Assembly (NCBI RefSeq): GCF_902771435.1
Contig: NZ_CACXXB010000004.1
Coordinates: forward strand, 1 to 64,000
Direction: 5' to 3'
Length of the DNA stretch: 64,000 nucleotides
From: an uncultured Methanobrevibacter sp.
GTDB lineage: Archaea; Methanobacteriota; Methanobacteria; Methanobacteriales; Methanobacteriaceae
In this document: positions 1-64,000 of the stretch, in pieces
How the letters are laid out: each line of letters begins with the position of its first letter
How positions within the stretch are numbered: the first letter of the stretch is position 1
Notes under the pieces: model-generated
The model's input: only the letters and a program-made list of their open reading frames with translations
The model's database searches: none
What the model was told of the DNA's origin: nothing
Translations under genes and position numbers: made by a program

Positions 1-522
1 AATCAACAATACTCTCATATCTCAATTCTTTAGTGTTGAAGATCTCAGTAACTTTAACATCAGTTAAATTACAATCACCAGTATTAGTAACAACAATCAA
101 GAACCTGACAGTATTATTAACAAATACACCATTATCAAGAGTTACTTTAACAACAGACATATTAGGTTTATAAACTGTAGTAGTATTATTACCAGTTTTG
201 TTATCAGTCTGATTAGATGAAGCATTAACTTGGTTTAATAAAGTACCGTTCACTAAAGCAGTAAATACAATAGTGAAGTTAGCACTCTCACCAACAGTCA
301 AATTACCATCATAATCGAAAACAAAGTCGCCGGATTTAGACCATCTACCAGTAGAATCAACAATACTTTCATATCTCAATTCAGCAGCATCAAAGTCTTC
401 AGTAACTTTAACATCAGTTAAATTACATTTACCAGTGTTAGTAACAACAATCACAAATCTAACAGTATTATTAACAAATACGCCATTATCAAGAGTAATC
501 TTTTCAACAGTCATGTTTGGAT
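1..522 (-). repeat. Tandem DUF11-like repeats, 354-bp period
   Basis: The segment beginning at position 1 recurs at 355 with long nearly identical DNA stretches, so the period is 354 bp or 118 residues. Each unit encodes a beta-sandwich domain with the shared motif LDNGVFVNNTVRF. The array continues past the left edge. High DNA identity suggests recent duplication or gene conversion. Confidence 0.8.
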
Positions 523-3500
523 TTTGAGGAATGTAATTGTTGGTAATTGTGTAATTAGAAAGACTGCTATTAGTTACAGTAGAAGTGTAATTATCAACTG
601 TCAACTCTTGAATAGAGTAAACAATTTCTTTACCATTAGCATAAACTGGTAAATCAGTGAAACTAGCATTCCAAACATTACCAGTACCGCTTAAAGTAAC
701 ATTAGCATAATAAACACCATCAGCATATAACACAAAGGTTACGTTTTGAGGCCTATTACCATAATAATTATTATAGTCATTCCAAACTTTAGTAACATTC
801 ACACTTGTGAAATTAACCACACGAGTGTTAGTAATAGTGTAATTAGCAAGACTGCTATTGGTTACACTGGAAGTATAATTAGCAACAGGTAACTCATCAA
901 CAGTATAAACAATCGCTGTACCATTACTGTACATAGTTGGTAAATCAGTGAAATTACCAGTCCAAACATTACCAGTACCGTTTAAATAAATTCGGGCATA
1001 TTCATTACCGTCAGCATATAACACAAAGGTCACATTCTGAGGCCTGAAACCATCATGGTCATCACTGTCATTCCAAACTTTAGTAACGTTGATTGTTATT
1101 TTATTGTAGACAGTTACATTAGCACTGGAATTAGTCTCGTTAGTAATATTGGACTTGGCTGTTACATTATTTATTAAAGTACCATTGGTTAATGTTCTAA
1201 ACCAAATTGTAAATGTTGCATTTTCACCAATGCCCAAAACATTTTGATAAGTGAAAACATCACCTGACTTATTCCACAACGCATTATCTGTGTGGTCAAG
1301 GTATTCCAACTCGGAACTGTTATAAATCTCGTTTACGGTCACATTTCCTAAGACACGATTTCCTGTGTTGATTACAGTAATATTGAATGCAACAATATCA
1401 TCAATATACAAAATTGCTGTACCGTTTAATGAATCTTTATCAACAGTCATATTAGGACCATAACTGTCAACGACAACAATAATTGTTTCATTGCTGATTT
1501 CTGTATAATAGGTTGTTTCATTATACCATGCTTTGATAAGATATACTCCAACGCCCAAATCAGAAAGGTCAATTGAGATACTTCCATCAATGTCAGTTAT
1601 CGCAGAGCCGTTTCTAATTAGTTCGCCGGTTTCATTATTGTATATCTCATAATATATAACCTGATTATCTTCGAGATCATCAATGTATATGTTGGTTCCG
1701 TTGAAATTAGAATATCCTAAAACAGGAGTTAAATCTTCATTAGGTGTTCTTCTATCTTCCACTACTCCATTATGATAGAATGGGAATGTGATATTTCTTA
1801 TTGTTATAGCGCTTTCAGCATTAAGGTTATGTATTGCATTAGCAATATTGTCTCCTCCTATATGGCTGAATTTAACAATTTTTTCATCTCCCACTTGATA
1901 TACAGTACCATTTTCCGGAGCTGCAAGAAGATAATAGGAATGAGCTTGGTTATCATACAATTTTGAGTCATGTATGCTTAAACCTACTGTATCGCCCACA
2001 TAAATTGCTGAACCGTTAGTTGCAGTGTTATTGTAGAAATCCGCCTGAACATCTACATTATGTGAACCGGTTATTAGGAAACCTCCTCCTATACCGTCAC
2101 CATCGGCGATATCACCTAATGCATGATTGCTGATGAATGTTGAATTTTCAACTGTTACCTCATAACCATTTCTAACTTCTGCAAAACCGCCTTTTAGGGC
2201 AGTATTGTTATATCCATAGATTTGGTCTAATTTCAAGGTTACATCAAGACCGCCTATTCCACCACCGCTTAATTTAGCATGGTTGGATGAAATATTGTTG
2301 TTTGTGAAATATGTAATCTCTTCACCCCAACCTTCTACATAAGCTGCTCCACCAGTTGTATGGGCTTCATTGAATGTGATATTGTTGTTGGTGAAATTTG
2401 AATTTTCTCCAAATACACTGATTCCACCACCAAAGTTAGCAGTGTTATCTGATATATTGTTGTCTGAAAATGTACAGTTATTTCCAGCAGCATAAATTCC
2501 ACCACCGAAACCTGATGCTTCATTAGATGATATAGTGTTATTTATGAAACTACATTCATCACCATCGACTGAAATTGCACCACCTGCACCTGCAGTTACA
2601 TTGTTGTCTGTAAAAATGGAATTTTTAACAGTAACATTGTTTCCGTGAACTTGTGTTGAACCACCGAAATCTTTAGCTGTGTTGTTTTTTGATGTGATAT
2701 TATCAAAAAAGGTAGAGTTTCCTAAGACGTATACAGCACCACCTTCGGATTTAGCCTGGTTATTTGAAAGGCTTACGTTAATAAAATCACAATTGTTTCC
2801 GTAAACGGCTAATCCTCCACCATTTACCTCAGCTGTGTTATTGTCCATGACACAATTTCTAACTGTATTGTCATCACCTTCAATACAAGAGGAACCACCA
2901 AATCTAGCTGTGTTATTTACAGAAGTTACATTATCAAATACATTATTGTTTCCTATAACATAAACTGCCCCACCTTGTTCAGTAGCGTTACAGTTGGATA
3001 TGGTAAGATTTTCAAAAGTACAATTGTCACCACCAACGTTCAAACCGCCACCTCTCAAATCGGCTGTGTTATTGTCCAGGTTACAATTTGTAACTGTAAC
3101 ATTATTTCCTCTGATAAATGTGGAACCTCCACGGTAAGCGGAGTTGTTGTTTGAGTGAACATTATCGACCAAGATATTGTCACCAACAATATCAAATCCA
3201 CCACCTAAACCGGAAGTCTCGTTTCTGGTTTCGTTGAAGATAGCTCTATTGTTGTTCAACTCACCGTTGAGTACTTTAACATTTGTACCATTAATGAATG
3301 CAGATCCTCCACGTTCGGCGGTGTTGTTATCTGCAGTGATACCATTTATTGTAGTACTGTTGGATAAAATGTATAGACCACCACCCATGGTACCTGCCTT
3401 GTTGTTGGATACACTAATATTGTTTACTGTACAGTTGTAACCTGCAATGTTTAGACCACCACCACGGAGTGTTGCATTGTTTCCGTCTAATACACAATCC

Positions 3501-6500
3501 TTAATGGATGTATTGTTTCCACGAATAAAGCTTGATCCACCACGGTAAGCGGAGTTATTAGTTGATGTAACATTGATGAAAGTACAGCCGTTTCCGACTA
3601 CATCCAATGCTCCACCTAAACCAGTACCATCAGTACCGTTGTATATAGCTTTGTTACCGTTGAATGTGGAGTTTTCAACTATTGTGTTGTCACCGAGGAT
3701 ATATGATGAACCTCCGCGTTGAGCAGTGTTGTTAACAGAATGAATATCATAGAAATGGATTCCATCACTTTTTACGTAAACTGCACCACCATCACGGTCT
3801 GCATAGTTGTTTGAAACGTCAATATCATAGATTTGACAGTTTTCACCGGCGATGTCCAATCCACCACCTCTACCACTAGTGTTGGATCCGTTGAAAAGAG
3901 CTCTGTTGTTATCCAATGTACAGTTATGTACAAGAATATTGTTTCCTTCAATGAATGTGGAACCTCCTCTAGAAGCAGTGTTGTTGATAGAATGAACATC
4001 CTCAAATGTTGCGCCATTACCTTTAACGTAAACAGCACCACCGTCGGCACCTGCAACGTTATTGGACACATCAACATCATAGACATGACAATTGTCACCT
4101 GCAATGTTCAATCCGCCACCACGCAAAGTAGCATTGTTATTATCAAAGGTAGAATTATGAACAACAATATTCTCTCCTATGATAAATGTTGAACCACCAA
4201 GCGCAGCTGTGTTATTAACAGAATAAATGTCATATATTTCAAGGTCATTGGTTCTGATGTAGATAGCACCACCTTCACCGTCAGCATGGTTATCAGACAC
4301 AGTTAAGTTGTAAACATTACAATTTTCACCAGCAAGGTCAATTCCACCACCTCTACCACTGAAACCAGTAGCAGAAGAATTGAAAGCACTATTGCCAATT
4401 AAAGTACAATTGTGAACATTGGCATTATTACCTTCTACAAATGTGGAACCTCCACGATTAGCTGTGTTGTTAAATGAATACACATCAGTGAATGATGCAT
4501 CATTACCGACGACGTAAATAGCACCACCATCAGTACCTGCACGGTTATTAGACACATCAACGTTAGTTACATTACAATTGACACCTGCAACATTTAATCC
4601 TCCACCACGCAAAGTAGCATTGTTATTATCAAAGGTACAATTATTTACTAAGGTATTGTTACCACGAACGAATGCGGCACCACCAAGGCTAGCATTGTTA
4701 TAATTTGCAGTCACATTAACGAGTCTACAGTTGTCACCGAGGATATCCAATGCTCCACCGATACCGGAACCTTCATTACCATTATAAATAGCACTGTTGT
4801 TATTGAATGTGGAATTCAGTATAACTGCATTGTTACCTCTAATAAATGAGGAACCACCACGAACAGCAGTGTTGTTATTTGAGGTAATGTTGTTGAAATA
4901 TGCACCTTCTGTAATCAGATAAATAGCACCACCGTCGGTACCTGCTTTATTGTTTGATATGTCAGAATTTATGAATTCTGTAGGTGAAGATGTAGCGTTG
5001 ATGAAAAATCCACCACCTTCAGAAATAGCGGTGTTGTTTTCAAAGCTACTGTTGAGAACTGAAACAGTTTCAATAATAAATAAGTCAACTGCTCCACCTC
5101 TGTCTGCAGTGTTATTGTAACATTCACAGTCTACAATGTCTACATGATCAATATGATACATGTGAAGAGCACCACCTTGAGCCCTTTCGTCAGCACGGTC
5201 TCCTTTAGCGGTGTTTCCGATGAATGTTGTGTTTACGTAACTTAATGATGGCCTTGGAGTTACAATATCGTCGATTGTAACGTCAATACCACCACCGTTA
5301 CCGTTGAAAGCAGTGTTGTTAATTAATTCTGAATCATATGTGTTGAATCTACCTCTTAAAGCTCCACCATAAGAACCAGTATTATTTATGAAAGAAGAAT
5401 TATAAACGTTTACTTCCTGTACACATGACCAGATACCTCCTCCACCGTTTGGAACGGATCTTCCAGGCCCATGACCATCTTCGAAGGTACTTAATGCTGT
5501 GTTATTAATGAAAGTGGAATTGTAGAAATTCCAGCCAGCAGCATCATTGTTTACTCTTACAGCACCACCACCGATATTAGCGGTGTTGTTGATAAAAGTA
5601 CAATTATTGATTGCTCCATTAGTACCTCCTACTATATCAATGGCACCACCATAATCGGTATTGTTACCATTGATGAATGTGATGCCTTGGAGAGTTACAC
5701 CATCAACATTAGTTATTGTGAATATTCCTGATTTTCCTTCAGCATTTAATACGGTACCGTCAACACCAATGATTGAAATTGGTTTATTAATTACCATTTC
5801 ATCACTAAGATCATTGATATAAGTGACTCCTGATAGATAAATAAGGTCTCCAGGAGCTGCCGCATTAATGGCATTTTGAATATCGCTGAATCTATTTCCG
5901 GTAACTATATTATATAAAGGACCTTCTTTCACAAGGGATTCATCATCTGGACAATATGCCTTATAAGTATATTCGCCAAATGGGATATTGCTGTAATCAT
6001 ATTCTATTTGACCGTTCTCATCTGTCGGTTTTGTAACAGTATCAATTAAAGTACTGCCAGAATTAATTTCCACAGTAACATCCATGTCATTTAAAGTATA
6101 TGTTGTTCCTTCTGTAATGTCAACAGAAACTCTTTTATGACCATCCCAATAACTTAAATTATTTAAATCGGCACCACCGACTATTGCATTTCCAAAATCT
6201 CCACTTAAAGTGAATATTAAAGAATCATCTCCTCTGGAAACATCCATATTTGATGTTCCTTCAAAGCAGGAGTCTGAAACCTGCAAACCTTCACCGTCAC
6301 TGTAAATGCCAGTACCTTGATTAGCAGTGTTGCCTATGGAAGTAAGATTGTCGATTACAGTATCATAACAATCAGAGCCAATAGATATTCCACCACCAAA
6401 ATTAGCTCTATTATCACGGATATTACAATTGGAAATATTTGCATAGTCATGCATTACCTGTATGGCACCAGCATATTGTGAAGCAGAATTTTCTACAAAA

Positions 6501-7339
6501 TTACAATTATCAATCTTAATATTTGCAGCATCAATGTCAATGGCTCCAGCAGAACCTTCAGCCCGATTATTATTAAAATTACAATTAGTAATCTTTGAAT
6601 CAGAACCATCTACATAAATTGCTCCACCAGTTCCACCCCATCTCGCAAAATTGTTTGTAAAATTACAATTGTCAATCTTGGTATTTGAACCTTCTTGAGT
6701 AATATATACTGCACCACCATATGCATATTGGCAGCTATCAAATACACAATTTGATATTGTACAATCAGATGCATCAACATTAACTGCAGAACCATACTCA
6801 AAACCTCCTTGACCGGGTACAGACCCACCTAAAGAATTAACAAATATGATATTTGTCAAAGTGATTCCGGATGCTTCAAGTTTAAAAACTTTACAACCAT
6901 TATCTGCATTAATCCCGGCAGTTAAAGTTGAAAAGCTACCAGGGTTTGAACTTGTCCCACCACTAATAGTAATGTCCTGAACAGTAACCCTTATCAGGCA
7001 ATTTTGATTCCACTGCTCCCAGGTGCCTCTATTGTAATCGCCACCTAAATAAACAGTATCTCCTGGGTTCAAATTATTACCCGTAGGGTCATCAAAAAAG
7101 TTCTTAATATCCTGGAAGGTATTTCCTGAGAGATTATGCACAGTTGCAGTTAAAATCTCATTATCTTTACTAATTTGTAGGTTATCCATCGCAGATTCAC
7201 TCGACAGTAAACCCGACATTTCATCACTCGTTTGCGTTAATGTCATATTATTCATTGCCGAATCTTGCGATGCACTAACTACTCCCATTAAAGATACGAA
7301 CAAGAATAATATCAAAATAAATAGAATTGGTTTTTTCAT
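1..7339 (-). CDS. Adhesin-like surface protein, 3' end outside window
   Basis: At least 2446 codons are present and the frame is still open at the left edge. The start is ATG at 7339, with GGAGGAG at 7352-7358 upstream. Residues 1 to about 25 form a signal peptide (MKKPILF followed by a hydrophobic stretch ending VVSAS). From about residue 100 to 1800 there are Asn-rich beta-helix rungs of the polymorphic outer membrane protein type, recurring as GGAIY or GGGI and NNCTF or NNTA motifs. Then come an Ig-like segment, a DUF11-like domain (about 1110-1470), two Cna-B-like domains with TKVWND (about 525-1105) and DUF11-like repeats to the edge. The frame at position 1 matches the frame at the start codon, and I saw no stop in the stretches I translated. 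Such proteins are typical of Methanobrevibacter; a role in adhesion to hosts or partner microbes is inferred. The membrane or wall anchor is not visible. Confidence 0.93.
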   Translation of the reverse strand, partial: MKKPILFILILFLFVSLMGVVSASQDSAMNNMTLTQTSDEMSGLLSSESAMDNLQISKDNEILTATVHNLSGNTFQDIKNFFDDPTGNNLNPGDTVYLGGDYNRGTWEQWNQNCLIRVTVQDITISGGTSSNPGSFSTLTAGINADNGCKVFKLEASGITLTNIIFVNSLGGSVPGQGGFEYGSAVNVDASDCTISNCVFDSCQYAYGGAVYITQEGSNTKIDNCNFTNNFARWGGTGGAIYVDGSDSKITNCNFNNNRAEGSAGAIDIDAANIKIDNCNFVENSASQYAGAIQVMHDYANISNCNIRDNRANFGGGISIGSDCYDTVIDNLTSIGNTANQGTGIYSDGEGLQVSDSCFEGTSNMDVSRGDDSLIFTLSGDFGNAIVGGADLNNLSYWDGHKRVSVDITEGTTYTLNDMDVTVEINSGSTLIDTVTKPTDENGQIEYDYSNIPFGEYTYKAYCPDDESLVKEGPLYNIVTGNRFSDIQNAINAAAPGDLIYLSGVTYINDLSDEMVINKPISIIGVDGTVLNAEGKSGIFTITNVDGVTLQGITFINGNNTDYGGAIDIVGGTNGAINNCTFINNTANIGGGAVRVNNDAAGWNFYNSTFINNTALSTFEDGHGPGRSVPNGGGGIWSCVQEVNVYNSSFINNTGSYGGALRGRFNTYDSELINNTAFNGNGGGIDVTIDDIVTPRPSLSYVNTTFIGNTAKGDRADERAQGGALHMYHIDHVDIVDCECYNNTADRGGAVDLFIIETVSVLNSSFENNTAISEGGGFFINATSSPTEFINSDISNNKAGTDGGAIYLITEGAYFNNITSNNNTAVRGGSSFIRGNNAVILNSTFNNNSAIYNGNEGSGIGGALDILGDNCRLVNVTANYNNASLGGAAFVRGNNTLVNNCTFDNNNATLRGGGLNVAGVNCNVTNVDVSNNRAGTDGGAIYVVGNDASFTDVYSFNNTANRGGSTFVEGNNANVHNCTLIGNSAFNSSATGFSGRGGGIDLAGENCNVYNLTVSDNHADGEGGAIYIRTNDLEIYDIYSVNNTAALGGSTFIIGENIVVHNSTFDNNNATLRGGGLNIAGDNCHVYDVDVSNNVAGADGGAVYVKGNGATFEDVHSINNTASRGGSTFIEGNNILVHNCTLDNNRALFNGSNTSGRGGGLDIAGENCQIYDIDVSNNYADRDGGAVYVKSDGIHFYDIHSVNNTAQRGGSSYILGDNTIVENSTFNGNKAIYNGTDGTGLGGALDVVGNGCTFINVTSTNNSAYRGGSSFIRGNNTSIKDCVLDGNNATLRGGGLNIAGYNCTVNNISVSNNKAGTMGGGLYILSNSTTINGITADNNTAERGGSAFINGTNVKVLNGELNNNRAIFNETRNETSGLGGGFDIVGDNILVDNVHSNNNSAYRGGSTFIRGNNVTVTNCNLDNNTADLRGGGLNVGGDNCTFENLTISNCNATEQGGAVYVIGNNNVFDNVTSVNNTARFGGSSCIEGDDNTVRNCVMDNNTAEVNGGGLAVYGNNCDFINVSLSNNQAKSEGGAVYVLGNSTFFDNITSKNNTAKDFGGSTQVHGNNVTVKNSIFTDNNVTAGAGGAISVDGDECSFINNTISSNEASGFGGGIYAAGNNCTFSDNNISDNTANFGGGISVFGENSNFTNNNITFNEAHTTGGAAYVEGWGEEITYFTNNNISSNHAKLSGGGIGGLDVTLKLDQIYGYNNTALKGGFAEVRNGYEVTVENSTFISNHALGDIADGDGIGGGFLITGSHNVDVQADFYNNTATNGSAIYVGDTVGLSIHDSKLYDNQAHSYYLLAAPENGTVYQVGDEKIVKFSHIGGDNIANAIHNLNAESAITIRNITFPFYHNGVVEDRRTPNEDLTPVLGYSNFNGTNIYIDDLEDNQVIYYEIYNNETGELIRNGSAITDIDGSISIDLSDLGVGVYLIKAWYNETTYYTEISNETIIVVVDSYGPNMTVDKDSLNGTAILYIDDIVAFNITVINTGNRVLGNVTVNEIYNSSELEYLDHTDNALWNKSGDVFTYQNVLGIGENATFTIWFRTLTNGTLINNVTAKSNITNETNSSANVTVYNKITINVTKVWNDSDDHDGFRPQNVTFVLYADGNEYARIYLNGTGNVWTGNFTDLPTMYSNGTAIVYTVDELPVANYTSSVTNSSLANYTITNTRVVNFTSVNVTKVWNDYNNYYGNRPQNVTFVLYADGVYYANVTLSGTGNVWNASFTDLPVYANGKEIVYSIQELTVDNYTSTVTNSSLSNYTITNNYIPQNPNMTVEKITLDNGVFVNNTVRFVIVVTNTGKCNLTDVKVTEDFDAAELRYESIVDSTGRWSKSGDFVFDYDGNLTVGESANFTIVFTALVNGTLLNQVNASSNQTDNKTGNNTTTVYKPNMSVVKVTLDNGVFVNNTVRFLIVVTNTGDCNLTDVKVTEIFNTKELRYESIVD
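4096..4644 (-). repeat. Direct repeat inside beta-helix coding region
   Basis: The stretch 4096-4158 recurs almost unchanged at 4582-4644. The offset is 486 bp (162 codons), so reading frame is kept. A second pair of similar blocks near 3844 and 4327 has an offset of about 483 bp, showing a higher-order repeat of about 161-162 residues that contains several beta-helix rungs. Confidence 0.7.
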
Positions 7340-7847
7340 TCTGATATTATCTCCTCCATTATGAATACAATTTTTTACTTACCCGTATAATAAATCAAAT
7401 TTATCATACCAATTTAATCACAATATATGATTAAATCATAAAAGAATGTCTAAGAATCATTTTAATTAATGAACAAAGCTAATTAAAACAAAAAATAGAA
7501 ACTCCTTTACGAAGTATATATTAGAATATGAAAGTATATAAATGTTATAATTAAATTACAAAATGGACTCTAAATATCAAATAAACATCATACAATAAAT
7601 TTTACAATATTTTTTCAGAAATACAAAAAAAACAAAAAATATAGTAAATGAGATTATTAACCTACATAAAAACATTAAAAAAATATGAAAATTTGGGAAT
7701 GACAGATAATAATTTAGATTGAGATTTTTTAAAGTTAATATGAAAAATCTAAATTTATATTTAATTGATATAATTTACAATTAATAAATTTGAAAATTGA
7801 TTTTACTCTGTAAAATTGCTTCGTCTAATCATACAATTTTAAACAAT
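7340..7847. promoter_or_regulatory. AT-rich intergenic region with adhesin promoter
   Basis: This 508-bp gap lies upstream of the adhesin gene and downstream of the methyltransferase gene, both on the minus strand. A good archaeal TATA match on the minus strand (TTTATATAC) is at 7534-7542. It would give a leader of roughly 170 nt. A second AT-rich TATA-like block is at about 7512-7522. A strong ribosome binding site GGAGGAG is at 7352-7358. Apart from the inverted repeat at 7711-7755 I see no gene here. Confidence 0.5.
7711..7755. repeat. Inverted repeat with 10-bp arms
   Basis: AATTTAGATT at 7711-7720 is exactly complementary to AATCTAAATT at 7746-7755, with a 25-nt spacer. A nested alternative pairs AGATTTTT with AAAAATCT. 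It lies about 95 nt past the methyltransferase stop codon, so it may mark the 3' end of that transcript. Archaea do not need hairpins for termination, so the role is uncertain. Confidence 0.45.
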
Positions 7848-8360
7848 CTATTTTTTGAGTGTCGGAGTCCACAAGTCAAATTCTTTAATTTGAGGTGGAA
7901 TGCCTGAATCATGATAACTTTCAAGATATCCTTCATTTGACACATAATCTTCCCCACTGCCTTCAGCAGAGTTGAAAAATTCCAAAAGGCCTCGGTTTCT
8001 GATTGCAGCATGCTTCGGCTTAAATGTCGAAGACCAGATGTAGAAAACTTTAAATACCGTATCCGGATGATATCCTCCACCTAAATCAATAGCCAGCACA
8101 TCACATTTTTGAATTTTAGAAAAAACTTCTCCAAGAACATCATGAAGTCGAACATCGCCTTTTATAAATTCAACATCAAGTTTTGACATTTCCTCTACTG
8201 ATTCCGGGGAGTTGTCAACAGCAATCACCCTGCATCTGTCTGAAAACAGTCTGGTTGTTCCACCGACATGACAACCCAATTCAATTATAGTATCCCCATC
8301 ACCAACCAGGTTCCGAAGATCTTTTCTATAATTTTTAACATCATAACTAAGTTTAATCAT
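7848..8360 (-). CDS. SAM-dependent methyltransferase-like protein
   Basis: The protein has 170 residues. It shows a class I methyltransferase fold: motif I ELGCHVGGTT at residues 27-36, an acidic residue after the second strand (AVDN, D49), and an IDLGGG segment near residue 92. Substrate unknown. Its start overlaps the 3' end of the pantoate kinase gene by 8 nt, so the two are very likely co-transcribed and translationally coupled. That hints at a link with CoA synthesis or simply a conserved operon. The last 40 residues (YHDSGIPPQIKEFDLW) contain no motif I can assign. Confidence is high for the fold, low for function. Confidence 0.75.
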   Translation of the reverse strand: MIKLSYDVKNYRKDLRNLVGDGDTIIELGCHVGGTTRLFSDRCRVIAVDNSPESVEEMSKLDVEFIKGDVRLHDVLGEVFSKIQKCDVLAIDLGGGYHPDTVFKVFYIWSSTFKPKHAAIRNRGLLEFFNSAEGSGEDYVSNEGYLESYHDSGIPPQIKEFDLWTPTLKK

Positions 8361-9201
8361 GAACTATCCCTGTATTGTTGAGTTTATCTATATGCAAGTT
8401 TTCAATGTTCAGCTTTTTGAATGCATCTTCATCATATGCAAATGCAAATACCGTATTTCCCAACATTGCCATGGAACTACCTAAAATATCACTGGAAGAT
8501 TTAAAATAATCAATTAGATTTTTCACTTCATCTGACATCAGGTTTATCTCATGTGAAAATTTTGAAGAAAATTCCAGAAAATTCTCCAATGTCGGATTAT
8601 CCTCAAAAAGTTCCAGATATTTGTCGCCGGAATTTGAAATAACTTCCGTATAATGAGAGTCTGAAATAATATCGGATGTTTCAATCCCCCCAAAGGTTTT
8701 CCAGCCAATAAACACATCCTCATCAAATGATTTTATCTCACCGATTCCAGGAGCTCCCGGTTTTGTCCTTAAAACCATTCCATGACCTGTTTGTGCTATT
8801 ACATCACCCAATCCAGCACCCAGATTGACTTCAGCCATATGTGCAATCTGGCCGCATAACTCATCGGAATAACCCAAATTTAAAAACTCGTTTAAAGCCA
8901 TCGTTAAGCTTAAAGCAGATGCTGCAGATGTTCCAAATCCTGCACCGATTGGAAGTTGAATATCTTGTGTGATTTTAAAATCTGTATTTTTTAACTCTAA
9001 AATAGACAAGACTTCATCAATTACTGTTGAACCTCCCTGATTAACATCTATAATCAGATTATCTGAAGGGGAGACAGTTGTCTTCACACCTTTTGTGAGT
9101 AAAAAACCTACACCACATGACCCATTTTTTAGTTTGATTTCATGGTTTTCAATTGTAAAAAAACCTGTAATGTGGCCGGGTACAAATACTGAATTAGTCA
9201 T
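8353..9201 (-). CDS. Pantoate kinase, archaeal GHMP family
   Basis: The protein has 282 residues. Archaeal pantoate kinase phosphorylates pantoate to 4-phosphopantoate, the archaeal route to CoA that bypasses the bacterial PanC/CoaA order. The N-terminus VFVPGHITGFF is characteristic of the archaeal family, and the GHMP ATP-binding motif PIGAGFGTSAASALS spans residues 84-98. Length matches the family. It is followed by the methyltransferase with an 8-nt overlap. Its partner enzyme, phosphopantothenate synthetase, is not in the window. Cytosolic. Confidence 0.88.
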   Translation of the reverse strand: MTNSVFVPGHITGFFTIENHEIKLKNGSCGVGFLLTKGVKTTVSPSDNLIIDVNQGGSTVIDEVLSILELKNTDFKITQDIQLPIGAGFGTSAASALSLTMALNEFLNLGYSDELCGQIAHMAEVNLGAGLGDVIAQTGHGMVLRTKPGAPGIGEIKSFDEDVFIGWKTFGGIETSDIISDSHYTEVISNSGDKYLELFEDNPTLENFLEFSSKFSHEINLMSDEVKNLIDYFKSSSDILGSSMAMLGNTVFAFAYDEDAFKKLNIENLHIDKLNNTGIVHD

Positions 9202-9282
9202 GTAAATAAATTTGTTATCTATTTTAATTATAATTAACTAAAAAAAGAAAATGAGAAAAATTGAAAAAAAGTGAAATAAAAA

Positions 9283-9789
9283 CTATTCATCAATCCATGC
9301 TTTTACAGTGTCTTTTACATCATATACATTTGCGCCCGGAATAGAAAGGCCGTTTTTAATTTCAGCGCCTTCACATAATTTTGCCAAATCCCTTTGTGAT
9401 GAGCCGAAACCTGATCCCTCATGAGTTACAAATGGCTTTACGACTTTTCCTGTAAAATCAAGCTGTTCCAGTTGGGTAAACATTGGCATCGGCAAGGTTC
9501 CCCACCAGTTTGGAAAACCTATATAAATTGTATCGTATTCATCAATACTGGCTAATGTTTCTTTGATTTCAGGTCTTGCATCGGCTTGCTGTTCCTTTTT
9601 GGCAACATCAATGCATTTCATGTAATCTGCAGGATATTCCTCAGCCGGTTCGACTTTAAATAAAGCAGCCCCGTCCAATTCCTGAATGTATTCTGCAATC
9701 ACTTCAGTGTTTCCCTTTTCAATATTTTTAAGTTCACCGCCGAAGTAGTTTTCACCGCTTCTTGAAAAATAAATAACTAAACTTGCCAT
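9283..9789 (-). CDS. Flavodoxin-like protein
   Basis: The protein has 168 residues. The N-terminal FMN phosphate-binding loop reads IYFSRSGEN (residues 6-14) and the second FMN-contact loop reads GFPNWWGTLPMPM near residue 95. The closest type is the single-domain NADPH-quinone-reductase-like flavodoxin annotated in many methanogens. It likely carries electrons or reduces quinone-like compounds under oxidative stress, but the partner is unknown. It stands alone on its transcript. Its promoter has a TATA-like element near 9822-9832 and, directly upstream, the 17-bp dyad at 9833-9849. It lies next to the F420H2 oxidase gene, another oxygen-related flavoprotein. Confidence 0.85.
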   Translation of the reverse strand: MASLVIYFSRSGENYFGGELKNIEKGNTEVIAEYIQELDGAALFKVEPAEEYPADYMKCIDVAKKEQQADARPEIKETLASIDEYDTIYIGFPNWWGTLPMPMFTQLEQLDFTGKVVKPFVTHEGSGFGSSQRDLAKLCEGAEIKNGLSIPGANVYDVKDTVKAWIDE

Positions 9790-9832
9790 AAAAATCCCTC
9801 ATTACTATATTAATAAGTTATCCATATAAAAA

Positions 9833-9849
9833 TGTTGCTAATTACAACA
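9833..9849. promoter_or_regulatory. Candidate operator dyad upstream of flavodoxin
   Basis: TGTTG at 9833-9837 and CAACA at 9845-9849 are inverted arms around a 7-nt spacer. The dyad touches the upstream (BRE) side of the TATA-like element and ends 43 nt from the start codon. The same arms, spacer length and flanking C and A recur upstream of the aldo/keto reductase gene at 46038-46054. Confidence 0.5.
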
Positions 9850-9886
9850 ATTACTTTTTTAATAAAAAAAATGAATAGTTTAAAAA

Positions 9887-11110
9887 CTATTCTTTAATTG
9901 AACGTGCTAATTCTGCACCTTTTTCAAATGCTTCAGCTAAAACATCCTCATCAGGTACAAACAATACATCCAAAGTGTCAGTTACAGTAAAACCTGCTTC
10001 TTCAAGGTCTCTTTGGAGTTTTGCAATAGCTCCTCCACCCCATCCTTTGGATGAAAAGATTAATGCGTTTTTCTCACTGCCTGTTCCTTTAAAGTTGACA
10101 CAGTCAAGCCAGTACATCATGTTACCTATTCTTGGGAACGGCTTGTTCATCATTGTTGGAGCACCCAGAGCAATAGCTTTAGAGTCCAAAATGTCTGTAA
10201 TTACATCATCAGGACCGTCTTCCTGCATGAAGTACATTTCAACTTCAACACCTTCACTCATTATACCTTCAGCAATTTGGTATGCAAGCTTTTCGGTTGA
10301 GTGGTGCATAGTGTCATAAATAACAGTGATTTTATCTTTACAAACTCCAGATCCCCATTCAGTGTATTTCTCTACGATTGGAGCTGGGTTTTTCCAGATT
10401 TGACCGTGACATGGAGCAATCATTTTGATTTCATTAATTAAACCTGTTTCGGTCAGTTCATTTAATTTCATTCTAAGCATTGGAGAACCGAGAGTGACTA
10501 AATTAGCATAGTATTTTTGTGCTTCCTTAAGCAAGTAGTCAACGGAATAGTCCTCATCGAATCTTTTGGAGTGACATACGTGCTGTCCGAACGCATCGTT
10601 TGAGAATAAGATTCCTTCTTCAGCCAGGAAAGTGAACATGCTGTCAGGCCAGTGAAGCATTGGTGCTGAGATGAATTTTAAGGTTCTGCCACCAATATCG
10701 ATTTCATCGCCGGTAGCTACGGCATTGATTTCCAAATCTGAGAAGTTGTGGTATTGATCTTCCAAGAATTTGATACAGTTGGCGGATGCGTATATTTCTG
10801 CATCAGGATTATATTTATCAATAGTATCTCTCAAGTAAGTTGAATGATCCATTTCAGAGTGGTTTTGTACGAAAACATCGATTTTAACATCTTTTCCTTC
10901 TTGTGCAAATGCATCTTCAATTCTTGCATCCAATTGATTTTGCAATCCTGTGTAAGTATTGTCAATCAATACAGTTTTTTCTTCACCAAATACTAAATAT
11001 GCATTGTATGTGGTTCCTGGAATTCCATATCCGTGGAAAGTTCTGCTGTTCCAGTGGATAACACCTACCCAGTAAACACCATCAGCTATTTTTACTGCTT
11101 TTGCTTTCAT
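9887..11110 (-). CDS. fprA: F420H2 oxidase, A-type flavoprotein FprA
   Basis: The protein has 407 residues. It reduces O2 to water with electrons from F420H2 and protects the anaerobe from oxygen. The N-terminal metallo-beta-lactamase-like domain carries the di-iron ligand motif HSEMDH (H84, E86, D88, H89), then LHWPDSMF, SNDAFG and APCHGQ. The C-terminal flavodoxin domain begins near residue 255 with VIYDTMHHST. Length and domain order match FprA. The ATG start at 11110 fits the family N-terminus (KIADGVYWVGVIHW). It is divergent from the PHP gene, and the 87-bp space between them is AT-rich with several TATA-like stretches. Confidence 0.93.
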   Translation of the reverse strand: MKAKAVKIADGVYWVGVIHWNSRTFHGYGIPGTTYNAYLVFGEEKTVLIDNTYTGLQNQLDARIEDAFAQEGKDVKIDVFVQNHSEMDHSTYLRDTIDKYNPDAEIYASANCIKFLEDQYHNFSDLEINAVATGDEIDIGGRTLKFISAPMLHWPDSMFTFLAEEGILFSNDAFGQHVCHSKRFDEDYSVDYLLKEAQKYYANLVTLGSPMLRMKLNELTETGLINEIKMIAPCHGQIWKNPAPIVEKYTEWGSGVCKDKITVIYDTMHHSTEKLAYQIAEGIMSEGVEVEMYFMQEDGPDDVITDILDSKAIALGAPTMMNKPFPRIGNMMYWLDCVNFKGTGSEKNALIFSSKGWGGGAIAKLQRDLEEAGFTVTDTLDVLFVPDEDVLAEAFEKGAELARSIKE

Positions 11111-11197
11111 TTTTATACCTCAAAAATATTTAAGTTATATAAGTTTATATTAAATGTACTATATATAATATTATATTTATAGACAGAGGTTATTATT

Positions 11198-11863
11198 TTG
11201 AATAAAAGAATAGATTTACATATGCACAGTTTATTCAGTGACGGAGAATTACTGCCTTCCGAACTTGCAAGAAGAGCTTTAAAATTAAACCATGAAGCAA
11301 TAGCTATTACAGACCATGTTGACTGGTCAAATGTCGATACAATCCCTGCCATTCAGGATGCTATTGACGACATCAATTCCAAATGGGACATTACCGTTGT
11401 TTTGGGTGCTGAAGTTACCCACGCTCCATGTGAATCAATCGACGGAATCGCTGCAAGGGCAAAAGATCTGGGAGCCAAAATCGTTGTTGTTCATGGTGAA
11501 ACCTTAAACGAACCGGTGACTCCAGGAACTAATCGTGCAGCAGTTGAATCCGAAAATATTGACATATTAGGCCATCCGGGTTTGATAACCGTTGAGGAAG
11601 CAGAAATCGCAAAGGATAATGATATCTATTTAGAGATTTCCGCCCGCCAGGGACATTGCCTTGGAAACGGCCATGTTGCAAACGTTGCACGTGAAGTTGG
11701 AAACAAATTGCTGGTCAATACAGATACACATTCACCCGACAATATAATCACATTTGAAAAATCCTACGAAATTGCTTTAGGTGCAGGACTGACTCATGAC
11801 GAAGCGATGAAAGCCATTGTTGACAATCCTCGTGAATTACTGAAATCAAAAGGAATTTTATAA
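11198..11863 (+). CDS. PHP-domain phosphoesterase
   Basis: The protein has 221 residues and belongs to the polymerase and histidinol phosphatase family. Metal-binding motifs visible are DLHMH (H8, H10), AITDH (D40, H41), VVHGE, LGHPGL and NTDTHS. The start codon is TTG at 11198, preceded by a well-placed GAGGT at 11186-11190, and the protein begins directly at the first metal motif as the family requires. Substrate unknown; histidinol phosphatase is possible, but no his genes are near. Its stop is followed directly by an open frame without a start codon. Confidence 0.85.
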
Positions 11864-11864
11864 A

Positions 11865-12044
11865 GACACTTTCAAAAAAAATAAAGAAAATATCCAATCT
11901 GCATATTATGATATATATGACACAGTTATTTTAGATGATTTTGTAACAAAAGGGAATATTATTGAAATATTGAATCCATATATTGTATGCAATTTTGAAA
12001 AATATCTTCAGGTGACAGTGAAATTTCATGAATTTGAAAAGTAA
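11865..12044 (+). pseudogene. Possible gene remnant, open frame without start
   Basis: Just past the PHP stop codon the +1-shifted frame stays open for about 60 codons and ends at TAA 12042-12044. The translation looks protein-like (contains YDTVILDD, KGNIIEILNP, VTVKFHEFEK) but has no ATG, GTG or TTG start in frame. It does not look like a continuation of the PHP domain, which ends normally. I read it as the tail of a decayed gene, though a chance open frame in AT-rich DNA cannot be excluded. Confidence 0.3.
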
Positions 12045-12045
12045 T

Positions 12046-12079
12046 GGAATTTCCACATCAAAAGTTATGTGAAATTCTC
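12046..12079. repeat. Imperfect hairpin
   Basis: GAATTTCCACAT at 12047-12058 pairs with ATGTGAAATTC at 12067-12077 with one bulged C and an 8-nt loop. It sits between the gene remnant and the convergent 3' end of the PIN-like gene. It could end transcripts or be a decayed element border. Confidence 0.35.
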
Positions 12080-12132
12080 CACGATAAAAAATCATTTACA
12101 TGTTATGTTTGAAACCAGTTTTAGAAAATTTT

Positions 12133-12825
12133 TTAATTGTTCTGTTTGAATTCCAACAAATTAATACAATCACTAATACACAAATACTCCATCAAAATGT
12201 TAATCGCTTTTAGGAAATCTTGATCTGCACTAACAAACTTAAGATTTAATTCAGGTTTATTTTTGCAGAACTCATTAGCATCAAATAGAATATTTTCATC
12301 AGAACCATGCAATAGATAATCCCTAAGCTTTTCTTTTTCAATCATATCCATAATATCTTTATCTTTAATGGTATGATTTGGCACAATTTTCAAATAATTA
12401 AATGTCTTCTGTTTATTTTTATTCTGAACTGATTGGAAATCATTTTGAAATAATGAAAATTTATTTTTCACATCAAAGGCATCATGATATTCATTAAAAC
12501 CTAGTTTTTCCCAAATTATTCTTAATGCCTGCCGCATATCTTCAATATCAAATTTGCTTTTAGGTTTAACCCTATTAAGAAATCTGTAAACATCATTAAA
12601 ATAAATGAAATTATTGTCTGAAAAATTTTCAAATAATCTACATAACATCAATAGAAAATAATCATATTCTTGACAGTTCTCATTAAACACATTTTCAACT
12701 TCTTTTATAACATTATCCGAACAAAAATAATTTTCTGAAGAAATGAAATTATTAGATATTATATTTAATGAATCCCATGAAAAAATATGACTCACAATAA
12801 CATTTGAATCAAGAAAATAATTCAT
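12133..12825 (-). CDS. PIN-like domain protein, putative RNase
   Basis: The protein has 230 residues. The N-terminus NYFLDSNVIVSHIF places an acidic residue (D6) at the end of the first strand as in PIN nucleases. Further acidic positions follow at E42/E44 (IKEVENVF) and near the C-terminus in FVSADQDF (D201, D203), which resembles the last PIN motif. It is larger than VapC toxins (about 130 residues). The gene begins 4 nt after the stop of the upstream gene 12830-13369, so the pair is an operon. Base composition is visibly more AT-rich than neighbouring housekeeping genes, which suggests acquired DNA. Target unknown. A toxin, antiphage or tRNA-cleaving role is only a guess. Confidence 0.6.
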   Translation of the reverse strand: MNYFLDSNVIVSHIFSWDSLNIISNNFISSENYFCSDNVIKEVENVFNENCQEYDYFLLMLCRLFENFSDNNFIYFNDVYRFLNRVKPKSKFDIEDMRQALRIIWEKLGFNEYHDAFDVKNKFSLFQNDFQSVQNKNKQKTFNYLKIVPNHTIKDKDIMDMIEKEKLRDYLLHGSDENILFDANEFCKNKPELNLKFVSADQDFLKAINILMEYLCISDCINLLEFKQNN

Positions 12826-12829
12826 AGTT

Positions 12830-13369
12830 TCACCTAAAGATTTCTGTTACTTCCCCGACCAACTCATCATATTCATGTGAGCAAATATAAATATTTGAAT
12901 AAAAAAACTCCTTTTTTTCAAAATAAAATTTCTTAAATAACTCAAATTCATTCGTATAATCATTTAAAGTAGAATTTCTTAAATGAGTTATTTTAATTTT
13001 AATCAAATTACAAAATAATACACTTAAATCATGGACAAAAGAAGAATACAAAATATAATATTTAATATTTCTTAGAATATAATTTATCATATTTCGTATT
13101 GACAAATAGAAATAAAATTCTTCTTGAAATAATTCTAATCCTTCAAGAGTTTCTGCAATATCATCACTTAATTTGATAATTAGATTTAATTTATTAATAA
13201 ATTCATTATCATTAGAATAACTTGTAACTAAATCATCCAAAGAAGTTTCATTTAGTCTAATTGAAGAAAATTTATCATAAATACTATCTAAGAGACTTTT
13301 TAAATCATTTACAATACTATTTAAATCAATAATGTTTTTATCATTCATATCCACATACATTTTTATCAC
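12830..13369 (-). CDS. Unknown protein, operon partner of PIN-like gene
   Basis: The protein has 179 residues and I do not recognise the family. It is rich in Asn, Ile, Leu, Phe and Tyr and looks almost all helical, with no membrane segment that I would trust. It has no zinc or nucleotide motif. It precedes the PIN-like gene by 4 nt, so co-expression is likely. It could be an antitoxin or regulatory subunit, but it lacks a recognisable DNA-binding motif. An alternative start at the fourth residue is possible (IKMYVDM). Like its partner it is very AT-rich. Confidence 0.6.
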   Translation of the reverse strand: MIKMYVDMNDKNIIDLNSIVNDLKSLLDSIYDKFSSIRLNETSLDDLVTSYSNDNEFINKLNLIIKLSDDIAETLEGLELFQEEFYFYLSIRNMINYILRNIKYYILYSSFVHDLSVLFCNLIKIKITHLRNSTLNDYTNEFELFKKFYFEKKEFFYSNIYICSHEYDELVGEVTEIFR

Positions 13370-13486
13370 ATAAACAATGGTTTTTAAGTTATTAAGTTAT
13401 ATAATCTCCATTATTTAAGTATTTTTTGGAAAAAATGACTTCAATTTTACATACTCAGACAACTTTTTGTCTAAATTAAAAAATAA

Positions 13487-14155
13487 CTATTTTAGAACTT
13501 TATATTTTAAAATTAAGTCCTTACCCAAAGTATAAGAATCAGTCAACTCCAATCTGACAGCTTCTTCCATGGTGTCAAATCCTTCACCATCAAAGAAAGT
13601 CTTTGCATTAGCTCCTCCAACAACCATCGGAGCAACACAAATGCTTATCTCATCAATAAGTCCTGCTTTAATCATGGAAAAGTTTAGGGTAGCTCCCCCT
13701 TCAAGCATCAGCTTTTCAATTCCTTCCTCATGAAGATAGCTCATAAGAGATGTCAAATCAACCCGTTTATCACCGCTCCAGAAAAACTTTACACCGCGCT
13801 TTTTGAATGTTTCATATTTATCAGAAGCCATAAACTCATCTTTATACTCATTGGCGCATGCAATTATTGTTTTTGCATCAGAATTGGTTATTCTGGCATC
13901 CATCGGGGTGTTGCATTTGCTGTCAACAACCACACGGACAGGATTATCTTCGGGATTTGCGTCAATTTTGTGGACTGTCAGCCTTGGATCATCGGCAAGT
14001 ACAGTTCCTATTCCAACCATTATCGCATCACAGTCCTTTCTGATTTCATGAACCCTTTTCAAGTCCTCTTCACCAGAAATGTTTGAACTACCTGTTGCAG
14101 TTGCGATTTTGCCGTCCAATGTCATTGCAGCATTCAATATTACATATGGCCTCAT
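13487..14155 (-). CDS. arfC: Diaminohydroxypyrimidine-ribosyl-P reductase (riboflavin/FO path)
   Basis: The protein has 222 residues. It is the archaeal RibD-C-type (Rib7-like) reductase acting on 2,5-diamino-6-ribosylamino-4(3H)-pyrimidinone 5'-phosphate, an early step toward riboflavin and the FO part of F420. The N-terminus VILNAAMTLDGKIAT is the family signature, followed by VGIGTVLADDP, LMLEGGATLN and a C-terminal VGGANAKTFF segment. Length matches stand-alone archaeal reductases. It is the last gene of the metG operon; 4 nt separate it from the MraY-like gene. cofH, which uses the product of the same branch, is 9 kb away. Confidence 0.88.
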   Translation of the reverse strand: MRPYVILNAAMTLDGKIATATGSSNISGEEDLKRVHEIRKDCDAIMVGIGTVLADDPRLTVHKIDANPEDNPVRVVVDSKCNTPMDARITNSDAKTIIACANEYKDEFMASDKYETFKKRGVKFFWSGDKRVDLTSLMSYLHEEGIEKLMLEGGATLNFSMIKAGLIDEISICVAPMVVGGANAKTFFDGEGFDTMEEAVRLELTDSYTLGKDLILKYKVLK

Positions 14156-14159
14156 ATTA

Positions 14160-15176
14160 TCATCCTATATGATAGAACATTTCCTTAATTTGTAGGAAAT
14201 TCACTAATGTCTGATTTTCAAGCATTCCAGGCATAATCAATGCTACAATAATTCCCAAAATTCCAAATACAATTCCAATTCCCCAGATTATCTTAACTGC
14301 ATCTTTTTCAGCAATCGGTTTTCTTAAAATTAATCTGATTAATGATTTGAATCCGACCTCAGGCCTTACCAATTTTCCTTCATCGTTAATCTGTGTCGGT
14401 TTTTGTTGGGAACGGTTCATTACTCCTGCTGAATAGAATTTTAAAGCTGCATCAATAATGTTCGGCATCATTACAATAAGTGCAATCAGTTTTACCCTTC
14501 CAATAAATGCAATACATACGATAGCTGCACCAATAATCAATGTACCGGTGTCTCCCGGAAAGATTTGAGCCGGATATCTGTTAAAGTATAAAAACGCAGC
14601 CAATGCTCCAAGCATACTCATGGATATGATTGTTACATCATATTTTCCTAAAATAATACATGCAATAGTCAGTGATGTCATTGAAATAACACCCAAACCT
14701 GATTCGATACCGTTTAGACCTGCCAGCATGTTGGTCAGGTTAGCTCCGATTGACAGTGCTATCGGAATTGTAATCAGATACAATATACCCACGTTTGGAG
14801 GTGCCGCCCACATCAACGGAAGGCCAGCAATAAACAGCAGGAAGAATTTGGATTTTGATGAAAGCGCAAGCAGGTCATCCAGAATACCAATCATTCCAAC
14901 AAGAAGTATTACAACCAGAACAATGAGCAGTGGAAACGCCAGGATTTCATGCATATAAATTCCTGAAAACATTCCAAGCACAAATCCGAATATAATACCG
15001 AATCCGCCCATTTCAGCTACAACAGGCTTCCAGGATTTGTGAATGTCCTTTCCTACAATATCTGCTTCTTCAAGCTTTTTAATAATTTTAGGCATAAATA
15101 ATCTGGTCATTGAAAAAGAAAGTAAACCACAGATTATAGCTATTACATATAAAGGAAGTTGTGGTAAAATCATCAT
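14160..15176 (-). CDS. MraY/AglH-like polyprenyl-phosphate sugar-P transferase
   Basis: The protein has 338 residues and is an integral membrane protein with about ten hydrophobic segments. Family motifs of glycosyltransferase 4 (MraY, WecA, AglH) are visible: GILDDLLAL near residue 115, NMLAGLNG near 150 and FPGDTGTL near 205. It moves a sugar phosphate from a UDP-sugar to a polyprenyl phosphate at the inner face of the membrane. In this organism that could start pseudomurein precursor synthesis or N-glycan synthesis (AglH role); sequence alone does not decide. uppS elsewhere in the window would make the lipid carrier. The next residue after the first Met is also Met, so the start may be one codon later. 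Confidence 0.82.
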   Translation of the reverse strand: MMILPQLPLYVIAIICGLLSFSMTRLFMPKIIKKLEEADIVGKDIHKSWKPVVAEMGGFGIIFGFVLGMFSGIYMHEILAFPLLIVLVVILLVGMIGILDDLLALSSKSKFFLLFIAGLPLMWAAPPNVGILYLITIPIALSIGANLTNMLAGLNGIESGLGVISMTSLTIACIILGKYDVTIISMSMLGALAAFLYFNRYPAQIFPGDTGTLIIGAAIVCIAFIGRVKLIALIVMMPNIIDAALKFYSAGVMNRSQQKPTQINDEGKLVRPEVGFKSLIRLILRKPIAEKDAVKIIWGIGIVFGILGIIVALIMPGMLENQTLVNFLQIKEMFYHIG

Positions 15177-15212
15177 ATTTAATTATATTTCATTCATTAT
15201 TAAAAAAAGTAA

Positions 15213-15677
15213 TTATTTTTTATTTAAAATATAATAAACAGTTCTTAAAGGAATATCTAATTTGTTTGAAATTTCTTTTGCAGATAAACCTTCACTTTTA
15301 AGGTTTTTAATTTCGGCGTGATTGTATTTTCTTTTTCTGTTATCAAAATTAGCTTCACCTTTTCTTAAAAGGTAATATACTCTATTTAAAGTGATGTTTA
15401 ATTTTTCAGAGATTTCCTTTGGTTTTAATCCTTCATCTGACAGTTTTAAAACTTCAAATTCGGCACCGTTGGTTTGTGATTTGGCTCCCCAGTTATATTT
15501 TTTGACCACTTCAATATCAAGCTGTGAGAGTGCGTCAATATATGTCTTTGAGGTTCTTTCATAAACGCTTGGAGAACAGGTAATCTCACACAGGTTGGGA
15601 TACTTCTCTATCAGCTCCACAATCATTGAAGAGGACAGTGCTTTTGTAATATGAATCGTAGTTACATCTTCATCCAT
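15213..15677 (-). CDS. DUF1699-like protein with two C-terminal HTH units
   Basis: The protein has 154 residues. Residues 1 to about 70 resemble DUF1699 (a short alpha/beta domain found in methanogens: LIEKYPNLCEI, LDIEVVKKYNWG). The rest holds two similar helix-turn-helix units, LKPKEISEKLNITLNRVYY near residues 85-105 and LSAKEISNKLDIPLRTVYY near residues 130-150. It is probably a DNA-binding regulator. It lies in the metG operon, 7 nt after the DUF530 gene and 36 nt before the MraY-like gene. Its target may be its own operon, but no clear operator was found. Confidence 0.65.
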   Translation of the reverse strand: MDEDVTTIHITKALSSSMIVELIEKYPNLCEITCSPSVYERTSKTYIDALSQLDIEVVKKYNWGAKSQTNGAEFEVLKLSDEGLKPKEISEKLNITLNRVYYLLRKGEANFDNRKRKYNHAEIKNLKSEGLSAKEISNKLDIPLRTVYYILNKK

Positions 15678-15684
15678 ATTATCA

Positions 15685-17262
15685 CTATTTCTTAATCAGA
15701 TCAAGGAATTTTTTAGATTTGTCGCTTTTCGGATTTCTGATTTGGTCTATGTTTTTTAATTCCTTTTTGATTTTGGATTCGTTGACGTTTAATGCATTGC
15801 TTATTTCTTCCAAGCTGATTTGTGAGTTCTGGTGTATCAGTGCGGCTCCTAAAGCCACATAGTTGAACTTGATGTTTGAACTTCTGGACTGCTTATCAAA
15901 CTTGAATTTTTCATAAAGCAATAAATCCATTTCGGGAATGGTTATGATTTTAATATCCGTGAATGCATTGAGGGTTTCTATAACCTTTGAATAGGTGGTT
16001 TTGAAAACTTTTCTCTGTTCACGGTCCAATTCCACCCTGATATATGGGAACGGACCTGTGATAATTCTACGGGAGTTGTTTGAGGTTGTTAGATAATATC
16101 TGAAAATATCCCACATTATCAGTGCAGAAGCTATATTTTTAAATGTATTCTTATAAATCGAATCCCTGATTTTCAAATCACGGCTTAATGATCTTTTAAG
16201 ATTTCCAAACTTATCCGCATAATTCAGTTTTATGAATTCATTTTGGATTTGTGACTCCCTCCACTTTTCAATGGAATTTGAATCATATTTGTCGATAAAG
16301 TCAGGAGTCTGATTCTTATATTTTGAGATTATCTCATAATACTTGTTTAATCTTTTAAAATCAGTAAGTCTTCTTTTTAGGATGTCATCCTTAATTTCAT
16401 GGATGATGGATTGTGAATACTTAACATAAGCAATAGCAAGAGCTGTCCTTGCATGCTTGTCATCAATTATGGCTGGTTTGGTTTTATGAAACCTCAGAGC
16501 TTCAATTCTGACATTCCGACCGTATTGTCTCTTTACTTCCTCCTCATAATTGCTTACATATTCAGAGCCCAGGGAAACATTCTTTCTTATTAAACGGTTA
16601 TTCTTATCCCTGAATCTGATTACAAGTGAAATGGTTTTTACAATACCTTTACGTTCCTGTTTTAGAATGTTTAGAACCTGTTTGAATGATTCTCTGGCAT
16701 AAGGTGAGAATTCATTCATCAAAACCATATAATTTCCTGAAAGAGGCAAAAAGGGGATTATCTCCAGTCTGAATGTAGCTTCCTTATTGATTTTGAATGT
16801 AAAGCCCTGTGATCCGCAACTGCATTTAGCTTCCCTTTGCTTATATTCATCTATGGAATATTTTTTGTAACATGAATTGCACTTTACATATCCGAATTGC
16901 TCAAGATTTCCTATTGCAATTTTATGAGAGTCAATGGCTGATTTAACCCTATCCAAGATATTTTTCTTGGAGTTTGCCTTCATTCTGAATATCTGATTGT
17001 GGCGGGAGTTTTCACCTACCTCTTCAAGTGATACGTCTGCCACAGCCTTTGTACCGTATCTGTTCAGAGATGTAAAAGGGGTTGTGTATCCCTGTGCATC
17101 CATGTCATCCTTTAAGTTTTGCAAATAGTTTAATCTGTCAACTAGCTTAAAGTAAAGACTTTTGAAATTGTCAAACTCGTCAATATCATCTAGAACAATT
17201 GAATCGTTTGCTATTTCTTTTAAGTAGTTCTCGGCTTTATTTACTAGGACAGATTCTTCCAT
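15685..17262 (-). CDS. DUF530 family protein, methanogen-specific
   Basis: The protein has 525 residues. I recognise it as the DUF530 type that sits next to metG in Methanobacteriales. A zinc-ribbon pattern CNSC followed by KCSCG lies near residues 125-150. The middle is charged and helical. The C-terminus ISLEEISNALNVNESKIKKEL is a likely helix-turn-helix. No enzyme motif is seen. Nucleic-acid binding is plausible from the zinc ribbon and HTH, but no function is established to my knowledge. It starts 12 nt after the metG stop codon. Confidence 0.72.
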   Translation of the reverse strand: MEESVLVNKAENYLKEIANDSIVLDDIDEFDNFKSLYFKLVDRLNYLQNLKDDMDAQGYTTPFTSLNRYGTKAVADVSLEEVGENSRHNQIFRMKANSKKNILDRVKSAIDSHKIAIGNLEQFGYVKCNSCYKKYSIDEYKQREAKCSCGSQGFTFKINKEATFRLEIIPFLPLSGNYMVLMNEFSPYARESFKQVLNILKQERKGIVKTISLVIRFRDKNNRLIRKNVSLGSEYVSNYEEEVKRQYGRNVRIEALRFHKTKPAIIDDKHARTALAIAYVKYSQSIIHEIKDDILKRRLTDFKRLNKYYEIISKYKNQTPDFIDKYDSNSIEKWRESQIQNEFIKLNYADKFGNLKRSLSRDLKIRDSIYKNTFKNIASALIMWDIFRYYLTTSNNSRRIITGPFPYIRVELDREQRKVFKTTYSKVIETLNAFTDIKIITIPEMDLLLYEKFKFDKQSRSSNIKFNYVALGAALIHQNSQISLEEISNALNVNESKIKKELKNIDQIRNPKSDKSKKFLDLIKK

Positions 17263-17274
17263 TTTAATCTAATT

Positions 17275-19263
17275 TTATTGAATTCTTTCGCCGACGCTTC
17301 CATTTTCATCAGGTGAGAGCAATGCTCCTGATGCACCGGTTGCTAAAATCATACCTTCGGATAATGTTCCGAATAATTTTGCAGGCTGAAGGTTAGCTAT
17401 TACACAGACTTTTCTTCCGACTAATTCTTCCGGAGAGTAGAATTTGGCAAGTCCCGCAACGATTTGTCTTGGTTTTTCTTCTCCAATGTCAACCTGTAAT
17501 TTTAACAGTTTATCTGATTTTTCGATTTTTTCCGCTTCTTTTACTTCGCCTATTTTAATTACAAATTCGTCAAATTGATCTATTGTTACTAAATCAGTCA
17601 TAGTTTCATCCTCATTTTCATTTAAGTTTTCTTTTAATTTAGCCTTTTGAGCTTCAATTTCCTTATCTTCAATCTTTTTGAATAAAGGTTTTGCCTTGTT
17701 GATTTCATGACCTACAGGCAACGGTATTTTAGCATCCTCCCAATTATCCAAACTGTCTATATTCATTATATCTGCGATTTTATCCGCTTTTGTTGGAAGG
17801 AACGGTTTTAATGTGTAAGCTAAGGTTTTTGCTAATTGATTGGATAAGTGTAAACAGTTAGCTGCCTTAATTTTGTCTTCTTTGATAGCTTTCCATGGTT
17901 CTGCATCGTTGAAATATTTGTTTCCTTTTTTGGCTACCTTAAATATTTCAAGCAAAGCTTCCCTGAATTCATAATTTGCTATGTATTCTCCGGCTTTGTC
18001 TGGAAGCTCCTCAATTGCAAGTCTGAATTCCTCATCTTCATCTGTAGGATTTGTATATTCGGGGATTTTGCTGTCAAACTGCTTTTTGGTAAATACAAAA
18101 GTTCTGTGCAGGAAGTTTCCGATTACATCAGCAAGCTCATCATTGTTTCTTCTCTGGAAGTCATCCCATGAAAAGTCTGAATCCTTATTTAAAGGAGCGT
18201 TGATTGTCAGATAGTATCTGAGCAAATCAGGTTCATAGTCTTTGACAAAATCAGCTATCCATATAACCCAATTTTTACTTGTTGACATCTTTTCCCCTTC
18301 AAGGGACAGGAATTCACCTGCATAAATCATATCAGGCAATTTGCAGCCGTATGCCTTGAGAAGTCCAGGCCAGAAAATTGAATGGTGGTAAATGATGTCC
18401 TTTCCGATGAAGTGAACCACATAGTCATTCCAATAGTCCTCCCATTTAATGCCAGATTGCTCAGACCATTGTGAAGCAGATGAGATGTAACCAAGGAATG
18501 CTTCAATCCAAACATATAATACTTTGCCTTTGGCTTCATCAAGAGGTACAGGAATACCCCAATCCATATCACGGGTCAAAATCCAGTCAGTCAAACCTTC
18601 GTTCAGCCAGTTTATGGCATAGTTTTTTACATTGGCAGGAAGGTTTTCATTGGTAGTGATGTATTCCTTCAGGTCATCTTCAAATTCGGACAATTTGAAT
18701 GCATACTGAAATGTATCCTTGATTATTGGAGTTGTTCCACATGTAATGCAGTGAGGCTCATCAAGTTCTGTCGGATTCAATGCTTTTCCACATTTTTCAC
18801 AGTGATCGCCTCTTGCTTCTGAACCGCAAACCGGACATAACCCTTCCACATATCTGTCAGGAAGGAATTTGTTACAGTTCGGACAGTACAGCTGCTGGAT
18901 ATCCTCTCTGTAGATAAATCCGTTATCGTATAAATCCTTAAAGAAATGTTTTGCAATCTCATAATGTTTTTCATCGGTAGTTCTTGTGAAATTGTCCAAT
19001 GATATGTTCATTGATTCGACATCTTTAACAATCATATCGTGATATCTTTTTGAAATTTCAATCGGTTTTTTGTTTTCCTTATCTGCCTTTACTGCAATTG
19101 GAGTTCCATGCTCATCTGTAGCGCAAACCAGTAAAACATCATTTCCAACCATTCTGTTGTACCTGGCAAAAATATCTGCAGGCAGATATGTAGAACGGAT
19201 ATGGCCTAAATGACATGGTCCATTTGCATAAGGAAGTGCACATGAAATAAAAATCTTTGACAT
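17275..19263 (-). CDS. metG: Methionyl-tRNA synthetase
   Basis: The protein has 662 residues. It charges tRNA-Met. Class I motifs: HLGH at residues 18-21 and KMSTSKN near residue 330. Four zinc-binding CxxC knuckles lie near residues 125-175 (CPNC, CPVC, CEKC, CITC), as in archaeal MetRS. The C-terminal 110 residues form a tRNA-binding (EMAP/Trbp111-like) domain with [19 protein letters not shown] and IVAGLAKFY, fused as in the dimeric form. It is the first gene of a five-gene minus-strand operon ending with arfC. A TATA-like AT-rich stretch lies upstream at about 19300-19330. Confidence 0.97.
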
Positions 19264-19486
19264 TTATCTAATCCCCTTAATTATTTTAAACATGATATAA
19301 TTATGTTACTCATATATAATAAAATTAATATTTTTGACCGTGCAATTTATAGGGATTGGATATTTGAAAAAAAATTAATTTCAAAAATTTGAGAAATCAA
19401 TCAAAACATCAACCATTCAAATCTAATTCAATATTGACTCTAAAAATGAGTTACTTATTTAATCTATAAAATAAAGAGTTAAAAAC

Positions 19487-20818
19487 ATGGCTGAAGTTTC
19501 ATATATCAACCCGTTGTCAAACGAAGGAAGACAGATTATAAGACAATACGGGGATTTAAATCAAATATTTGATGAAGACGAATCGATGGTCGACACAATC
19601 ATCCATACAACCAACCAAAGAATATCCGACGATTCAATAATCCCAAAATCCTATGCTGATTATGCCATTAAACGTATCCAATGGGCAATCGAGAAAAAGA
19701 ATAATAAGAATTTCGTTCAGGCTGAATTTGAATACCTTACAAATTCAGATTTATTCACACAGGATGTTGTCGTCTTTCACATTTTATGTCAGGCAATAGC
19801 CATCCAGTTTAATTTGGGTTCACGTGAAACAAGGCTTTTTGTTGAATCCCAGGGAACACTTATTTTAGAGAGATTGGCTAAAATACCCCCAATGACCAGA
19901 GCTGAAATAATCGATGAAGTTCTTGATGAAGTAAAAGTCGACGGTTCCATCCATTGGAAGTCATTGCGTGACGTTGTCGGGTCCAAAAAGCTTAAACTTA
20001 CCGATTTATTAATTGACAGGGGAGACATAATTCTTCAGCAGGAAGACTTTTTAGAAAGATTCAGTGATAATTTTAAAGACAGAAGTCCTGAGAGAATGTA
20101 CGGAATACTTGTAGGTGACAGCGTTAAGGAACAAATCCTATCAAGATTAATAATGCAAAAAACCGAAGAGTACATTGCCAGAATTAAGGAAATGTCTGCA
20201 AGAATCGAAATCCATCCCGCCATCATTGAAATAGGTGAAAATCTAAAAGAGTTCATACCGGATGAAACCAGCAAATACAATCAGTATTATGCAGGAAGCG
20301 GAGGGCTGTTCGGCTCAGTTGAAGCAGGAAAATTAAACCCTGAAGCGTTTCCACCATGCATTAAAGCAACCGTTGAAGGAGTATCTTCCGGTGGACGTAA
20401 TGATGCAATTGTACTGTTACTGACTTCGTTTGCTTCATACGCAAGACTATATCCTAGAATATTTGCATCAGATGAAACCGTTAAAGTATCAGACATGGAT
20501 CCCGACCTGTCAATTACCGAAAATGAGATTCTACCGTTGATTTTTGATGCTGCAGACAACTGTACACCACCTTTGTTTGAAGACCAACCTCAGGAAAAAA
20601 TAAACATCATATCAAAACTGGGCTTTGGAATGCACGATAAGGTCGACATCAACCATGAAGGCGAAACAAAATGGTACACTCCAATGAGCTGCGAGAAAAT
20701 AAAAATCCATCTGCCTCATCTATGCCATCCTGACAAGTCATGCAAAGGCATCAACAATCCCCTATCCTGTTATAGCCGCAAAAAATTCCAGCTTGACAAG
20801 GAAGCACCTAAAGAGTAG
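19487..20818 (+). CDS. priL: DNA primase large subunit PriL
   Basis: The protein has 443 residues. It partners PriS to make RNA/DNA primers. The C-terminal domain carries the conserved cysteines expected for the 4Fe-4S cluster: C291 (FPPC), C359 (DNCTPP), C402 (SCEK) and C413/C419/C428, of which four would be ligands. The motif GVSSGGRNDAIVLLL near residue 297 is also typical. Full length. The last 11 nt overlap the 3' end of the convergent gene at 20808-21338. priS follows 0.7 kb downstream on the same strand, but the intervening opposite gene means separate transcripts. Confidence 0.93.
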   Translation: MAEVSYINPLSNEGRQIIRQYGDLNQIFDEDESMVDTIIHTTNQRISDDSIIPKSYADYAIKRIQWAIEKKNNKNFVQAEFEYLTNSDLFTQDVVVFHILCQAIAIQFNLGSRETRLFVESQGTLILERLAKIPPMTRAEIIDEVLDEVKVDGSIHWKSLRDVVGSKKLKLTDLLIDRGDIILQQEDFLERFSDNFKDRSPERMYGILVGDSVKEQILSRLIMQKTEEYIARIKEMSARIEIHPAIIEIGENLKEFIPDETSKYNQYYAGSGGLFGSVEAGKLNPEAFPPCIKATVEGVSSGGRNDAIVLLLTSFASYARLYPRIFASDETVKVSDMDPDLSITENEILPLIFDAADNCTPPLFEDQPQEKINIISKLGFGMHDKVDINHEGETKWYTPMSCEKIKIHLPHLCHPDKSCKGINNPLSCYSRKKFQLDKEAPKE

Positions 20819-21338
20819 ATTCTGAAAATTTGAATGGATTGTGGTCTTCATAGATTGCATCATAATACTTGTTTAAAATCTTTGATTCCCACATGTTATA
20901 GTTGGCCCGTTCGTTTTTCTCGAAATTATAAGCCAATATTCCAATGGTACGCTCGTACTCGTCAATATCCTTATTTTCACAAAAATCAGTAATTATATCC
21001 GGAATGTATTCACAGGGGTCATCACTGCTGAATTCCAGAAATTCCTCATATTCGCTTTTGGAAAAGAAATCCTCTTCACTAACCGGCTGTTCATGAGATT
21101 CAATTGTGAATAATTCAATGTAAATTTCAGTGGCCAAATGCAGCTGATTAAAATCAACACCCAATCCATAAACATTTCCGGTTTCCAGATTTAGGACAGT
21201 GTGGCCTGTTTTAATGCCTGCCTGCCAATTGTCATAAGCCGGCTTTACAATCTCTTCGGGAGATAAACCTGATAAAACTGTTTTTAAGTGTTCGACACCA
21301 ATTACTTCTACAAACTCTTCCATGCAGTTATATTTCAT
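20808..21338 (-). CDS. Conserved-looking protein of unknown function
   Basis: The protein has 176 residues, is strongly acidic and soluble. Notable segments are VLSGLSPEEIVKPAYDNWQ, TGHTVLNLETGNVYGLGVD and AYNFEKNERANYNMWE. I do not recognise a family or catalytic motif. It lies between the two primase subunit genes on the opposite strand and overlaps the priL end by 11 nt. Its own upstream region (21339-21492) is shared with priS and is AT-rich. Coding looks real because of length, acidic character and normal codon use. Confidence 0.65.
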   Translation of the reverse strand: MKYNCMEEFVEVIGVEHLKTVLSGLSPEEIVKPAYDNWQAGIKTGHTVLNLETGNVYGLGVDFNQLHLATEIYIELFTIESHEQPVSEEDFFSKSEYEEFLEFSSDDPCEYIPDIITDFCENKDIDEYERTIGILAYNFEKNERANYNMWESKILNKYYDAIYEDHNPFKFSESTL

Positions 21339-21492
21339 AATTATTAATAATAAATTTTTTTAAAAAAAAAAGAATGGGAAGAATTAATGTTGAACGCCTA
21401 AATCATTTCATTTAATAGGATTAGCCAAAGACCACAATTGCACAAAAGCACACATCAAATAAAATAAATACTTTGAAAATAAAATTATAATC

Positions 21493-22470
21493 ATGTTTTC
21501 AAAAGCTACAATAAAAGAGCGAAGACAATATTACCGGGAGGAATGGGACCCTAAAGACTTGCCTGAATTCATCTCCAAAGAAATTAAAAAAAGAGAGTTC
21601 GGTTTTGACCATAACGGAAAAGGTCCTAACGACAGATACAAAGTCTTTAGAGGAACTGAATCTTTAAGAAAATTCCTACGATATAAGGCGCCATTTGCAG
21701 CATACATTTCAGTAGCTTTTTACAATAATCCCAGAAGAAGGGAAGACTGGCTGAAAGCCGAATATATTTTCGATGTTGATGCAAAAGACATTCCAATCAG
21801 GTCATGTCAATGCGATGGTGTATGTGAAATATGTCTTGGCGAAGCTTTGGAAATTGTTAACACACTCATTGACACTCTGGAAGGGGATTTGGGTCTTAAA
21901 AATATTCATTTGATATATTCAGGAAGAGGATATCACATAAGGATTCTTGATGAGGAGATGATGGTTGCAAACAGCGAGCTGAGGTCTGAAGTATTGAAGT
22001 ATGTTGCGGGAGCGGAAGTTCCTAAATCTCAATTCATAAACTCAGAGATTTCCAATAAGAGTTTTAACTTTGAACACTTCTCAATTCCAATAGGATATTC
22101 CAAAATATTTACAGATAAGGTCAAATTCAATATCCAGCATCTGGTTGGCAATGAAAAGCTTGACGGAATCAATCCCAAGTTAATGAAGGACATTATGGCT
22201 TCAAGACATCACCTTGAACAGGACAACTGGGGACTGTTTAAAAGTGAAATCGGACCTAGGCGCTATAAAAATCTTGTTGAAGCCATGGCAAGAGTCAATC
22301 TGGCAACAATCGATGCAAAGGTAACCATTGACCTGAAAAGGATTTTAAGACTTCCTTCATCACTTCACTCAAAGGTCAGCATGAAATGTATGGAAGTTAA
22401 AAACAGAGAGACATTCGACCCATTTGACAAAGCCGTTCCAAAATTTGTCTATGAAAGAAAAGGTGTTTAA
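21493..22470 (+). CDS. priS: DNA primase small catalytic subunit PriS
   Basis: The protein has 325 residues. It is the catalytic subunit of archaeo-eukaryotic primase. The catalytic acidic pair is in YIFDVDAKD (D94, D96). A zinc knuckle follows directly (C105, C107, C111, C114). The motif IYSGRGYHIRILDEE near residue 145 is the SGRG..H family signature. The C-terminal part has LRLPSSLHSKV. Length is slightly under most archaeal PriS but the domain is complete. The small gene at 22472 begins 1 nt after its stop codon and is probably co-transcribed. Confidence 0.95.
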   Translation: MFSKATIKERRQYYREEWDPKDLPEFISKEIKKREFGFDHNGKGPNDRYKVFRGTESLRKFLRYKAPFAAYISVAFYNNPRRREDWLKAEYIFDVDAKDIPIRSCQCDGVCEICLGEALEIVNTLIDTLEGDLGLKNIHLIYSGRGYHIRILDEEMMVANSELRSEVLKYVAGAEVPKSQFINSEISNKSFNFEHFSIPIGYSKIFTDKVKFNIQHLVGNEKLDGINPKLMKDIMASRHHLEQDNWGLFKSEIGPRRYKNLVEAMARVNLATIDAKVTIDLKRILRLPSSLHSKVSMKCMEVKNRETFDPFDKAVPKFVYERKGV

Positions 22471-22471
22471 A

Positions 22472-22729
22472 ATGGAAGATATTTTAAGTGATATTTTAAG
22501 AAAAAGTCCTCATTTTGATGAAATAAATGAAAATAGATTCGTTCCTGAGTATTTAGGTTTGATTGTGAATGGCGTTGTCGTATATCATGTAAACTGGATA
22601 GACATTGTAGAAAATGAAGTGATATTCATGCACAAGGACATCCAAACCCATCCGATTGTCTCCATCGTCCTGGATAACCTTAACTCAATGATGATCATTA
22701 CCAGTGACGGAATAAAAAAAGTATTGTAA
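22472..22729 (+). CDS. Small unknown protein downstream of priS
   Basis: The protein has 85 residues. I take ATG 22472 as the start because AAAGGTG at 22458-22464, inside the end of priS, is a well-spaced ribosome binding site. An in-frame start at 22424 would overlap priS and add 16 residues. The sequence contains VPEYLGLIVNGVVVYHVNWIDIVEN and ends TSDGIKKVL. It looks like a compact beta-rich domain of unknown role. Translational coupling to priS suggests a replication-linked function, without direct evidence. Confidence 0.65.
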   Translation: MEDILSDILRKSPHFDEINENRFVPEYLGLIVNGVVVYHVNWIDIVENEVIFMHKDIQTHPIVSIVLDNLNSMMIITSDGIKKVL

Positions 22730-23302
22730 TCAGTCTGTACTGAAACATTTGTCTATTATTTTTCGAGAAATCACATCAGGGGCATCATCGGCAGGAACAA
22801 CATTCCAGTTATAAGTGAATTTCTGTGACCTTTCACGGTTTTCCCTAAGTGATTCAATGTTTTCAAACATTTCCGTTTCTTCATCACGTGAACTGATTCT
22901 TCTAAGTGACTCTTCAGGAGTGATATCCAAAAAGAACATGCAGTCAGATGTCGGAAGAACGAATGATACAATCTTATAGGTTATTGTATTAATAATATCC
23001 GGAAGATACATTACCGCCAGGATATACCTTGAAAAGATTACTACATCAACATCACTGTTGTAATAGTACATGTGAACTGACCTGATTGCATCAAGACCGA
23101 AATAAATTGTAGCTTTAATGTGATTTAATTTTCCTGTTTTTAAGAGAGCCTGTTTTGATTTTCTACCGAATTTATTGTCAGAACACGGATGGGAACGAAT
23201 AGTAACATCCCTTCCCTTTTTTTGGTATGCTTCGGCAATCAGATTGACCTGTGTGTCCTTGCCTGAACCATCCAATCCATCAATAACAATAAATTTATTC
23301 AT
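22730..23302 (-). CDS. tmk: Thymidylate-kinase-like protein
   Basis: The protein has 190 residues. The P-loop reads GLDGSGKDT at residues 9-17. A Tmk-type DR[YF]-like segment is modified here to IFSRYILAVMYL. The LID region carries SLRRISSRDEETEMFE. Usual dTMP kinases have GLDGSGKTTQ and a stricter DRY motif, so this may be a diverged dTMP kinase or a related nucleotide kinase. The stop codon abuts the stop of the convergent small gene. Upstream, cofH ends 12 nt before its start, so both are read from the cofH promoter. Confidence 0.7.
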   Translation of the reverse strand: MNKFIVIDGLDGSGKDTQVNLIAEAYQKKGRDVTIRSHPCSDNKFGRKSKQALLKTGKLNHIKATIYFGLDAIRSVHMYYYNSDVDVVIFSRYILAVMYLPDIINTITYKIVSFVLPTSDCMFFLDITPEESLRRISSRDEETEMFENIESLRENRERSQKFTYNWNVVPADDAPDVISRKIIDKCFSTD

Positions 23303-23314
23303 ATCATCACTTAA

Positions 23315-24433
23315 TCAGTCAATGGGATAAAATTCTGTGTATTTTGAATTCCTCTCTACTGGATTACGGTTCAAATCCTTAACCATCCTGGATAGGAAAT
23401 CAATAGAGGCATCTACACCATCTGGTGCTCCGGATGCTTCAGACAGTTCATCTCCACCTAATGTACCGCCCAAATCATTAGCACCTGCAGTCAGTATGAC
23501 CTGTGCAAACCTGAATCCCAATTTTACCCATGACACCTGGATATTAGGGATAATGTCTCTAAGCATTAGTCTTGAAACTGCATATAACTTTAAATCCTGA
23601 GTTCCTGTAGCTCCAAGATCAGAGTTACCTTCTAAAAATATTGGAGCGTATTCACGCATAAATGTCATTGGGATGAACTCTGTAAATCCTCCAGTATCCT
23701 CTTGAATTTGTCTGATAATATCAATGTGTTCCACCCTTTCCTCTAAAGTTTCAACATGACCGTACATTATTGTTGCTGAGCCAGGAATTCCGACTTCCTG
23801 AGCTGTTTTTACAATATCAATCCATTCAGCCACACTAACCTTTTGGGGACATATTATTTCCCTTGACCTGTCTGTCAATATCTCTGCAGCTGTTCCCGGC
23901 AATGTGTCAAGACCTGCATTCTTAAGTATTTCAAATCCTTCCGCAATGTCAATTCCGGAAACCCTACAGGCATCCCTGACCATTGTAGGTGAAAAACCGT
24001 GTATTGCAACATCAGGATGTGCATCCTTCAGCAAAGTCAACAGATGTACATAATAGTCAATATCAGCATCTTTAAGCACACCACCCATCAATGTGAATTC
24101 ACGAGCGCCGTTAGCCACGGCACCTTCCGCCTTGGCCAGAATCTGCTCGTCATTCAAGATGTAGGCATCAGGGTCATCGGCATCCTTTCCGAATGCACAA
24201 AAACTACATCTAACAGTGCAGATATTTGTAAAATTGATATTACAGTTGTTAATGAATGTTACGTCGTCTCCAACGAGTTTGTGTCTTAAAAAATCAGCAG
24301 TTGCAAGTAAAGGGTATAGTTCTGGCCCTTTAATATTCATTAAATGATTAGCTTCCTCAACAGTGATTGATTCATCCAATGATTTTGTTAGAATCCTTTC
24401 TGTTTTAGAAGAAATGGGTAGTTTATCAAACAT
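23315..24433 (-). CDS. cofH: FO synthase subunit CofH
   Basis: The protein has 372 residues and is a radical SAM enzyme. It joins the tyrosine-derived hydroxybenzyl group to 5-amino-6-ribitylaminouracil on the way to FO and F420. The cluster-binding motif is CTVRCSFC (C72, C76, C79). Family signatures VTFINNCNINFTNIC, LMGGVLKDADI, PGTAAEIL and GANDLGGTL are all present. CofG is not in the window. Divergent from comD; the 190-bp space between is AT-rich with several TATA-like stretches. Confidence 0.94.
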   Translation of the reverse strand: MFDKLPISSKTERILTKSLDESITVEEANHLMNIKGPELYPLLATADFLRHKLVGDDVTFINNCNINFTNICTVRCSFCAFGKDADDPDAYILNDEQILAKAEGAVANGAREFTLMGGVLKDADIDYYVHLLTLLKDAHPDVAIHGFSPTMVRDACRVSGIDIAEGFEILKNAGLDTLPGTAAEILTDRSREIICPQKVSVAEWIDIVKTAQEVGIPGSATIMYGHVETLEERVEHIDIIRQIQEDTGGFTEFIPMTFMREYAPIFLEGNSDLGATGTQDLKLYAVSRLMLRDIIPNIQVSWVKLGFRFAQVILTAGANDLGGTLGGDELSEASGAPDGVDASIDFLSRMVKDLNRNPVERNSKYTEFYPID

Positions 24434-24624
24434 GATTTTATATAAGTTAAAAGTTAAATAAAAAGGTTACTATTAATTATAGTTATTTTATGAAAATATA
24501 GATTAATTAAAGTTAAATTATAATAAAATTATTCATGATATGCTGAATTAAATGATTATTTATAATTTAAATATATTTTTATACTATTTTAAATAAAATA
24601 AGTTAATATAAATAATGATGTGAT

Positions 24625-25119
24625 ATGATGGATAGTAGTGAAGCTATTTATGATGGACTTAAAGACAGCGGAATCGATTTTATTGTAAGCGTTCCCTGCG
24701 TAAACCTATCAAAATTATTGAATATGATTGATGAAGATTCAGAGATAATCCATATTCCAGTTACACGTGAAGAGGAAGGAATTGGAATATGTGCAGGAGC
24801 ATATCTCGGCGGGAAAAACCCTGCAATTCTGATGCAGAATTCAGGACTTGGAAACTCAATCAATGCATTGAAATCCCTGATGGAACTGTATGAATTTCCA
24901 CTTTTAATGATAATGAGCCATAGGGGAACAGAAGGCGAAAACATATGCGGACAGGTTCCTATGGGCCAGTCAACTCCAAGAATTTTGGAAGGCATGGATT
25001 TCAAATTCTTCAAACCAGGAAATCCTGAAGGAGCATATGAAGACATAATTGAAGCATGGGACTTATCCACAGAAGAGGGAAGACCTGTCAGCGTACTATT
25101 GGAGATAAAATACTGGTGA
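24625..25119 (+). CDS. comD: Sulfopyruvate decarboxylase alpha subunit
   Basis: The protein has 164 residues. With ComE it decarboxylates sulfopyruvate to sulfoacetaldehyde in coenzyme M synthesis. It is the TPP-pyrimidine-binding half: [12 protein letters not shown] near the N-terminus, the conserved glutamate in [17 protein letters not shown], then [14 protein letters not shown] and MSHRG. Two ATGs in a row occur at 24625 and 24628. comE starts 4 nt after its stop codon. The two-gene form is found in Methanocaldococcus and Methanobacteriales. It converges with the operon containing comA. Confidence 0.93.
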
Positions 25120-25123
25120 TAAC

Positions 25124-25663
25124 ATGGCAAGATATGAAGCTATCGAAGATATAATGAAAAACATTGACGATGAACTAATAGTCTGCAATATCGGATTTCC
25201 ATCAAGAGAATTATACGAAATTGACGACAGGGATGAAAACTTCTATATGATTGGTTCAATGGGGCTTGCCTCATCAATAGGTTTAGGACTGGCACTGGCA
25301 AGACCTGATAAGGACATAGTTGTCATTGACGGAGACGGATCACTTCTGATGAACATGGGATCACTTGTAACTATTTTTGCTGCAAACCCTTCAAATTTAA
25401 CCTGGATTGTTATTGACAATGGCGCCTATGGTTCAACAGGCAATCAGGACACCTATGCACAGCTAATTGATTTGGTTGAAATTGCAAAAAGCGTCGGATT
25501 TAAAAACAGCTATGATTTTAAGGACATTGATTTAAAGGAGATAATAGCCAGCGAAGATGCAAGCTTTATCGTCTACAATACAGAATCCGGCAATTCAAAA
25601 GCACCAATCATTGATTTGACACCAATTGAAATTAAAAAAAGATTCATGAACGCCATCAAATAG
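25124..25663 (+). CDS. comE: Sulfopyruvate decarboxylase beta subunit
   Basis: The protein has 179 residues. It is the TPP-diphosphate-binding half of sulfopyruvate decarboxylase. The thiamine diphosphate motif begins GDGS at residue 70 and ends with the DNG at 98-100, the normal spacing. IGSMGLASSIGLGLALARP is the typical upstream helix. Directly coupled to comD. The stop at 25663 is followed by about 95 nt before the end of the convergent hdrA-like gene. Confidence 0.93.
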   Translation: MARYEAIEDIMKNIDDELIVCNIGFPSRELYEIDDRDENFYMIGSMGLASSIGLGLALARPDKDIVVIDGDGSLLMNMGSLVTIFAANPSNLTWIVIDNGAYGSTGNQDTYAQLIDLVEIAKSVGFKNSYDFKDIDLKEIIASEDASFIVYNTESGNSKAPIIDLTPIEIKKRFMNAIK

Positions 25664-25720
25664 CAATGGCTACATTGAATTCTATTTTTCCTTAAAAAAA
25701 CCATCATCAAATCCATATTA

Positions 25721-25764
25721 GACTAAAAAAAAGAAAAAAATGCAAATTAGTTAAGCACTAATTT
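25721..25764 (-). terminator. Hairpin plus T-run ending the hdr-like operon
   Basis: AAATTAG at 25744-25750 and CTAATTT at 25758-25764 form a 7-bp inverted repeat with a 7-nt loop that includes the stop codon of the hdrA-like gene. On the minus strand the hairpin is followed by two runs of T interrupted by one C, between about 25741 and 25721. This matches T-rich archaeal termination. Confidence 0.55.
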
Positions 25765-28076
25765 ACAGTGTTCTCAGCTTCGTCCAGCTCTGCAATTTTA
25801 GCATCAAAATCATTGAATTTACGGGCAAGACCTGAGAAATAAGGGATATAAACTTTTGAGAATGTGAGTCTTTGAGAATCTTCTCCCAACTCTTCAATTC
25901 TGTCTTTAACACGCTGTATTTTACGTTCAACCTCATCATACATCAAATCACCAGGGAATTCACCGATGAACACTCCGTCAGCACCGTTATCCAGTGCATA
26001 GTGAATATGCTTTGGACTTACACGATTTACTGAAATGACTTTAATGATATGGATTGATTCCGGATATTTGAGTCTGTTAACTCCAATGTTATCAGCTGCA
26101 GTGTATCCGATGTTATCTAAAAATACAAGTATCATGCGCTCGCCCTCTTGCTTTTTAGACAATACTCCCTTGATGGTAGCCAATATCTTTTCGTCAATGT
26201 TACCGTTTACATGAATAGCCCTCTGGTTACATCCAACAAGACATTTACCGCAACCGGTACAGCTCATAGGATCTATATAGATTTCATCATTCTGAATGCT
26301 CATTGATTTGTATTTGCAACGTTTGATACATTCGCCGCAAACGGTACACTTTTTAGTATCGATTTCAGCAATGAACGGTTCTATTTCCACACCGCCATAA
26401 TTATATTCGCTGACCTTTGCTGCTGCGGCTGTCGCCTGCATGATTGAATCTGTTATGTCTTTTGGGTCATGTGCCGTTCCGCAGACGAAAATTCCCTGAA
26501 CATCAGTGGCAATCGGCTTGATTTTCGGATGGGATTCCTTGATAAAACCGTCTTCAGTTGTTCCGACATTCAGGATTTCAGCTATTTCCTTTGTACCTTC
26601 TGACGGTTCCATTGCAGTAGAAAGCACTACCATGTCCGCCTCGATTTCTACAAATTCCCCTTTTAGGGTATCTTCAGTCCTTACTATGAAATTGTCTCCT
26701 TTTTTGACCACTTCACCAGGACGGCCTCTCAAGAACCTCACTTCATTTTCCTGAGTGTGCTTGTAGTATTTTTCAAACATTCCAGGAGTTCTGATATCCG
26801 TATAGCATATTAAAACATCAGTATCAGGATATTTGTGCTTTATGATGTTTGCATTCTTTAGGGCTACAGTACAGCATATCTTTGAACAGTATTTATGTCC
26901 GTCCGGCTTTTCATCTCTTGAACCGACGCACTGTATCATTACAACACGTTTTGGAACTTCACCGTTTGATTTAAGGAGCTTTCCTTTTGTAGGACCGTTA
27001 ACTCCTGTGATACGTCCCAGTTCTGATTGGGTTATTACATCATCATATCTTGTATAACCGTATTCAGGACGCTTGTCCATGTCAAACAGCTTATGGCCTG
27101 TCGCCACGATAATTGATCCTACCTGAAGAGGAATCCTTTCAGGCTTTCCTCTTAACTTGATTGCCTTCATGGTACATGCCTTTACACAGTTACTGCATTT
27201 AGTACAGTTGTCCATGTCAATTACATAGCTTTCAGGATAAGATTGACCGAACGGTCTGTAGATTGCTTTTCTTGTGGAGAGATTGTCATTCCAGTCATTC
27301 GGAACCTCCACTTCACATGCCTCTGCACATTTTCCGCATGCGATACACTTTTCAGTGTCAACATATCTTGGGGATTTCTCTAAAATCAGATTATATGTTC
27401 CTGCCCTTCTTTCAGCTTCAATGACCTTAGTGTTTGTTAAAACGCAAATGTTTTCATTCCAGACAAGCTCGTTTAGAATTGGATTTAATAGACACATTCC
27501 ACATTCTTCAGCTATTTTTACCGGCGAGAAAACCTTACCTATTTTGGCCATATGTCCTCCGATTGATGGGGACTGCTCTATCAATGTTACCTTGATTCCC
27601 TGCTTTGCAAGTGACAGCGCAGCATTCATTCCGGCAATTCCCCCTCCAATGACAGCAACTTCGTCCGGAGTCTGGCAGTAAATCGGATCCACCGCATCGG
27701 ATTGCTTTACCTTTTCAATAGATGCATTTATTAGAGTAATTGCTTTGTCAGTTGCCTTTTGCCTGTCATCGTGAACCCATGAACATTGCTCACGTATATT
27801 TGCCATATCCATCAAATAGGGATTTAGAGGTTTTACATAGTCCTGGAAAGTTTTTTCATGAGAAATCGGTGAACATGCCGCAACCACAACACGGTCAAGG
27901 TCATGGTCAAATATTGCATCACGAATTATCTTACGGCCATTTAAGGAACATAAGTTCTCAAACTGCCCAATGAATTCCACGTCAAGCTCCTGTCTGACCC
28001 TGTCCAAATCAACAATATCTGCAATATTTCCTCCGCATTCACATAAAAACACGCCAACTTTCAAATCACCCCTCAT
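25758..28076 (-). CDS. HdrA-like flavoprotein with cysteine-free MvhD-like domain
   Basis: The protein has 772 residues. It resembles the FAD subunit of heterodisulfide reductase: N-terminal LCECGGNI (C12, C14), FAD-binding VIGGGIAGMNAALSLAKQG near residue 140, and ferredoxin-type motifs CIACGKCAEAC (about 244), CTKCSNCVKAC (about 292), CTVCGECIKRC (about 576) and CTGCGKCLVGC (about 606). Canonical methanogen HdrA stops near residue 650. Here residues 648-772 add an MvhD/FlpD-like domain in which every cysteine normally holding the 2Fe-2S cluster is replaced (FLDNIGY, VNRV, GEFPGDLMY). Last gene of the comA operon, 2 nt after the HdrB-like gene. I infer electron transfer for coenzyme M synthesis or a related reductive step, not the classic heterodisulfide reaction. 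Confidence 0.88.
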   Translation of the reverse strand: MRGDLKVGVFLCECGGNIADIVDLDRVRQELDVEFIGQFENLCSLNGRKIIRDAIFDHDLDRVVVAACSPISHEKTFQDYVKPLNPYLMDMANIREQCSWVHDDRQKATDKAITLINASIEKVKQSDAVDPIYCQTPDEVAVIGGGIAGMNAALSLAKQGIKVTLIEQSPSIGGHMAKIGKVFSPVKIAEECGMCLLNPILNELVWNENICVLTNTKVIEAERRAGTYNLILEKSPRYVDTEKCIACGKCAEACEVEVPNDWNDNLSTRKAIYRPFGQSYPESYVIDMDNCTKCSNCVKACTMKAIKLRGKPERIPLQVGSIIVATGHKLFDMDKRPEYGYTRYDDVITQSELGRITGVNGPTKGKLLKSNGEVPKRVVMIQCVGSRDEKPDGHKYCSKICCTVALKNANIIKHKYPDTDVLICYTDIRTPGMFEKYYKHTQENEVRFLRGRPGEVVKKGDNFIVRTEDTLKGEFVEIEADMVVLSTAMEPSEGTKEIAEILNVGTTEDGFIKESHPKIKPIATDVQGIFVCGTAHDPKDITDSIMQATAAAAKVSEYNYGGVEIEPFIAEIDTKKCTVCGECIKRCKYKSMSIQNDEIYIDPMSCTGCGKCLVGCNQRAIHVNGNIDEKILATIKGVLSKKQEGERMILVFLDNIGYTAADNIGVNRLKYPESIHIIKVISVNRVSPKHIHYALDNGADGVFIGEFPGDLMYDEVERKIQRVKDRIEELGEDSQRLTFSKVYIPYFSGLARKFNDFDAKIAELDEAENTVN

Positions 28077-28078
28077 TT

Positions 28079-29014
28079 TTAAACCTCCTTAAACTCCTTG
28101 ATTACTGAATCTATCGGCACGGTATGGGCTTTTTGTCCAATTACCTTATCCAAATCTCCTCCCATAGCAAGTGCCAAAAATTGTGTTATATTCAGGTGTA
28201 TTGCCCTGAAGTTTCTTCCTTCACGTTCCCCAATCAGATGCTGATACCTGTCAAACTGAATATGGCAGTTCGGACACAAATGAACCAAAATATCAACATC
28301 CTCATCTGCTATTGCATTCATCTTATCTGCTGTAGCATTAAATGACAAATCCGGATTGGAATACCTTTGTCTGAAACCTGTTCCGCAGGTTGCCCTTTTA
28401 TGGTCATACCATCCGATTGTCTCACATCCACATTCCTCAATAAGCTCGTCCATGATGTTTGGATCTCTTACGCCACCAATAGTGTCTTCATAGTGCACTT
28501 TGCAATAATGACATCCATGATGAGTAGCTATTGTATAATCACTTAAATCATATTTAATATTGTCCTTTATTTTATCTTTCTTTCCGTAAAGGATATCAAC
28601 TACATGAAAAATGTTTTCTGTAGGATTCAAATCATCCTTTTCGTATTTCAAGTGAGATAGACCGTTTTCATCAAATAATCTGTTAATGTGCTCTCTTAAA
28701 TCATCTTTTTTGTTTAATAATTTTACTGATTTTTTGTTGATTGCATAACAGGTTGCGCACATCATGACAATGTTCGGCCTTCCAAGTTCTTTAGCTATTT
28801 TAAAATTACGTGCACCAATAGCTGATGTGTCTATCTGGTTGAATACATCAGAATAATGCCCAAGACCTGTGCAGCATGTCTGTTTTTCTGAAATTGCATA
28901 GTCAATTCCGAGCTTATCGAAAACGAATTTTGTTGATGCCTCCACTCCGGGATATTCAACGCTTACAAGACAACTTCTAAAAAGTAAAATGTCCTTATCA
29001 GGAATGTTCTTCAT
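28079..29014 (-). CDS. HdrB-like CCG-domain protein
   Basis: The protein has 311 residues. HdrB binds non-cubane 4Fe-4S clusters through two CCG motifs. The first is complete: C15, C47-C48, C86 and C89. The second has C168, then T209-C210 where two cysteines are expected, then C247 and C250. An extra C171 lies beside C168. It is therefore a paralogue with an altered second site. Its start overlaps the HdrC-like gene by 17 nt and its stop is 2 nt from the HdrA-like start, so the three subunits are made together. Canonical HdrB pairs that reduce CoM-S-S-CoB keep both CC pairs, so a different substrate is likely. Confidence 0.85.
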   Translation of the reverse strand: MKNIPDKDILLFRSCLVSVEYPGVEASTKFVFDKLGIDYAISEKQTCCTGLGHYSDVFNQIDTSAIGARNFKIAKELGRPNIVMMCATCYAINKKSVKLLNKKDDLREHINRLFDENGLSHLKYEKDDLNPTENIFHVVDILYGKKDKIKDNIKYDLSDYTIATHHGCHYCKVHYEDTIGGVRDPNIMDELIEECGCETIGWYDHKRATCGTGFRQRYSNPDLSFNATADKMNAIADEDVDILVHLCPNCHIQFDRYQHLIGEREGRNFRAIHLNITQFLALAMGGDLDKVIGQKAHTVPIDSVIKEFKEV

Positions 29015-29612
29015 TGTCTCCCTCCTGAGATGCTCTTATTTTTTCAATCTTTGCTTTAAAACCAGTTATTGTTAATATTTTACTGACCTCATCTATTACA
29101 TCATCAGACGGCATTAATGGAGGGTCCAACTCCAGTTCATTTCTTATTTCATCCAGATGCTGTCTGAAGTCCCACCATCCCGGAACATCACGGTCAATGT
29201 CTGTGAAAAATATTTCAGGAATTGCTCCAATTGCTGCAGTGAAGTATGAATCTGCAAAGCCCATATATTCATAGAGCTTTTCATATCCCATTTCATTTTC
29301 GATTGCAATCTGCTTTAGAATCTGATTTACTTCACATACGCTGTTTCCGACAGGACAAACGCTGTGGCATGTGTAGCAGTAAAAACAGTTCCAGATATTA
29401 TCATCCTCTAAAATTGTTTCATCACCATCCAAGACCCTTTCTATAATTTCACGGGGATTATAATCAGAGTGGCGGGCAGCAGGACATGTTGATGTACACA
29501 TTCCACACTGGACGCATTTCAAAACTCCCTCATCTTTTGAGTTTTTTACATCATTAATGATTTCCACTGCAAACTCGATTGGCGAATCTGTAATCTTCTG
29601 TTGGCTGGACAA
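28998..29612 (-). CDS. HdrC-like iron-sulfur protein
   Basis: The protein has 204 residues. Two classical 4Fe-4S motifs: C33, C36, C39, C43 (CVQCGMCTSTC) and C76, C79, C82, C86 (CFYCYTCHSVC). This is the HdrC arrangement that wires HdrA to HdrB. It is slightly longer than typical HdrC at both ends. The position between the DUF39/ferredoxin gene (9 nt upstream) and the HdrB-like gene (17-nt overlap) places it in the comA operon. Confidence 0.87.
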   Translation of the reverse strand: MSSQQKITDSPIEFAVEIINDVKNSKDEGVLKCVQCGMCTSTCPAARHSDYNPREIIERVLDGDETILEDDNIWNCFYCYTCHSVCPVGNSVCEVNQILKQIAIENEMGYEKLYEYMGFADSYFTAAIGAIPEIFFTDIDRDVPGWWDFRQHLDEIRNELELDPPLMPSDDVIDEVSKILTITGFKAKIEKIRASQEGDNEEHS

Positions 29613-29621
29613 ATTTACACC

Positions 29622-30884
29622 TCATAACTTAAACTCTTTTGATTCAATCATTTTCTTCAATTTTAAGGACAGCTTATTTCCCCTTAATCTGTCTGATTGC
29701 CTGCATATGATTGGAATGTTAACATCACTGCCGTTAATGTTCAAATCAACACTGCCTATGTCCATGTCAAATGCATCATTTTTACAGTAACTGACACACA
29801 TTCCGCATCCGTAACAGTGCGCAATGTTTAATTTCTCTTTTTTGAATGCGTTTGTCGGACAGATTTCTTCAACTATACAACTATCACATTTTGAGCAGTT
29901 ATCTCTATTATATTGGGGTCTTAAGTCATATTCTCCCCAAAGCTTAGCATAATTGGTTTCAGCAAGCGGCAAATGACGTCCTTTAATATCCGCTACAGGT
30001 ATATCAACCATATCATCAGTTATTAAAAGATTATTATAGATTTCCTCATTTAATACAGGTATTGGAATAGCTACAGTATCATATATTTCTCCGCCCTGAC
30101 CTGTCTTGAATCCTCCTATATAATATGGGTCCATTTTACACAAATCGGCAGCCAGCATAAGATTCGGTTTTTCTGCACTTGATCTTGTGCCGTCACCCAA
30201 TATGTATCCCTGGGCGCCATTTATCAGAACTTTTGAACCCTCTTTTATTACGTTGTGAGGAATATCGTTTTGAAGCGGATTCAAATCTCCGCAACCTGAA
30301 AATGTCAGACCCCTTAAGTTACCTTCCAGAGGTGTTGCAGCGAATATGGAACTAACTGCTTCCTTGTTTGGATTTGTAAATGCAGTATAATTTTTAAATG
30401 CCATTCGTGCACCGATGAGCTGTCCACGGGTGATATCTTCAATGGTTATTGTGTTTTCAATTGTTTTGCCGTCGGCGCTTTCCACACGTACATCAATTTC
30501 CCTACCCTCAAGAAGGTCTTTCAGCAGGAATCCTCCACCATAGTTTTCATCATATATCGAATGTGCAGTTCCGTGAAGTATTGCATCCACTGAGCCCAGC
30601 CATTCGTTTGGACATGGCCCTGCATATGCAGGCACTCCATTCAGATAAACTTCAGATGCTCTTATGAATTCTCCAGGCTCTGACACGATGAAGTTTAGAA
30701 TGGCTGCAGTTCCGCTCATTACTCCACATGTTCCTGTTGTTACAACATCAACATCTTCAAAACTTGGAGCGTTTCCTTTCTTTATCAGCTTTTTGAATTC
30801 TTCAGCAGTATAGATATTAGCTTCGCCCTTTTCAATCTTTTCATTGATTTGGGTTATAGTACGATTTTTAGTCAATTTAATCAA
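29622..30884 (-). CDS. DUF39/COG1900 sulfurtransferase-like protein with ferredoxin domain
   Basis: The protein has 420 residues. Residues 1 to about 330 form the DUF39 domain known from L-aspartate-semialdehyde sulfurtransferase, which makes homocysteine from sulfide. Conserved cysteines: C53 in TTGTCGVMSG, C91 in AGPCPNEW, and one in SGCGDLNPLQND. A two-cluster ferredoxin domain follows (CSKCDSCIVEEICP and CYGCGMCVSYC), ending in an 80-residue tail. In Methanosarcina the ferredoxin part is a separate protein. It lies 3 nt after comA and before the HdrC-like gene. Either homocysteine formation or an analogous thiol-forming step on a CoM precursor fits; the gene context favours the second. 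Confidence 0.83.
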   Translation of the reverse strand: MIKLTKNRTITQINEKIEKGEANIYTAEEFKKLIKKGNAPSFEDVDVVTTGTCGVMSGTAAILNFIVSEPGEFIRASEVYLNGVPAYAGPCPNEWLGSVDAILHGTAHSIYDENYGGGFLLKDLLEGREIDVRVESADGKTIENTITIEDITRGQLIGARMAFKNYTAFTNPNKEAVSSIFAATPLEGNLRGLTFSGCGDLNPLQNDIPHNVIKEGSKVLINGAQGYILGDGTRSSAEKPNLMLAADLCKMDPYYIGGFKTGQGGEIYDTVAIPIPVLNEEIYNNLLITDDMVDIPVADIKGRHLPLAETNYAKLWGEYDLRPQYNRDNCSKCDSCIVEEICPTNAFKKEKLNIAHCYGCGMCVSYCKNDAFDMDIGSVDLNINGSDVNIPIICRQSDRLRGNKLSLKLKKMIESKEFKL

Positions 30885-30887
30885 CCT

Positions 30888-31658
30888 TTATATTTTTCCC
30901 AGAGTATCTCCCCTTAATCCTCTCCTTAGGGTTTCAAGAGAGGTGATGTCATCTGAGGAGACATTTCCTAAATTAACAGTATTTCCAAGTTTTAAAATGA
31001 AAAATACCTGTTGGTCCTTGTTAGGTGCTTCCCAAAGTATTTTATCGGAGTCAAAATTATCCAGAATATAGTCAATTTCATCTTCTTTTGCTTTACCTGC
31101 CTTATCAAATATTCCTATGTTTTTTCCACCTTCCCTTGCCTCTACAATAATCAATGAAGAGCCGGCATCCAATTCTTCCTGCATATATTGAATTCTCTCG
31201 TCCAATGTGAGTTCCTTATCCAGATTAGGGTCCTTTTTCCCGACTTCAGACAACACTTCAAATCCATTGTCCCTGGCAAGTTCTATGCATTCCACTTTAC
31301 GCTCATGCGCAATATTTGTTGAACCGTCAGATACTTCAATGGCCGGAAAACCTAACATGTGGGCCTCATCGAAGAATTCCTCCAGTTTATCATTCATGTA
31401 AGCAAGTTCAAACAATGTTCCACCAGTATAAGGAGTGATTTCATGCGCCTTATACATTTCAACCTTGGCTTTTATTATGTCCTGTTCATGTACGATTGAG
31501 GTTCCCCAACCGAATTTCAAATAATCCACATATTCTCCGGAAATATCCATCAGGCTTTCGGCTGTTTGCAGGCCTAAACCTTTGTCTAAAACCATGGTGA
31601 TTCCACATTTTCTAGGCTTTTCTTCTCTTTTTTTTGATAAAAATTCAAAAGATTTCAA
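30888..31658 (-). CDS. comA: Phosphosulfolactate synthase
   Basis: The protein has 256 residues. It adds sulfite to phosphoenolpyruvate, the first step of this coenzyme M route. TIM-barrel family signatures are present: TMVLDKGLGL, YLKFGWGTS, ITPYTGGTLFE, AIEVSDGST, VLSEVGKKDP and LIIVEAREGGKN. Length matches ComA. First gene of a five-gene operon (comA, DUF39, hdrC-, hdrB-, hdrA-like). comB and comC are not in the window. AT-rich promoter region at 31660-31740. Confidence 0.95.
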   Translation of the reverse strand: MKSFEFLSKKREEKPRKCGITMVLDKGLGLQTAESLMDISGEYVDYLKFGWGTSIVHEQDIIKAKVEMYKAHEITPYTGGTLFELAYMNDKLEEFFDEAHMLGFPAIEVSDGSTNIAHERKVECIELARDNGFEVLSEVGKKDPNLDKELTLDERIQYMQEELDAGSSLIIVEAREGGKNIGIFDKAGKAKEDEIDYILDNFDSDKILWEAPNKDQQVFFILKLGNTVNLGNVSSDDITSLETLRRGLRGDTLGKI

Positions 31659-31793
31659 AATATCACACGTGTTAATTTAATTTTATTAAATATTAATAGT
31701 AAGATATAGTATTTAAATATTATTAACACTTTGCTTTTAGGCAAAAACAATTAAAATAAAAATAAAATTTTAAAAAAAAAAAGTAATGGAAAA

Positions 31794-32081
31794 TTAATCC
31801 ACACGAAGTTCATTTTCTGATCTTGTCACCAGATCGGAAAGGGAATTGCGAACATTTTCTGGAATAGAGTTATCTTCTTTATCAGCTATTACTTGAGCGA
31901 TGATTTTACACAAAACAAATATGGCGTGCTTATGTTCTGCCTTTGTCTTATGAATATGGTGTGGGCTAATTTTGAGTGTAATATATTCACTGCAATCATT
32001 GGTAATTTGGTCATCTTCTGCTAAGTATTTTAAAACGTATACTAAAAATTGATGTAATTGAATCATTTCGTCTTTGTACAT
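31794..32081 (-). CDS. UPF0058 family small protein
   Basis: The protein has 95 residues. The N-terminus KDEMIQLHQFLVYVLKYL is the hallmark of the archaeal UPF0058 family, followed by the His-rich ISPHHIHKTKAEHKHAIFVLCKI, which could bind a metal. Function unknown; it is widespread in archaea. It stands alone. Upstream are a minus-strand TATA-like element and a 9-bp-arm dyad between TATA and the start codon, which suggests autoregulation. Confidence 0.82.
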   Translation of the reverse strand: MYKDEMIQLHQFLVYVLKYLAEDDQITNDCSEYITLKISPHHIHKTKAEHKHAIFVLCKIIAQVIADKEDNSIPENVRNSLSDLVTRSENELRVD

Positions 32082-32403
32082 ATATATCCTAACCCATTTA
32101 ACTAATTTCTTTTAGTTAAAAATTAACTCCAATTTTTATATACTTTAATATTATATACTAATCATATTTAAATATTGCATTAAAAAATACTTTACAATAG
32201 CAAATTAATCAAATATCTTTCAATATTTCTTAAATTAACCTTTATAGTTACTGTTAGATTTGCAAAAATTGCATGAGGCATATAGATTTACAAACATCTA
32301 TTAGAATATCAAAACATTTTATTGATTATTTTAAGATATGTCCCACATTAAAATATATTTAGTAAGAACAGATACCATTTTAATTAACCATTGTTTTAAT
32401 ATT
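32082..32403. promoter_or_regulatory. AT-rich intergenic region with UPF0058 promoter
   Basis: 322 bp between the end of the UPF0280 gene and the start of the UPF0058 gene. On the minus strand a TATA-like element (AGTATATAAAAA) lies at about 32133-32144. The dyad at 32097-32120 follows it. The remainder, about 32160-32400, holds only AT-rich DNA with a weak 6-bp inverted repeat near 32282-32303. I see no convincing gene or structured RNA in it. Confidence 0.4.
32097..32120. promoter_or_regulatory. Candidate operator dyad upstream of UPF0058 gene
   Basis: TTTAACTAA at 32097-32105 and TTAGTTAAA at 32112-32120 are perfect inverted arms with a 6-nt spacer. A further TTAACT lies just beyond the TATA-proximal side. 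The site sits between the TATA-like element and the start codon, where a bound protein would block RNA polymerase. Confidence 0.45.
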
Positions 32404-33132
32404 TCAATAACCTGAATTCGAACCTTCTATAAACTCATTTGTTTCGACAATTTTTGGAAGCCGGCCGACAGTTCCAACATGTTCACCGCAGATTATCAGT
32501 GCACCATCAAAAAATTCCCTGTAACTGTCAGCGCATTCAAGTGCTCCGGAAACCATGTCCTGGCCTGATTCGCCAACGGCAGAATTAGCTATTCTTGTTG
32601 CAAGACCGTCACACACAGATGCCGACCTGCCTATCACTGTTACGCTTTCTGCATTACCAAAGCTTATTGAATGGCCGATTTTACCTGATGAAGTGCAAAT
32701 TCCAAGCGGTCTTTTGCGTTTTTTAATTTCAAATGCTATACTGTTTCCCAAAATTTCATTGTTTGAATAGATTCCACACAAAACATTCTTATCATTGACA
32801 ATGGCAATATCTCCCCCGTTTTCAACAATCGAATATGATGATCCCCTTTCAATAAGATAATCAAGGGACAATTCAGAAATTGTACCTGCAACACATGCCA
32901 TCGGTCCAACATCAGCATGACTCGAGGACTCATACATCCTGAAAACAATATCTGCCAAATCATCATCAGGAATTTCAAGAGGTTCAATAGCTAATGAAAA
33001 CTCATCATTTTTAAAAATGTAATCTTTCAAATCACGCCTGATGTCAAAAATATATCTTTTCAAATCATGATTTGCCAAATCGGTTGTAAGCCTGATGTGG
33101 GTTTCGTCAATGTCAATGTGCGAGAAATTCAT
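32404..33132 (-). CDS. UPF0280 (COG2122) ApbE-like protein
   Basis: The protein has 242 residues. Family motifs [38 protein letters not shown] and [16 protein letters not shown] are clear. The fold is that of ApbE flavin transferases, but the biochemical role is different or unknown. A COG2122 protein in Methanosarcina has been tied to sulfide assimilation together with DUF39/COG1900, and here a COG1900 gene is less than 2 kb away. Divergent from cpgS with 46 bp between the start codons, so the promoters overlap. Confidence 0.82.
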
Positions 33133-33178
33133 GTTTAATTATTAAACTTTTATATTAATTAAAATTATATCTATTATC

Positions 33179-34558
33179 ATGAAAGCTCTAAACAAAATGC
33201 TCTGTTTGGTTGATGGTGAACACTACCTGCCAGTGACTCAAGAGGCAATAGATACATTAAACAACTTGGAACATATCGATATAGCGGCTGCAGTATTTAT
33301 AGGAGGAACCGAAAAGCTTAGGGACGATTCAGAGGATACCTACTCTGAAAAACTTGGAGTTCCTGTTCAGTTTGCAAAGGATAAGGACATTCCATACGAC
33401 ATTATCGTCGACATGATTAGAAAATATGACATTGATACAGTATTTGATTTGAGTGACGAACCGATTCTTGACTATGCGAAAAGATTCAAGATTGCATGCA
33501 AAGTCCTCAACGAAGGAATTACATATGAAGGACCCGACTTTAAGTTCGAACCAACATCACAGTATGACATTATGGAAAAACCTTCAATTACCATTTTAGG
33601 AACTGGAAAACGTATCGGAAAAACCGCCGTTTCCGGCTTTGTATCCAGACTTATAGACAAGAACGGATATGAACCGTGCGTAATTGCAATGGGAAGAGGA
33701 GGGCCTGAAGAACCTGAAATCGTGCATGGTGAAAAACTAAAAATCAATGCCGAATTCCTGTTGGAACAGTCAGAAAAAGGAGTTCATGCGGCAAGCGATC
33801 ACTGGGAAGATGCATTGATGAGCAGAATATTAACCATTGGCTGCAGGCGTTGTGGTGGTGGAATGGCCGGTGAAGTGTTTTTAACAAACATGAAAAAAGG
33901 TGCAAGACTTGCAAACGAAGTCGAATCAAAATTTGCAATCTTTGAAGGAAGCGGAGCGGCAATACCTCCAATTAAAACAAACAAAAAAATCGCACTTGTC
34001 GGAGCCAACCAGCCTATTGAAAACTTAACAACCTACTTCGGTCCCTACAGAGTAAGTTTGGGCGATCTTGTCATATTGACAATGTGTGAAGAACCAATGT
34101 GTTCTGATGAAAAAATTAAGGAAATAGAGGAATTTGTCAGTGAAGTCAATCCCGAGGCAACAGTCATCTCAACAGTATTTCGACCGAAACCTTTAGAAGA
34201 CATTTCCGGAAAAAAGGTATTGTTTGCAACAACTGCTCCTGAAGACGTTAAGGACAAACTGGTTGAGTACTTGGAAAGCAATTATGACTGTGAAATAATC
34301 GGAACAACCGCACATTTATCCAACAGACCGCTTTTACGTGAAGACATGAAAAAATACATGGACAAGGCCGATGTAATGCTCACAGAACTTAAGGCTGCTG
34401 CGGTCGATGTTGCAACAAAAGATGCGATGGCTGCAGGCCTTGAAGTGGTTTACTGCGATAACATTCCTGTGCCTATAAATGACTCATATCCTGATTTAAA
34501 AGAGTCAGTTCTGAAATTGGTTGACAGTGCAATTGATGATTTTGACAAATCATCATAA
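33179..34558 (+). CDS. cpgS: Cyclic 2,3-diphosphoglycerate synthetase
   Basis: The protein has 459 residues. It makes cyclic 2,3-diphosphoglycerate from 2,3-diphosphoglycerate with ATP; this compound is a major solute and phosphate store of Methanobacteriales. A P-loop-like motif [15 protein letters not shown] lies near residue 140, followed by [23 protein letters not shown] and [10 protein letters not shown]. Length equals the known enzyme (about 460 residues). Single gene, divergent from UPF0280. The 267-bp region after it contains no gene, only AT-rich sequence. Confidence 0.9.
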
Positions 34559-34825
34559 TTTTCTTTTTTTATAAAAATCAAAATATGTGAATTCAAAAAA
34601 TTTTAAAAAATAATAATCAAAAAAATAAGTATTTTTAATTTTTCTATACATTCATTATAAATTAATAGTCATATTATGAACACTTTTCATAAAATAAAAA
34701 TCATAAAAATAACTTAAAAAAATCATGAAAAACTGCTGAAAAATTAAAACTAAAATAAATTCCTTTTTTCAAAAATAGAAATTTTAATGAGATTTTGTTT
34801 AAAGTTTTTATAAAAAAACTGAAAA

Positions 34826-35086
34826 TCATAAATATTTTAAAATTTCAAGACCCAAATCTGTATTTTTGTATAACCTGCCTTTACGGGCATTTTCATTCAA
34901 ACATAAAACTAAACCATTTTCCTTTAAATCTTTCAAAACATTAGAAACATGGTTAGTTCTCAAGCCTATGTCATTTGCAATTGCGGAAGGAATTTTTATT
35001 CCATCACCAATACTTTTTATAATATTGGTCCTATACTCTGAGGCAATTACATAACCTAAAACTTGAAAAATCTCATCATTGTTCAT
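34826..35086 (-). CDS. Small winged-helix transcription regulator
   Basis: The protein has 86 residues. It is a single ArsR/MarR-like winged helix: IASEYRTNIIKSIGDG, IPSAIANDIGLRTNHVSNVLKDLKENGLV (recognition helix) and a short wing ending GLEILKYL. Many methanogens carry such stand-alone domains. It is divergent from mtxX, 131 bp apart, so it may control itself or mtxX. Minus-strand TATA-like sequence at about 35123-35135. Confidence 0.75.
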   Translation of the reverse strand: MNNDEIFQVLGYVIASEYRTNIIKSIGDGIKIPSAIANDIGLRTNHVSNVLKDLKENGLVLCLNENARKGRLYKNTDLGLEILKYL

Positions 35087-35217
35087 AATAATAATTACAT
35101 ACCCTATCTTTAAAAAATGTATATATTATAATGCACCCAAATAAACATCTTTAAATACAACATAAATAATTAAAAAAAAATAAAATTTAATAAATACTAC
35201 AATATAATATTAAAATA

Positions 35218-35931
35218 ATGAAAACAATAGCAATTGGAATAGGAAAAAACAAAAATATCAAACAAGCAATTGATATTTTTACCGATGAACATAACGTAAA
35301 CATAAAATTAATACAAACCGACAGTGAATTGGTTGAAGCGATTTTAGATGATGAAATCGATGCGGTAGTAAGGGGATCACTTGCAGCATCAGGAGTTATC
35401 AAGGAAGTTAAAAAACATTTCCCGGACATTTCAAGAGCAACATATGTCAATGGTGATGACCATGAATTTTTACTGACACCCGTAGGAATAGATGAAGGAA
35501 CAACCGTTGAAGAAAAATTAAAAATTGCAATAAACTGCGGAGAATTTCTAAAAAAACTAAAAAAGGAACCGAAAATAGCTATTCTTGCTGACGGTAGAAA
35601 AGGAGATTACGGAAGAAGCGAACGGATCTCAAAATCCATTGATGAAAGTGAAGAGCTGACAAGACTGATTAAAGAAAAAACTGATTTTAACGTTGAAAAT
35701 TATTATATCCTAATCGAACAGGCACTGAAAGAGGATTGCAATGTAATAATTGCGCCGGACGGAATAATTGGAAATATTATATTCAGAACACTGATTTTAG
35801 TTGATTCCTGGCCAAGCTGCGGCGCCATAACATTTGGAATAAACGGAATTTATATCGATACCAGCCGTGACCAAAGTGTTGAAGGCTACCTTAGAAGTCT
35901 GAAATTTGCATACAGTTTAGCCAAACTTTAA
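35218..35931 (+). CDS. mtxX: Methanogenesis marker protein 4, MtxX-like
   Basis: The protein has 237 residues. It matches the methanogenesis marker 4 family, found in essentially all methanogens and annotated as the MtxX methyltransferase without clear biochemistry. The N-terminus IAIGIGKNKNIKQA and the segments VVRGSLAASG, LLTPVGIDEG, ILADGRKGDYGRS and IAPDGIIGNIIFR are the conserved parts; the fold resembles phosphate acetyltransferases. It precedes uppS by 50 nt and may share its transcript. Confidence 0.82.
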   Translation: MKTIAIGIGKNKNIKQAIDIFTDEHNVNIKLIQTDSELVEAILDDEIDAVVRGSLAASGVIKEVKKHFPDISRATYVNGDDHEFLLTPVGIDEGTTVEEKLKIAINCGEFLKKLKKEPKIAILADGRKGDYGRSERISKSIDESEELTRLIKEKTDFNVENYYILIEQALKEDCNVIIAPDGIIGNIIFRTLILVDSWPSCGAITFGINGIYIDTSRDQSVEGYLRSLKFAYSLAKL

Positions 35932-35981
35932 AAACATTGAGTTACATAATAGTAATTAATATAAACTTTTAAGGGATAAAA

Positions 35982-36746
35982 ATGGCAGAGAATTTTCTTT
36001 ATAGAATATATGAATGGTATATCTCAAGAGATTTGGTTCCTGAGAAAATGCCAAAACATGTAGCTATAATTATGGATGGAAACAGAAGATATTCCAAACT
36101 CCAGGGAAATGTTGATGTCCTTAAAGGACATGAAATGGGAGTGGACACTCTTGAAAATGTACTTGACTGGAGTATCGAACTGGGAATTGAAATAATAACT
36201 GCCTATGCATTTTCAACAGAAAATTTCAACAGACCAAAACATGAAGTCGACGGATTGATGAAATTGTTCGTCATTAACTTCAAAAGACTGGTAAACCATG
36301 AAAAAATACATAAAAATGAAGTAAGAGTGAAAGTTGTAGGCAGAACCGAATTGCTTCCGGAAAGTGTGAAAGAAGCAATTAAAGATGCAGAAGAGGCAAC
36401 AAAAAATTACAATAAACGTTTCTTTAATTTGGCTATAGGATATGACGGTCGTTTGGAAATTATTGACTCTTTTAAAAAAATCATTAAAGAAGTTCAGGAA
36501 GGAAACATTACCATCGATGATGTTGATGAAGACCTTGTAAGTAAAAATCTCTATACTGCAGGCTTAGATGACCCTAACCTAATCATCAGAACCAGCGGTG
36601 AAGAAAGGTTAAGCGGATTCCTGCTGTGGCAATCATCATACTCAGAACTTTATTTCTGTGAAACTTTATGGCCTGAACTTAGAAAAGTAGATTTCATAAG
36701 GGCCATCAGATCATATCAAGCAAGAGACAGACGATTTGGAGCATAA
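35982..36746 (+). CDS. uppS: Cis-prenyl diphosphate synthase
   Basis: The protein has 254 residues. It extends a prenyl diphosphate in cis to make the long lipid carrier for cell wall and glycan precursors. Family motifs: [12 protein letters not shown] with the catalytic aspartate, [34 protein letters not shown] and [23 protein letters not shown]. Full length. AAGGG lies just upstream of the ATG at 35982. tatD begins 3 nt after the stop codon. Confidence 0.94.
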
Positions 36747-36749
36747 AAC

Positions 36750-37511
36750 ATGATTGATACCCATTGTCATATAGATTTTGAAGATTTCGATGAAGACCGC
36801 ACAGACGTGATTAAAAGAGCACAGGACAAACTGGATTATGTCATTGCATCCGGTTTTGACAAACAAAGCAATGAAAAAGTTTTAGCTCTTTCAAAAGAAT
36901 ATGAGGGTTTTATTTTTCCTACTTTTGGTTTTCATCCAGTCAGTTCTCAAAATTCAACCGATGAGGAATTGAAAGATGCACAAAATCATTTAATAGCTAA
37001 TTTAGATAATATCGTTGCTGTCGGTGAAGTGGGAATGGATTATTATTATGTAACTGATAAGGCTTTGCGCGAAAGACAGCAGGAAATTTTCACAAGCTTT
37101 TTGGAACTTGCAAATAACCATAAGGTCCCAATCGTAATGCACGTTAGGGACTGTGAAAAAAAGGCAGTGAATATCATCGAAGATTATGATGATATCCCTT
37201 ATTTTGTTTTCCACTGTTACGGAGGCAGTCTAAAGACTGCAAAAAGAATTATGAATAGGGACAACTGTTTCATGAGCTTTTCCACAATGCTTTGTTACTC
37301 ACAACACCATCAGGATTTAATTAAAAAAATTGACCTTGACTATGTTTTAACAGAAACCGACAGTCCATATTTGGCTATGACAAAAGAAGAGAGAAATGAA
37401 CCTGCCAATGTTGTAAGTGCAGTTCATAAAATAGCTGAACTAAAGGATATGGACGTAAATGTTGTTGATGAAATCACCACCAACAATGCCCGTAAAATAT
37501 TTAAAATCTAA
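36750..37511 (+). CDS. TatD-family metal-dependent hydrolase
   Basis: The protein has 253 residues. Metal ligands of the TatD family are visible: DTHCHIDF (H5, H7), VGEVGMDYYY, IVMHVRDCEKKA, VFHCYGGS and TETDSPYLAM. Family members act as DNases or deaminase-like hydrolases; here the substrate is not known. It follows uppS by 3 nt and probably shares its transcript. The last 4 nt overlap the 3' end of the convergent gene at 37508-37879. Confidence 0.88.
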   Translation: MIDTHCHIDFEDFDEDRTDVIKRAQDKLDYVIASGFDKQSNEKVLALSKEYEGFIFPTFGFHPVSSQNSTDEELKDAQNHLIANLDNIVAVGEVGMDYYYVTDKALRERQQEIFTSFLELANNHKVPIVMHVRDCEKKAVNIIEDYDDIPYFVFHCYGGSLKTAKRIMNRDNCFMSFSTMLCYSQHHQDLIKKIDLDYVLTETDSPYLAMTKEERNEPANVVSAVHKIAELKDMDVNVVDEITTNNARKIFKI

Positions 37512-37879
37512 AAGTGAAGCGTGTAATTCAAATTGATTAGCACATCATTATTTTCTTTTACTGCTTCTATTTCAAATTCAAAATCAGTGAAATCATCCAT
37601 AACCAATTTAATCAAATTCCATTCCAAAATGGAATCATTTAAAAATATTGTAAATTGATTTCTATCTATTTTTACTTCTTTTCTGCAGAACAGCTTAAAT
37701 GCATAGAAATATAGCTCCAGCCTGAAAATAAGGTCCTGCTTATCCCCGTTGCCGTTGATGAAATAGTCCTTCAAATCTTCCTGAAGAATTTTGCCTTCAT
37801 CACCTGTGTCTGCCCTGAATGTTTCCATTTCAGCCAAATCGTCCATAAGCTGCTTTTTTTCTTCATCATTATACATCAT
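37508..37879 (-). CDS. Unknown small acidic protein, last gene of pilin-like operon
   Basis: The protein has 123 residues (122 if the second Met is used). It contains LMDDLAEMETFRADTGDEGK, LIFRLELYFYAFKLFCRKEV and a beta-rich C-terminus. No family recognised. Its first ATG lies 1 nt after the TGA stop of the gene upstream, so translation is coupled. The upstream small gene has a similar size, acidity and predicted alpha-plus-beta layout; the two could be related or form a pair. Confidence 0.65.
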   Translation of the reverse strand: MMYNDEEKKQLMDDLAEMETFRADTGDEGKILQEDLKDYFINGNGDKQDLIFRLELYFYAFKLFCRKEVKIDRNQFTIFLNDSILEWNLIKLVMDDFTDFEFEIEAVKENNDVLINLNYTLHF

Positions 37880-37880
37880 A

Positions 37881-38198
37881 TCACATCAGCAAAAATTTCA
37901 ATTTGATAATATTGTATTCATTCGGCATGAATTTTAGTTCGAATCTGTCAAATTCATCATCCAGTCTCCTTAACAGATCAAATTCCAAATTGTCAGGAAT
38001 GACATGTAAATTAAATCCATCATCGGAAATTTCAATGTCCAAATCCTCAAGAAGAGGTATTTTAAGCTCACTAATGAATACATATTTGTAAACGATTAAC
38101 TCGTAATCGTTTACCTCTTTTTCATTTTCAATTATATCTATCAGTTCCTCTTGAAGTTTGGATGCCGTGACCTTAAAGGTATCTTCAGTAATTTCAAT
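37881..38198 (-). CDS. Unknown small protein with non-standard start codon
   Basis: An open frame of about 105 residues fills the gap between two operon genes. It reads protein-like throughout (VTASKLQEELIDIIENEKEV, ELKIPLLEDLDIEISDDGF, LRRLDDEFDRFELKFMPNEY) and ends TGA at 37883-37881, 1 nt before the ATG of the next gene. No ATG, GTG or TTG exists in frame before the conserved-looking part; an in-frame TAG lies upstream. ATT at 38198, overlapping the stop of the upstream gene, or ATT at 38192, placed after GAGAGGG, are the best candidates. It may instead be a real gene whose start was lost. Confidence 0.55.
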   Translation of the reverse strand: MEITEDTFKVTASKLQEELIDIIENEKEVNDYELIVYKYVFISELKIPLLEDLDIEISDDGFNLHVIPDNLEFDLLRRLDDEFDRFELKFMPNEYNIIKLKFLLM

Positions 38199-38559
38199 CC
38201 CTCTCGTTGAAGACTTCTTTTGCCGCTACAATACCGTTAATAGCTTTTGGAAAACCGCAATAGGCACTCATCTGCATTATGATTTCAACTATTTCAGTTT
38301 CATCATTGCCTACATTCAAAGCTGCGTTAATGTGGTCCTTAAGTTGCGGAATTGTTCCCAAAACCGTTAATGCGGCAACAGTGCATAATTCACGTGTTTT
38401 CAAATCAACTTGTGAGCGAGTATAGATTTCAGAGTATGGATATTCAATTACAAAACGACCCAAATCAGGTGCAATATCCTCTATCTCTTTGAATATTTCT
38501 TCAACTGGCCTTTCCTGAATTGATTCCAATACTTCTTTTCCTTTTTCATACCGAGTCAT
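38194..38559 (-). CDS. Carboxymuconolactone decarboxylase-family protein
   Basis: From ATG 38559 the protein has 121 residues and begins TRYEKGKEVL, where this family normally begins. An upstream in-frame ATG at 38610 would add 17 residues and overlap the preceding gene. Family features: ELCTVAALTVLGTIPQLKDHINAALNVG and IIMQMSAYCGFPKAINGI. The usual CxxC peroxidase pair of AhpD is not present; only single cysteines occur (ELCT, AYCG), so an alkylhydroperoxidase role is doubtful. It lies downstream of two pilin-like genes on the same transcript. Confidence 0.8.
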   Translation of the reverse strand: MTRYEKGKEVLESIQERPVEEIFKEIEDIAPDLGRFVIEYPYSEIYTRSQVDLKTRELCTVAALTVLGTIPQLKDHINAALNVGNDETEIVEIIMQMSAYCGFPKAINGIVAAKEVFNERD

Positions 38560-38575
38560 GTTAACTAATATGTTC

Positions 38576-39073
38576 CTAAACCCATTTAACATTAGCTGTT
38601 GTGAAAACATAGTGGGGAGAAAATACCGGATTATATAGTTTATTCGTTGCGGAAGTTGAATTGAAGCTTACTGCAATGGATTTTCGCAGATTGTAATTAA
38701 TTCTATCACCGATTGAGTCCAACTGCTTTTTGGATAAGTCCTTTGAAGGTTTGGCATATACCTTAAACTGTATTTTCTTTTTATCATAACGGTCATCAGA
38801 TCCTATTTGCGAATAAGAAATATTCACCACTTCCACCGAATAAGGAAGCAGCAGACTGCTTTTAGATTTTGAATAATCACTGTATGTCTGTTTTGGATAG
38901 ATTCCACTAGACGATTGCACAATACCATCATTGACACCGTTTTTTGCTGCGGCCATTGCAATATTAAGTTCCTGCTGATTATAAATCAAAACCGCTGAAA
39001 TCATTATAATTAAAATCAGAACACCTGTTACAAGCAAATATTCAGCACTGATTTGACCTCTCCTTTCAATCAT
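38576..39073 (-). CDS. Class III signal peptide protein, pilin-like
   Basis: The protein has 165 residues. The N-terminus ERRGQISAEYLLVTGVLIL matches the archaeal class III signal peptide: a short basic leader, cleavage before Q, the QxSxEYLL motif and then a hydrophobic helix of about 20 residues. Such precursors are cut by an EppA-type peptidase and assemble into pili or pseudopili. The remainder is a Ser- and Tyr-rich outer domain. The start overlaps the preceding gene by 4 nt. Confidence 0.8.
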   Translation of the reverse strand: MIERRGQISAEYLLVTGVLILIIMISAVLIYNQQELNIAMAAAKNGVNDGIVQSSSGIYPKQTYSDYSKSKSSLLLPYSVEVVNISYSQIGSDDRYDKKKIQFKVYAKPSKDLSKKQLDSIGDRINYNLRKSIAVSFNSTSATNKLYNPVFSPHYVFTTANVKWV

Positions 39074-39465
39074 TCTATCACCAGTTTACCTTCACTGTCT
39101 TTAGAAATCAAATAGCTTTTTCCGCTATGCAGTTTATATTTTGAATCCGTTATTGATAGTGGAAGCAATGTTTCTCCCTTCTTGTCACCATATTCAATAG
39201 TTAACTTGTTATTTTCGACTGTTATTTCATAATAACCCTTATCTGAAGGCAGTGTTAATGATTTTGAATAACCTTCCCCATTGGAATTTACCTGACTGAT
39301 TGTGTTGGCAACATCATCCAGAATCAGTCTGTGTGAAACACTATCCTGCATATTCAAACTTGATTCAATAGCTGATTGTGATAAAAATAACAATGGAATA
39401 GCTATTATTAAAATAACAAAGAATGAAAATAAATATTCTATTGAAATAAAACCTTTATTGTCCAT
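39070..39465 (-). CDS. Second pilin-like protein with class III-type N-terminus
   Basis: The protein has 131 residues. The N-terminus DNKGFISIEYLFSFFVILIIAIPLLFL has the GFISIEYL form of the class III signal peptide followed by a hydrophobic helix, with F in place of the usual Q. The outer domain is small and beta-rich (YEITVENNKLTIEYGDK). First gene of the five-gene minus-strand operon 39465-37508. It is probably a minor pilin that works with the downstream pilin-like protein. Divergent from cbiF, 97 bp apart. Confidence 0.72.
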   Translation of the reverse strand: MDNKGFISIEYLFSFFVILIIAIPLLFLSQSAIESSLNMQDSVSHRLILDDVANTISQVNSNGEGYSKSLTLPSDKGYYEITVENNKLTIEYGDKKGETLLPLSITDSKYKLHSGKSYLISKDSEGKLVIE

Positions 39466-39562
39466 ATTTCTTAATTATTTTAAAAATTAATAAAGTTTAC
39501 TCAAATCAAAAGTCAAATTTGATACAAAATTATTAAATAATATTTGAAATATAAAATAAACC

Positions 39563-40315
39563 ATGAAAGGAAAAGTTATATTCATTGGTGCAGGTCCGGG
39601 AGACCCTGACTTAATTACCGTGAAAGGAAGAAAAGTGATTGAAGAAGCTGACGTTATTATTTATGCAGGTTCACTTGTAAATAAAGATGTCTTATGCCCT
39701 GCAAAGGAAGGCTGTGAAATTCACAACAGCGCCTATTTAAATTTAGAAGAAACCGATGCCATCATTACCGAAGCCGTTGAGGAAGGCAAATTGGTAGCCC
39801 GTGTACATACCGGAGACCCTTCAATCTATGGAGCTATCGGCGAACAGATCCGTGAACTTAAAAAACATGATATTGAATATGAAATCATTCCCGGAGTAAG
39901 CTCATTATTTGGAACAGCAAGTGTTTTGGAAGCGGAATTGACATTGCCTGAAATTTCACAAAGTGTCATTATAACCAGACCTGAAGGAAGAACACCAAAA
40001 CCTGAAGGAGAAAGCCTGTCAAGCTTTTCAAAGCATCATGCAACAATGTGTATCTTTTTAGGCATAGGCATGATTGATAAGGTAGTCGATGAATTGCTTG
40101 TTGGATATGAAGAAACCACTCCTGTTGCAGTTGTCAAAAAGGCGACTTGGCCTGACCAGCAAATAATTAGAGGAACCCTCGCAGATATTGCAGAGAAAGT
40201 TAAAGATGCAAATATAACAAAGACTGCAATGATTGTGGTGGGAGATGTTTTAGACCCTGGAGACTTTAATGCATCCAAGCTATATGACAAAAACTTCAAA
40301 CACGAATACAGATAA
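39563..40315 (+). CDS. cbiF: Cobalt-precorrin-4 C11-methyltransferase
   Basis: The protein has 250 residues. It adds a methyl group at C11 in the anaerobic cobamide pathway. Signatures: VIFIGAGPGDPDLITVKG, VIIYAGSLVN, VHTGDPSIYGAIGEQ, IIPGVSSLFGTASVLEAELT and VKKATWPDQQ. Full length. Single gene. Cobamides serve MtrA and the nearby MetE. The region to the next convergent gene contains a 7-bp inverted repeat. Confidence 0.92.
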   Translation: MKGKVIFIGAGPGDPDLITVKGRKVIEEADVIIYAGSLVNKDVLCPAKEGCEIHNSAYLNLEETDAIITEAVEEGKLVARVHTGDPSIYGAIGEQIRELKKHDIEYEIIPGVSSLFGTASVLEAELTLPEISQSVIITRPEGRTPKPEGESLSSFSKHHATMCIFLGIGMIDKVVDELLVGYEETTPVAVVKKATWPDQQIIRGTLADIAEKVKDANITKTAMIVVGDVLDPGDFNASKLYDKNFKHEYR

Positions 40316-40331
40316 ATTTTTTTAAATTAAA

Positions 40332-40359
40332 TTCCTCAAAAATAAGACCACATGAGGAA
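40332..40359. terminator. Inverted repeat between convergent genes
   Basis: TTCCTCA at 40332-40338 is complementary to TGAGGAA at 40353-40359 with a 14-nt spacer. It lies between the ends of cbiF and the membrane protein gene. A shared termination hairpin is possible, but the T-runs are weak. Confidence 0.3.
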
Positions 40360-40391
40360 ATCCAACCATCCCTTATAAACCAATAATATTT

Positions 40392-40847
40392 TTAGCTTAT
40401 TTCTCTTTTATGCCCCAGATGTATTCCGATATGACCAATGCCCAATATTATAGAGGACATTACTAAAAATACGTTATTTGCACAAACGCCCAAAAGGAAA
40501 AATGCAATTACAGGCAATGTAGCTCCTGGAAGGGGAATGAACAAAAAATTGTCATACATGTCATTCATTGTTTTTTGGCTTCTAAAGTATCTAATCCAGT
40601 ATATCTCATAGATTACCATTAGAAGAAATGCGATTAGAAAAATTATATTGAAACTGAAATTCACACCACAAAACAAGGATAATACAACAACTAAAACCTG
40701 TCCGATTCTTTCCAATGCCAGCGAAAGTTTATTTTCATTTTTGGAATATTTGTCGTAATCCTTAGGGGGACATCTGCTCCACAAAATATTGGGGGCGAAC
40801 AACATCACTAAAAACAGCAAACCAACCCATGAAAATGAAAAATCCAT
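40392..40847 (-). CDS. Unknown small membrane protein
   Basis: The protein has 151 residues with about four hydrophobic segments: residues 5-20, 50-68, 70-88 and 108-140. A conserved-looking loop NILWSRCPPKDYDKYSKNENK follows the first segment. No family assigned. It starts 5 nt after the metE stop codon and so ends the operon that begins near the tRNA-Ala gene. No signal that links it to methionine synthesis apart from position. Confidence 0.65.
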   Translation of the reverse strand: MDFSFSWVGLLFLVMLFAPNILWSRCPPKDYDKYSKNENKLSLALERIGQVLVVVLSLFCGVNFSFNIIFLIAFLLMVIYEIYWIRYFRSQKTMNDMYDNFLFIPLPGATLPVIAFFLLGVCANNVFLVMSSIILGIGHIGIHLGHKREIS

Positions 40848-40852
40848 AATAT

Positions 40853-41797
40853 CTAACTATACTTGTCTTTTATCTGATTCATGAGCTGTAATTTTTTAAA
40901 TGCAACATCTTTTGGAGCTCTTCTAAGGCCACAGTCAGGATCCAAGAGCAAATTATCCTTACCAACAATTTCAATTGCCTTGCAGACAAGATTTTCAATG
41001 TCTGCAATGTCATCCACTTCATTGACAGATGAATCGACACAGCCGAAACCTAGCTTTTTACCTTCCAAAAGTGAAGCATTTTTTTCCAAAACGCCCAGAT
41101 TAACATTATTTCCTGCAAATTCAAAGTCAAGAATATCGACGTTGAATTTTGAAATGTCCTTAAATGTATCGGACAAAATGCCGCATACATGCATTGCCAA
41201 AGGAACTTTCAAACCGTCATGAATTATGTCAATAGCTTCACGGGCGGTTTTCATGTCAACCATTCCTGTAGACAAGAACGGCTCATCAATCTGAATATAG
41301 GCAGGCTTTACTCTGCGAACAATTGCATTAACCTCATATTTCAGAGAATGCGCCAAATCAATGATTGCATCTTCCCTGTTTTTATAAAAATACTGTATTC
41401 TGGAAGAGTGGACGATTGTATTTGGACCTGTTATTATTCCTTTTATCCCTTTTCCTTCCGGAATGCTGCCGTTATAATAATCCTTCATTACCTTTTTTGC
41501 ATACAGCAAGTCATTGACGGAAATTTCCTGAATCGGATTTACTATTTTGGAAACGATAACAGTGTTTCCATCTTCAATCCTCATTCCGGGAATATATTTT
41601 GTAAAAATAGAAACCATATCTCCCCTAACTTGACCGTCGGATATTATGTCCACTCCTGCATCAAGTTGAGAAATAACGCTAGCTTTAATAGCTTCCTTAA
41701 AGGGATCGTAAGCTCCGAAAGAATTTAACAGTTTATCTTTAAAATTAGAGGGAGAGCTTTCCTCAACCGGAAAACTTCCAACAACAGTTGATCTCAT
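40853..41797 (-). CDS. metE: Methionine synthase, archaeal MetE (methylcobalamin type)
   Basis: The protein has 314 residues, corresponding only to the catalytic C-terminal half of bacterial MetE. The Methanobacteriales enzyme transfers methyl from methylcobalamin to homocysteine. Signatures: N-terminal STVVGSFPV, ISDGQVRGDM, IQIDEPFLSTG, zinc ligands in MHVCG and in LDPDCGLRRAP. Its start overlaps the DUF1894 gene by 4 nt. Homocysteine could come from the DUF39/COG1900 and UPF0280 proteins encoded 8-12 kb away. Confidence 0.88.
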   Translation of the reverse strand: MRSTVVGSFPVEESSPSNFKDKLLNSFGAYDPFKEAIKASVISQLDAGVDIISDGQVRGDMVSIFTKYIPGMRIEDGNTVIVSKIVNPIQEISVNDLLYAKKVMKDYYNGSIPEGKGIKGIITGPNTIVHSSRIQYFYKNREDAIIDLAHSLKYEVNAIVRRVKPAYIQIDEPFLSTGMVDMKTAREAIDIIHDGLKVPLAMHVCGILSDTFKDISKFNVDILDFEFAGNNVNLGVLEKNASLLEGKKLGFGCVDSSVNEVDDIADIENLVCKAIEIVGKDNLLLDPDCGLRRAPKDVAFKKLQLMNQIKDKYS

Positions 41798-42108
41798 TTT
41801 TTATTACCGGTATCTAATTTTCTGATTTTTTCAACTTCTTCTTCATCAATCGGCAACTCCACAACTGAAGTTCCATGACATGGTTTTGTATACGGTAAAA
41901 AAACAGTTCCTTTCTCATGGTCAAAACCGATTGGTATAGGTGGAATTCCAATGACTCTAACGCCCAATACTTCATCACCCGGTTTAATGTATACTAAATC
42001 ATCAGCTTTAAATCTAATTATCATTGCACAATCTTTAAAACCTGCTTTTGAAGCATGAATCTCATAGTTATCGGATTGTTGAAGGTAAGTATCTAAACAG
42101 AATGACAT
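41794..42108 (-). CDS. DUF1894 family protein
   Basis: The protein has 104 residues. I recognise the methanogen DUF1894 type: LDTYLQQSDNYEIHASKAGFKDC, then VYIKPGDEVLGVRVIGIPPIPIG. Function unknown. Order DUF1890-DUF1894-metE is the arrangement I recall from Methanothermobacter. It directly abuts DUF1890 upstream and overlaps metE by 4 nt, so the three are made together. A role in methyl or corrinoid handling is a guess from context. Confidence 0.75.
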   Translation of the reverse strand: MSFCLDTYLQQSDNYEIHASKAGFKDCAMIIRFKADDLVYIKPGDEVLGVRVIGIPPIPIGFDHEKGTVFLPYTKPCHGTSVVELPIDEEEVEKIRKLDTGNKK

Positions 42109-42567
42109 TTATTCAAACTCCTTTATTGCTTTGTCAAATTTAACTTTAATAGGTGAAGGATTATGGAATGCTCTTACAGCAGTAATTTTGGCGTTGCTTC
42201 CACTTTCTTCTATCATATTTACAAATTCGGCAATCTCATCAGCATCTCTTGAAAATACAAGTGCTAAAGATTTGCACTGTAGAATCTGTTCGAAAGTCAC
42301 GAAAAATGATGCCGCTGCGTCCTTGTGGACAAAACCAACTAATAAATCATAATCGCCTTCGTTAATGTCGCCTAAAGTCCTTTCCAAATCTACCAACTTA
42401 AGTTTGTATAAATCTTCAGGGTCTGATATCTTAACCAGTTTTGATGCTGCAGGGTTTGCAGCTATTGTAACATCATACCCCATTTTTGTTAATTTATTAA
42501 AAACATAAACTGACATTGGAGTCTGGGATGGAGTTTCCGGACATCCTAGTAAAACTAAAGCTTTCAT
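42109..42567 (-). CDS. DUF1890 family protein
   Basis: The protein has 152 residues. The N-terminus KALVLLGCPETPSQTPMSVYVF and the Rossmann-like alternation that follows match DUF1890, known from methanogens. The glycine- and cysteine-containing first loop could bind a nucleotide or phosphate. No established function. It starts 11 nt after the membrane protein gene and immediately precedes DUF1894. Confidence 0.75.
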   Translation of the reverse strand: MKALVLLGCPETPSQTPMSVYVFNKLTKMGYDVTIAANPAASKLVKISDPEDLYKLKLVDLERTLGDINEGDYDLLVGFVHKDAAASFFVTFEQILQCKSLALVFSRDADEIAEFVNMIEESGSNAKITAVRAFHNPSPIKVKFDKAIKEFE

Positions 42568-42578
42568 AATACTTCCCT

Positions 42579-43661
42579 CTATGATCTTGTTTTAAGAGAT
42601 ACCACATTTGCTAAAATCAGTGCACCTATAAATATGAAAGATAAAAGTGCCATACCATTGATTGTCCTGTTGAATACAAACATACCAATTAGGGCCTGTG
42701 CACAAAATGCAGCCAATGCTCCGGTCAGTAATACTTCTCTTCCCAGGTATTTCTTATTATTTTTCTCTCTTCTTTCTCTGTACATGGTTAAGATTTTAAA
42801 ACCTATAAGAATTGTTCCCAGTACAAATACCATTAAACCGACGAGACCCAAATACCCGAAGTCGAATCCGTAACCGAATATACCTGGAAGCATATAATCG
42901 ATTGTATCCTTTTGGTTTACAAGTATACCGAAAAACATCGGGAATGGAAGACCGAAGAATAACACAAGTTGCATCGGTAGTGTAATATAACCTTCAGCAA
43001 AAGCCGTTCCTTCAGCTCCCCAATAGGAAGCTTTGGCACTGTGACCTATTAGCTGAATATTATTCAATACTGTCTTAATACTTGATAAGGAATATTGTTC
43101 AATCCTACCTAACCTTAAAAGTGGAGAGAAAATTGTCATTCCGGATACTCTTGCAATAACCTCCAAAAGCACGAATCCGATACCTGCCGCTCCTAAAAAC
43201 ATTAAAATTCTTTTTCCGGTAAATACGGATTTTTCTCTGAAGGATTTTGAAATGATTAAGTATCCAATGAATAAACCTAAAATCCATAACAATAAGAAAG
43301 ACCTGTGCATTAATCCACCGAATACGGTAATTCCAGCTATGAATAATATTACGAATCTTCTGAGAGGCCTTATATCAACACCCGATTCCTTCATTACTTT
43401 CAGCGACGCCAGTGCTGTTACTGCGCCCAAAAGTGCAATCGGACCGAATGGATGTGTAAATTCCGCTTGACTTGAAGCTACAATCAGCATGACAATGTCT
43501 GCGCCGAAAATAAATGTGAAACCACCTATGATAAATAAGGATAAGAAGGTCACCACACTTAATGACAACGGAATCAAGTTAAGACAAAAGACTAATGTAA
43601 CAAATAACATTAATCCTATCTCTAAAATAAATTGTAAATGATTTTGAGCAATTAATAACAT
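42579..43661 (-). CDS. Polytopic membrane protein of unknown function
   Basis: The protein has 360 residues with about ten hydrophobic segments. ATG 43661 is the proper start. A longer reading from 43751 adds 30 residues that are the translation of the tRNA-Ala gene and must be false. The motif YWGAEGTAFAEGYITLPMQL and the closing membrane helices recall polysaccharide polymerase or flippase-like proteins, but I cannot assign a family. It heads the DUF1890-DUF1894-metE gene string and lies 32 nt downstream of the tRNA. Confidence 0.72.
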   Translation of the reverse strand: MLLIAQNHLQFILEIGLMLFVTLVFCLNLIPLSLSVVTFLSLFIIGGFTFIFGADIVMLIVASSQAEFTHPFGPIALLGAVTALASLKVMKESGVDIRPLRRFVILFIAGITVFGGLMHRSFLLLWILGLFIGYLIISKSFREKSVFTGKRILMFLGAAGIGFVLLEVIARVSGMTIFSPLLRLGRIEQYSLSSIKTVLNNIQLIGHSAKASYWGAEGTAFAEGYITLPMQLVLFFGLPFPMFFGILVNQKDTIDYMLPGIFGYGFDFGYLGLVGLMVFVLGTILIGFKILTMYRERREKNNKKYLGREVLLTGALAAFCAQALIGMFVFNRTINGMALLSFIFIGALILANVVSLKTRS

Positions 43662-43693
43662 ATTTATATCACAATATCTCTTTATTTTAAAAA

Positions 43694-43766
<73 letters not shown>

Positions 43767-43820
43767 AAAAAAAAATTAATTTAAAAAACTATTACTAATA
43801 TTTGAAATTCTTAATATAAA

Positions 43821-44852
43821 TCATTTACCATTTTTAGCCAGGTCATACAGGTTATCTATAATGACTTGGAATAAATCATCGGTTTTCATTTCAACAGGTT
43901 CATGAGGATTGACGATGAAATCAAGTGCCTTGTTAATGACATCATCGGTGTCAACTGACCTGTACATTAATCCATGATTTATATAATATTGGTCTACAGA
44001 TAATGTTTCTCCAGGATAACATGAAATTACTGGAGTCTGCAATATTGCAGCTTCCCTGTTCATTGTTCCTCCTGCACCAATAACCAGATCACATTTTTTT
44101 ATTAAACTGGATGTGTCAACAGGAGGTTTTAATATTGAAACATTATCAATGCCTTCGAAAATTTCCGCCTGCTCCCTGAATCTTGGAAGAACTAAAATAT
44201 TGGCAACATTTTTTAATTCATCAACAATAGGGGATAAAACAGATTTTCTGCAGTCAGCATCCAGATATGATGCAAGTGAAGGTTCAGGTCTCATCAGAAT
44301 AGTTTTAGGATGTTTCAAATCCAAATCCAATTCATCAAAAACATTATCATTATATTCGAAACTTTTAAAGTGCATTAATTCGGATGTTCCATTATATGAA
44401 ATGATAGTGTTCGGGTCAGCACCAAATTTCATTAATTTCCACATGTCTATTATTTTTGGGGTAATGATTCTGTCACATAACGGAAGAGTCAATTTATTAG
44501 CAGCTAGTGCATGTTCGTTGTCTAAAACGTACAAACTTGGGATCCCTAGACCAAAAGAAATTCTAGGAAGCTCAATAGAATGCTTGCTAAGGGCAACATC
44601 CACCTTTTCATCATGTATAATATCAACAAGATTATAAACTCTTGCTGTACTTTCTCTTAGCTTGTCATATAAACTGACCCCATGCTTTCCAACTGAAATG
44701 AAATCGATATCATACATTTCCATCAGTTTATGGATATCACCAAATTGTCTGGCAGTAACGATGACATCTTCACCTTCAGCTTCCAGATATTTAATAACAT
44801 CCTTGAAAAACCTTACATGAGGCGCATTTGAAATATCAACCCATACCTTCAT
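43821..44852 (-). CDS. DUF354 family protein, glycosyltransferase-B-like fold
   Basis: From ATG 44852 the protein has 343 residues. The ATG is 5 nt after AGGTGAT and is preferred over the in-frame GTG at 44861. The N-terminus KVWVDISNAPHVRFFK is the DUF354 signature. Later segments VIVTARQFGDI, LSKHSIELPR, LVIGAGGTMNREAA and ISCYPGETLSVD resemble the GT-B fold of MurG and UDP-GlcNAc 2-epimerase. It probably acts on a nucleotide sugar for surface glycans. It lies 17 nt after hypB. Confidence 0.8.
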   Translation of the reverse strand: MKVWVDISNAPHVRFFKDVIKYLEAEGEDVIVTARQFGDIHKLMEMYDIDFISVGKHGVSLYDKLRESTARVYNLVDIIHDEKVDVALSKHSIELPRISFGLGIPSLYVLDNEHALAANKLTLPLCDRIITPKIIDMWKLMKFGADPNTIISYNGTSELMHFKSFEYNDNVFDELDLDLKHPKTILMRPEPSLASYLDADCRKSVLSPIVDELKNVANILVLPRFREQAEIFEGIDNVSILKPPVDTSSLIKKCDLVIGAGGTMNREAAILQTPVISCYPGETLSVDQYYINHGLMYRSVDTDDVINKALDFIVNPHEPVEMKTDDLFQVIIDNLYDLAKNGK

Positions 44853-44869
44853 GAAAATCACCTAAATTT

Positions 44870-45526
44870 TTATAAGCTGTCTTTCTTATCCTGAATAACT
44901 TGAATAATTTCATCCAATCCTTTTCCGTCTTTAAGATTAGATGTAATGACATGAACATTAGGATTTAATTTTTTGGCATCTGCAACCATCTTGTCAATAT
45001 CTGCACCAACAGCATCTGCCAAGTCTATTTTATTGATTACAATAACATCTGATGTCTGGAAAATAATCGGGTGTTTTTCTACAGTGTCGTCACCTTCAGT
45101 AACACTGACGACAACGATTCTCATGTGTGAACCCAATTCAAAGTCAACCGGACAGATTAAGTTTCCTACGTTTTCAATAATAACCATGTCCAAATCATCC
45201 AATGGCAAGTCATGAAGTCCGTGATGGACTAAATGTGCATCAAGATGGCATTCTTTTCCGGTATTCAATCCGGCTACTGGAACGTTATGGGATTCAATAC
45301 GTTCAGCATCGAATTTTGAGATTACATCTCCTGCAAGAACACCAATATTATAATCGGTATTGTCAATTATTTCTTCGATTAATGTTGTTTTTCCGGAACC
45401 GATTGCTCCTACAAAATCAACACAGAAAATATCCTTTTCCTCTAAATGTTTTAAGTTTTTATCAGCTAACCTTTTGTTAGCATCCATAATATTTTTTGCT
45501 ACTTCTATATCTGCTACTTGGTGCAT
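44870..45526 (-). CDS. hypB: Hydrogenase nickel-insertion GTPase HypB
   Basis: From ATG 45526 the protein has 218 residues; an in-frame GTG at 45535 is part of the ribosome binding site AGGGGTG. Motifs: G1 GAIGSGKTTL, VAGLNTGKECHLDAH with metal-binding Cys and His, IENVGNLICPVDF, and VINKIDLADAVG (NKxD). The His-rich N-terminus of some bacteria is absent. It delivers nickel to NiFe hydrogenases with HypA, whose gene lies 15 nt upstream. Confidence 0.95.
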   Translation of the reverse strand: MHQVADIEVAKNIMDANKRLADKNLKHLEEKDIFCVDFVGAIGSGKTTLIEEIIDNTDYNIGVLAGDVISKFDAERIESHNVPVAGLNTGKECHLDAHLVHHGLHDLPLDDLDMVIIENVGNLICPVDFELGSHMRIVVVSVTEGDDTVEKHPIIFQTSDVIVINKIDLADAVGADIDKMVADAKKLNPNVHVITSNLKDGKGLDEIIQVIQDKKDSL

Positions 45527-45541
45527 ATTTTTCACCCCTAT

Positions 45542-45919
45542 TTAATTATCGTCAGGTTTTTCAATTACAATATTTTTAACAACAATATCTCTTCCATTGA
45601 GAATTTCTACAGCCAAACTATCACATTTGGGACATTTTACCATCGGTGCATAATGATCTTTGTCATCAAGTATGGCATTTCCGTGGAATTCACATTGGGA
45701 ACATTCGACCTCTACGGGAATTTCTTCAAAGATTATTTCTGCATCCTGGACAATTGTGTTTTCTACAAGAACTCCTAAAATAAATTTTAACTGTTCCGGA
45801 TTTATCATTGCCAATCTGCCAAGTTCAATAGTGACTTCGGTAACTTCAGTCGCATTATTGCTTTCTGCAGTATCGATTACTGCATTAAGAATACCCTGAG
45901 CCATAGATAATTCATGCAT
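45542..45919 (-). CDS. hypA: Hydrogenase nickel-insertion protein HypA
   Basis: The protein has 125 residues. N-terminal MHELSMAQGI supplies the nickel-binding His2. The zinc site is made of C73, C76, C96 and C99 (CSQC and CPKC). Length is normal. First gene of the hypA-hypB-DUF354 string. Divergent from the aldo/keto reductase gene, with 180 bp between them. Confidence 0.94.
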   Translation of the reverse strand: MHELSMAQGILNAVIDTAESNNATEVTEVTIELGRLAMINPEQLKFILGVLVENTIVQDAEIIFEEIPVEVECSQCEFHGNAILDDKDHYAPMVKCPKCDSLAVEILNGRDIVVKNIVIEKPDDN

Positions 45920-46037
45920 TTTATTTCTCCTATAATTAAATATTAATATTATAAATTTGATTTTATTTATTTATAAAGCTATTTAATATTTGAGTAATAC
46001 TAAAGTAATAAATGACATTTTAAAAAAATAATACTAA

Positions 46038-46054
46038 TGTTGCAATTGACAACA
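46038..46054. promoter_or_regulatory. Candidate operator dyad upstream of aldo/keto reductase
   Basis: TGTTG at 46038-46042 and CAACA at 46050-46054 flank a 7-nt spacer that starts with C and ends with A, as in the dyad at 9833-9849. A TATA-like TTAAATAATAT follows at about 46056-46066. The dyad ends 45 nt before the start codon, against 43 nt for the flavodoxin gene. Confidence 0.5.
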
Positions 46055-46099
46055 CTTAAATAATATCCGAATTCAAATATTTAATTAGGAGACATTATT

Positions 46100-47239
46100 A
46101 TGACTTACAAATCAAAATTCGGTTTTGGATGCATGAGACTTCCTCAAACTGATGCAAATGACCCAGCAAGTATTGACCAGGAACTGTTCAACAGGATGGT
46201 TGACATCTATATGGAAAAAGGCTTCAACTATTTTGACACATCATATGCTTATCACAATGGAATGAGCGAAACAGCAATCAGAAAAGCAGTTGTTGAAAGA
46301 TATCTCCGTGAATCCTTTCAAATCTGTGATAAAATGCCTACCTGGGCATTGACATCCGAAAAAGACAATGAAAAATTTGTTAATGAAATGCTTGAAAGAC
46401 TGGGCATTGACTATTTTGACGTATTTTTCATACACAACATCAATGTTCCATGGCTTAAGCTTGCTGAGAAATGCAACACCTTCGAATATGTAAAAAATAT
46501 GAAAGAAGAAGGAATAGCTAAAAAAATCGGTTTCAGTTTCCATGACGACTCCAAACTACTGAAAAAAGTTTTAGACAAATATGGAGACATGCTGGATATT
46601 GTCCAATTGGAATTGAACTATCTCGACTGGGAAGATCCGTCAATTGAAGCTCACAAATGTTATGATTTGTGTGTAGAGCACGGTCTGGATGTTTATGTAA
46701 TGGAACCATTAAAAGGAGGAGTTATTGTCAATCCTTCCGAAGAAATCAAAAAAGACTTTAACGAGTTCAATCCCGACAAATCAATAGCAAGTTTTGCAAT
46801 AAGATTCTGTGCCTCACTTGAGCATGTAAAAATTGTTTTAAGCGGAATGAGCAAAATGGATGATTTGCTGGACAATTGTGACACTTATGAAAATTTTGAA
46901 GTCCTGAGCGGGGAAGAAAGTGAATTTCTGGAAAGAATGGCTCAAAAGCTCGCAGAAAGTGTTGCAGTGCCCTGCAGTGAATGCGGATACTGTGTAAAAG
47001 CATGTCCTGAAATGATTCCAATACCAGAATACTTCCATTTATACAATACAAGTAAAAATCAGCCGGAATCCGATATCTACAGACTGTATTATGACAAATT
47101 AGGTAATGAAAAGGTTCCTGCCGATGAATGTACCTACTGCAGCACATGTATTGAACACTGTACTCAAAAAATAGATATTCCTGAAGAATTGGAAAAAGTA
47201 TGCGAACACTTTGAAAATGGATTTACACCATACGGATGA
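46100..47239 (+). CDS. Aldo/keto reductase with C-terminal ferredoxin motifs
   Basis: The protein has 379 residues. N-terminal AKR barrel: FGFGCMRLPQTD, FDTSYAYHNGMSE with the catalytic Asp and Tyr, FFIHNI and VMEPLKGG. Residues from about 290 carry CSECGYCVKACP and a second set CTYCSTCIEHC that can hold 4Fe-4S clusters. This YccK/COG1453-like oxidoreductase type is frequent in anaerobes; substrate unknown. AGGAG lies 8 nt before the ATG. Its stop abuts the end of the convergent helicase gene. The upstream dyad suggests redox control. Confidence 0.85.
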   Translation: MTYKSKFGFGCMRLPQTDANDPASIDQELFNRMVDIYMEKGFNYFDTSYAYHNGMSETAIRKAVVERYLRESFQICDKMPTWALTSEKDNEKFVNEMLERLGIDYFDVFFIHNINVPWLKLAEKCNTFEYVKNMKEEGIAKKIGFSFHDDSKLLKKVLDKYGDMLDIVQLELNYLDWEDPSIEAHKCYDLCVEHGLDVYVMEPLKGGVIVNPSEEIKKDFNEFNPDKSIASFAIRFCASLEHVKIVLSGMSKMDDLLDNCDTYENFEVLSGEESEFLERMAQKLAESVAVPCSECGYCVKACPEMIPIPEYFHLYNTSKNQPESDIYRLYYDKLGNEKVPADECTYCSTCIEHCTQKIDIPEELEKVCEHFENGFTPYG

Positions 47240-50119
47240 TTAAGCAACCCTCATTTTCAATTCACGAACCATTTCACCATTTTTATTTATTTTTGATGCT
47301 TTTTTATAATATTCAACTGCTTTTGTAAAAATTCCGGAATTATAATAGATCAATCCCATCAGGGCCAACGCATCAGCATTTTTATCGTCGAAGCTTAAAA
47401 TCTTTTCCAGTATTTCGCTGGACGTTTCCAGATCCCCCTGAACATACAAATCATATGCCTCTTCATACATCACATCAATATCGTCAAGGGATTCAAATTC
47501 AACATTAACATCCTCACTTTCAGGTTTTGCAGACAGCAGAACATCCAATTCATTGGCCATTTCATTTGTCCTGTCCAGTGCTAAAGCTTTTTTAACAAAA
47601 TAAAGTGAAATATCCTTTTGTTCCTGATTATATAAGATTTGAGCCATCAGGGCAAGTGAGTTGACATGCTTCTTATCGATTGCCAGAATGCTGTTGAGAA
47701 TATCCTTTGCGGTTGAATAGTCATTCTTTTCATATAACTCCAATGCTTCTCCAAACAATGCTTCAACATCATTTTCATCATCCTTTTCAGCAGTCACTTC
47801 AATTATTTCCCTTTGCGGATTTTCATTTTTGGAAATTAATTTGCACATGTATGTAAGGATATATTTGGTTGCATTCTTGTGAAGCGGCTTGTTATCGTTT
47901 CCGCATTTTGGAGAATATATGCAGGCAGGACATCCGCTTTTGCAGCCGCAGTTTTCAAGAAGGTCAATGGTTGATTTAAGCAGATCCACAAATACGTCAA
48001 CAGCCTTTTCAGTAATACCTATTCCTCCTTCATAACCATCATAAATAAATATGGTTGCTTCCTGAGTATCTTCATGATAATTGGTTGAAAGACCACCGAT
48101 ATCAAACCTGTCACACATTGTATGGAGAGGGAACAGTCCGATTAAGGCATGTTCTGCACCGTGAAGGCCTCCTGCAAAGACTTCCTCTTCATTTGGAAAC
48201 ATGTCTTCAAGAGTGTCCTTTACCTGTTTTGGAACAGTGAACCATAACCCCTTGGTTCTGAATTTCAAAGGAGGCAAATCCAGAGGATAGGTTCCAATCG
48301 GCTTTGAAAAGTGCATTTTTTTATATTTGAAGTAATCCTCACTTACAGTCAGCTCTCCGAAATGAATTGTCAAATCACCATATCTTGTTTTGGATAATTT
48401 CTTTTCTATGCTGATTTCAGTTTTGTTTAAAACCATCGTATGATAATCCACGGTCTTTTGGCTAACATTGACGAATCCGCTTTTCAGATTAACGCTGTTT
48501 ACGACATAAGTGTCTCCCTTGTTGATGAGAATTGCACCTTCATGAGCTTCCCTGTAAACCTGGGAGCGCTCCATTGTCTCCAACAGCCTTCCGTTGTTCA
48601 TTACCTTGAATTCCTGACCTGAAATCTGGTCAAGTGAATGGTCAAGCGCCGGATTGTCATCATAGGGATACATATAATCCCCTCGAATGTTTTTGTGCAA
48701 ATCCTTTTTTGATACCAGTTCGTCCAAAATGCCTTCATCAACACCAAAATACCTTTCAACTTCTCCTCTTTTAATAGGCAACTCCTTGGCGGCGCATAAA
48801 ATATGAGCTTCCTGCAGAATAGGATTGGTCAAATCAATGATAGCATTTTCATGGGGCTTGTCAAAGAAAAAGGTCGGATTATTCATGAAATACTGGTCCA
48901 GCTGATTTTCAAAGGCGATTAAAATAGCCAGTGACTTTTGATTGCTCCTTCCGGCACGGCCTGACTGCTGCCAGGTGGAAATCATGGTGCCGGGATAGCC
49001 TGAAATGATTACCGCATCAAGAGATCCTATATTGATACCCAATTCCAGTGCATTTGTGCATGTAACCCCAAGATATTTTCCGCTTTTAAGGCCTTCTTCA
49101 ATTTCACGCCTTTCCTGAGCCTGGTAACCTGCACGATAGGCTGCAATCCTATGGGCCAATTTTCCTTTAATCTGGGTCATATCCTTTTTAGCCCACATGG
49201 CTATCAGTTCAGTAGTTTTTCTTGAAACCGTGAAGCATAATGTTTGAATTCCTTTCAGCATCATATAAATAAAAATATTTTCTGTTTCCATGTGAACCGA
49301 AGGTGCATTTTGCGTATTGACCTTGTTTCTTCTGTAATTTTTAAAAGGATTATATAAAATAAAATCTTTTTCTCCGCTAGGAGATGCATCTTCATCAACC
49401 AGCGTGAACTCTTCTCCGGTTAATCTGTTGGCCAGTTCCAAAGGGTTTGCAAGTGTTGCTGAAGATAAGATAAACTGAGGATTTGAACCGTAAAAATTAG
49501 CTATTCTTTTTAATCTTTTGATTAAAAATGCCACATTTGATCCGAAAACCCCCTTATAATAATGTGATTCATCAATGACAATATATTTTAAGTTTTTATA
49601 GAACCTGCTCCACTGATGGTGCCATGAAAGAATAAGATGCAGCTGATACGGATTTGTTAAGACTATCCTTGAATTTTCCCTGATGCCCTTCTTTTCTCCT
49701 CGGGGAGTGTCGCCGTCATAAGTCCTTGGCTTAATATCAATTTCAAGTTCCCTTTCAAGATTCTCCAATACGTGAAGCTGGTCATTTGACAATGCCTTTG
49801 CAGGATAAATGTAAAGGGCGGTCGCTTCCATATCATCAATCATGGTTTCCATTATCGGCAGATTGAAAGCCAATGTTTTTCCGGATGCAGTAGGGGTTGT
49901 TATGATAACATTTTCATTGTTTTTTATAGCTTCATAAGTCTCAGCCTGGTGTTTGTAAAGCTTAACATCCCTTGAATCCAAATAGTCAACGATTTTTTCA
50001 TTTAAATTGTCAACTTTTTTGAAACTGGCTTTTTTGGCTGGTATTGTCTCAACATGTGCAATATTATCCCTATATCTCACATCATTTTTAAACATATCAA
50101 TATTGTTAGGCTCAGACAT
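47240..50119 (-). CDS. Hrq1-like DEAD/H helicase with DUF1998-type domain and TPR tail
   Basis: The protein has 959 residues. Superfamily 2 motifs: TPTASGKTLAFN near residue 75, VIDESHYYKG (motif II DESH), LSSATLANP, VTCTNALELGINIG and STWQQSGRAGRSNQ. The region around residue 720 has CGCKSGCPACIYSPKCG, the four-cysteine MZB/DUF1998 site of Hrq1/YprA helicases. Residues about 770-959 contain at least three tetratricopeptide units in two clusters (EALELYEKNDYSTAKDIL, ALMAQILYN, ALMGLIYYNSGIFTKAVEYY). The TPR fusion is not part of standard Hrq1. It is likely a 3'-5' DNA repair helicase with a protein-binding tail. Divergent from the UvrD-like gene. Confidence 0.88.
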   Translation of the reverse strand: MSEPNNIDMFKNDVRYRDNIAHVETIPAKKASFKKVDNLNEKIVDYLDSRDVKLYKHQAETYEAIKNNENVIITTPTASGKTLAFNLPIMETMIDDMEATALYIYPAKALSNDQLHVLENLERELEIDIKPRTYDGDTPRGEKKGIRENSRIVLTNPYQLHLILSWHHQWSRFYKNLKYIVIDESHYYKGVFGSNVAFLIKRLKRIANFYGSNPQFILSSATLANPLELANRLTGEEFTLVDEDASPSGEKDFILYNPFKNYRRNKVNTQNAPSVHMETENIFIYMMLKGIQTLCFTVSRKTTELIAMWAKKDMTQIKGKLAHRIAAYRAGYQAQERREIEEGLKSGKYLGVTCTNALELGINIGSLDAVIISGYPGTMISTWQQSGRAGRSNQKSLAILIAFENQLDQYFMNNPTFFFDKPHENAIIDLTNPILQEAHILCAAKELPIKRGEVERYFGVDEGILDELVSKKDLHKNIRGDYMYPYDDNPALDHSLDQISGQEFKVMNNGRLLETMERSQVYREAHEGAILINKGDTYVVNSVNLKSGFVNVSQKTVDYHTMVLNKTEISIEKKLSKTRYGDLTIHFGELTVSEDYFKYKKMHFSKPIGTYPLDLPPLKFRTKGLWFTVPKQVKDTLEDMFPNEEEVFAGGLHGAEHALIGLFPLHTMCDRFDIGGLSTNYHEDTQEATIFIYDGYEGGIGITEKAVDVFVDLLKSTIDLLENCGCKSGCPACIYSPKCGNDNKPLHKNATKYILTYMCKLISKNENPQREIIEVTAEKDDENDVEALFGEALELYEKNDYSTAKDILNSILAIDKKHVNSLALMAQILYNQEQKDISLYFVKKALALDRTNEMANELDVLLSAKPESEDVNVEFESLDDIDVMYEEAYDLYVQGDLETSSEILEKILSFDDKNADALALMGLIYYNSGIFTKAVEYYKKASKINKNGEMVRELKMRVA

Positions 50120-50227
50120 AATAACAGCTCAATTAAATTAACAAATATATTTTAAACTTAAATAATATTTAAAATATTCGTTAATTTTAAAAATAATTCA
50201 ATAAAAACAAGTCAATGTTATAAATAA

Positions 50228-50252
50228 AGTTAGGAAAATAATATTCCTAACT
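50228..50252. repeat. 25-bp dyad with 9-bp arms
   Basis: AGTTAGGAA at 50228-50236 and TTCCTAACT at 50244-50252 are perfect inverted arms around a 7-nt AT spacer. Located mid-way between two divergent helicase genes. Confidence 0.5.
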
Positions 50253-50266
50253 ATTTATGCATATTA

Positions 50267-50285
50267 TGGAAAACCAAGTTTTCCA
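50267..50285. repeat. 19-bp dyad with 8-bp arms
   Basis: TGGAAAAC at 50267-50274 and GTTTTCCA at 50278-50285 are perfect inverted arms with a 3-nt loop. It follows the first dyad by 14 nt. Confidence 0.5.
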
Positions 50286-50432
50286 CAATTAATAGTATAT
50301 TTTTCTTATTAATAATTTTTTTTATTTCAGAAAAAATCCCAATAATTATGAATACTCATCAAATGCTCTCACAATTACTTTATAAATAATTAAAACATAT
50401 AAATTAATTATTATATACTTTAGAGGGAAATA

Positions 50433-52907
50433 ATGATTTCATATGAGGAATTTGAAGACATTGTAGTGAATATACTTAACAGAGATATATCTTCAAATGA
50501 AGACCAGAAAAAGGCAATACTGTCAGAAAGTTATAAATCCCTTTTTATTGTAGCGGGACCTGGATCCGGAAAGACAACAGTTATGGTTCTTAAAATATTG
50601 AAATACATATTTGTTGATGATATTGACCCTAACGAAATACTTGCTACAACATTTACACGAAAAGCTGCCGAAGAGTTGTATTCAAGAATTCTGGGTTGGG
50701 GAGATGAAATCAAAAACTACCTCACCAGCTCACTTGATGAAGATGACTTTGGAGACATCTCAAAAATATTGGCAATTGAAAGAATAGATTTTAACCAGAT
50801 TAACATCGGTACAACAGACAGCGTTGCCGAAGAATTGTTGAGAGAGTATAAACAGCCCGGAGAAACACAACCTGTGGTTGTCGAGAAATTTGTTGCAAAC
50901 TCAGCAATGATAAAGATACTTCTTAAGGATGAAAAATACCTTAACAAAAACCTTGTTGAATATCTCAAACAGTTAAGCGGAAGGCAAAAACTTGAAGAAC
51001 CATCAAGGATGAGTGAAATTTTAATCGAAATTAAAAATAGAATATATTATGACCAGGTAGACTTTGATGAACTTTATTTGAAAACAGAACCTGAAAGCGG
51101 TGAAAGATTAGCCCTGGACTGCATAAAAGAATATGAAGACACCTTAAATCAAAGGCATACAATTGACTTTGCAATGCTTGAGTCAACATTTCTTGAAAAA
51201 CTCAAAGACGGTTCCATGGAAGAGTTTTTAGATGACATCAAAATTGTCCTAATCGATGAATATCAGGACACCAACCTAATTCAGGAAGACATCTATTTCA
51301 CCATTGCAGAATCAGCCCTTGAAAACGACGGCAGCATCACGGTTGTAGGAGACGATGACCAATCCCTTTACCGTTTCAGAGGAGCTACCGTAGACTTATT
51401 TACAAATTATAAACAGCGCGTTAATGAAAGACTGGGAATAGAAGTTGAGGAAATCAATTTAAGGACAAATTACCGTTCAACCGAAAACATTATAGAACAC
51501 TGCAATAAATTTGCAGAACTTGACAGTGAATATCAGAATGCAAGAGTTGAAAACAAACCAAAAATCATAGCGCCGGACTTTGAAAAGGAGAAAATGCCTA
51601 TTTTGGGAATGTTTAGAAACAACCCTGAAATGCTAGCAAATGACCTTGCAAAATTAATCAGCGATTTGGTAAACAAAAAGGAAGCCGAACTGAAAGTTCT
51701 GCAGGTCCTGAATGAAGATTACTTTAAAAAAGTGAATGGCAAAATAAGCATTGCCGAGCTGCAAAAACTTAAAATGAAAAATATCCGTGAAGGAAAGAAA
51801 ATAGAAAAAATAAAGCTGAAATTGGACAGCGAATACGGTTCAGCATCTGACATGGCCATTTTATCATATTCCCCAAAGGAAAGAAGCCACGGATCCAAGT
51901 CATTCCTACATCATTTGAGAAAAAATTTGAAAAGAGCCAGAAAACCGATTGAAATGTTTAATCCTAGAGGAATCGAACTTCAGGATGTTGATATGGTAGC
52001 CATCTTTTGCGGACTGATTTTGGAATGCATTGACCCCGAAGGAGGAATACAAAAATTAGATAAAAGCATTCCAAAACTGGCAAAATACAACATGAACAGA
52101 TGGAGGGCGAAAGCCAAGGAGTACATTAAGCTAAATCCCGAGCCTAGAGAACCGATTGACTTGAACACCTTTGTAACACACTGGCAAATTAGAAGGCCTT
52201 ACCCTTTACAGGATGAAAACGGCAGGGACAACAAATGGCCAAAACAGGCAAGCTTAATGGAGCTTGCATATAAGCTGACAACCTGGATAGAACCCCTGCA
52301 AGGTGATGTCGAGGGAATCGTATACCTTGAAGCGATTACAAAATCAATCACACAAACCGGATTTTTTAATGAGTATCACTCAACCATATCATTTAAAAGT
52401 CCGATTGATGAGAAAAATTCCGTTTTGGAAGCCATATGGAATATTTTCATACCTCTCTCAACAGGAGGTGTGAAAATCGACGAATCACTTCTTGAAACTC
52501 TTCCTGACGACAGGATAAATGTTTTATCTATTCACCAGTCCAAGGGTCTGGAATTTCCATTAGTGATTGTGGATGTGGGTTCCAGATTTAAAACAAACGA
52601 CATTAAAACCCAAAGATTAAGATTTCCCAAATCATTAAAGGAACAGACTACAATCGAAGACACCATCAGAAAACATTCTGTCCTTGGTGAAAGCAAAAGA
52701 AGTGAAAAGGACAGAAAATTTGACGACTTGACAAGACTTTACTTTGTTGCATTTTCAAGGGCGGAAAGCGTTTTGTTACTGGTCGGACTTAGCCCTGCAA
52801 TTGAAGGGTACAACAAAAAGGACCAGCACTTTAACATTCCGAACATTGCTCTTGGATGGAGCAGGGATGAAAATTATATCGGTTTTAAAGAAATTTATTT
52901 AATTTAG
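50433..52907 (+). CDS. UvrD/Rep-family superfamily 1 helicase
   Basis: The protein has 824 residues. Motif I AGPGSGKTTVMVLKIL near residue 45, Ia LATTFTRKAAEEL, II LIDEYQDTNL, III VGDDDQSLYRFRGA, IV LRTNYRST, V VLSIHQSKGLEFPLVIV and VI LYFVAFSRAESVLLL are all intact, so it should be an active 3'-5' DNA translocase. The nuclease-like gene starts 11 nt after its stop codon. Together they resemble a two-subunit RecB/AddAB-like end-processing pair. Start ATG 50433 has AGAGGG upstream. Confidence 0.9.
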   Translation: MISYEEFEDIVVNILNRDISSNEDQKKAILSESYKSLFIVAGPGSGKTTVMVLKILKYIFVDDIDPNEILATTFTRKAAEELYSRILGWGDEIKNYLTSSLDEDDFGDISKILAIERIDFNQINIGTTDSVAEELLREYKQPGETQPVVVEKFVANSAMIKILLKDEKYLNKNLVEYLKQLSGRQKLEEPSRMSEILIEIKNRIYYDQVDFDELYLKTEPESGERLALDCIKEYEDTLNQRHTIDFAMLESTFLEKLKDGSMEEFLDDIKIVLIDEYQDTNLIQEDIYFTIAESALENDGSITVVGDDDQSLYRFRGATVDLFTNYKQRVNERLGIEVEEINLRTNYRSTENIIEHCNKFAELDSEYQNARVENKPKIIAPDFEKEKMPILGMFRNNPEMLANDLAKLISDLVNKKEAELKVLQVLNEDYFKKVNGKISIAELQKLKMKNIREGKKIEKIKLKLDSEYGSASDMAILSYSPKERSHGSKSFLHHLRKNLKRARKPIEMFNPRGIELQDVDMVAIFCGLILECIDPEGGIQKLDKSIPKLAKYNMNRWRAKAKEYIKLNPEPREPIDLNTFVTHWQIRRPYPLQDENGRDNKWPKQASLMELAYKLTTWIEPLQGDVEGIVYLEAITKSITQTGFFNEYHSTISFKSPIDEKNSVLEAIWNIFIPLSTGGVKIDESLLETLPDDRINVLSIHQSKGLEFPLVIVDVGSRFKTNDIKTQRLRFPKSLKEQTTIEDTIRKHSVLGESKRSEKDRKFDDLTRLYFVAFSRAESVLLLVGLSPAIEGYNKKDQHFNIPNIALGWSRDENYIGFKEIYLI

Positions 52908-52918
52908 GAGTTTTTACA

Positions 52919-54136
52919 ATGAGATTGCCTGCAAGATCCAAATCATATATGATTCCAGAGTACAGTTTGACTGGAGATTTATTATCCTACATTACATGCG
53001 GACTTCAATACAGGTACCAGAATAAGGGAACACTACCTCCTTCAAAACCTGTTCAGAGATGGTTCGGTGAATTCATTCATGGCGTAATGGAGGAAGCATA
53101 CCTTGATTGGAAATATCAGAAAAAGGAATTTCCATGGGACTGGAAAGAAGACATCCGACCTATTGAAGATGAAATTGACTTGAGACTGCAAGTAAGGGGA
53201 CTCTACCCTCATGATGAAGATCTGTTTTTCAGCATCAATCAGCCGGGAAGTACACTTACACTTGATGATTTAAATGAACATGACCATAAAAAATTAGCCA
53301 GTGCAAGGGCTGAAAAAGCAATAAACATCTGGGGAAAACACCTGTTTCCATTAATTGACTCATCAGAACTTCTGATTAAGGGAGTTCGGCCGATGCCGAA
53401 TTATGACAAGAATATCTCAAGGTCCAATTATTATGGAATAAACGGAGTCGTTGACGTTTTAACATCAGCTAAAATCAACAAAATCCATGAACAAAGCAAT
53501 CTATTCAATTATGACAACAAAATCATCAAATTTATAAAGAAAAATCTTGAAGAGACAGACATCGAAGATTATGAAATCATCATCGATTATAAGGGAATGA
53601 AAAGACCTCCCGTTAAAGTTACAAAACCTCATGCCGAGGACAAATGGGAAAATCACAAACAGCAAATTTTAACATATTCATGGCTTCGGTCAAAACAGGA
53701 AGATGCTAAAACCATTTCTGCAGGGATAATACTATATTTAAATGAGCTAGTCCCGTCAAAAGAGGATTTGGCCTTAATAAAAGATGAAATGATTAATGAT
53801 TTAACCGACATTCCAAAGGATGATGAGTTTGAAGATGATATCCAGTTGATTTTGGATTGGCAGGAAGATGACAAGATGCCTAATCTAAGCGATGAATTTA
53901 AAATAGCCCGTTCCATCAGATTTATTAAAATAAACGAGGAAGAACGTTCCAAGGCTCTTAAAAAATTCGATAAGGTTGTCTGCGATATTGAAAATTCACT
54001 GATTAAAGAAATGAAAGGATGCAAAATACAGGACGCGTGGAAGGCTGATGCTGATGAGAGAACATGTTTGGCATGTGACTTCAAGACATTCTGTAAAAAT
54101 AACAGTGACATAACAAAAGACTTTAAAATTCCTTAA
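52919..54136 (+). CDS. PD-(D/E)XK nuclease, RecB/AddB-like with Fe-S cysteines
   Basis: The protein has 405 residues. The nuclease core is visible as GEFIHGVMEEAYLDW (motif with H and E), GINGVVDVL (Asp) and IIIDYKGMKRPP (D-x-K), followed by HKQQILTYSWL. A cysteine near the N-terminus (SYITCGLQYRYQ) and the C-terminal CLACDFKTFC match the Fe-S-binding pattern of Cas4/AddB/Dna2 nucleases. It follows the UvrD-like helicase by 11 nt. No Cas genes or CRISPR arrays are near, so I read it as repair, not adaptation. Confidence 0.82.
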   Translation: MRLPARSKSYMIPEYSLTGDLLSYITCGLQYRYQNKGTLPPSKPVQRWFGEFIHGVMEEAYLDWKYQKKEFPWDWKEDIRPIEDEIDLRLQVRGLYPHDEDLFFSINQPGSTLTLDDLNEHDHKKLASARAEKAINIWGKHLFPLIDSSELLIKGVRPMPNYDKNISRSNYYGINGVVDVLTSAKINKIHEQSNLFNYDNKIIKFIKKNLEETDIEDYEIIIDYKGMKRPPVKVTKPHAEDKWENHKQQILTYSWLRSKQEDAKTISAGIILYLNELVPSKEDLALIKDEMINDLTDIPKDDEFEDDIQLILDWQEDDKMPNLSDEFKIARSIRFIKINEEERSKALKKFDKVVCDIENSLIKEMKGCKIQDAWKADADERTCLACDFKTFCKNNSDITKDFKIP

Positions 54137-54161
54137 TACATAATATCTATTAGGTGATTGT

Positions 54162-54842
54162 ATGGCTAATTCCAATTTAGAAAAAAATCAAAAATATTGT
54201 GAAGCAATCGAAAGTAAAATCAAACTCGATGCAAAACCAGTTGCAATGAAATTAATCAAAACCGAAGATGACCTTCCTGAAGGTTATGATTTGATTGATG
54301 AAAAAATCAGACATTGCGAAATGGTTAGAAAAGCCTCTTTGGGAAATAAGTTTTACTCAACTATTGACCAGCAAATGTGTTTAGGCGGAGCCGGAGCTAT
54401 TGGGCTTAGGGACATGCCAGAAAAATTAGCTAACGGAGAAAAATACTTCTCACTTGGAAGATTCCAAGATTTGGAAACCGCAAAAAAACTCACAGGAAAA
54501 CTATCCATTATTAAAGACATCAATTGGGGAATCATATATGCTCCTTTAGATGAAGCCGATTTTGAAGCTGATGTAATTCAGGTCATTACAGAACCAGTTG
54601 GCGGAATGAAACTTGCACAAAGTATCGTTTACAAAACCGGTGAAAAAATTAAACCTTCATTTGCAGGAATTCAATCATTATGTGGAGATGCATTTGCAAA
54701 CCCATATCTTTCAAAAGGAGTTAATTTCACATTAGGTTGTGACGGTTCCAGAAAAGCGGCAGACATTAAAGACAATGAAATGGCTGTTGGTATTAGTTCT
54801 GAAATGATTGATGAAGTAATATCCGGACTTGACTCAATCTAG
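54162..54842 (+). CDS. DUF169 family protein
   Basis: The protein has 226 residues. DUF169 signatures: KLDAKPVAMKLI near the N-terminus, HCEMVRKASLG with C52, QQMCLGGAGAIGL with C73, then SLCGDAFANPY and TLGCDGSRK. The conserved cysteines suggest an Fe-S or metal site. Common in methanogens; function unknown. AGGTGATT precedes the ATG at 54162. It ends 9 nt inside the convergent nucleotidyltransferase gene. Confidence 0.85.
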   Translation: MANSNLEKNQKYCEAIESKIKLDAKPVAMKLIKTEDDLPEGYDLIDEKIRHCEMVRKASLGNKFYSTIDQQMCLGGAGAIGLRDMPEKLANGEKYFSLGRFQDLETAKKLTGKLSIIKDINWGIIYAPLDEADFEADVIQVITEPVGGMKLAQSIVYKTGEKIKPSFAGIQSLCGDAFANPYLSKGVNFTLGCDGSRKAADIKDNEMAVGISSEMIDEVISGLDSI

Positions 54843-55487
54843 AAGATTCAAATAATCTTCATAATGATTAATATTCAACAATTCTTTTCTATTTTTTTCT
54901 TTTATTCCATAAAATGTGTAACCGTCAGCAAAGATTTTCCTCAAAATCGGATTTAAATTGTCATCCTCATTTTCCAGATACTTCATTAAATTTAGCCTAG
55001 GCGCCACAAAAGGCATTCCCAATCCTTCAGCAGTATCCAGCAAACCTGTTTTTCTTCTTCTTAAAATTGATATTGTATGAAACGGATCTTCACTGTTCTG
55101 GCTTATTTCAATCATTTTATTGAATGTTTCTGGTGAAACTGTGGGCTGGTCTGCAGTAATGCATAGTGCAAAATCTGAATCAATATTTGACAGACCATTG
55201 AAAAGAGATGTTGATAAACCTACATCGACAGGATTGTTTTCAATGAACTTAACCTCATCTTTATAATTATCATAGATAGCATCTTTTATTTCACTAGCAT
55301 AATGCCCAAGTACTACAATACATTCATCTATATTTGAGGATAATGCATTGTCAATAGTGGTCTCTATAACTGTTTTATTTTTAAAAGGCAAAATAAGTTT
55401 GTTTTTCAAATCGATATTTCTGGCCAGCTGATCTTTTCTCATTCGGGAATTTTTACCAGCTGCAGTTATAACTGTTGAAATAGTCAT
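54834..55487 (-). CDS. MobA-like nucleotidyltransferase
   Basis: The protein has 217 residues. N-terminal VITAAGKNSRMRKDQ is the GxxxRM nucleotide-binding motif of the MobA/MocA and sugar-nucleotidyltransferase group. LCITADQPTVSPETF carries the metal-binding DQP. It also has LILPFKNKTVIETTIDNAL. A cytidylyl- or guanylyltransferase for molybdopterin is one option; a sugar-phosphate nucleotidyltransferase is another. It ends beside DUF169 and is not clearly in an operon with the secreted protein upstream (25 nt away). Confidence 0.75.
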   Translation of the reverse strand: MTISTVITAAGKNSRMRKDQLARNIDLKNKLILPFKNKTVIETTIDNALSSNIDECIVVLGHYASEIKDAIYDNYKDEVKFIENNPVDVGLSTSLFNGLSNIDSDFALCITADQPTVSPETFNKMIEISQNSEDPFHTISILRRRKTGLLDTAEGLGMPFVAPRLNLMKYLENEDDNLNPILRKIFADGYTFYGIKEKNRKELLNINHYEDYLNLLD

Positions 55488-55512
55488 AAAAAAAGAAAAA
55501 AAGTGGATATAT

Positions 55513-56700
55513 TCACTTATTCGGAATATATCTTATAACTTGTCCGTAGATACCCATTCCGGTACCTTCACCTTCAAGCCACATGTTGATTTTTACAGGA
55601 TAGTCGTGATTGTTTGTAACGGTAATTCCGCTTGCAGGGTTGTATCCGTACAATACCGCATTTTCACTGTCATCCATACCAACAGGCATTGGGAATCCTT
55701 CTGCAAGTACTGCTGCTCTTAAAGCTCTAGCTGAAGGACATACACCGTGTGCAGCACTTCCGCCCGGAGCGGATGGGTCAACTGCAGACTCGAAGTAAAC
55801 GTAATCTCTTCCGGAACTTGTGGAATTAGGTGGAATGACAGTACCGTTCCAAGCTTCTACGAATTGTCTTGCGTTAACTTCCCTAATGGAATCACCATAT
55901 TCCGGGTGAGAACCTAATGAAGTGCCGTAAACTTCACCGGCCTGTGGTGTGTAATTTCCAGAATACAATAAAACTGGTGAACCAGTAGGATATTCGGCCG
56001 CATAATCCACTACATCCTGACCGAATATAACTGGAAGCTGATCAGGGCTTACATCAGACCTATTGTCTGAAAATCCAACCATTCCCTTATCTAATGTAAA
56101 TGTTGAACCTTCAGTTGCATCATAATTATACCAGTCAACAATAGTAGATGTGTTATAATATTTAGTACTGTAATTTAAATTTTTAATCTGATTAGCAGGA
56201 ATAGATTTAACAACTTTTCCGTCTTCTACAAGGTCTACTCCAGAAGCAGTTTTACATAATAGTTTATAAGGAGCACTGTACCCCCATACATAATTATCTG
56301 GTCCTTTAACTGCTAATTTATCTCCTTCATAAGTTATATATCCCGGTCCGTCTATATCTTTTGCATTTCCATAAGAATCAATGCCCTCTCCAGATACTGT
56401 TGTAAAATCAAATGGAACCACACCTGTTGAAAGTGACATTATTATGCCTTGAAGATCAAAGGCAAGTAACTGATGAGTTAAGAATCCGAAATTCCCGATT
56501 AATGGAACTTCAATAGTCTTATTTTGACCTATAATAGAATCACCATCAAAGATAGATTGACCAACTGATATGTTATATGTATCGGCTACTGATTGACCAG
56601 TATATGGAGTGCTGTTAACAAATGAAAAGGCAAATAAAAGAATACAAGCAAATAATAATCCTAAAAATATTTTTACTGATGTTTTTCTCCAACTTCTCAT
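55513..56700 (-). CDS. Membrane-anchored secreted protein of unknown function
   Basis: The protein has 395 residues. Residues 8-30 form a single hydrophobic segment (FLGLLFACILLFAFSFV), so the protein is anchored or secreted. The outer part is rich in Asn-x-Ser/Thr sites. The C-terminus GYNPASGITVTNNHDYPVKI faintly resembles the end of VanW-like domains, where a short strand precedes a TDYPI motif; this is weak. It is followed upstream by a Mur ligase gene (92 bp), so a cell-envelope role is likely. TATA-like sequence at about 56725-56735. Confidence 0.7.
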   Translation of the reverse strand: MRSWRKTSVKIFLGLLFACILLFAFSFVNSTPYTGQSVADTYNISVGQSIFDGDSIIGQNKTIEVPLIGNFGFLTHQLLAFDLQGIIMSLSTGVVPFDFTTVSGEGIDSYGNAKDIDGPGYITYEGDKLAVKGPDNYVWGYSAPYKLLCKTASGVDLVEDGKVVKSIPANQIKNLNYSTKYYNTSTIVDWYNYDATEGSTFTLDKGMVGFSDNRSDVSPDQLPVIFGQDVVDYAAEYPTGSPVLLYSGNYTPQAGEVYGTSLGSHPEYGDSIREVNARQFVEAWNGTVIPPNSTSSGRDYVYFESAVDPSAPGGSAAHGVCPSARALRAAVLAEGFPMPVGMDDSENAVLYGYNPASGITVTNNHDYPVKINMWLEGEGTGMGIYGQVIRYIPNK

Positions 56701-56792
56701 TATCTTACTCCTAAAATGATAAAATATATTATATTGTAAAAATTAATACTGGGTAATAATATAATGTTTATCTTATAAAAAGATTATTATCA

Positions 56793-58076
56793 TTATGATA
56801 ATTTTTCAGATATTAATCTTACCCTTTCCTGAATTTCAATAATTGCCTCCTGACCGTTACCTCCAATCAATATTGCATCCTCATGGGAATATTCCGCAAC
56901 CAGCTCTATGATTTCATCCAGTGAATGAACAGTAATGATGTTTCCGTTATAGCCCAATAAGTTAAGCCTATATGTTGCCATGTCCAATGTGTCCTCCAAT
57001 CCAGGGAACAATACAATAACTTCAGGATTGTACTTGACGGCAACATCTAAAATATCAAGCCTGTGCTCTTCATTGTGTCTTGGAGTTCCTATAAATAGTG
57101 CATAGAAATCCTTTTCAGACAATACGGATGCCAGAGCATCGGAATTATCAGTTTTTCCAACATAAATTGATGCATTATTGATTTTATATACATCCAATCT
57201 GCCTTCAACAGCTTCAAAATCACTTAAGCTGGATCGGATGATATCTTTAGGCACTTTCAGTTCACGGGCAATGGCACTTGCAAGACCTGCGTTAAGCAAG
57301 TTGAATTTACCGAATAATTTTAATTCATCCTGATATTCAAAATAAGGAATAGTTTTACTTGCAGATTCCTTGAAGTCAGCGTTGAAGTCCTGATTAAAAG
57401 CCGTGAATATTATTTTATCCTCAAAAAATCTAACTAGGGTATTTTTATAATTTGCAATGGTCTTGTGTACATTCATATGGTCATTGCCTATATTTGTAAG
57501 TCCTATCATGTCAAAATCAAAGCAATATCTGCAGAAATCAAGGGTCATATCGCACACTTCAACCAGCAATATGTCATAATCATCTTCACTGGCTTCAAGA
57601 ATCAGGTCGTAATATCCTGAAAAACCGCCTCCACCGTTTCCGCCGACCAACACTTTCTTGCCGGCGTTTTCCAAAATAGTCTTCAGCATGTGAACGGTTG
57701 TGGTCTTGCCGTTTGTTCCGGTAATTCCGATAGTAAAAATATCCTTATGTTGTGTTACGACATCACTTAACAAATCTCCGTTTTCGAGCAATTTTTCTGC
57801 AAACGGTCCTCCAAACATGCTGGGACTCATAGCTATTGCATCACATTGCTCAATGGCATACGGATTGGTAAATCCCAAATCCACGGTAATGTTATCTCCA
57901 ACAATTGAAACTGTTTGTTCACTGTCCAACATATTCATAGAAAGCATTGGTAAATCCAAACCTTCCAAATCAACATTAATATTTAAATCAGTAGCATAAA
58001 CTTCCCAACCATGCTTTAAAAGGGAATTGACTGCTTTTTTACCTTCTACACCCAAACCTATAACAGCTGCTTTCAT
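56793..58076 (-). CDS. Mur ligase family protein, MurD-like
   Basis: The protein has 427 residues. N-terminal Rossmann-like domain (VIGLGVEGKKAVNSLLKHG), ATP-binding P-loop TIGITGTNGKTTTVHML near residue 115, LVEVCDMTLDFC, GLTNIGNDHMNVHKTI and LFGKFNLLNAGLASAIA. It forms an amide bond between an amino acid and an acyl chain on a nucleotide or cofactor. In Methanobacteriales the obvious role is a pseudomurein peptide ligase. F430 synthetase (CfbE) is also a Mur ligase, but its N-terminus as I remember it differs. Single gene. Confidence 0.8.
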   Translation of the reverse strand: MKAAVIGLGVEGKKAVNSLLKHGWEVYATDLNINVDLEGLDLPMLSMNMLDSEQTVSIVGDNITVDLGFTNPYAIEQCDAIAMSPSMFGGPFAEKLLENGDLLSDVVTQHKDIFTIGITGTNGKTTTVHMLKTILENAGKKVLVGGNGGGGFSGYYDLILEASEDDYDILLVEVCDMTLDFCRYCFDFDMIGLTNIGNDHMNVHKTIANYKNTLVRFFEDKIIFTAFNQDFNADFKESASKTIPYFEYQDELKLFGKFNLLNAGLASAIARELKVPKDIIRSSLSDFEAVEGRLDVYKINNASIYVGKTDNSDALASVLSEKDFYALFIGTPRHNEEHRLDILDVAVKYNPEVIVLFPGLEDTLDMATYRLNLLGYNGNIITVHSLDEIIELVAEYSHEDAILIGGNGQEAIIEIQERVRLISEKLS

Positions 58077-58196
58077 AAAAACTAATCCTCAAAAAAAATA
58101 ATTCTATACATAACTTACTATTTTAGGATTTATAAATATTGTGTAAAAAGAAATAATTTTATAATATGATAATTAAATTAAAAGCAAGGTGATTAA

Positions 58197-58592
58197 ATGT
58201 TTGAAGATGAACGAGATGATAAAATTTACAATTTAATTATTTCAAATGGTATTGATAAAAAAAATGAATATGGACAATTTGTCGAAAAATTGTTCTCAAA
58301 AGTAGATTTTTTATGGAAAGAATCCATTTCAGGCTCTTATGAACATGCCAGTGAAGAATTCTACAGCAAAGTCGATAGAATAATATTGCTTGCAGGCCTT
58401 TACAATGACAACAAGGAACTGTTTGGACATTTAATAGATGCAAGCGACAAATATGACATTCCAATAGTTTTAGTAAGACCACAGGGACTTGAAGAAGTGC
58501 CTGAATTGTTGGAACAAAAGGCCACAACAATCGTCGGATGGAACGCAAACTGCATTATAGATTCCATTAAAGATGTTGAGGATCTGCTTTAA
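58197..58592 (+). CDS. MTH538-type TIR-like domain protein
   Basis: The protein has 131 residues. Residues about 62-125 (VDRIILLAGLYNDNKELFGHLIDAS, YDIPIVLVRPQGLEEVP, TTIVGWNANCIIDSI) match the TIR-like domain first seen in Methanothermobacter MTH538, the domain type also used by ThsB of Thoeris. The first 60 residues are charged and less typical. There is no ThsA or other effector gene nearby. AAGGTGAT lies 5 nt before the ATG. It sits between a Mur ligase gene and rad50, transcribed alone. Confidence 0.7.
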   Translation: MFEDERDDKIYNLIISNGIDKKNEYGQFVEKLFSKVDFLWKESISGSYEHASEEFYSKVDRIILLAGLYNDNKELFGHLIDASDKYDIPIVLVRPQGLEEVPELLEQKATTIVGWNANCIIDSIKDVEDLL

Positions 58593-58615
58593 AAAAAATA
58601 ATAAAAAAATGATAT

Positions 58616-61363
58616 TTAAATTATAACATTTGAAATACCATTTTCCTTTTCCACTTTAATTAAGTTATCAGCCGCATTTTCAAGCTGACTTTCATGAGTT
58701 ACAATAATCATTTGAGGCAGTAAAGACATGTCTTTTAACAGATTTATAAGTTCATGTCTTCTGGAACTATCCAAATGAATTGTAGGCTCATCCAATAAGA
58801 TAGTGTCCAATTCTCCTTTAGACATTGCCTGGGTGATACCCAATCTTAAAGCAAGTGCAATAGCTATTTTTTCACCGCCACTGACCATGCTCATGGAGGA
58901 CTCGCCTTCAGGACCATAAACAGTGACTTCATAATCCTCGTCTAAAGTCAAATCAGAGTAGTTAAAGTTGAACTCGTTGAAGAACTCTTTTGTATATTTT
59001 TGGATTAAAGGTTTTGAAATGCTTCTTAAATCCTTTTGAATACCATTTTTGCCATATAATTCCCTGATATGATTTAGAAGGTCAATATACTCCCTGACAT
59101 CATCATATTCCTGTTGGAATTTAGCGGCAGTACGCATCTTTTCACCCAATTCCTTAATGTAGGTGATTGATTCACGGGCTCTGCCCTTAATTTCGGCAAG
59201 GTCTTCATTAAAGGAATTCATTTGTCTTTCATATCTTTCATAGCGATAAAGAATTTGTTCATATTTATCCTTATCATAAACAGTTGCATCAATCTTGTTT
59301 TGAATGATATCTATTTGATTAATGGAACCACCAATTTCTTCCTTAATTGTATCCAACTGAGTCATTAAAGCATTTTTATTTTGAATAAATCCTTTAAGCT
59401 GATTATATTCTTCATTTTTCTGTTTTAAATCATCAATACGATTTTGAAGTTCAGAAGCACTGATGTCACCACTCAAATGAGGGTCCTGTTCTATTGCCAA
59501 CTTGATATTTTTAACATGATTGTCTATTTCATTTTCAACCTTCTTGAGTTTGAATTGAATTTCAGTTTGGTCGCCTAAAACTTCCAGAGCTCCTTTTGCC
59601 TGATTATATGAATCATAATAAGCCTGATAGTTTTCACGATTGGTTCTTTCTTTGGCGATTACCAAAATAAGTTCTCCAAGTTTGTTGCTGACAGATTCTT
59701 TGGATTCGAGACCTTCATCAATTTTATTTAATTTGACAAGTTCTCCTTTCAAATGATTGAACTTCTGTTTATATTCAATGATGGATTTGGATAAGTCATT
59801 TATTTTTGAAAGTTTTTCTTCATTGCTTTTCTTCTCTTCAGCCAGTGAACGAACATCCTCCTCATTTTGGGAGATTAATTTCTCATTATCAGAAATTTCT
59901 GTTTCGTACTGTTGGACTAACTGATTTTTCTTTTCATCATCCAAATCAGATTGACATACAGGACATTTGTTGTCAACGCCGTCCAATTCATTCAATGGTT
60001 TTTGAGCTGCCTTGATATTCTGTTTGAATACAACAATATCCTCATTTTTAGAAACTATATCGCCAGACAATTCTTCAATCTTTTGTGAGATTTCTTCAAT
60101 AAAATCATTTGTTGTTTTTTCAAGATTTTCAAAATCCTCGATTTCATCCAAACGTTTTTCGGCCAAACCTGCCTCTTCAAGTTCATCTTTAGCATTTGAA
60201 TAAAAGTTTTCGATGTCATTTCTTTCATTTTCAATAGCTTTTAAAAGATCTTTTTTATCCTGTTCAAGTTTAGCCATTGTAGCCAATCTTTTCTCATAAT
60301 CAACTTTTTTCATGTCCAAATTAACGATTTCTTTTTCGGAAGCTAAAAATTTCTCATATTCCTCTTTTGTATCTGCAACTATTGCATTTTGTTTGTCAAT
60401 AGATTCCAATATATCGGTGATTCTCTTTTCATCTTCCTTCAGTTTCTGAATGCTTAAGACTGATTTTTCAAAGTCCAGATAAACATCCAATTTTGAAACA
60501 TATTTTTCCAGTCTTTTGATACGGTCTTCAGATTCTCTGATTTTATCCAGATTTTCTTGAACTGAACGTTTATCGGCTTCTAATTTAGTCAGGTTATTCT
60601 TTTCATTTTCTAAATTACGAACTTGAGTTTCATAAATTTCCTTTTCGGTTTCCATATCCCTTTTACTTTCAGAAATTTCTTTTAGGGAGTTGGTAACATC
60701 CAATATTTGCTCCTCCAGTTCATGGCCTTTATCTTTAATGCTATTCAATTCTGCCATCTTTTTCTCATGCTCTTCTTTAAGCTCATTAGAGTTGTATAAT
60801 TTTCCTTTAAGCTCAGAAAGCCTATTTTCATATTCATTAATGTATGGAAGCAAATTTTTCCATGCCTTTTCAAGAGAATCCAATCCCAAAAGTTTAGTTA
60901 TCAATAATTTCTTCTCTGCAGGGGTCTTGTCAACCAATTCTGCTATTTCCCCTTGACGGATATAGATTGCATTTAAGAACAAATCAGAATCAATGTCCAG
61001 GATTTGGCGTATTTCTTCATTGACTTCTTTATCCCCTGTGCACATATGAACAAAACCGCCATCGGCAGAAGTCTTGGTGTATAGGGATGATTTTAAACTG
61101 GATTTCTTTTCACGTACAATTTTGTATTCCTTAGCATTTGAAATGAATTCCAGTTCAACAGACATTGAGCTTGCATTATTTCTAACCAGATCATCAATTT
61201 TTTTAGCGGTGTGCTGTTTGAATAAAGCAAAACTTATTCCCTCTAAAATTGTGGATTTTCCAGCACCATTTTCACCGACAATAACGCTAATTCCTTTATC
61301 AAAATGAATTGATGTATTCTGATGTGATTTAAAGTTATTTAATTTTAATTTTGTGAAAATCAT
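58616..61363 (-). CDS. rad50: DNA double-strand break repair ATPase Rad50
   Basis: The protein has 915 residues. Walker A GENGAGKST (residues 30-38), Q-loop region IRQGEIAELVDKTPAEKK, long coiled coils, zinc hook CPVC at residues 467-470, signature motif MVSGGEKIAIALALRLG and Walker B LDTILLDEPTIHLD. Complete. It forms the MR complex that senses and processes broken DNA ends. Its start overlaps the mre11 stop by 4 nt. Confidence 0.96.
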   Translation of the reverse strand: MIFTKLKLNNFKSHQNTSIHFDKGISVIVGENGAGKSTILEGISFALFKQHTAKKIDDLVRNNASSMSVELEFISNAKEYKIVREKKSSLKSSLYTKTSADGGFVHMCTGDKEVNEEIRQILDIDSDLFLNAIYIRQGEIAELVDKTPAEKKLLITKLLGLDSLEKAWKNLLPYINEYENRLSELKGKLYNSNELKEEHEKKMAELNSIKDKGHELEEQILDVTNSLKEISESKRDMETEKEIYETQVRNLENEKNNLTKLEADKRSVQENLDKIRESEDRIKRLEKYVSKLDVYLDFEKSVLSIQKLKEDEKRITDILESIDKQNAIVADTKEEYEKFLASEKEIVNLDMKKVDYEKRLATMAKLEQDKKDLLKAIENERNDIENFYSNAKDELEEAGLAEKRLDEIEDFENLEKTTNDFIEEISQKIEELSGDIVSKNEDIVVFKQNIKAAQKPLNELDGVDNKCPVCQSDLDDEKKNQLVQQYETEISDNEKLISQNEEDVRSLAEEKKSNEEKLSKINDLSKSIIEYKQKFNHLKGELVKLNKIDEGLESKESVSNKLGELILVIAKERTNRENYQAYYDSYNQAKGALEVLGDQTEIQFKLKKVENEIDNHVKNIKLAIEQDPHLSGDISASELQNRIDDLKQKNEEYNQLKGFIQNKNALMTQLDTIKEEIGGSINQIDIIQNKIDATVYDKDKYEQILYRYERYERQMNSFNEDLAEIKGRARESITYIKELGEKMRTAAKFQQEYDDVREYIDLLNHIRELYGKNGIQKDLRSISKPLIQKYTKEFFNEFNFNYSDLTLDEDYEVTVYGPEGESSMSMVSGGEKIAIALALRLGITQAMSKGELDTILLDEPTIHLDSSRRHELINLLKDMSLLPQMIIVTHESQLENAADNLIKVEKENGISNVII

Positions 61364-62610
61364 TCTAGAACCTCCTTAAATGTTACTTGAATATCTTTGG
61401 ATTCAGGAGTTTCTTCTTCAACTTCATCAGCTTGGGTTTCTTCAGCTTTTAATTCCGCATCCTCTTTTTCTGTTTGATAATTTTCTATGAAAAATTGGTC
61501 TATTAATGCCTCTGATTCCTCCAGCTTATCCTTTGAGAGATAATCATATAATTCAATAGCCAGTTTTTCAACATCTTTATCTTCATAATCTGCTAATTTT
61601 TCTATAATTAATTCTTTCGGACCTACAGATTCCTTGTTAACAATAATATCATCTATACTCTCTTCTCCAACCATGTTGAATGTAGGCCTAATCATCAGCG
61701 CCAAATCCCCAAGCTCTTCCTTAATTATATCATAAACGTAACCGGTATCGGAATCAACGTTATTGATGTTTAGCTTTAGGATAGGCTGCTTTTCATAATC
61801 CTTAATGGTTTCCTTAATTCCTGCAATGCCACTGTCAAGGTCATTATAATCAAGGGACCTTTCAATGAAAACACGGGGGATGTCGATTTTTACTCTTTTG
61901 ATTTGTGGTTTTGGACCATCCAAATCAACGACAACAAATCCTTTACCGTTTTCATAATAGTCTTTAAGTTCATCAGTTTTCCAAATTTCTGCGGAACCAG
62001 GATATACCAATTTGCCCTTTCCGAAATCACTGACAATATATTTGTGAATATGGCCTAAAGCATAATAATTGAAATTATCCGGAATATCTCCAATCTCCAG
62101 TTCATATTGAATATTGAGATATGAATCTATGCCCTGGTGCAGAACTAAAATGGATTTTTCATGTTCGGCCGCTTTTTTTGAAAGTTCAGCTAATTTTGAT
62201 TTTAGTACATTGTTTTTAGATGCTGGATAAAACGGCAATCCTGCAATAAAAACATCATCATGCATATAATTAGTATTAATCGGACTAATGACTTTTAAAC
62301 CCATTTTTTTAAAGATTACCTGTGGTGGAATAGCTCCTCTGCGCACTACTGAATCATGATTTCCGGCAATAGCATACATTGGAATTCCAGCACCTTTTAG
62401 TTTAAGCAATCCTTTTTGGAATTCTAAAAGTGCCACTGGGGATGGTTTTTCGGTTTCGAATAAGTCTCCACTATGTATTACAAAGTCTACTTTTTCTTCG
62501 ATTATTTTATCTATAACTTTTCCAAATACTTCATAAAAGTCTCTTTCACGCTCAATTAAACCAAATTGGCGATAACCTAAATGAGTATCTGCTAAATGTG
62601 CAAATTTCAT
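61360..62610 (-). CDS. mre11: DNA double-strand break repair nuclease Mre11
   Basis: The protein has 416 residues. Phosphoesterase motifs: LADTHLGYRQF (D8, H10), VIHSGDLFE, AIAGNHDS, VLHQGID and YALGHIHKY. The C-terminus is an acidic tail. Full length. AAAGGT lies 6 nt before the ATG. It is coupled to rad50 (4-nt overlap). herA lies 181 bp upstream on the same strand, and the gap is AT-rich with a possible separate promoter. Confidence 0.96.
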   Translation of the reverse strand: MKFAHLADTHLGYRQFGLIERERDFYEVFGKVIDKIIEEKVDFVIHSGDLFETEKPSPVALLEFQKGLLKLKGAGIPMYAIAGNHDSVVRRGAIPPQVIFKKMGLKVISPINTNYMHDDVFIAGLPFYPASKNNVLKSKLAELSKKAAEHEKSILVLHQGIDSYLNIQYELEIGDIPDNFNYYALGHIHKYIVSDFGKGKLVYPGSAEIWKTDELKDYYENGKGFVVVDLDGPKPQIKRVKIDIPRVFIERSLDYNDLDSGIAGIKETIKDYEKQPILKLNINNVDSDTGYVYDIIKEELGDLALMIRPTFNMVGEESIDDIIVNKESVGPKELIIEKLADYEDKDVEKLAIELYDYLSKDKLEESEALIDQFFIENYQTEKEDAELKAEETQADEVEEETPESKDIQVTFKEVLE

Positions 62611-62791
62611 TATATTACCTTTTTTAATTAATTGTATATAACCAATTTAAACACTATAACAGTATTTAAGTAACTATTAATTTATTTGATTGTATATTTA
62701 ACCTTTTTCCTAAATATCATGCGAACAGCAATCAATATTGATTTTGAAACATTATATTGAGATTTAAACTAAAACTAAATAAAATGAGATA

Positions 62792-64000
62792 TTAATAATT
62801 ATATCCCATATCTAACATTTCCTCTTTATCACCGTCCAACTTTTCTTTATTTTTTTGTTGGATATTTTTAAAATGAGAGACAATGTCCATGTCATCACCA
62901 TGACGGCGACCTTTAAACTCATCAATTTTAACAAGTGTAGGCACTCTAGTCATTAAACCTAAAACAATGGCCTCTCCAACATTTAATGATGGAAGCTGAT
63001 TTACCAGATCCTGTGATAGGCTTTCACTTGCTGACTGAACATGCCTTTGGTCTTCAGGCTCAACAAGCCTTAAGATTATCATGTTGTTCATTTGGGACAA
63101 TGCATCATGGTCGACTGTCTTTGGAGATTGACTTACAAGACATAATCCAATTCCAAATTTACGGCCTTCCCTTGCTACCCTTTGAATCCATCTTTTGGAA
63201 TCTGAATCCCTTTTGTTTGGAGCCAGAATATGAGCTTCCTCAAGAATGAAAAATACTGATTTGTCCAACAGGTCATTTTTATTTTCGCTGTGTGCCGCAT
63301 CCTTAGACCTTTGAAGTGAATTTCTTAAGATGTGGCTTACAAGAACGCTGGCTACAGATTCATCCACCTGGCTTAAATCCAGGACATTGACATAACCCGC
63401 TTTAATATTGGACAATATATTCGCGGCATTCTTGTCAAACAGTTTGGAGTATCTGTCCATTGAATCATCAATCTTATTCATCACATCAACGATTTGCTTG
63501 TCTGAACCTTCTTCAAGGGATTTTTCATAGAGAATATCGTACATTACCTGTAAAAAGTTGTTTGTATTGGCTCTGCCATCCCCTAACATTTCTTTAGCTT
63601 CTCTGAAGGCTCTTCTAAAGTGCCTTTCCTGAATATAACCGTTTGTTGGAATATTGACCAATCTTCTAATCTCATTAAAAGCCATGTAATTCGGATTAAT
63701 TCTAGGAGATATTACATTAACGTCCCCATTCGGAAAACTGGCATCCTTATATTCGCCATGCATATCAAATACAAATACCGGAACGCTGTAGCCCAAAAGC
63801 TGATCAATTAAAACAGATACTGTATTTGACTTACCTGCACCGGTCATTGCCAAAATGGCCAAATGCCTTGATAAAATCGGATTGGCCTCAACATTTACCT
63901 CAACATCACTCTGATTAACAAGACAACCCAGTTTCAGCGGATTTCTGACCTTGAAAATTTCCTTTAAGATGTCCTTGTCAGCCAGTCTTATTTCAGTTCC
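62792..64000 (-). CDS. herA: HerA-type DNA translocase, 5' end outside window
   Basis: 403 codons are visible and the frame is open to the right edge. Walker A AMTGAGKSNTV, Walker B region VFFILEEAHILAP and the RecA/FtsK-like QRVAREGRKFGIGLCLVSQSPK with arginine finger QMNNMIILRLVEPEDQR identify HerA. The missing N-terminal domain lies beyond 64000; the internal ATG at 63862 starts inside the ATPase core and is not the start. HerA and NurA act with Mre11-Rad50 in end resection; nurA is expected outside the window. Confidence 0.92.
   Translation of the reverse strand, partial: GTEIRLADKDILKEIFKVRNPLKLGCLVNQSDVEVNVEANPILSRHLAILAMTGAGKSNTVSVLIDQLLGYSVPVFVFDMHGEYKDASFPNGDVNVISPRINPNYMAFNEIRRLVNIPTNGYIQERHFRRAFREAKEMLGDGRANTNNFLQVMYDILYEKSLEEGSDKQIVDVMNKIDDSMDRYSKLFDKNAANILSNIKAGYVNVLDLSQVDESVASVLVSHILRNSLQRSKDAAHSENKNDLLDKSVFFILEEAHILAPNKRDSDSKRWIQRVAREGRKFGIGLCLVSQSPKTVDHDALSQMNNMIILRLVEPEDQRHVQSASESLSQDLVNQLPSLNVGEAIVLGLMTRVPTLVKIDEFKGRRHGDDMDIVSHFKNIQQKNKEKLDGDKEEMLDMGYNY

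Follow-up and report, generated by a model that had tools for sequence, protein, structure and literature searches.

An HdrB1-type protein with an altered second CCG motif, from a clade linked to coenzyme M synthesis in Methanobacteriaceae

A 64,000-nucleotide stretch of a contig from an uncultured Methanobrevibacter sp. (hereafter the window) encodes an HdrB-like protein in which threonine occupies the position of one cluster-ligating cysteine. This ligand-variant HdrB belongs to a known clade whose function is unsettled and which in Methanobacteriaceae is linked to the synthesis of coenzyme M (CoM). We tentatively favour the reading that the gene product acts as catalytic subunit in an HdrABC complex of the HdrB1 type, which differs from the canonical heterodisulfide reductase also encoded in this genome, and that this complex is a thiol-redox system for the synthesis or upkeep of CoM and not a product of decay. 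A direct role as the reductase of the CoM synthase ComF is a proposal, not a result. The features of the locus are collected in Table 1.

Table 1. Genes and codons of the HdrB1 locus, in positions of the window
Feature	Position	Strand	Description	Basis
comD	24625..25119	+	sulfopyruvate decarboxylase alpha	TIGR03845, 226.9 bits
comE	25124..25663	+	sulfopyruvate decarboxylase beta; converges on hdrA across a 94-base gap	TIGR03846, 245 bits
hdrA	25758..28076	-	772 aa; starts 2 bases past hdrB	NF041891, 1402.8 bits
hdrB (HdrB1-type)	28079..29014	-	311 aa	NF041780, ORF call
Thr209	28388..28390	-	codon ACC; aligns with Cys193 of 5ODC HdrB	alignment, codon read
Cys171	28502..28504	-	codon TGC	alignment, codon read
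hdrC	28998..29612	-	two CX2CX2CX3C motifs; 17-base overlap with hdrB	NF041890, 326.9 bits
MMP16	29622..30884	-	methanogenesis marker 16 = ComF, coenzyme M synthase; COG1900 and ferredoxin domain	TIGR03287, 539.3 bits; PF01837
comA	30888..31658	-	phosphosulfolactate synthase	TIGR03849, 327.2 bits

The protein scored 536.9 bits against NF041780 (HdrB1; curated cut-off 450), a family that NCBI names ferredoxin:CoB-CoM heterodisulfide reductase subunit HdrB, and 174.6 bits against TIGR03288 (canonical HdrB), which is below the cut-off of 345.15. The CCG domain PF02754 matched two stretches of it with 73.7 bits (gathering threshold 20.6), and it is encoded together with matching HdrC and HdrA subunits, both of which scored above the cut-offs of their families. 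The same genome holds one canonical HdrB with a CC pair (paralogue G000:C3:94471), and a 98% identical copy of the HdrB described here was found in an uncultured Methanobrevibacter MAG.

Cysteines are located at positions 15, 47, 48, 86, 89, 168, 171, 195, 197, 210, 247 and 250, of which C195 and C197, missing from the list in the initial annotation, are conserved in close relatives only. Alignment with chain B of 5ODC placed C15, C47, C48, C86 and C89 on Cys9, Cys41, Cys42, Cys78 and Cys81, so the first (proximal) CCG site is complete as had been stated, and placed C168, T209, C210, C247 and C250 on Cys153, Cys193, Cys194, Cys231 and Cys234. The second (distal) site consequently retains four of its five ligands, together with the additional C171, and Cys193 to Thr209, the first cysteine of the second CC pair, is the only ligand position changed. 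Both the codon and the alignment thus bear out the description of an HdrB paralogue with threonine at this place; all other ligand positions are occupied by cysteine.

Beyond the phylum, the history of the substitution was followed in Methanosarcinaceae-like genomes, in a pair of genomes from another archaeal phylum and, among bacteria, in MAGs from Thermoleophilia, other Actinomycetota and Dormiibacterota. Family f30 is probably Methanosarcinaceae, judged in part from its high-scoring HdrA1-type gene and the control hit described next. Within the phylum, 107 of 152 genomes had an HdrB1 above the cut-off in the search with the NF041780-type HMM, as did the M. acetivorans control genome. A pattern scan of contigs demanding CHYCK (with two TGC codons) and CGxGF gave 41 hits, two of whose loci (L067 and L083) hold no HdrB; since the pattern includes C171 and favours members that bear it, the hits were used for residue 209 and not for the frequency of C171.

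In the joint alignment, each of the 112 clade rows that span residue 209 had Thr, Ser or His there, and each of the 32 canonical HdrBs had Cys. Methanobacteriaceae (n = 59) carried 54 Thr, 3 His and 2 Ser, Methanosarcinaceae carried Thr in 30/30, and the bacterial members from Actinomycetota and Dormiibacterota carried His in 23/23. A maximum-likelihood tree computed without columns 171 and 209 separated the wider clade, including an HdrC-HdrB fusion of another archaeal phylum (family f17), from canonical HdrB with full support, although the program warned of long branches of the fusion that affect its placement. The members without Cys209 grouped together at 93/88 support, requiring a single change between Cys and non-Cys at this site. 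Judged from alignment and tree, the non-Cys209 state is a fixed, old state of the clade that predates its spread over archaea and bacteria.

Since this fixed state extends to the HdrB1 of Methanosarcina, Thr209 is not a loss within this gene. The expression "missing one cysteine" therefore holds for an altered motif, whose cluster and substrate may differ, but not for a recent loss. The one replaced ligand residue could also be read as the mark of a decaying or non-functional paralogue or of a sequencing error, which is virtually inconceivable here, because Thr209 recurs over independent genomes and genera, the other ligands are invariant and the frames are intact. Sequencing error and local loss are both ruled out by the conservation of a non-cysteine residue in every clade member covering the site.

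In the window, the minus strand carries comA, MMP16, hdrC, hdrB and hdrA as one operon, the genes being spaced by 3, 9, -17 and 2 bases, and comDE is oriented head-on to it. MMP16 functions as the coenzyme M synthase ComF (PMC12068725); comA, comD, comE and MMP16 are all present within 24625-31658, each above its curated cut-off. The C-terminal MvhD/FlpD-like domain of HdrA (PF02662, residues 649-764) contains no cysteine at all and so cannot bind the [2Fe-2S] cluster of MvhD, making electron entry of the Mvh-hydrogenase type unavailable there. The full-length HdrA orthologues examined have at most one cysteine in this domain.

The neighbourhood recurs in several arrangements in other genomes, and in many gut methanogens the HdrB1 gene is part of the operon for CoM synthesis. 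Among Methanobacteriaceae, comA-MMP16-hdrCBA was found in L048 and L050, hdrCBA followed by comDE in L036, and comDE, hdrCBA and a divergent MMP16 in L035. Locus L045 carries a second hdrC-hdrB-MMP16 set that no hdrA adjoins, another hdrCBA being located elsewhere in the genome, and the Methanobrevibacter-like L047 features a tandem duplication of MMP16-hdrC-hdrB-hdrA whose second HdrB has Ser209. In the other archaeal phylum, the fused HdrC-HdrB of family f17 (L126 and L127) is divergent to MMP16, cysteate synthase and a fused comDE. The linkage is not universal: CoM genes were not near HdrB1 in L038-L044, L046, L049, L051 and L052, several of which are short stretches, roughly half the genera of Methanobacteriaceae had HdrB1 apart from CoM genes, and no CoM genes adjoined it in the two Methanosarcinaceae neighbourhoods examined. 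A gene for a large subunit of the aconitase/homoaconitase family follows hdrA-hdrC-hdrB in two Methanosarcinaceae-like loci (L124:7307-8569 and L125:9343-10674).

The distribution of the genes over genomes follows the same association. Among 139 Methanobacteriaceae genomes, HdrB1 and MMP16 were both present in 105 and both absent in 24, while 3 had HdrB1 only and 7 had MMP16 only (Fisher p = 1e-17, a value that, like the following one, ignores kinship, related genomes not being independent). Restriction to genomes at least 90% complete gave 67 with both, 8 with neither, 1 with HdrB1 only and 2 with MMP16 only (p = 2e-8). The search behind these counts, at E<=1e-60, also took in two canonical HdrBs (G004 and G005; the HdrB of L033 is canonical), and the number of HdrB1 genomes is accordingly 108 and not 110. 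The double losses span at least three genera (g1, g6 and g9), nearly all double losers also lack comA, and the dedicated hdrA has the same pattern of presence and absence as HdrB1, with canonical HdrB retained in the losers checked (for example G024, G013 and G028). One of them, G024, appears to resemble M. ruminantium, a species whose strain M1 is listed as auxotrophic for CoM (PMC12068725). In three genomes (G016, G065 and G101) a matching hdrA stands without an HdrB1 hit, probably because of gaps in the assembly or a broken gene. Co-loss of adjacent genes may represent one deletion. MMP16 occurs without HdrB1 in two fairly complete genomes (G138 and G143) and in 12 of 12 MMP16 genomes from other families of the phylum, indicating that ComF is not strictly dependent on HdrB1. 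What these data show is a genetic tie between the HdrB1 complex and CoM synthesis in Methanobacteriaceae.

These patterns bear on a role in energy metabolism, in which the complex would be a ferredoxin-oxidising, F420-linked bifurcating or confurcating Hdr and its nearness to CoM genes would be incidental. Such a role in methylotrophic growth has been proposed for HdrA1B1C1 of M. acetivorans (PMC6019823), and the NCBI family name points to it as well. We consider it improbable, as the linkage to CoM genes is repeated under several gene orders and extends to a second phylum, and HdrB1 is lost together with MMP16; PMC6019823 itself states that the role needs validation.

Published work on M. acetivorans provides a further line of evidence. 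MMP16 is the main CoM synthase of this organism, its deletion strain requires CoM in the absence of sulfide, and the deletion raised the expression of hdrABC (PMC12068725). Deletion of hdrA1B1C1 prolonged the doubling time by 81% relative to the parent with cysteine as the sole sulfur source and by 19% with sulfide, and the hdrABC deletion strain was not rescued by CoM alone but was rescued by CoM plus acetate (PMC9963511). The induction of hdrABC and the slower growth of its deletion strain on cysteine, the condition under which the MMP16 deletion strain requires CoM, point the same way as the link between HdrB1 and CoM synthesis in Methanobacteriaceae; the lack of rescue by CoM alone speaks against it.

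The rise of hdrABC was interpreted by the authors of PMC12068725 as increased recycling of CoM-S-S-CoB, which agrees with the view that the enzyme is an ordinary reductase of heterodisulfide (or CoM disulfide), simply co-regulated with CoM synthesis, which recycles CoM-S-S-CoB when CoM is scarce and tolerates Thr209 with its substrate unchanged. The protein shares its fold and a 30% identical core with the HdrB of solved Hdr complexes, and it retains the proximal site and, in the distal one, the residues that bind the catalytic iron, all of which would suit such an enzyme. It is nevertheless a rather unlikely explanation, for a canonical HdrB is already present in these genomes, and the genomes without HdrB1-HdrA are mostly those that lack CoM synthesis and keep the canonical enzyme, even though they must still form CoM-S-S-CoB from imported CoM. 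A CoM-linked role of the HdrB1-type complex is favoured in view of the operon, the recurring proximity in varied gene orders and a second phylum, the co-loss with MMP16 and the M. acetivorans literature.

For this favoured role, electrons would pass from HdrA through HdrC to HdrB and on to the supply of CoM. HdrB could directly feed ComF the electrons for the conversion of sulfoacetaldehyde and sulfur to CoM, the need of ComF, two or four electrons, being reported as unclear; it could reduce a persulfide or disulfide sulfur carrier used by ComF; or it could keep newly made CoM in the reduced form. A complex dedicated to the ComF step, supplying either electrons or reduced sulfur for the formation of CoM from sulfoacetaldehyde, is in itself an unlikely specification of the favoured role, albeit one in which a single canonical noncubane site would suffice, because one thiol is handled and no heterodisulfide is split between two clusters. 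If true, it would also change how the debated function of HdrA1B1C1 in Methanosarcina is seen.

The remaining ligands allow some expectations about the distal cluster. In Hdr, the bridging cysteines (81 and 234) hold the catalytic iron of each noncubane cluster (PMC13083937). In the HdrB described here, the proximal site would bear a normal noncubane [4Fe-4S] cluster. The distal site would carry a modified cluster, with the catalytic iron expected to stay, since both C210, the second cysteine of the pair, and the bridging C250 are kept, and with the far end expected to change, since the first cysteine of the pair is replaced by Thr209. Ligation of this far end may involve C168 with C171 here, and C168 with a non-cysteine ligand in Methanosarcinaceae.

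C171 forms a CX2C pair with C168. Residue 171 is Cys in Methanobacteriaceae (59/59) and in bacteria (23/23, from loci collected with a pattern that demanded it), Tyr in Methanosarcinaceae and Leu in canonical HdrB. Its invariance in the first two groups and the CX2C pair fit the notion that C171 takes over from the lost ligand and yields a cluster functionally equivalent to the canonical noncubane [4Fe-4S] one. That notion is doubtful, because in 30/30 Methanosarcinaceae the site exists with Tyr171 and the same Thr209; as a universal substitute ligand C171 is ruled out, and the rescue considered in the initial annotation is not general. The AlphaFold model is folded like HdrB (TM 0.80-0.83 against Hdr chains in Foldseek), with the cluster loops that bear these residues at pLDDT < 50, so the geometry of the cluster is not readable from it and is not informative on replacement. 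In Methanobacteriaceae and bacteria, C171 could ligate the far end of the distal cluster.

HdrBs with the CHYCK motif and His209 are encoded at high-GC loci up to L090, including L054, L055, L058-L061 and L063-L066, from Actinomycetota and Dormiibacterota. The two long bacterial HdrA proteins scanned (L063 and L085) contain a GltD-like insert. A COG1900 protein was not found in any of 10 bacterial His209 genomes, and at L065 the HdrB lies among NADH/hydrogenase-like genes, which separates the ligand change from the link to CoM. Thr209 as an adaptation to CoM synthesis is disfavoured, given these His209 bacteria and a cysteine change that is common to the whole clade on the tree.

The locus bears on where the final step of CoM synthesis obtains its electrons and on what HdrA1B1C1 really does, and its operon structure makes the CoM link directly testable in gut methanogens with and without a CoM requirement. 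A conserved ligand-variant HdrB also offers a natural comparison for noncubane iron-sulfur chemistry. No description of the ligand variant or of the HdrABC-ComF linkage was found in the open-access literature, subscription papers and figures being outside that search.

Among known systems, the closest is the HdrB1 of Methanosarcina HdrA1B1C1, which belongs to the same NF041780 family above the cut-off, has the same Thr209 and, for two Methanosarcinaceae sequences, shares 45-50% identity with the protein described here, but differs in bearing Tyr171 instead of Cys and in having no adjoining CoM genes in the two neighbourhoods mentioned. The canonical HdrB of HdrABC-MvhAGD (5ODC, 8RVU and 7BKB) has the same two-domain CCG fold, within the TM range given above, and the same other ligand positions, whereas it has Cys193 in place of the threonine, is only ~30% identical and stands on a separate branch.

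The CCG domains of mycobacterial EtfD (9OJN; PMC13083937) likewise have one cysteine of a CC pair changed to Thr within the same fold. In EtfD, the threonine at the second position (C538-T539) costs the cluster its fourth iron, so that a linear [3Fe-4S] cluster results (PMC13083937), while in the HdrB of the window the first cysteine is replaced and C210 is kept, so that a linear [3Fe-4S] cluster of the EtfD type cannot be assumed. The HdrC-HdrB fusion of family f17 similarly places HdrBC beside the CoM synthase and comDE with one CCG site altered. Unlike the HdrB of the window, whose altered site is distal, the fusion is altered at the proximal site (Ser at the C89 position in both sequences and at the C47 position in one) and complete at the distal one. 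In both the clade of the window's HdrB and the f17 fusion, a CoM-linked HdrB keeps one full site, a likeness that, with few lineages, may be coincidence.
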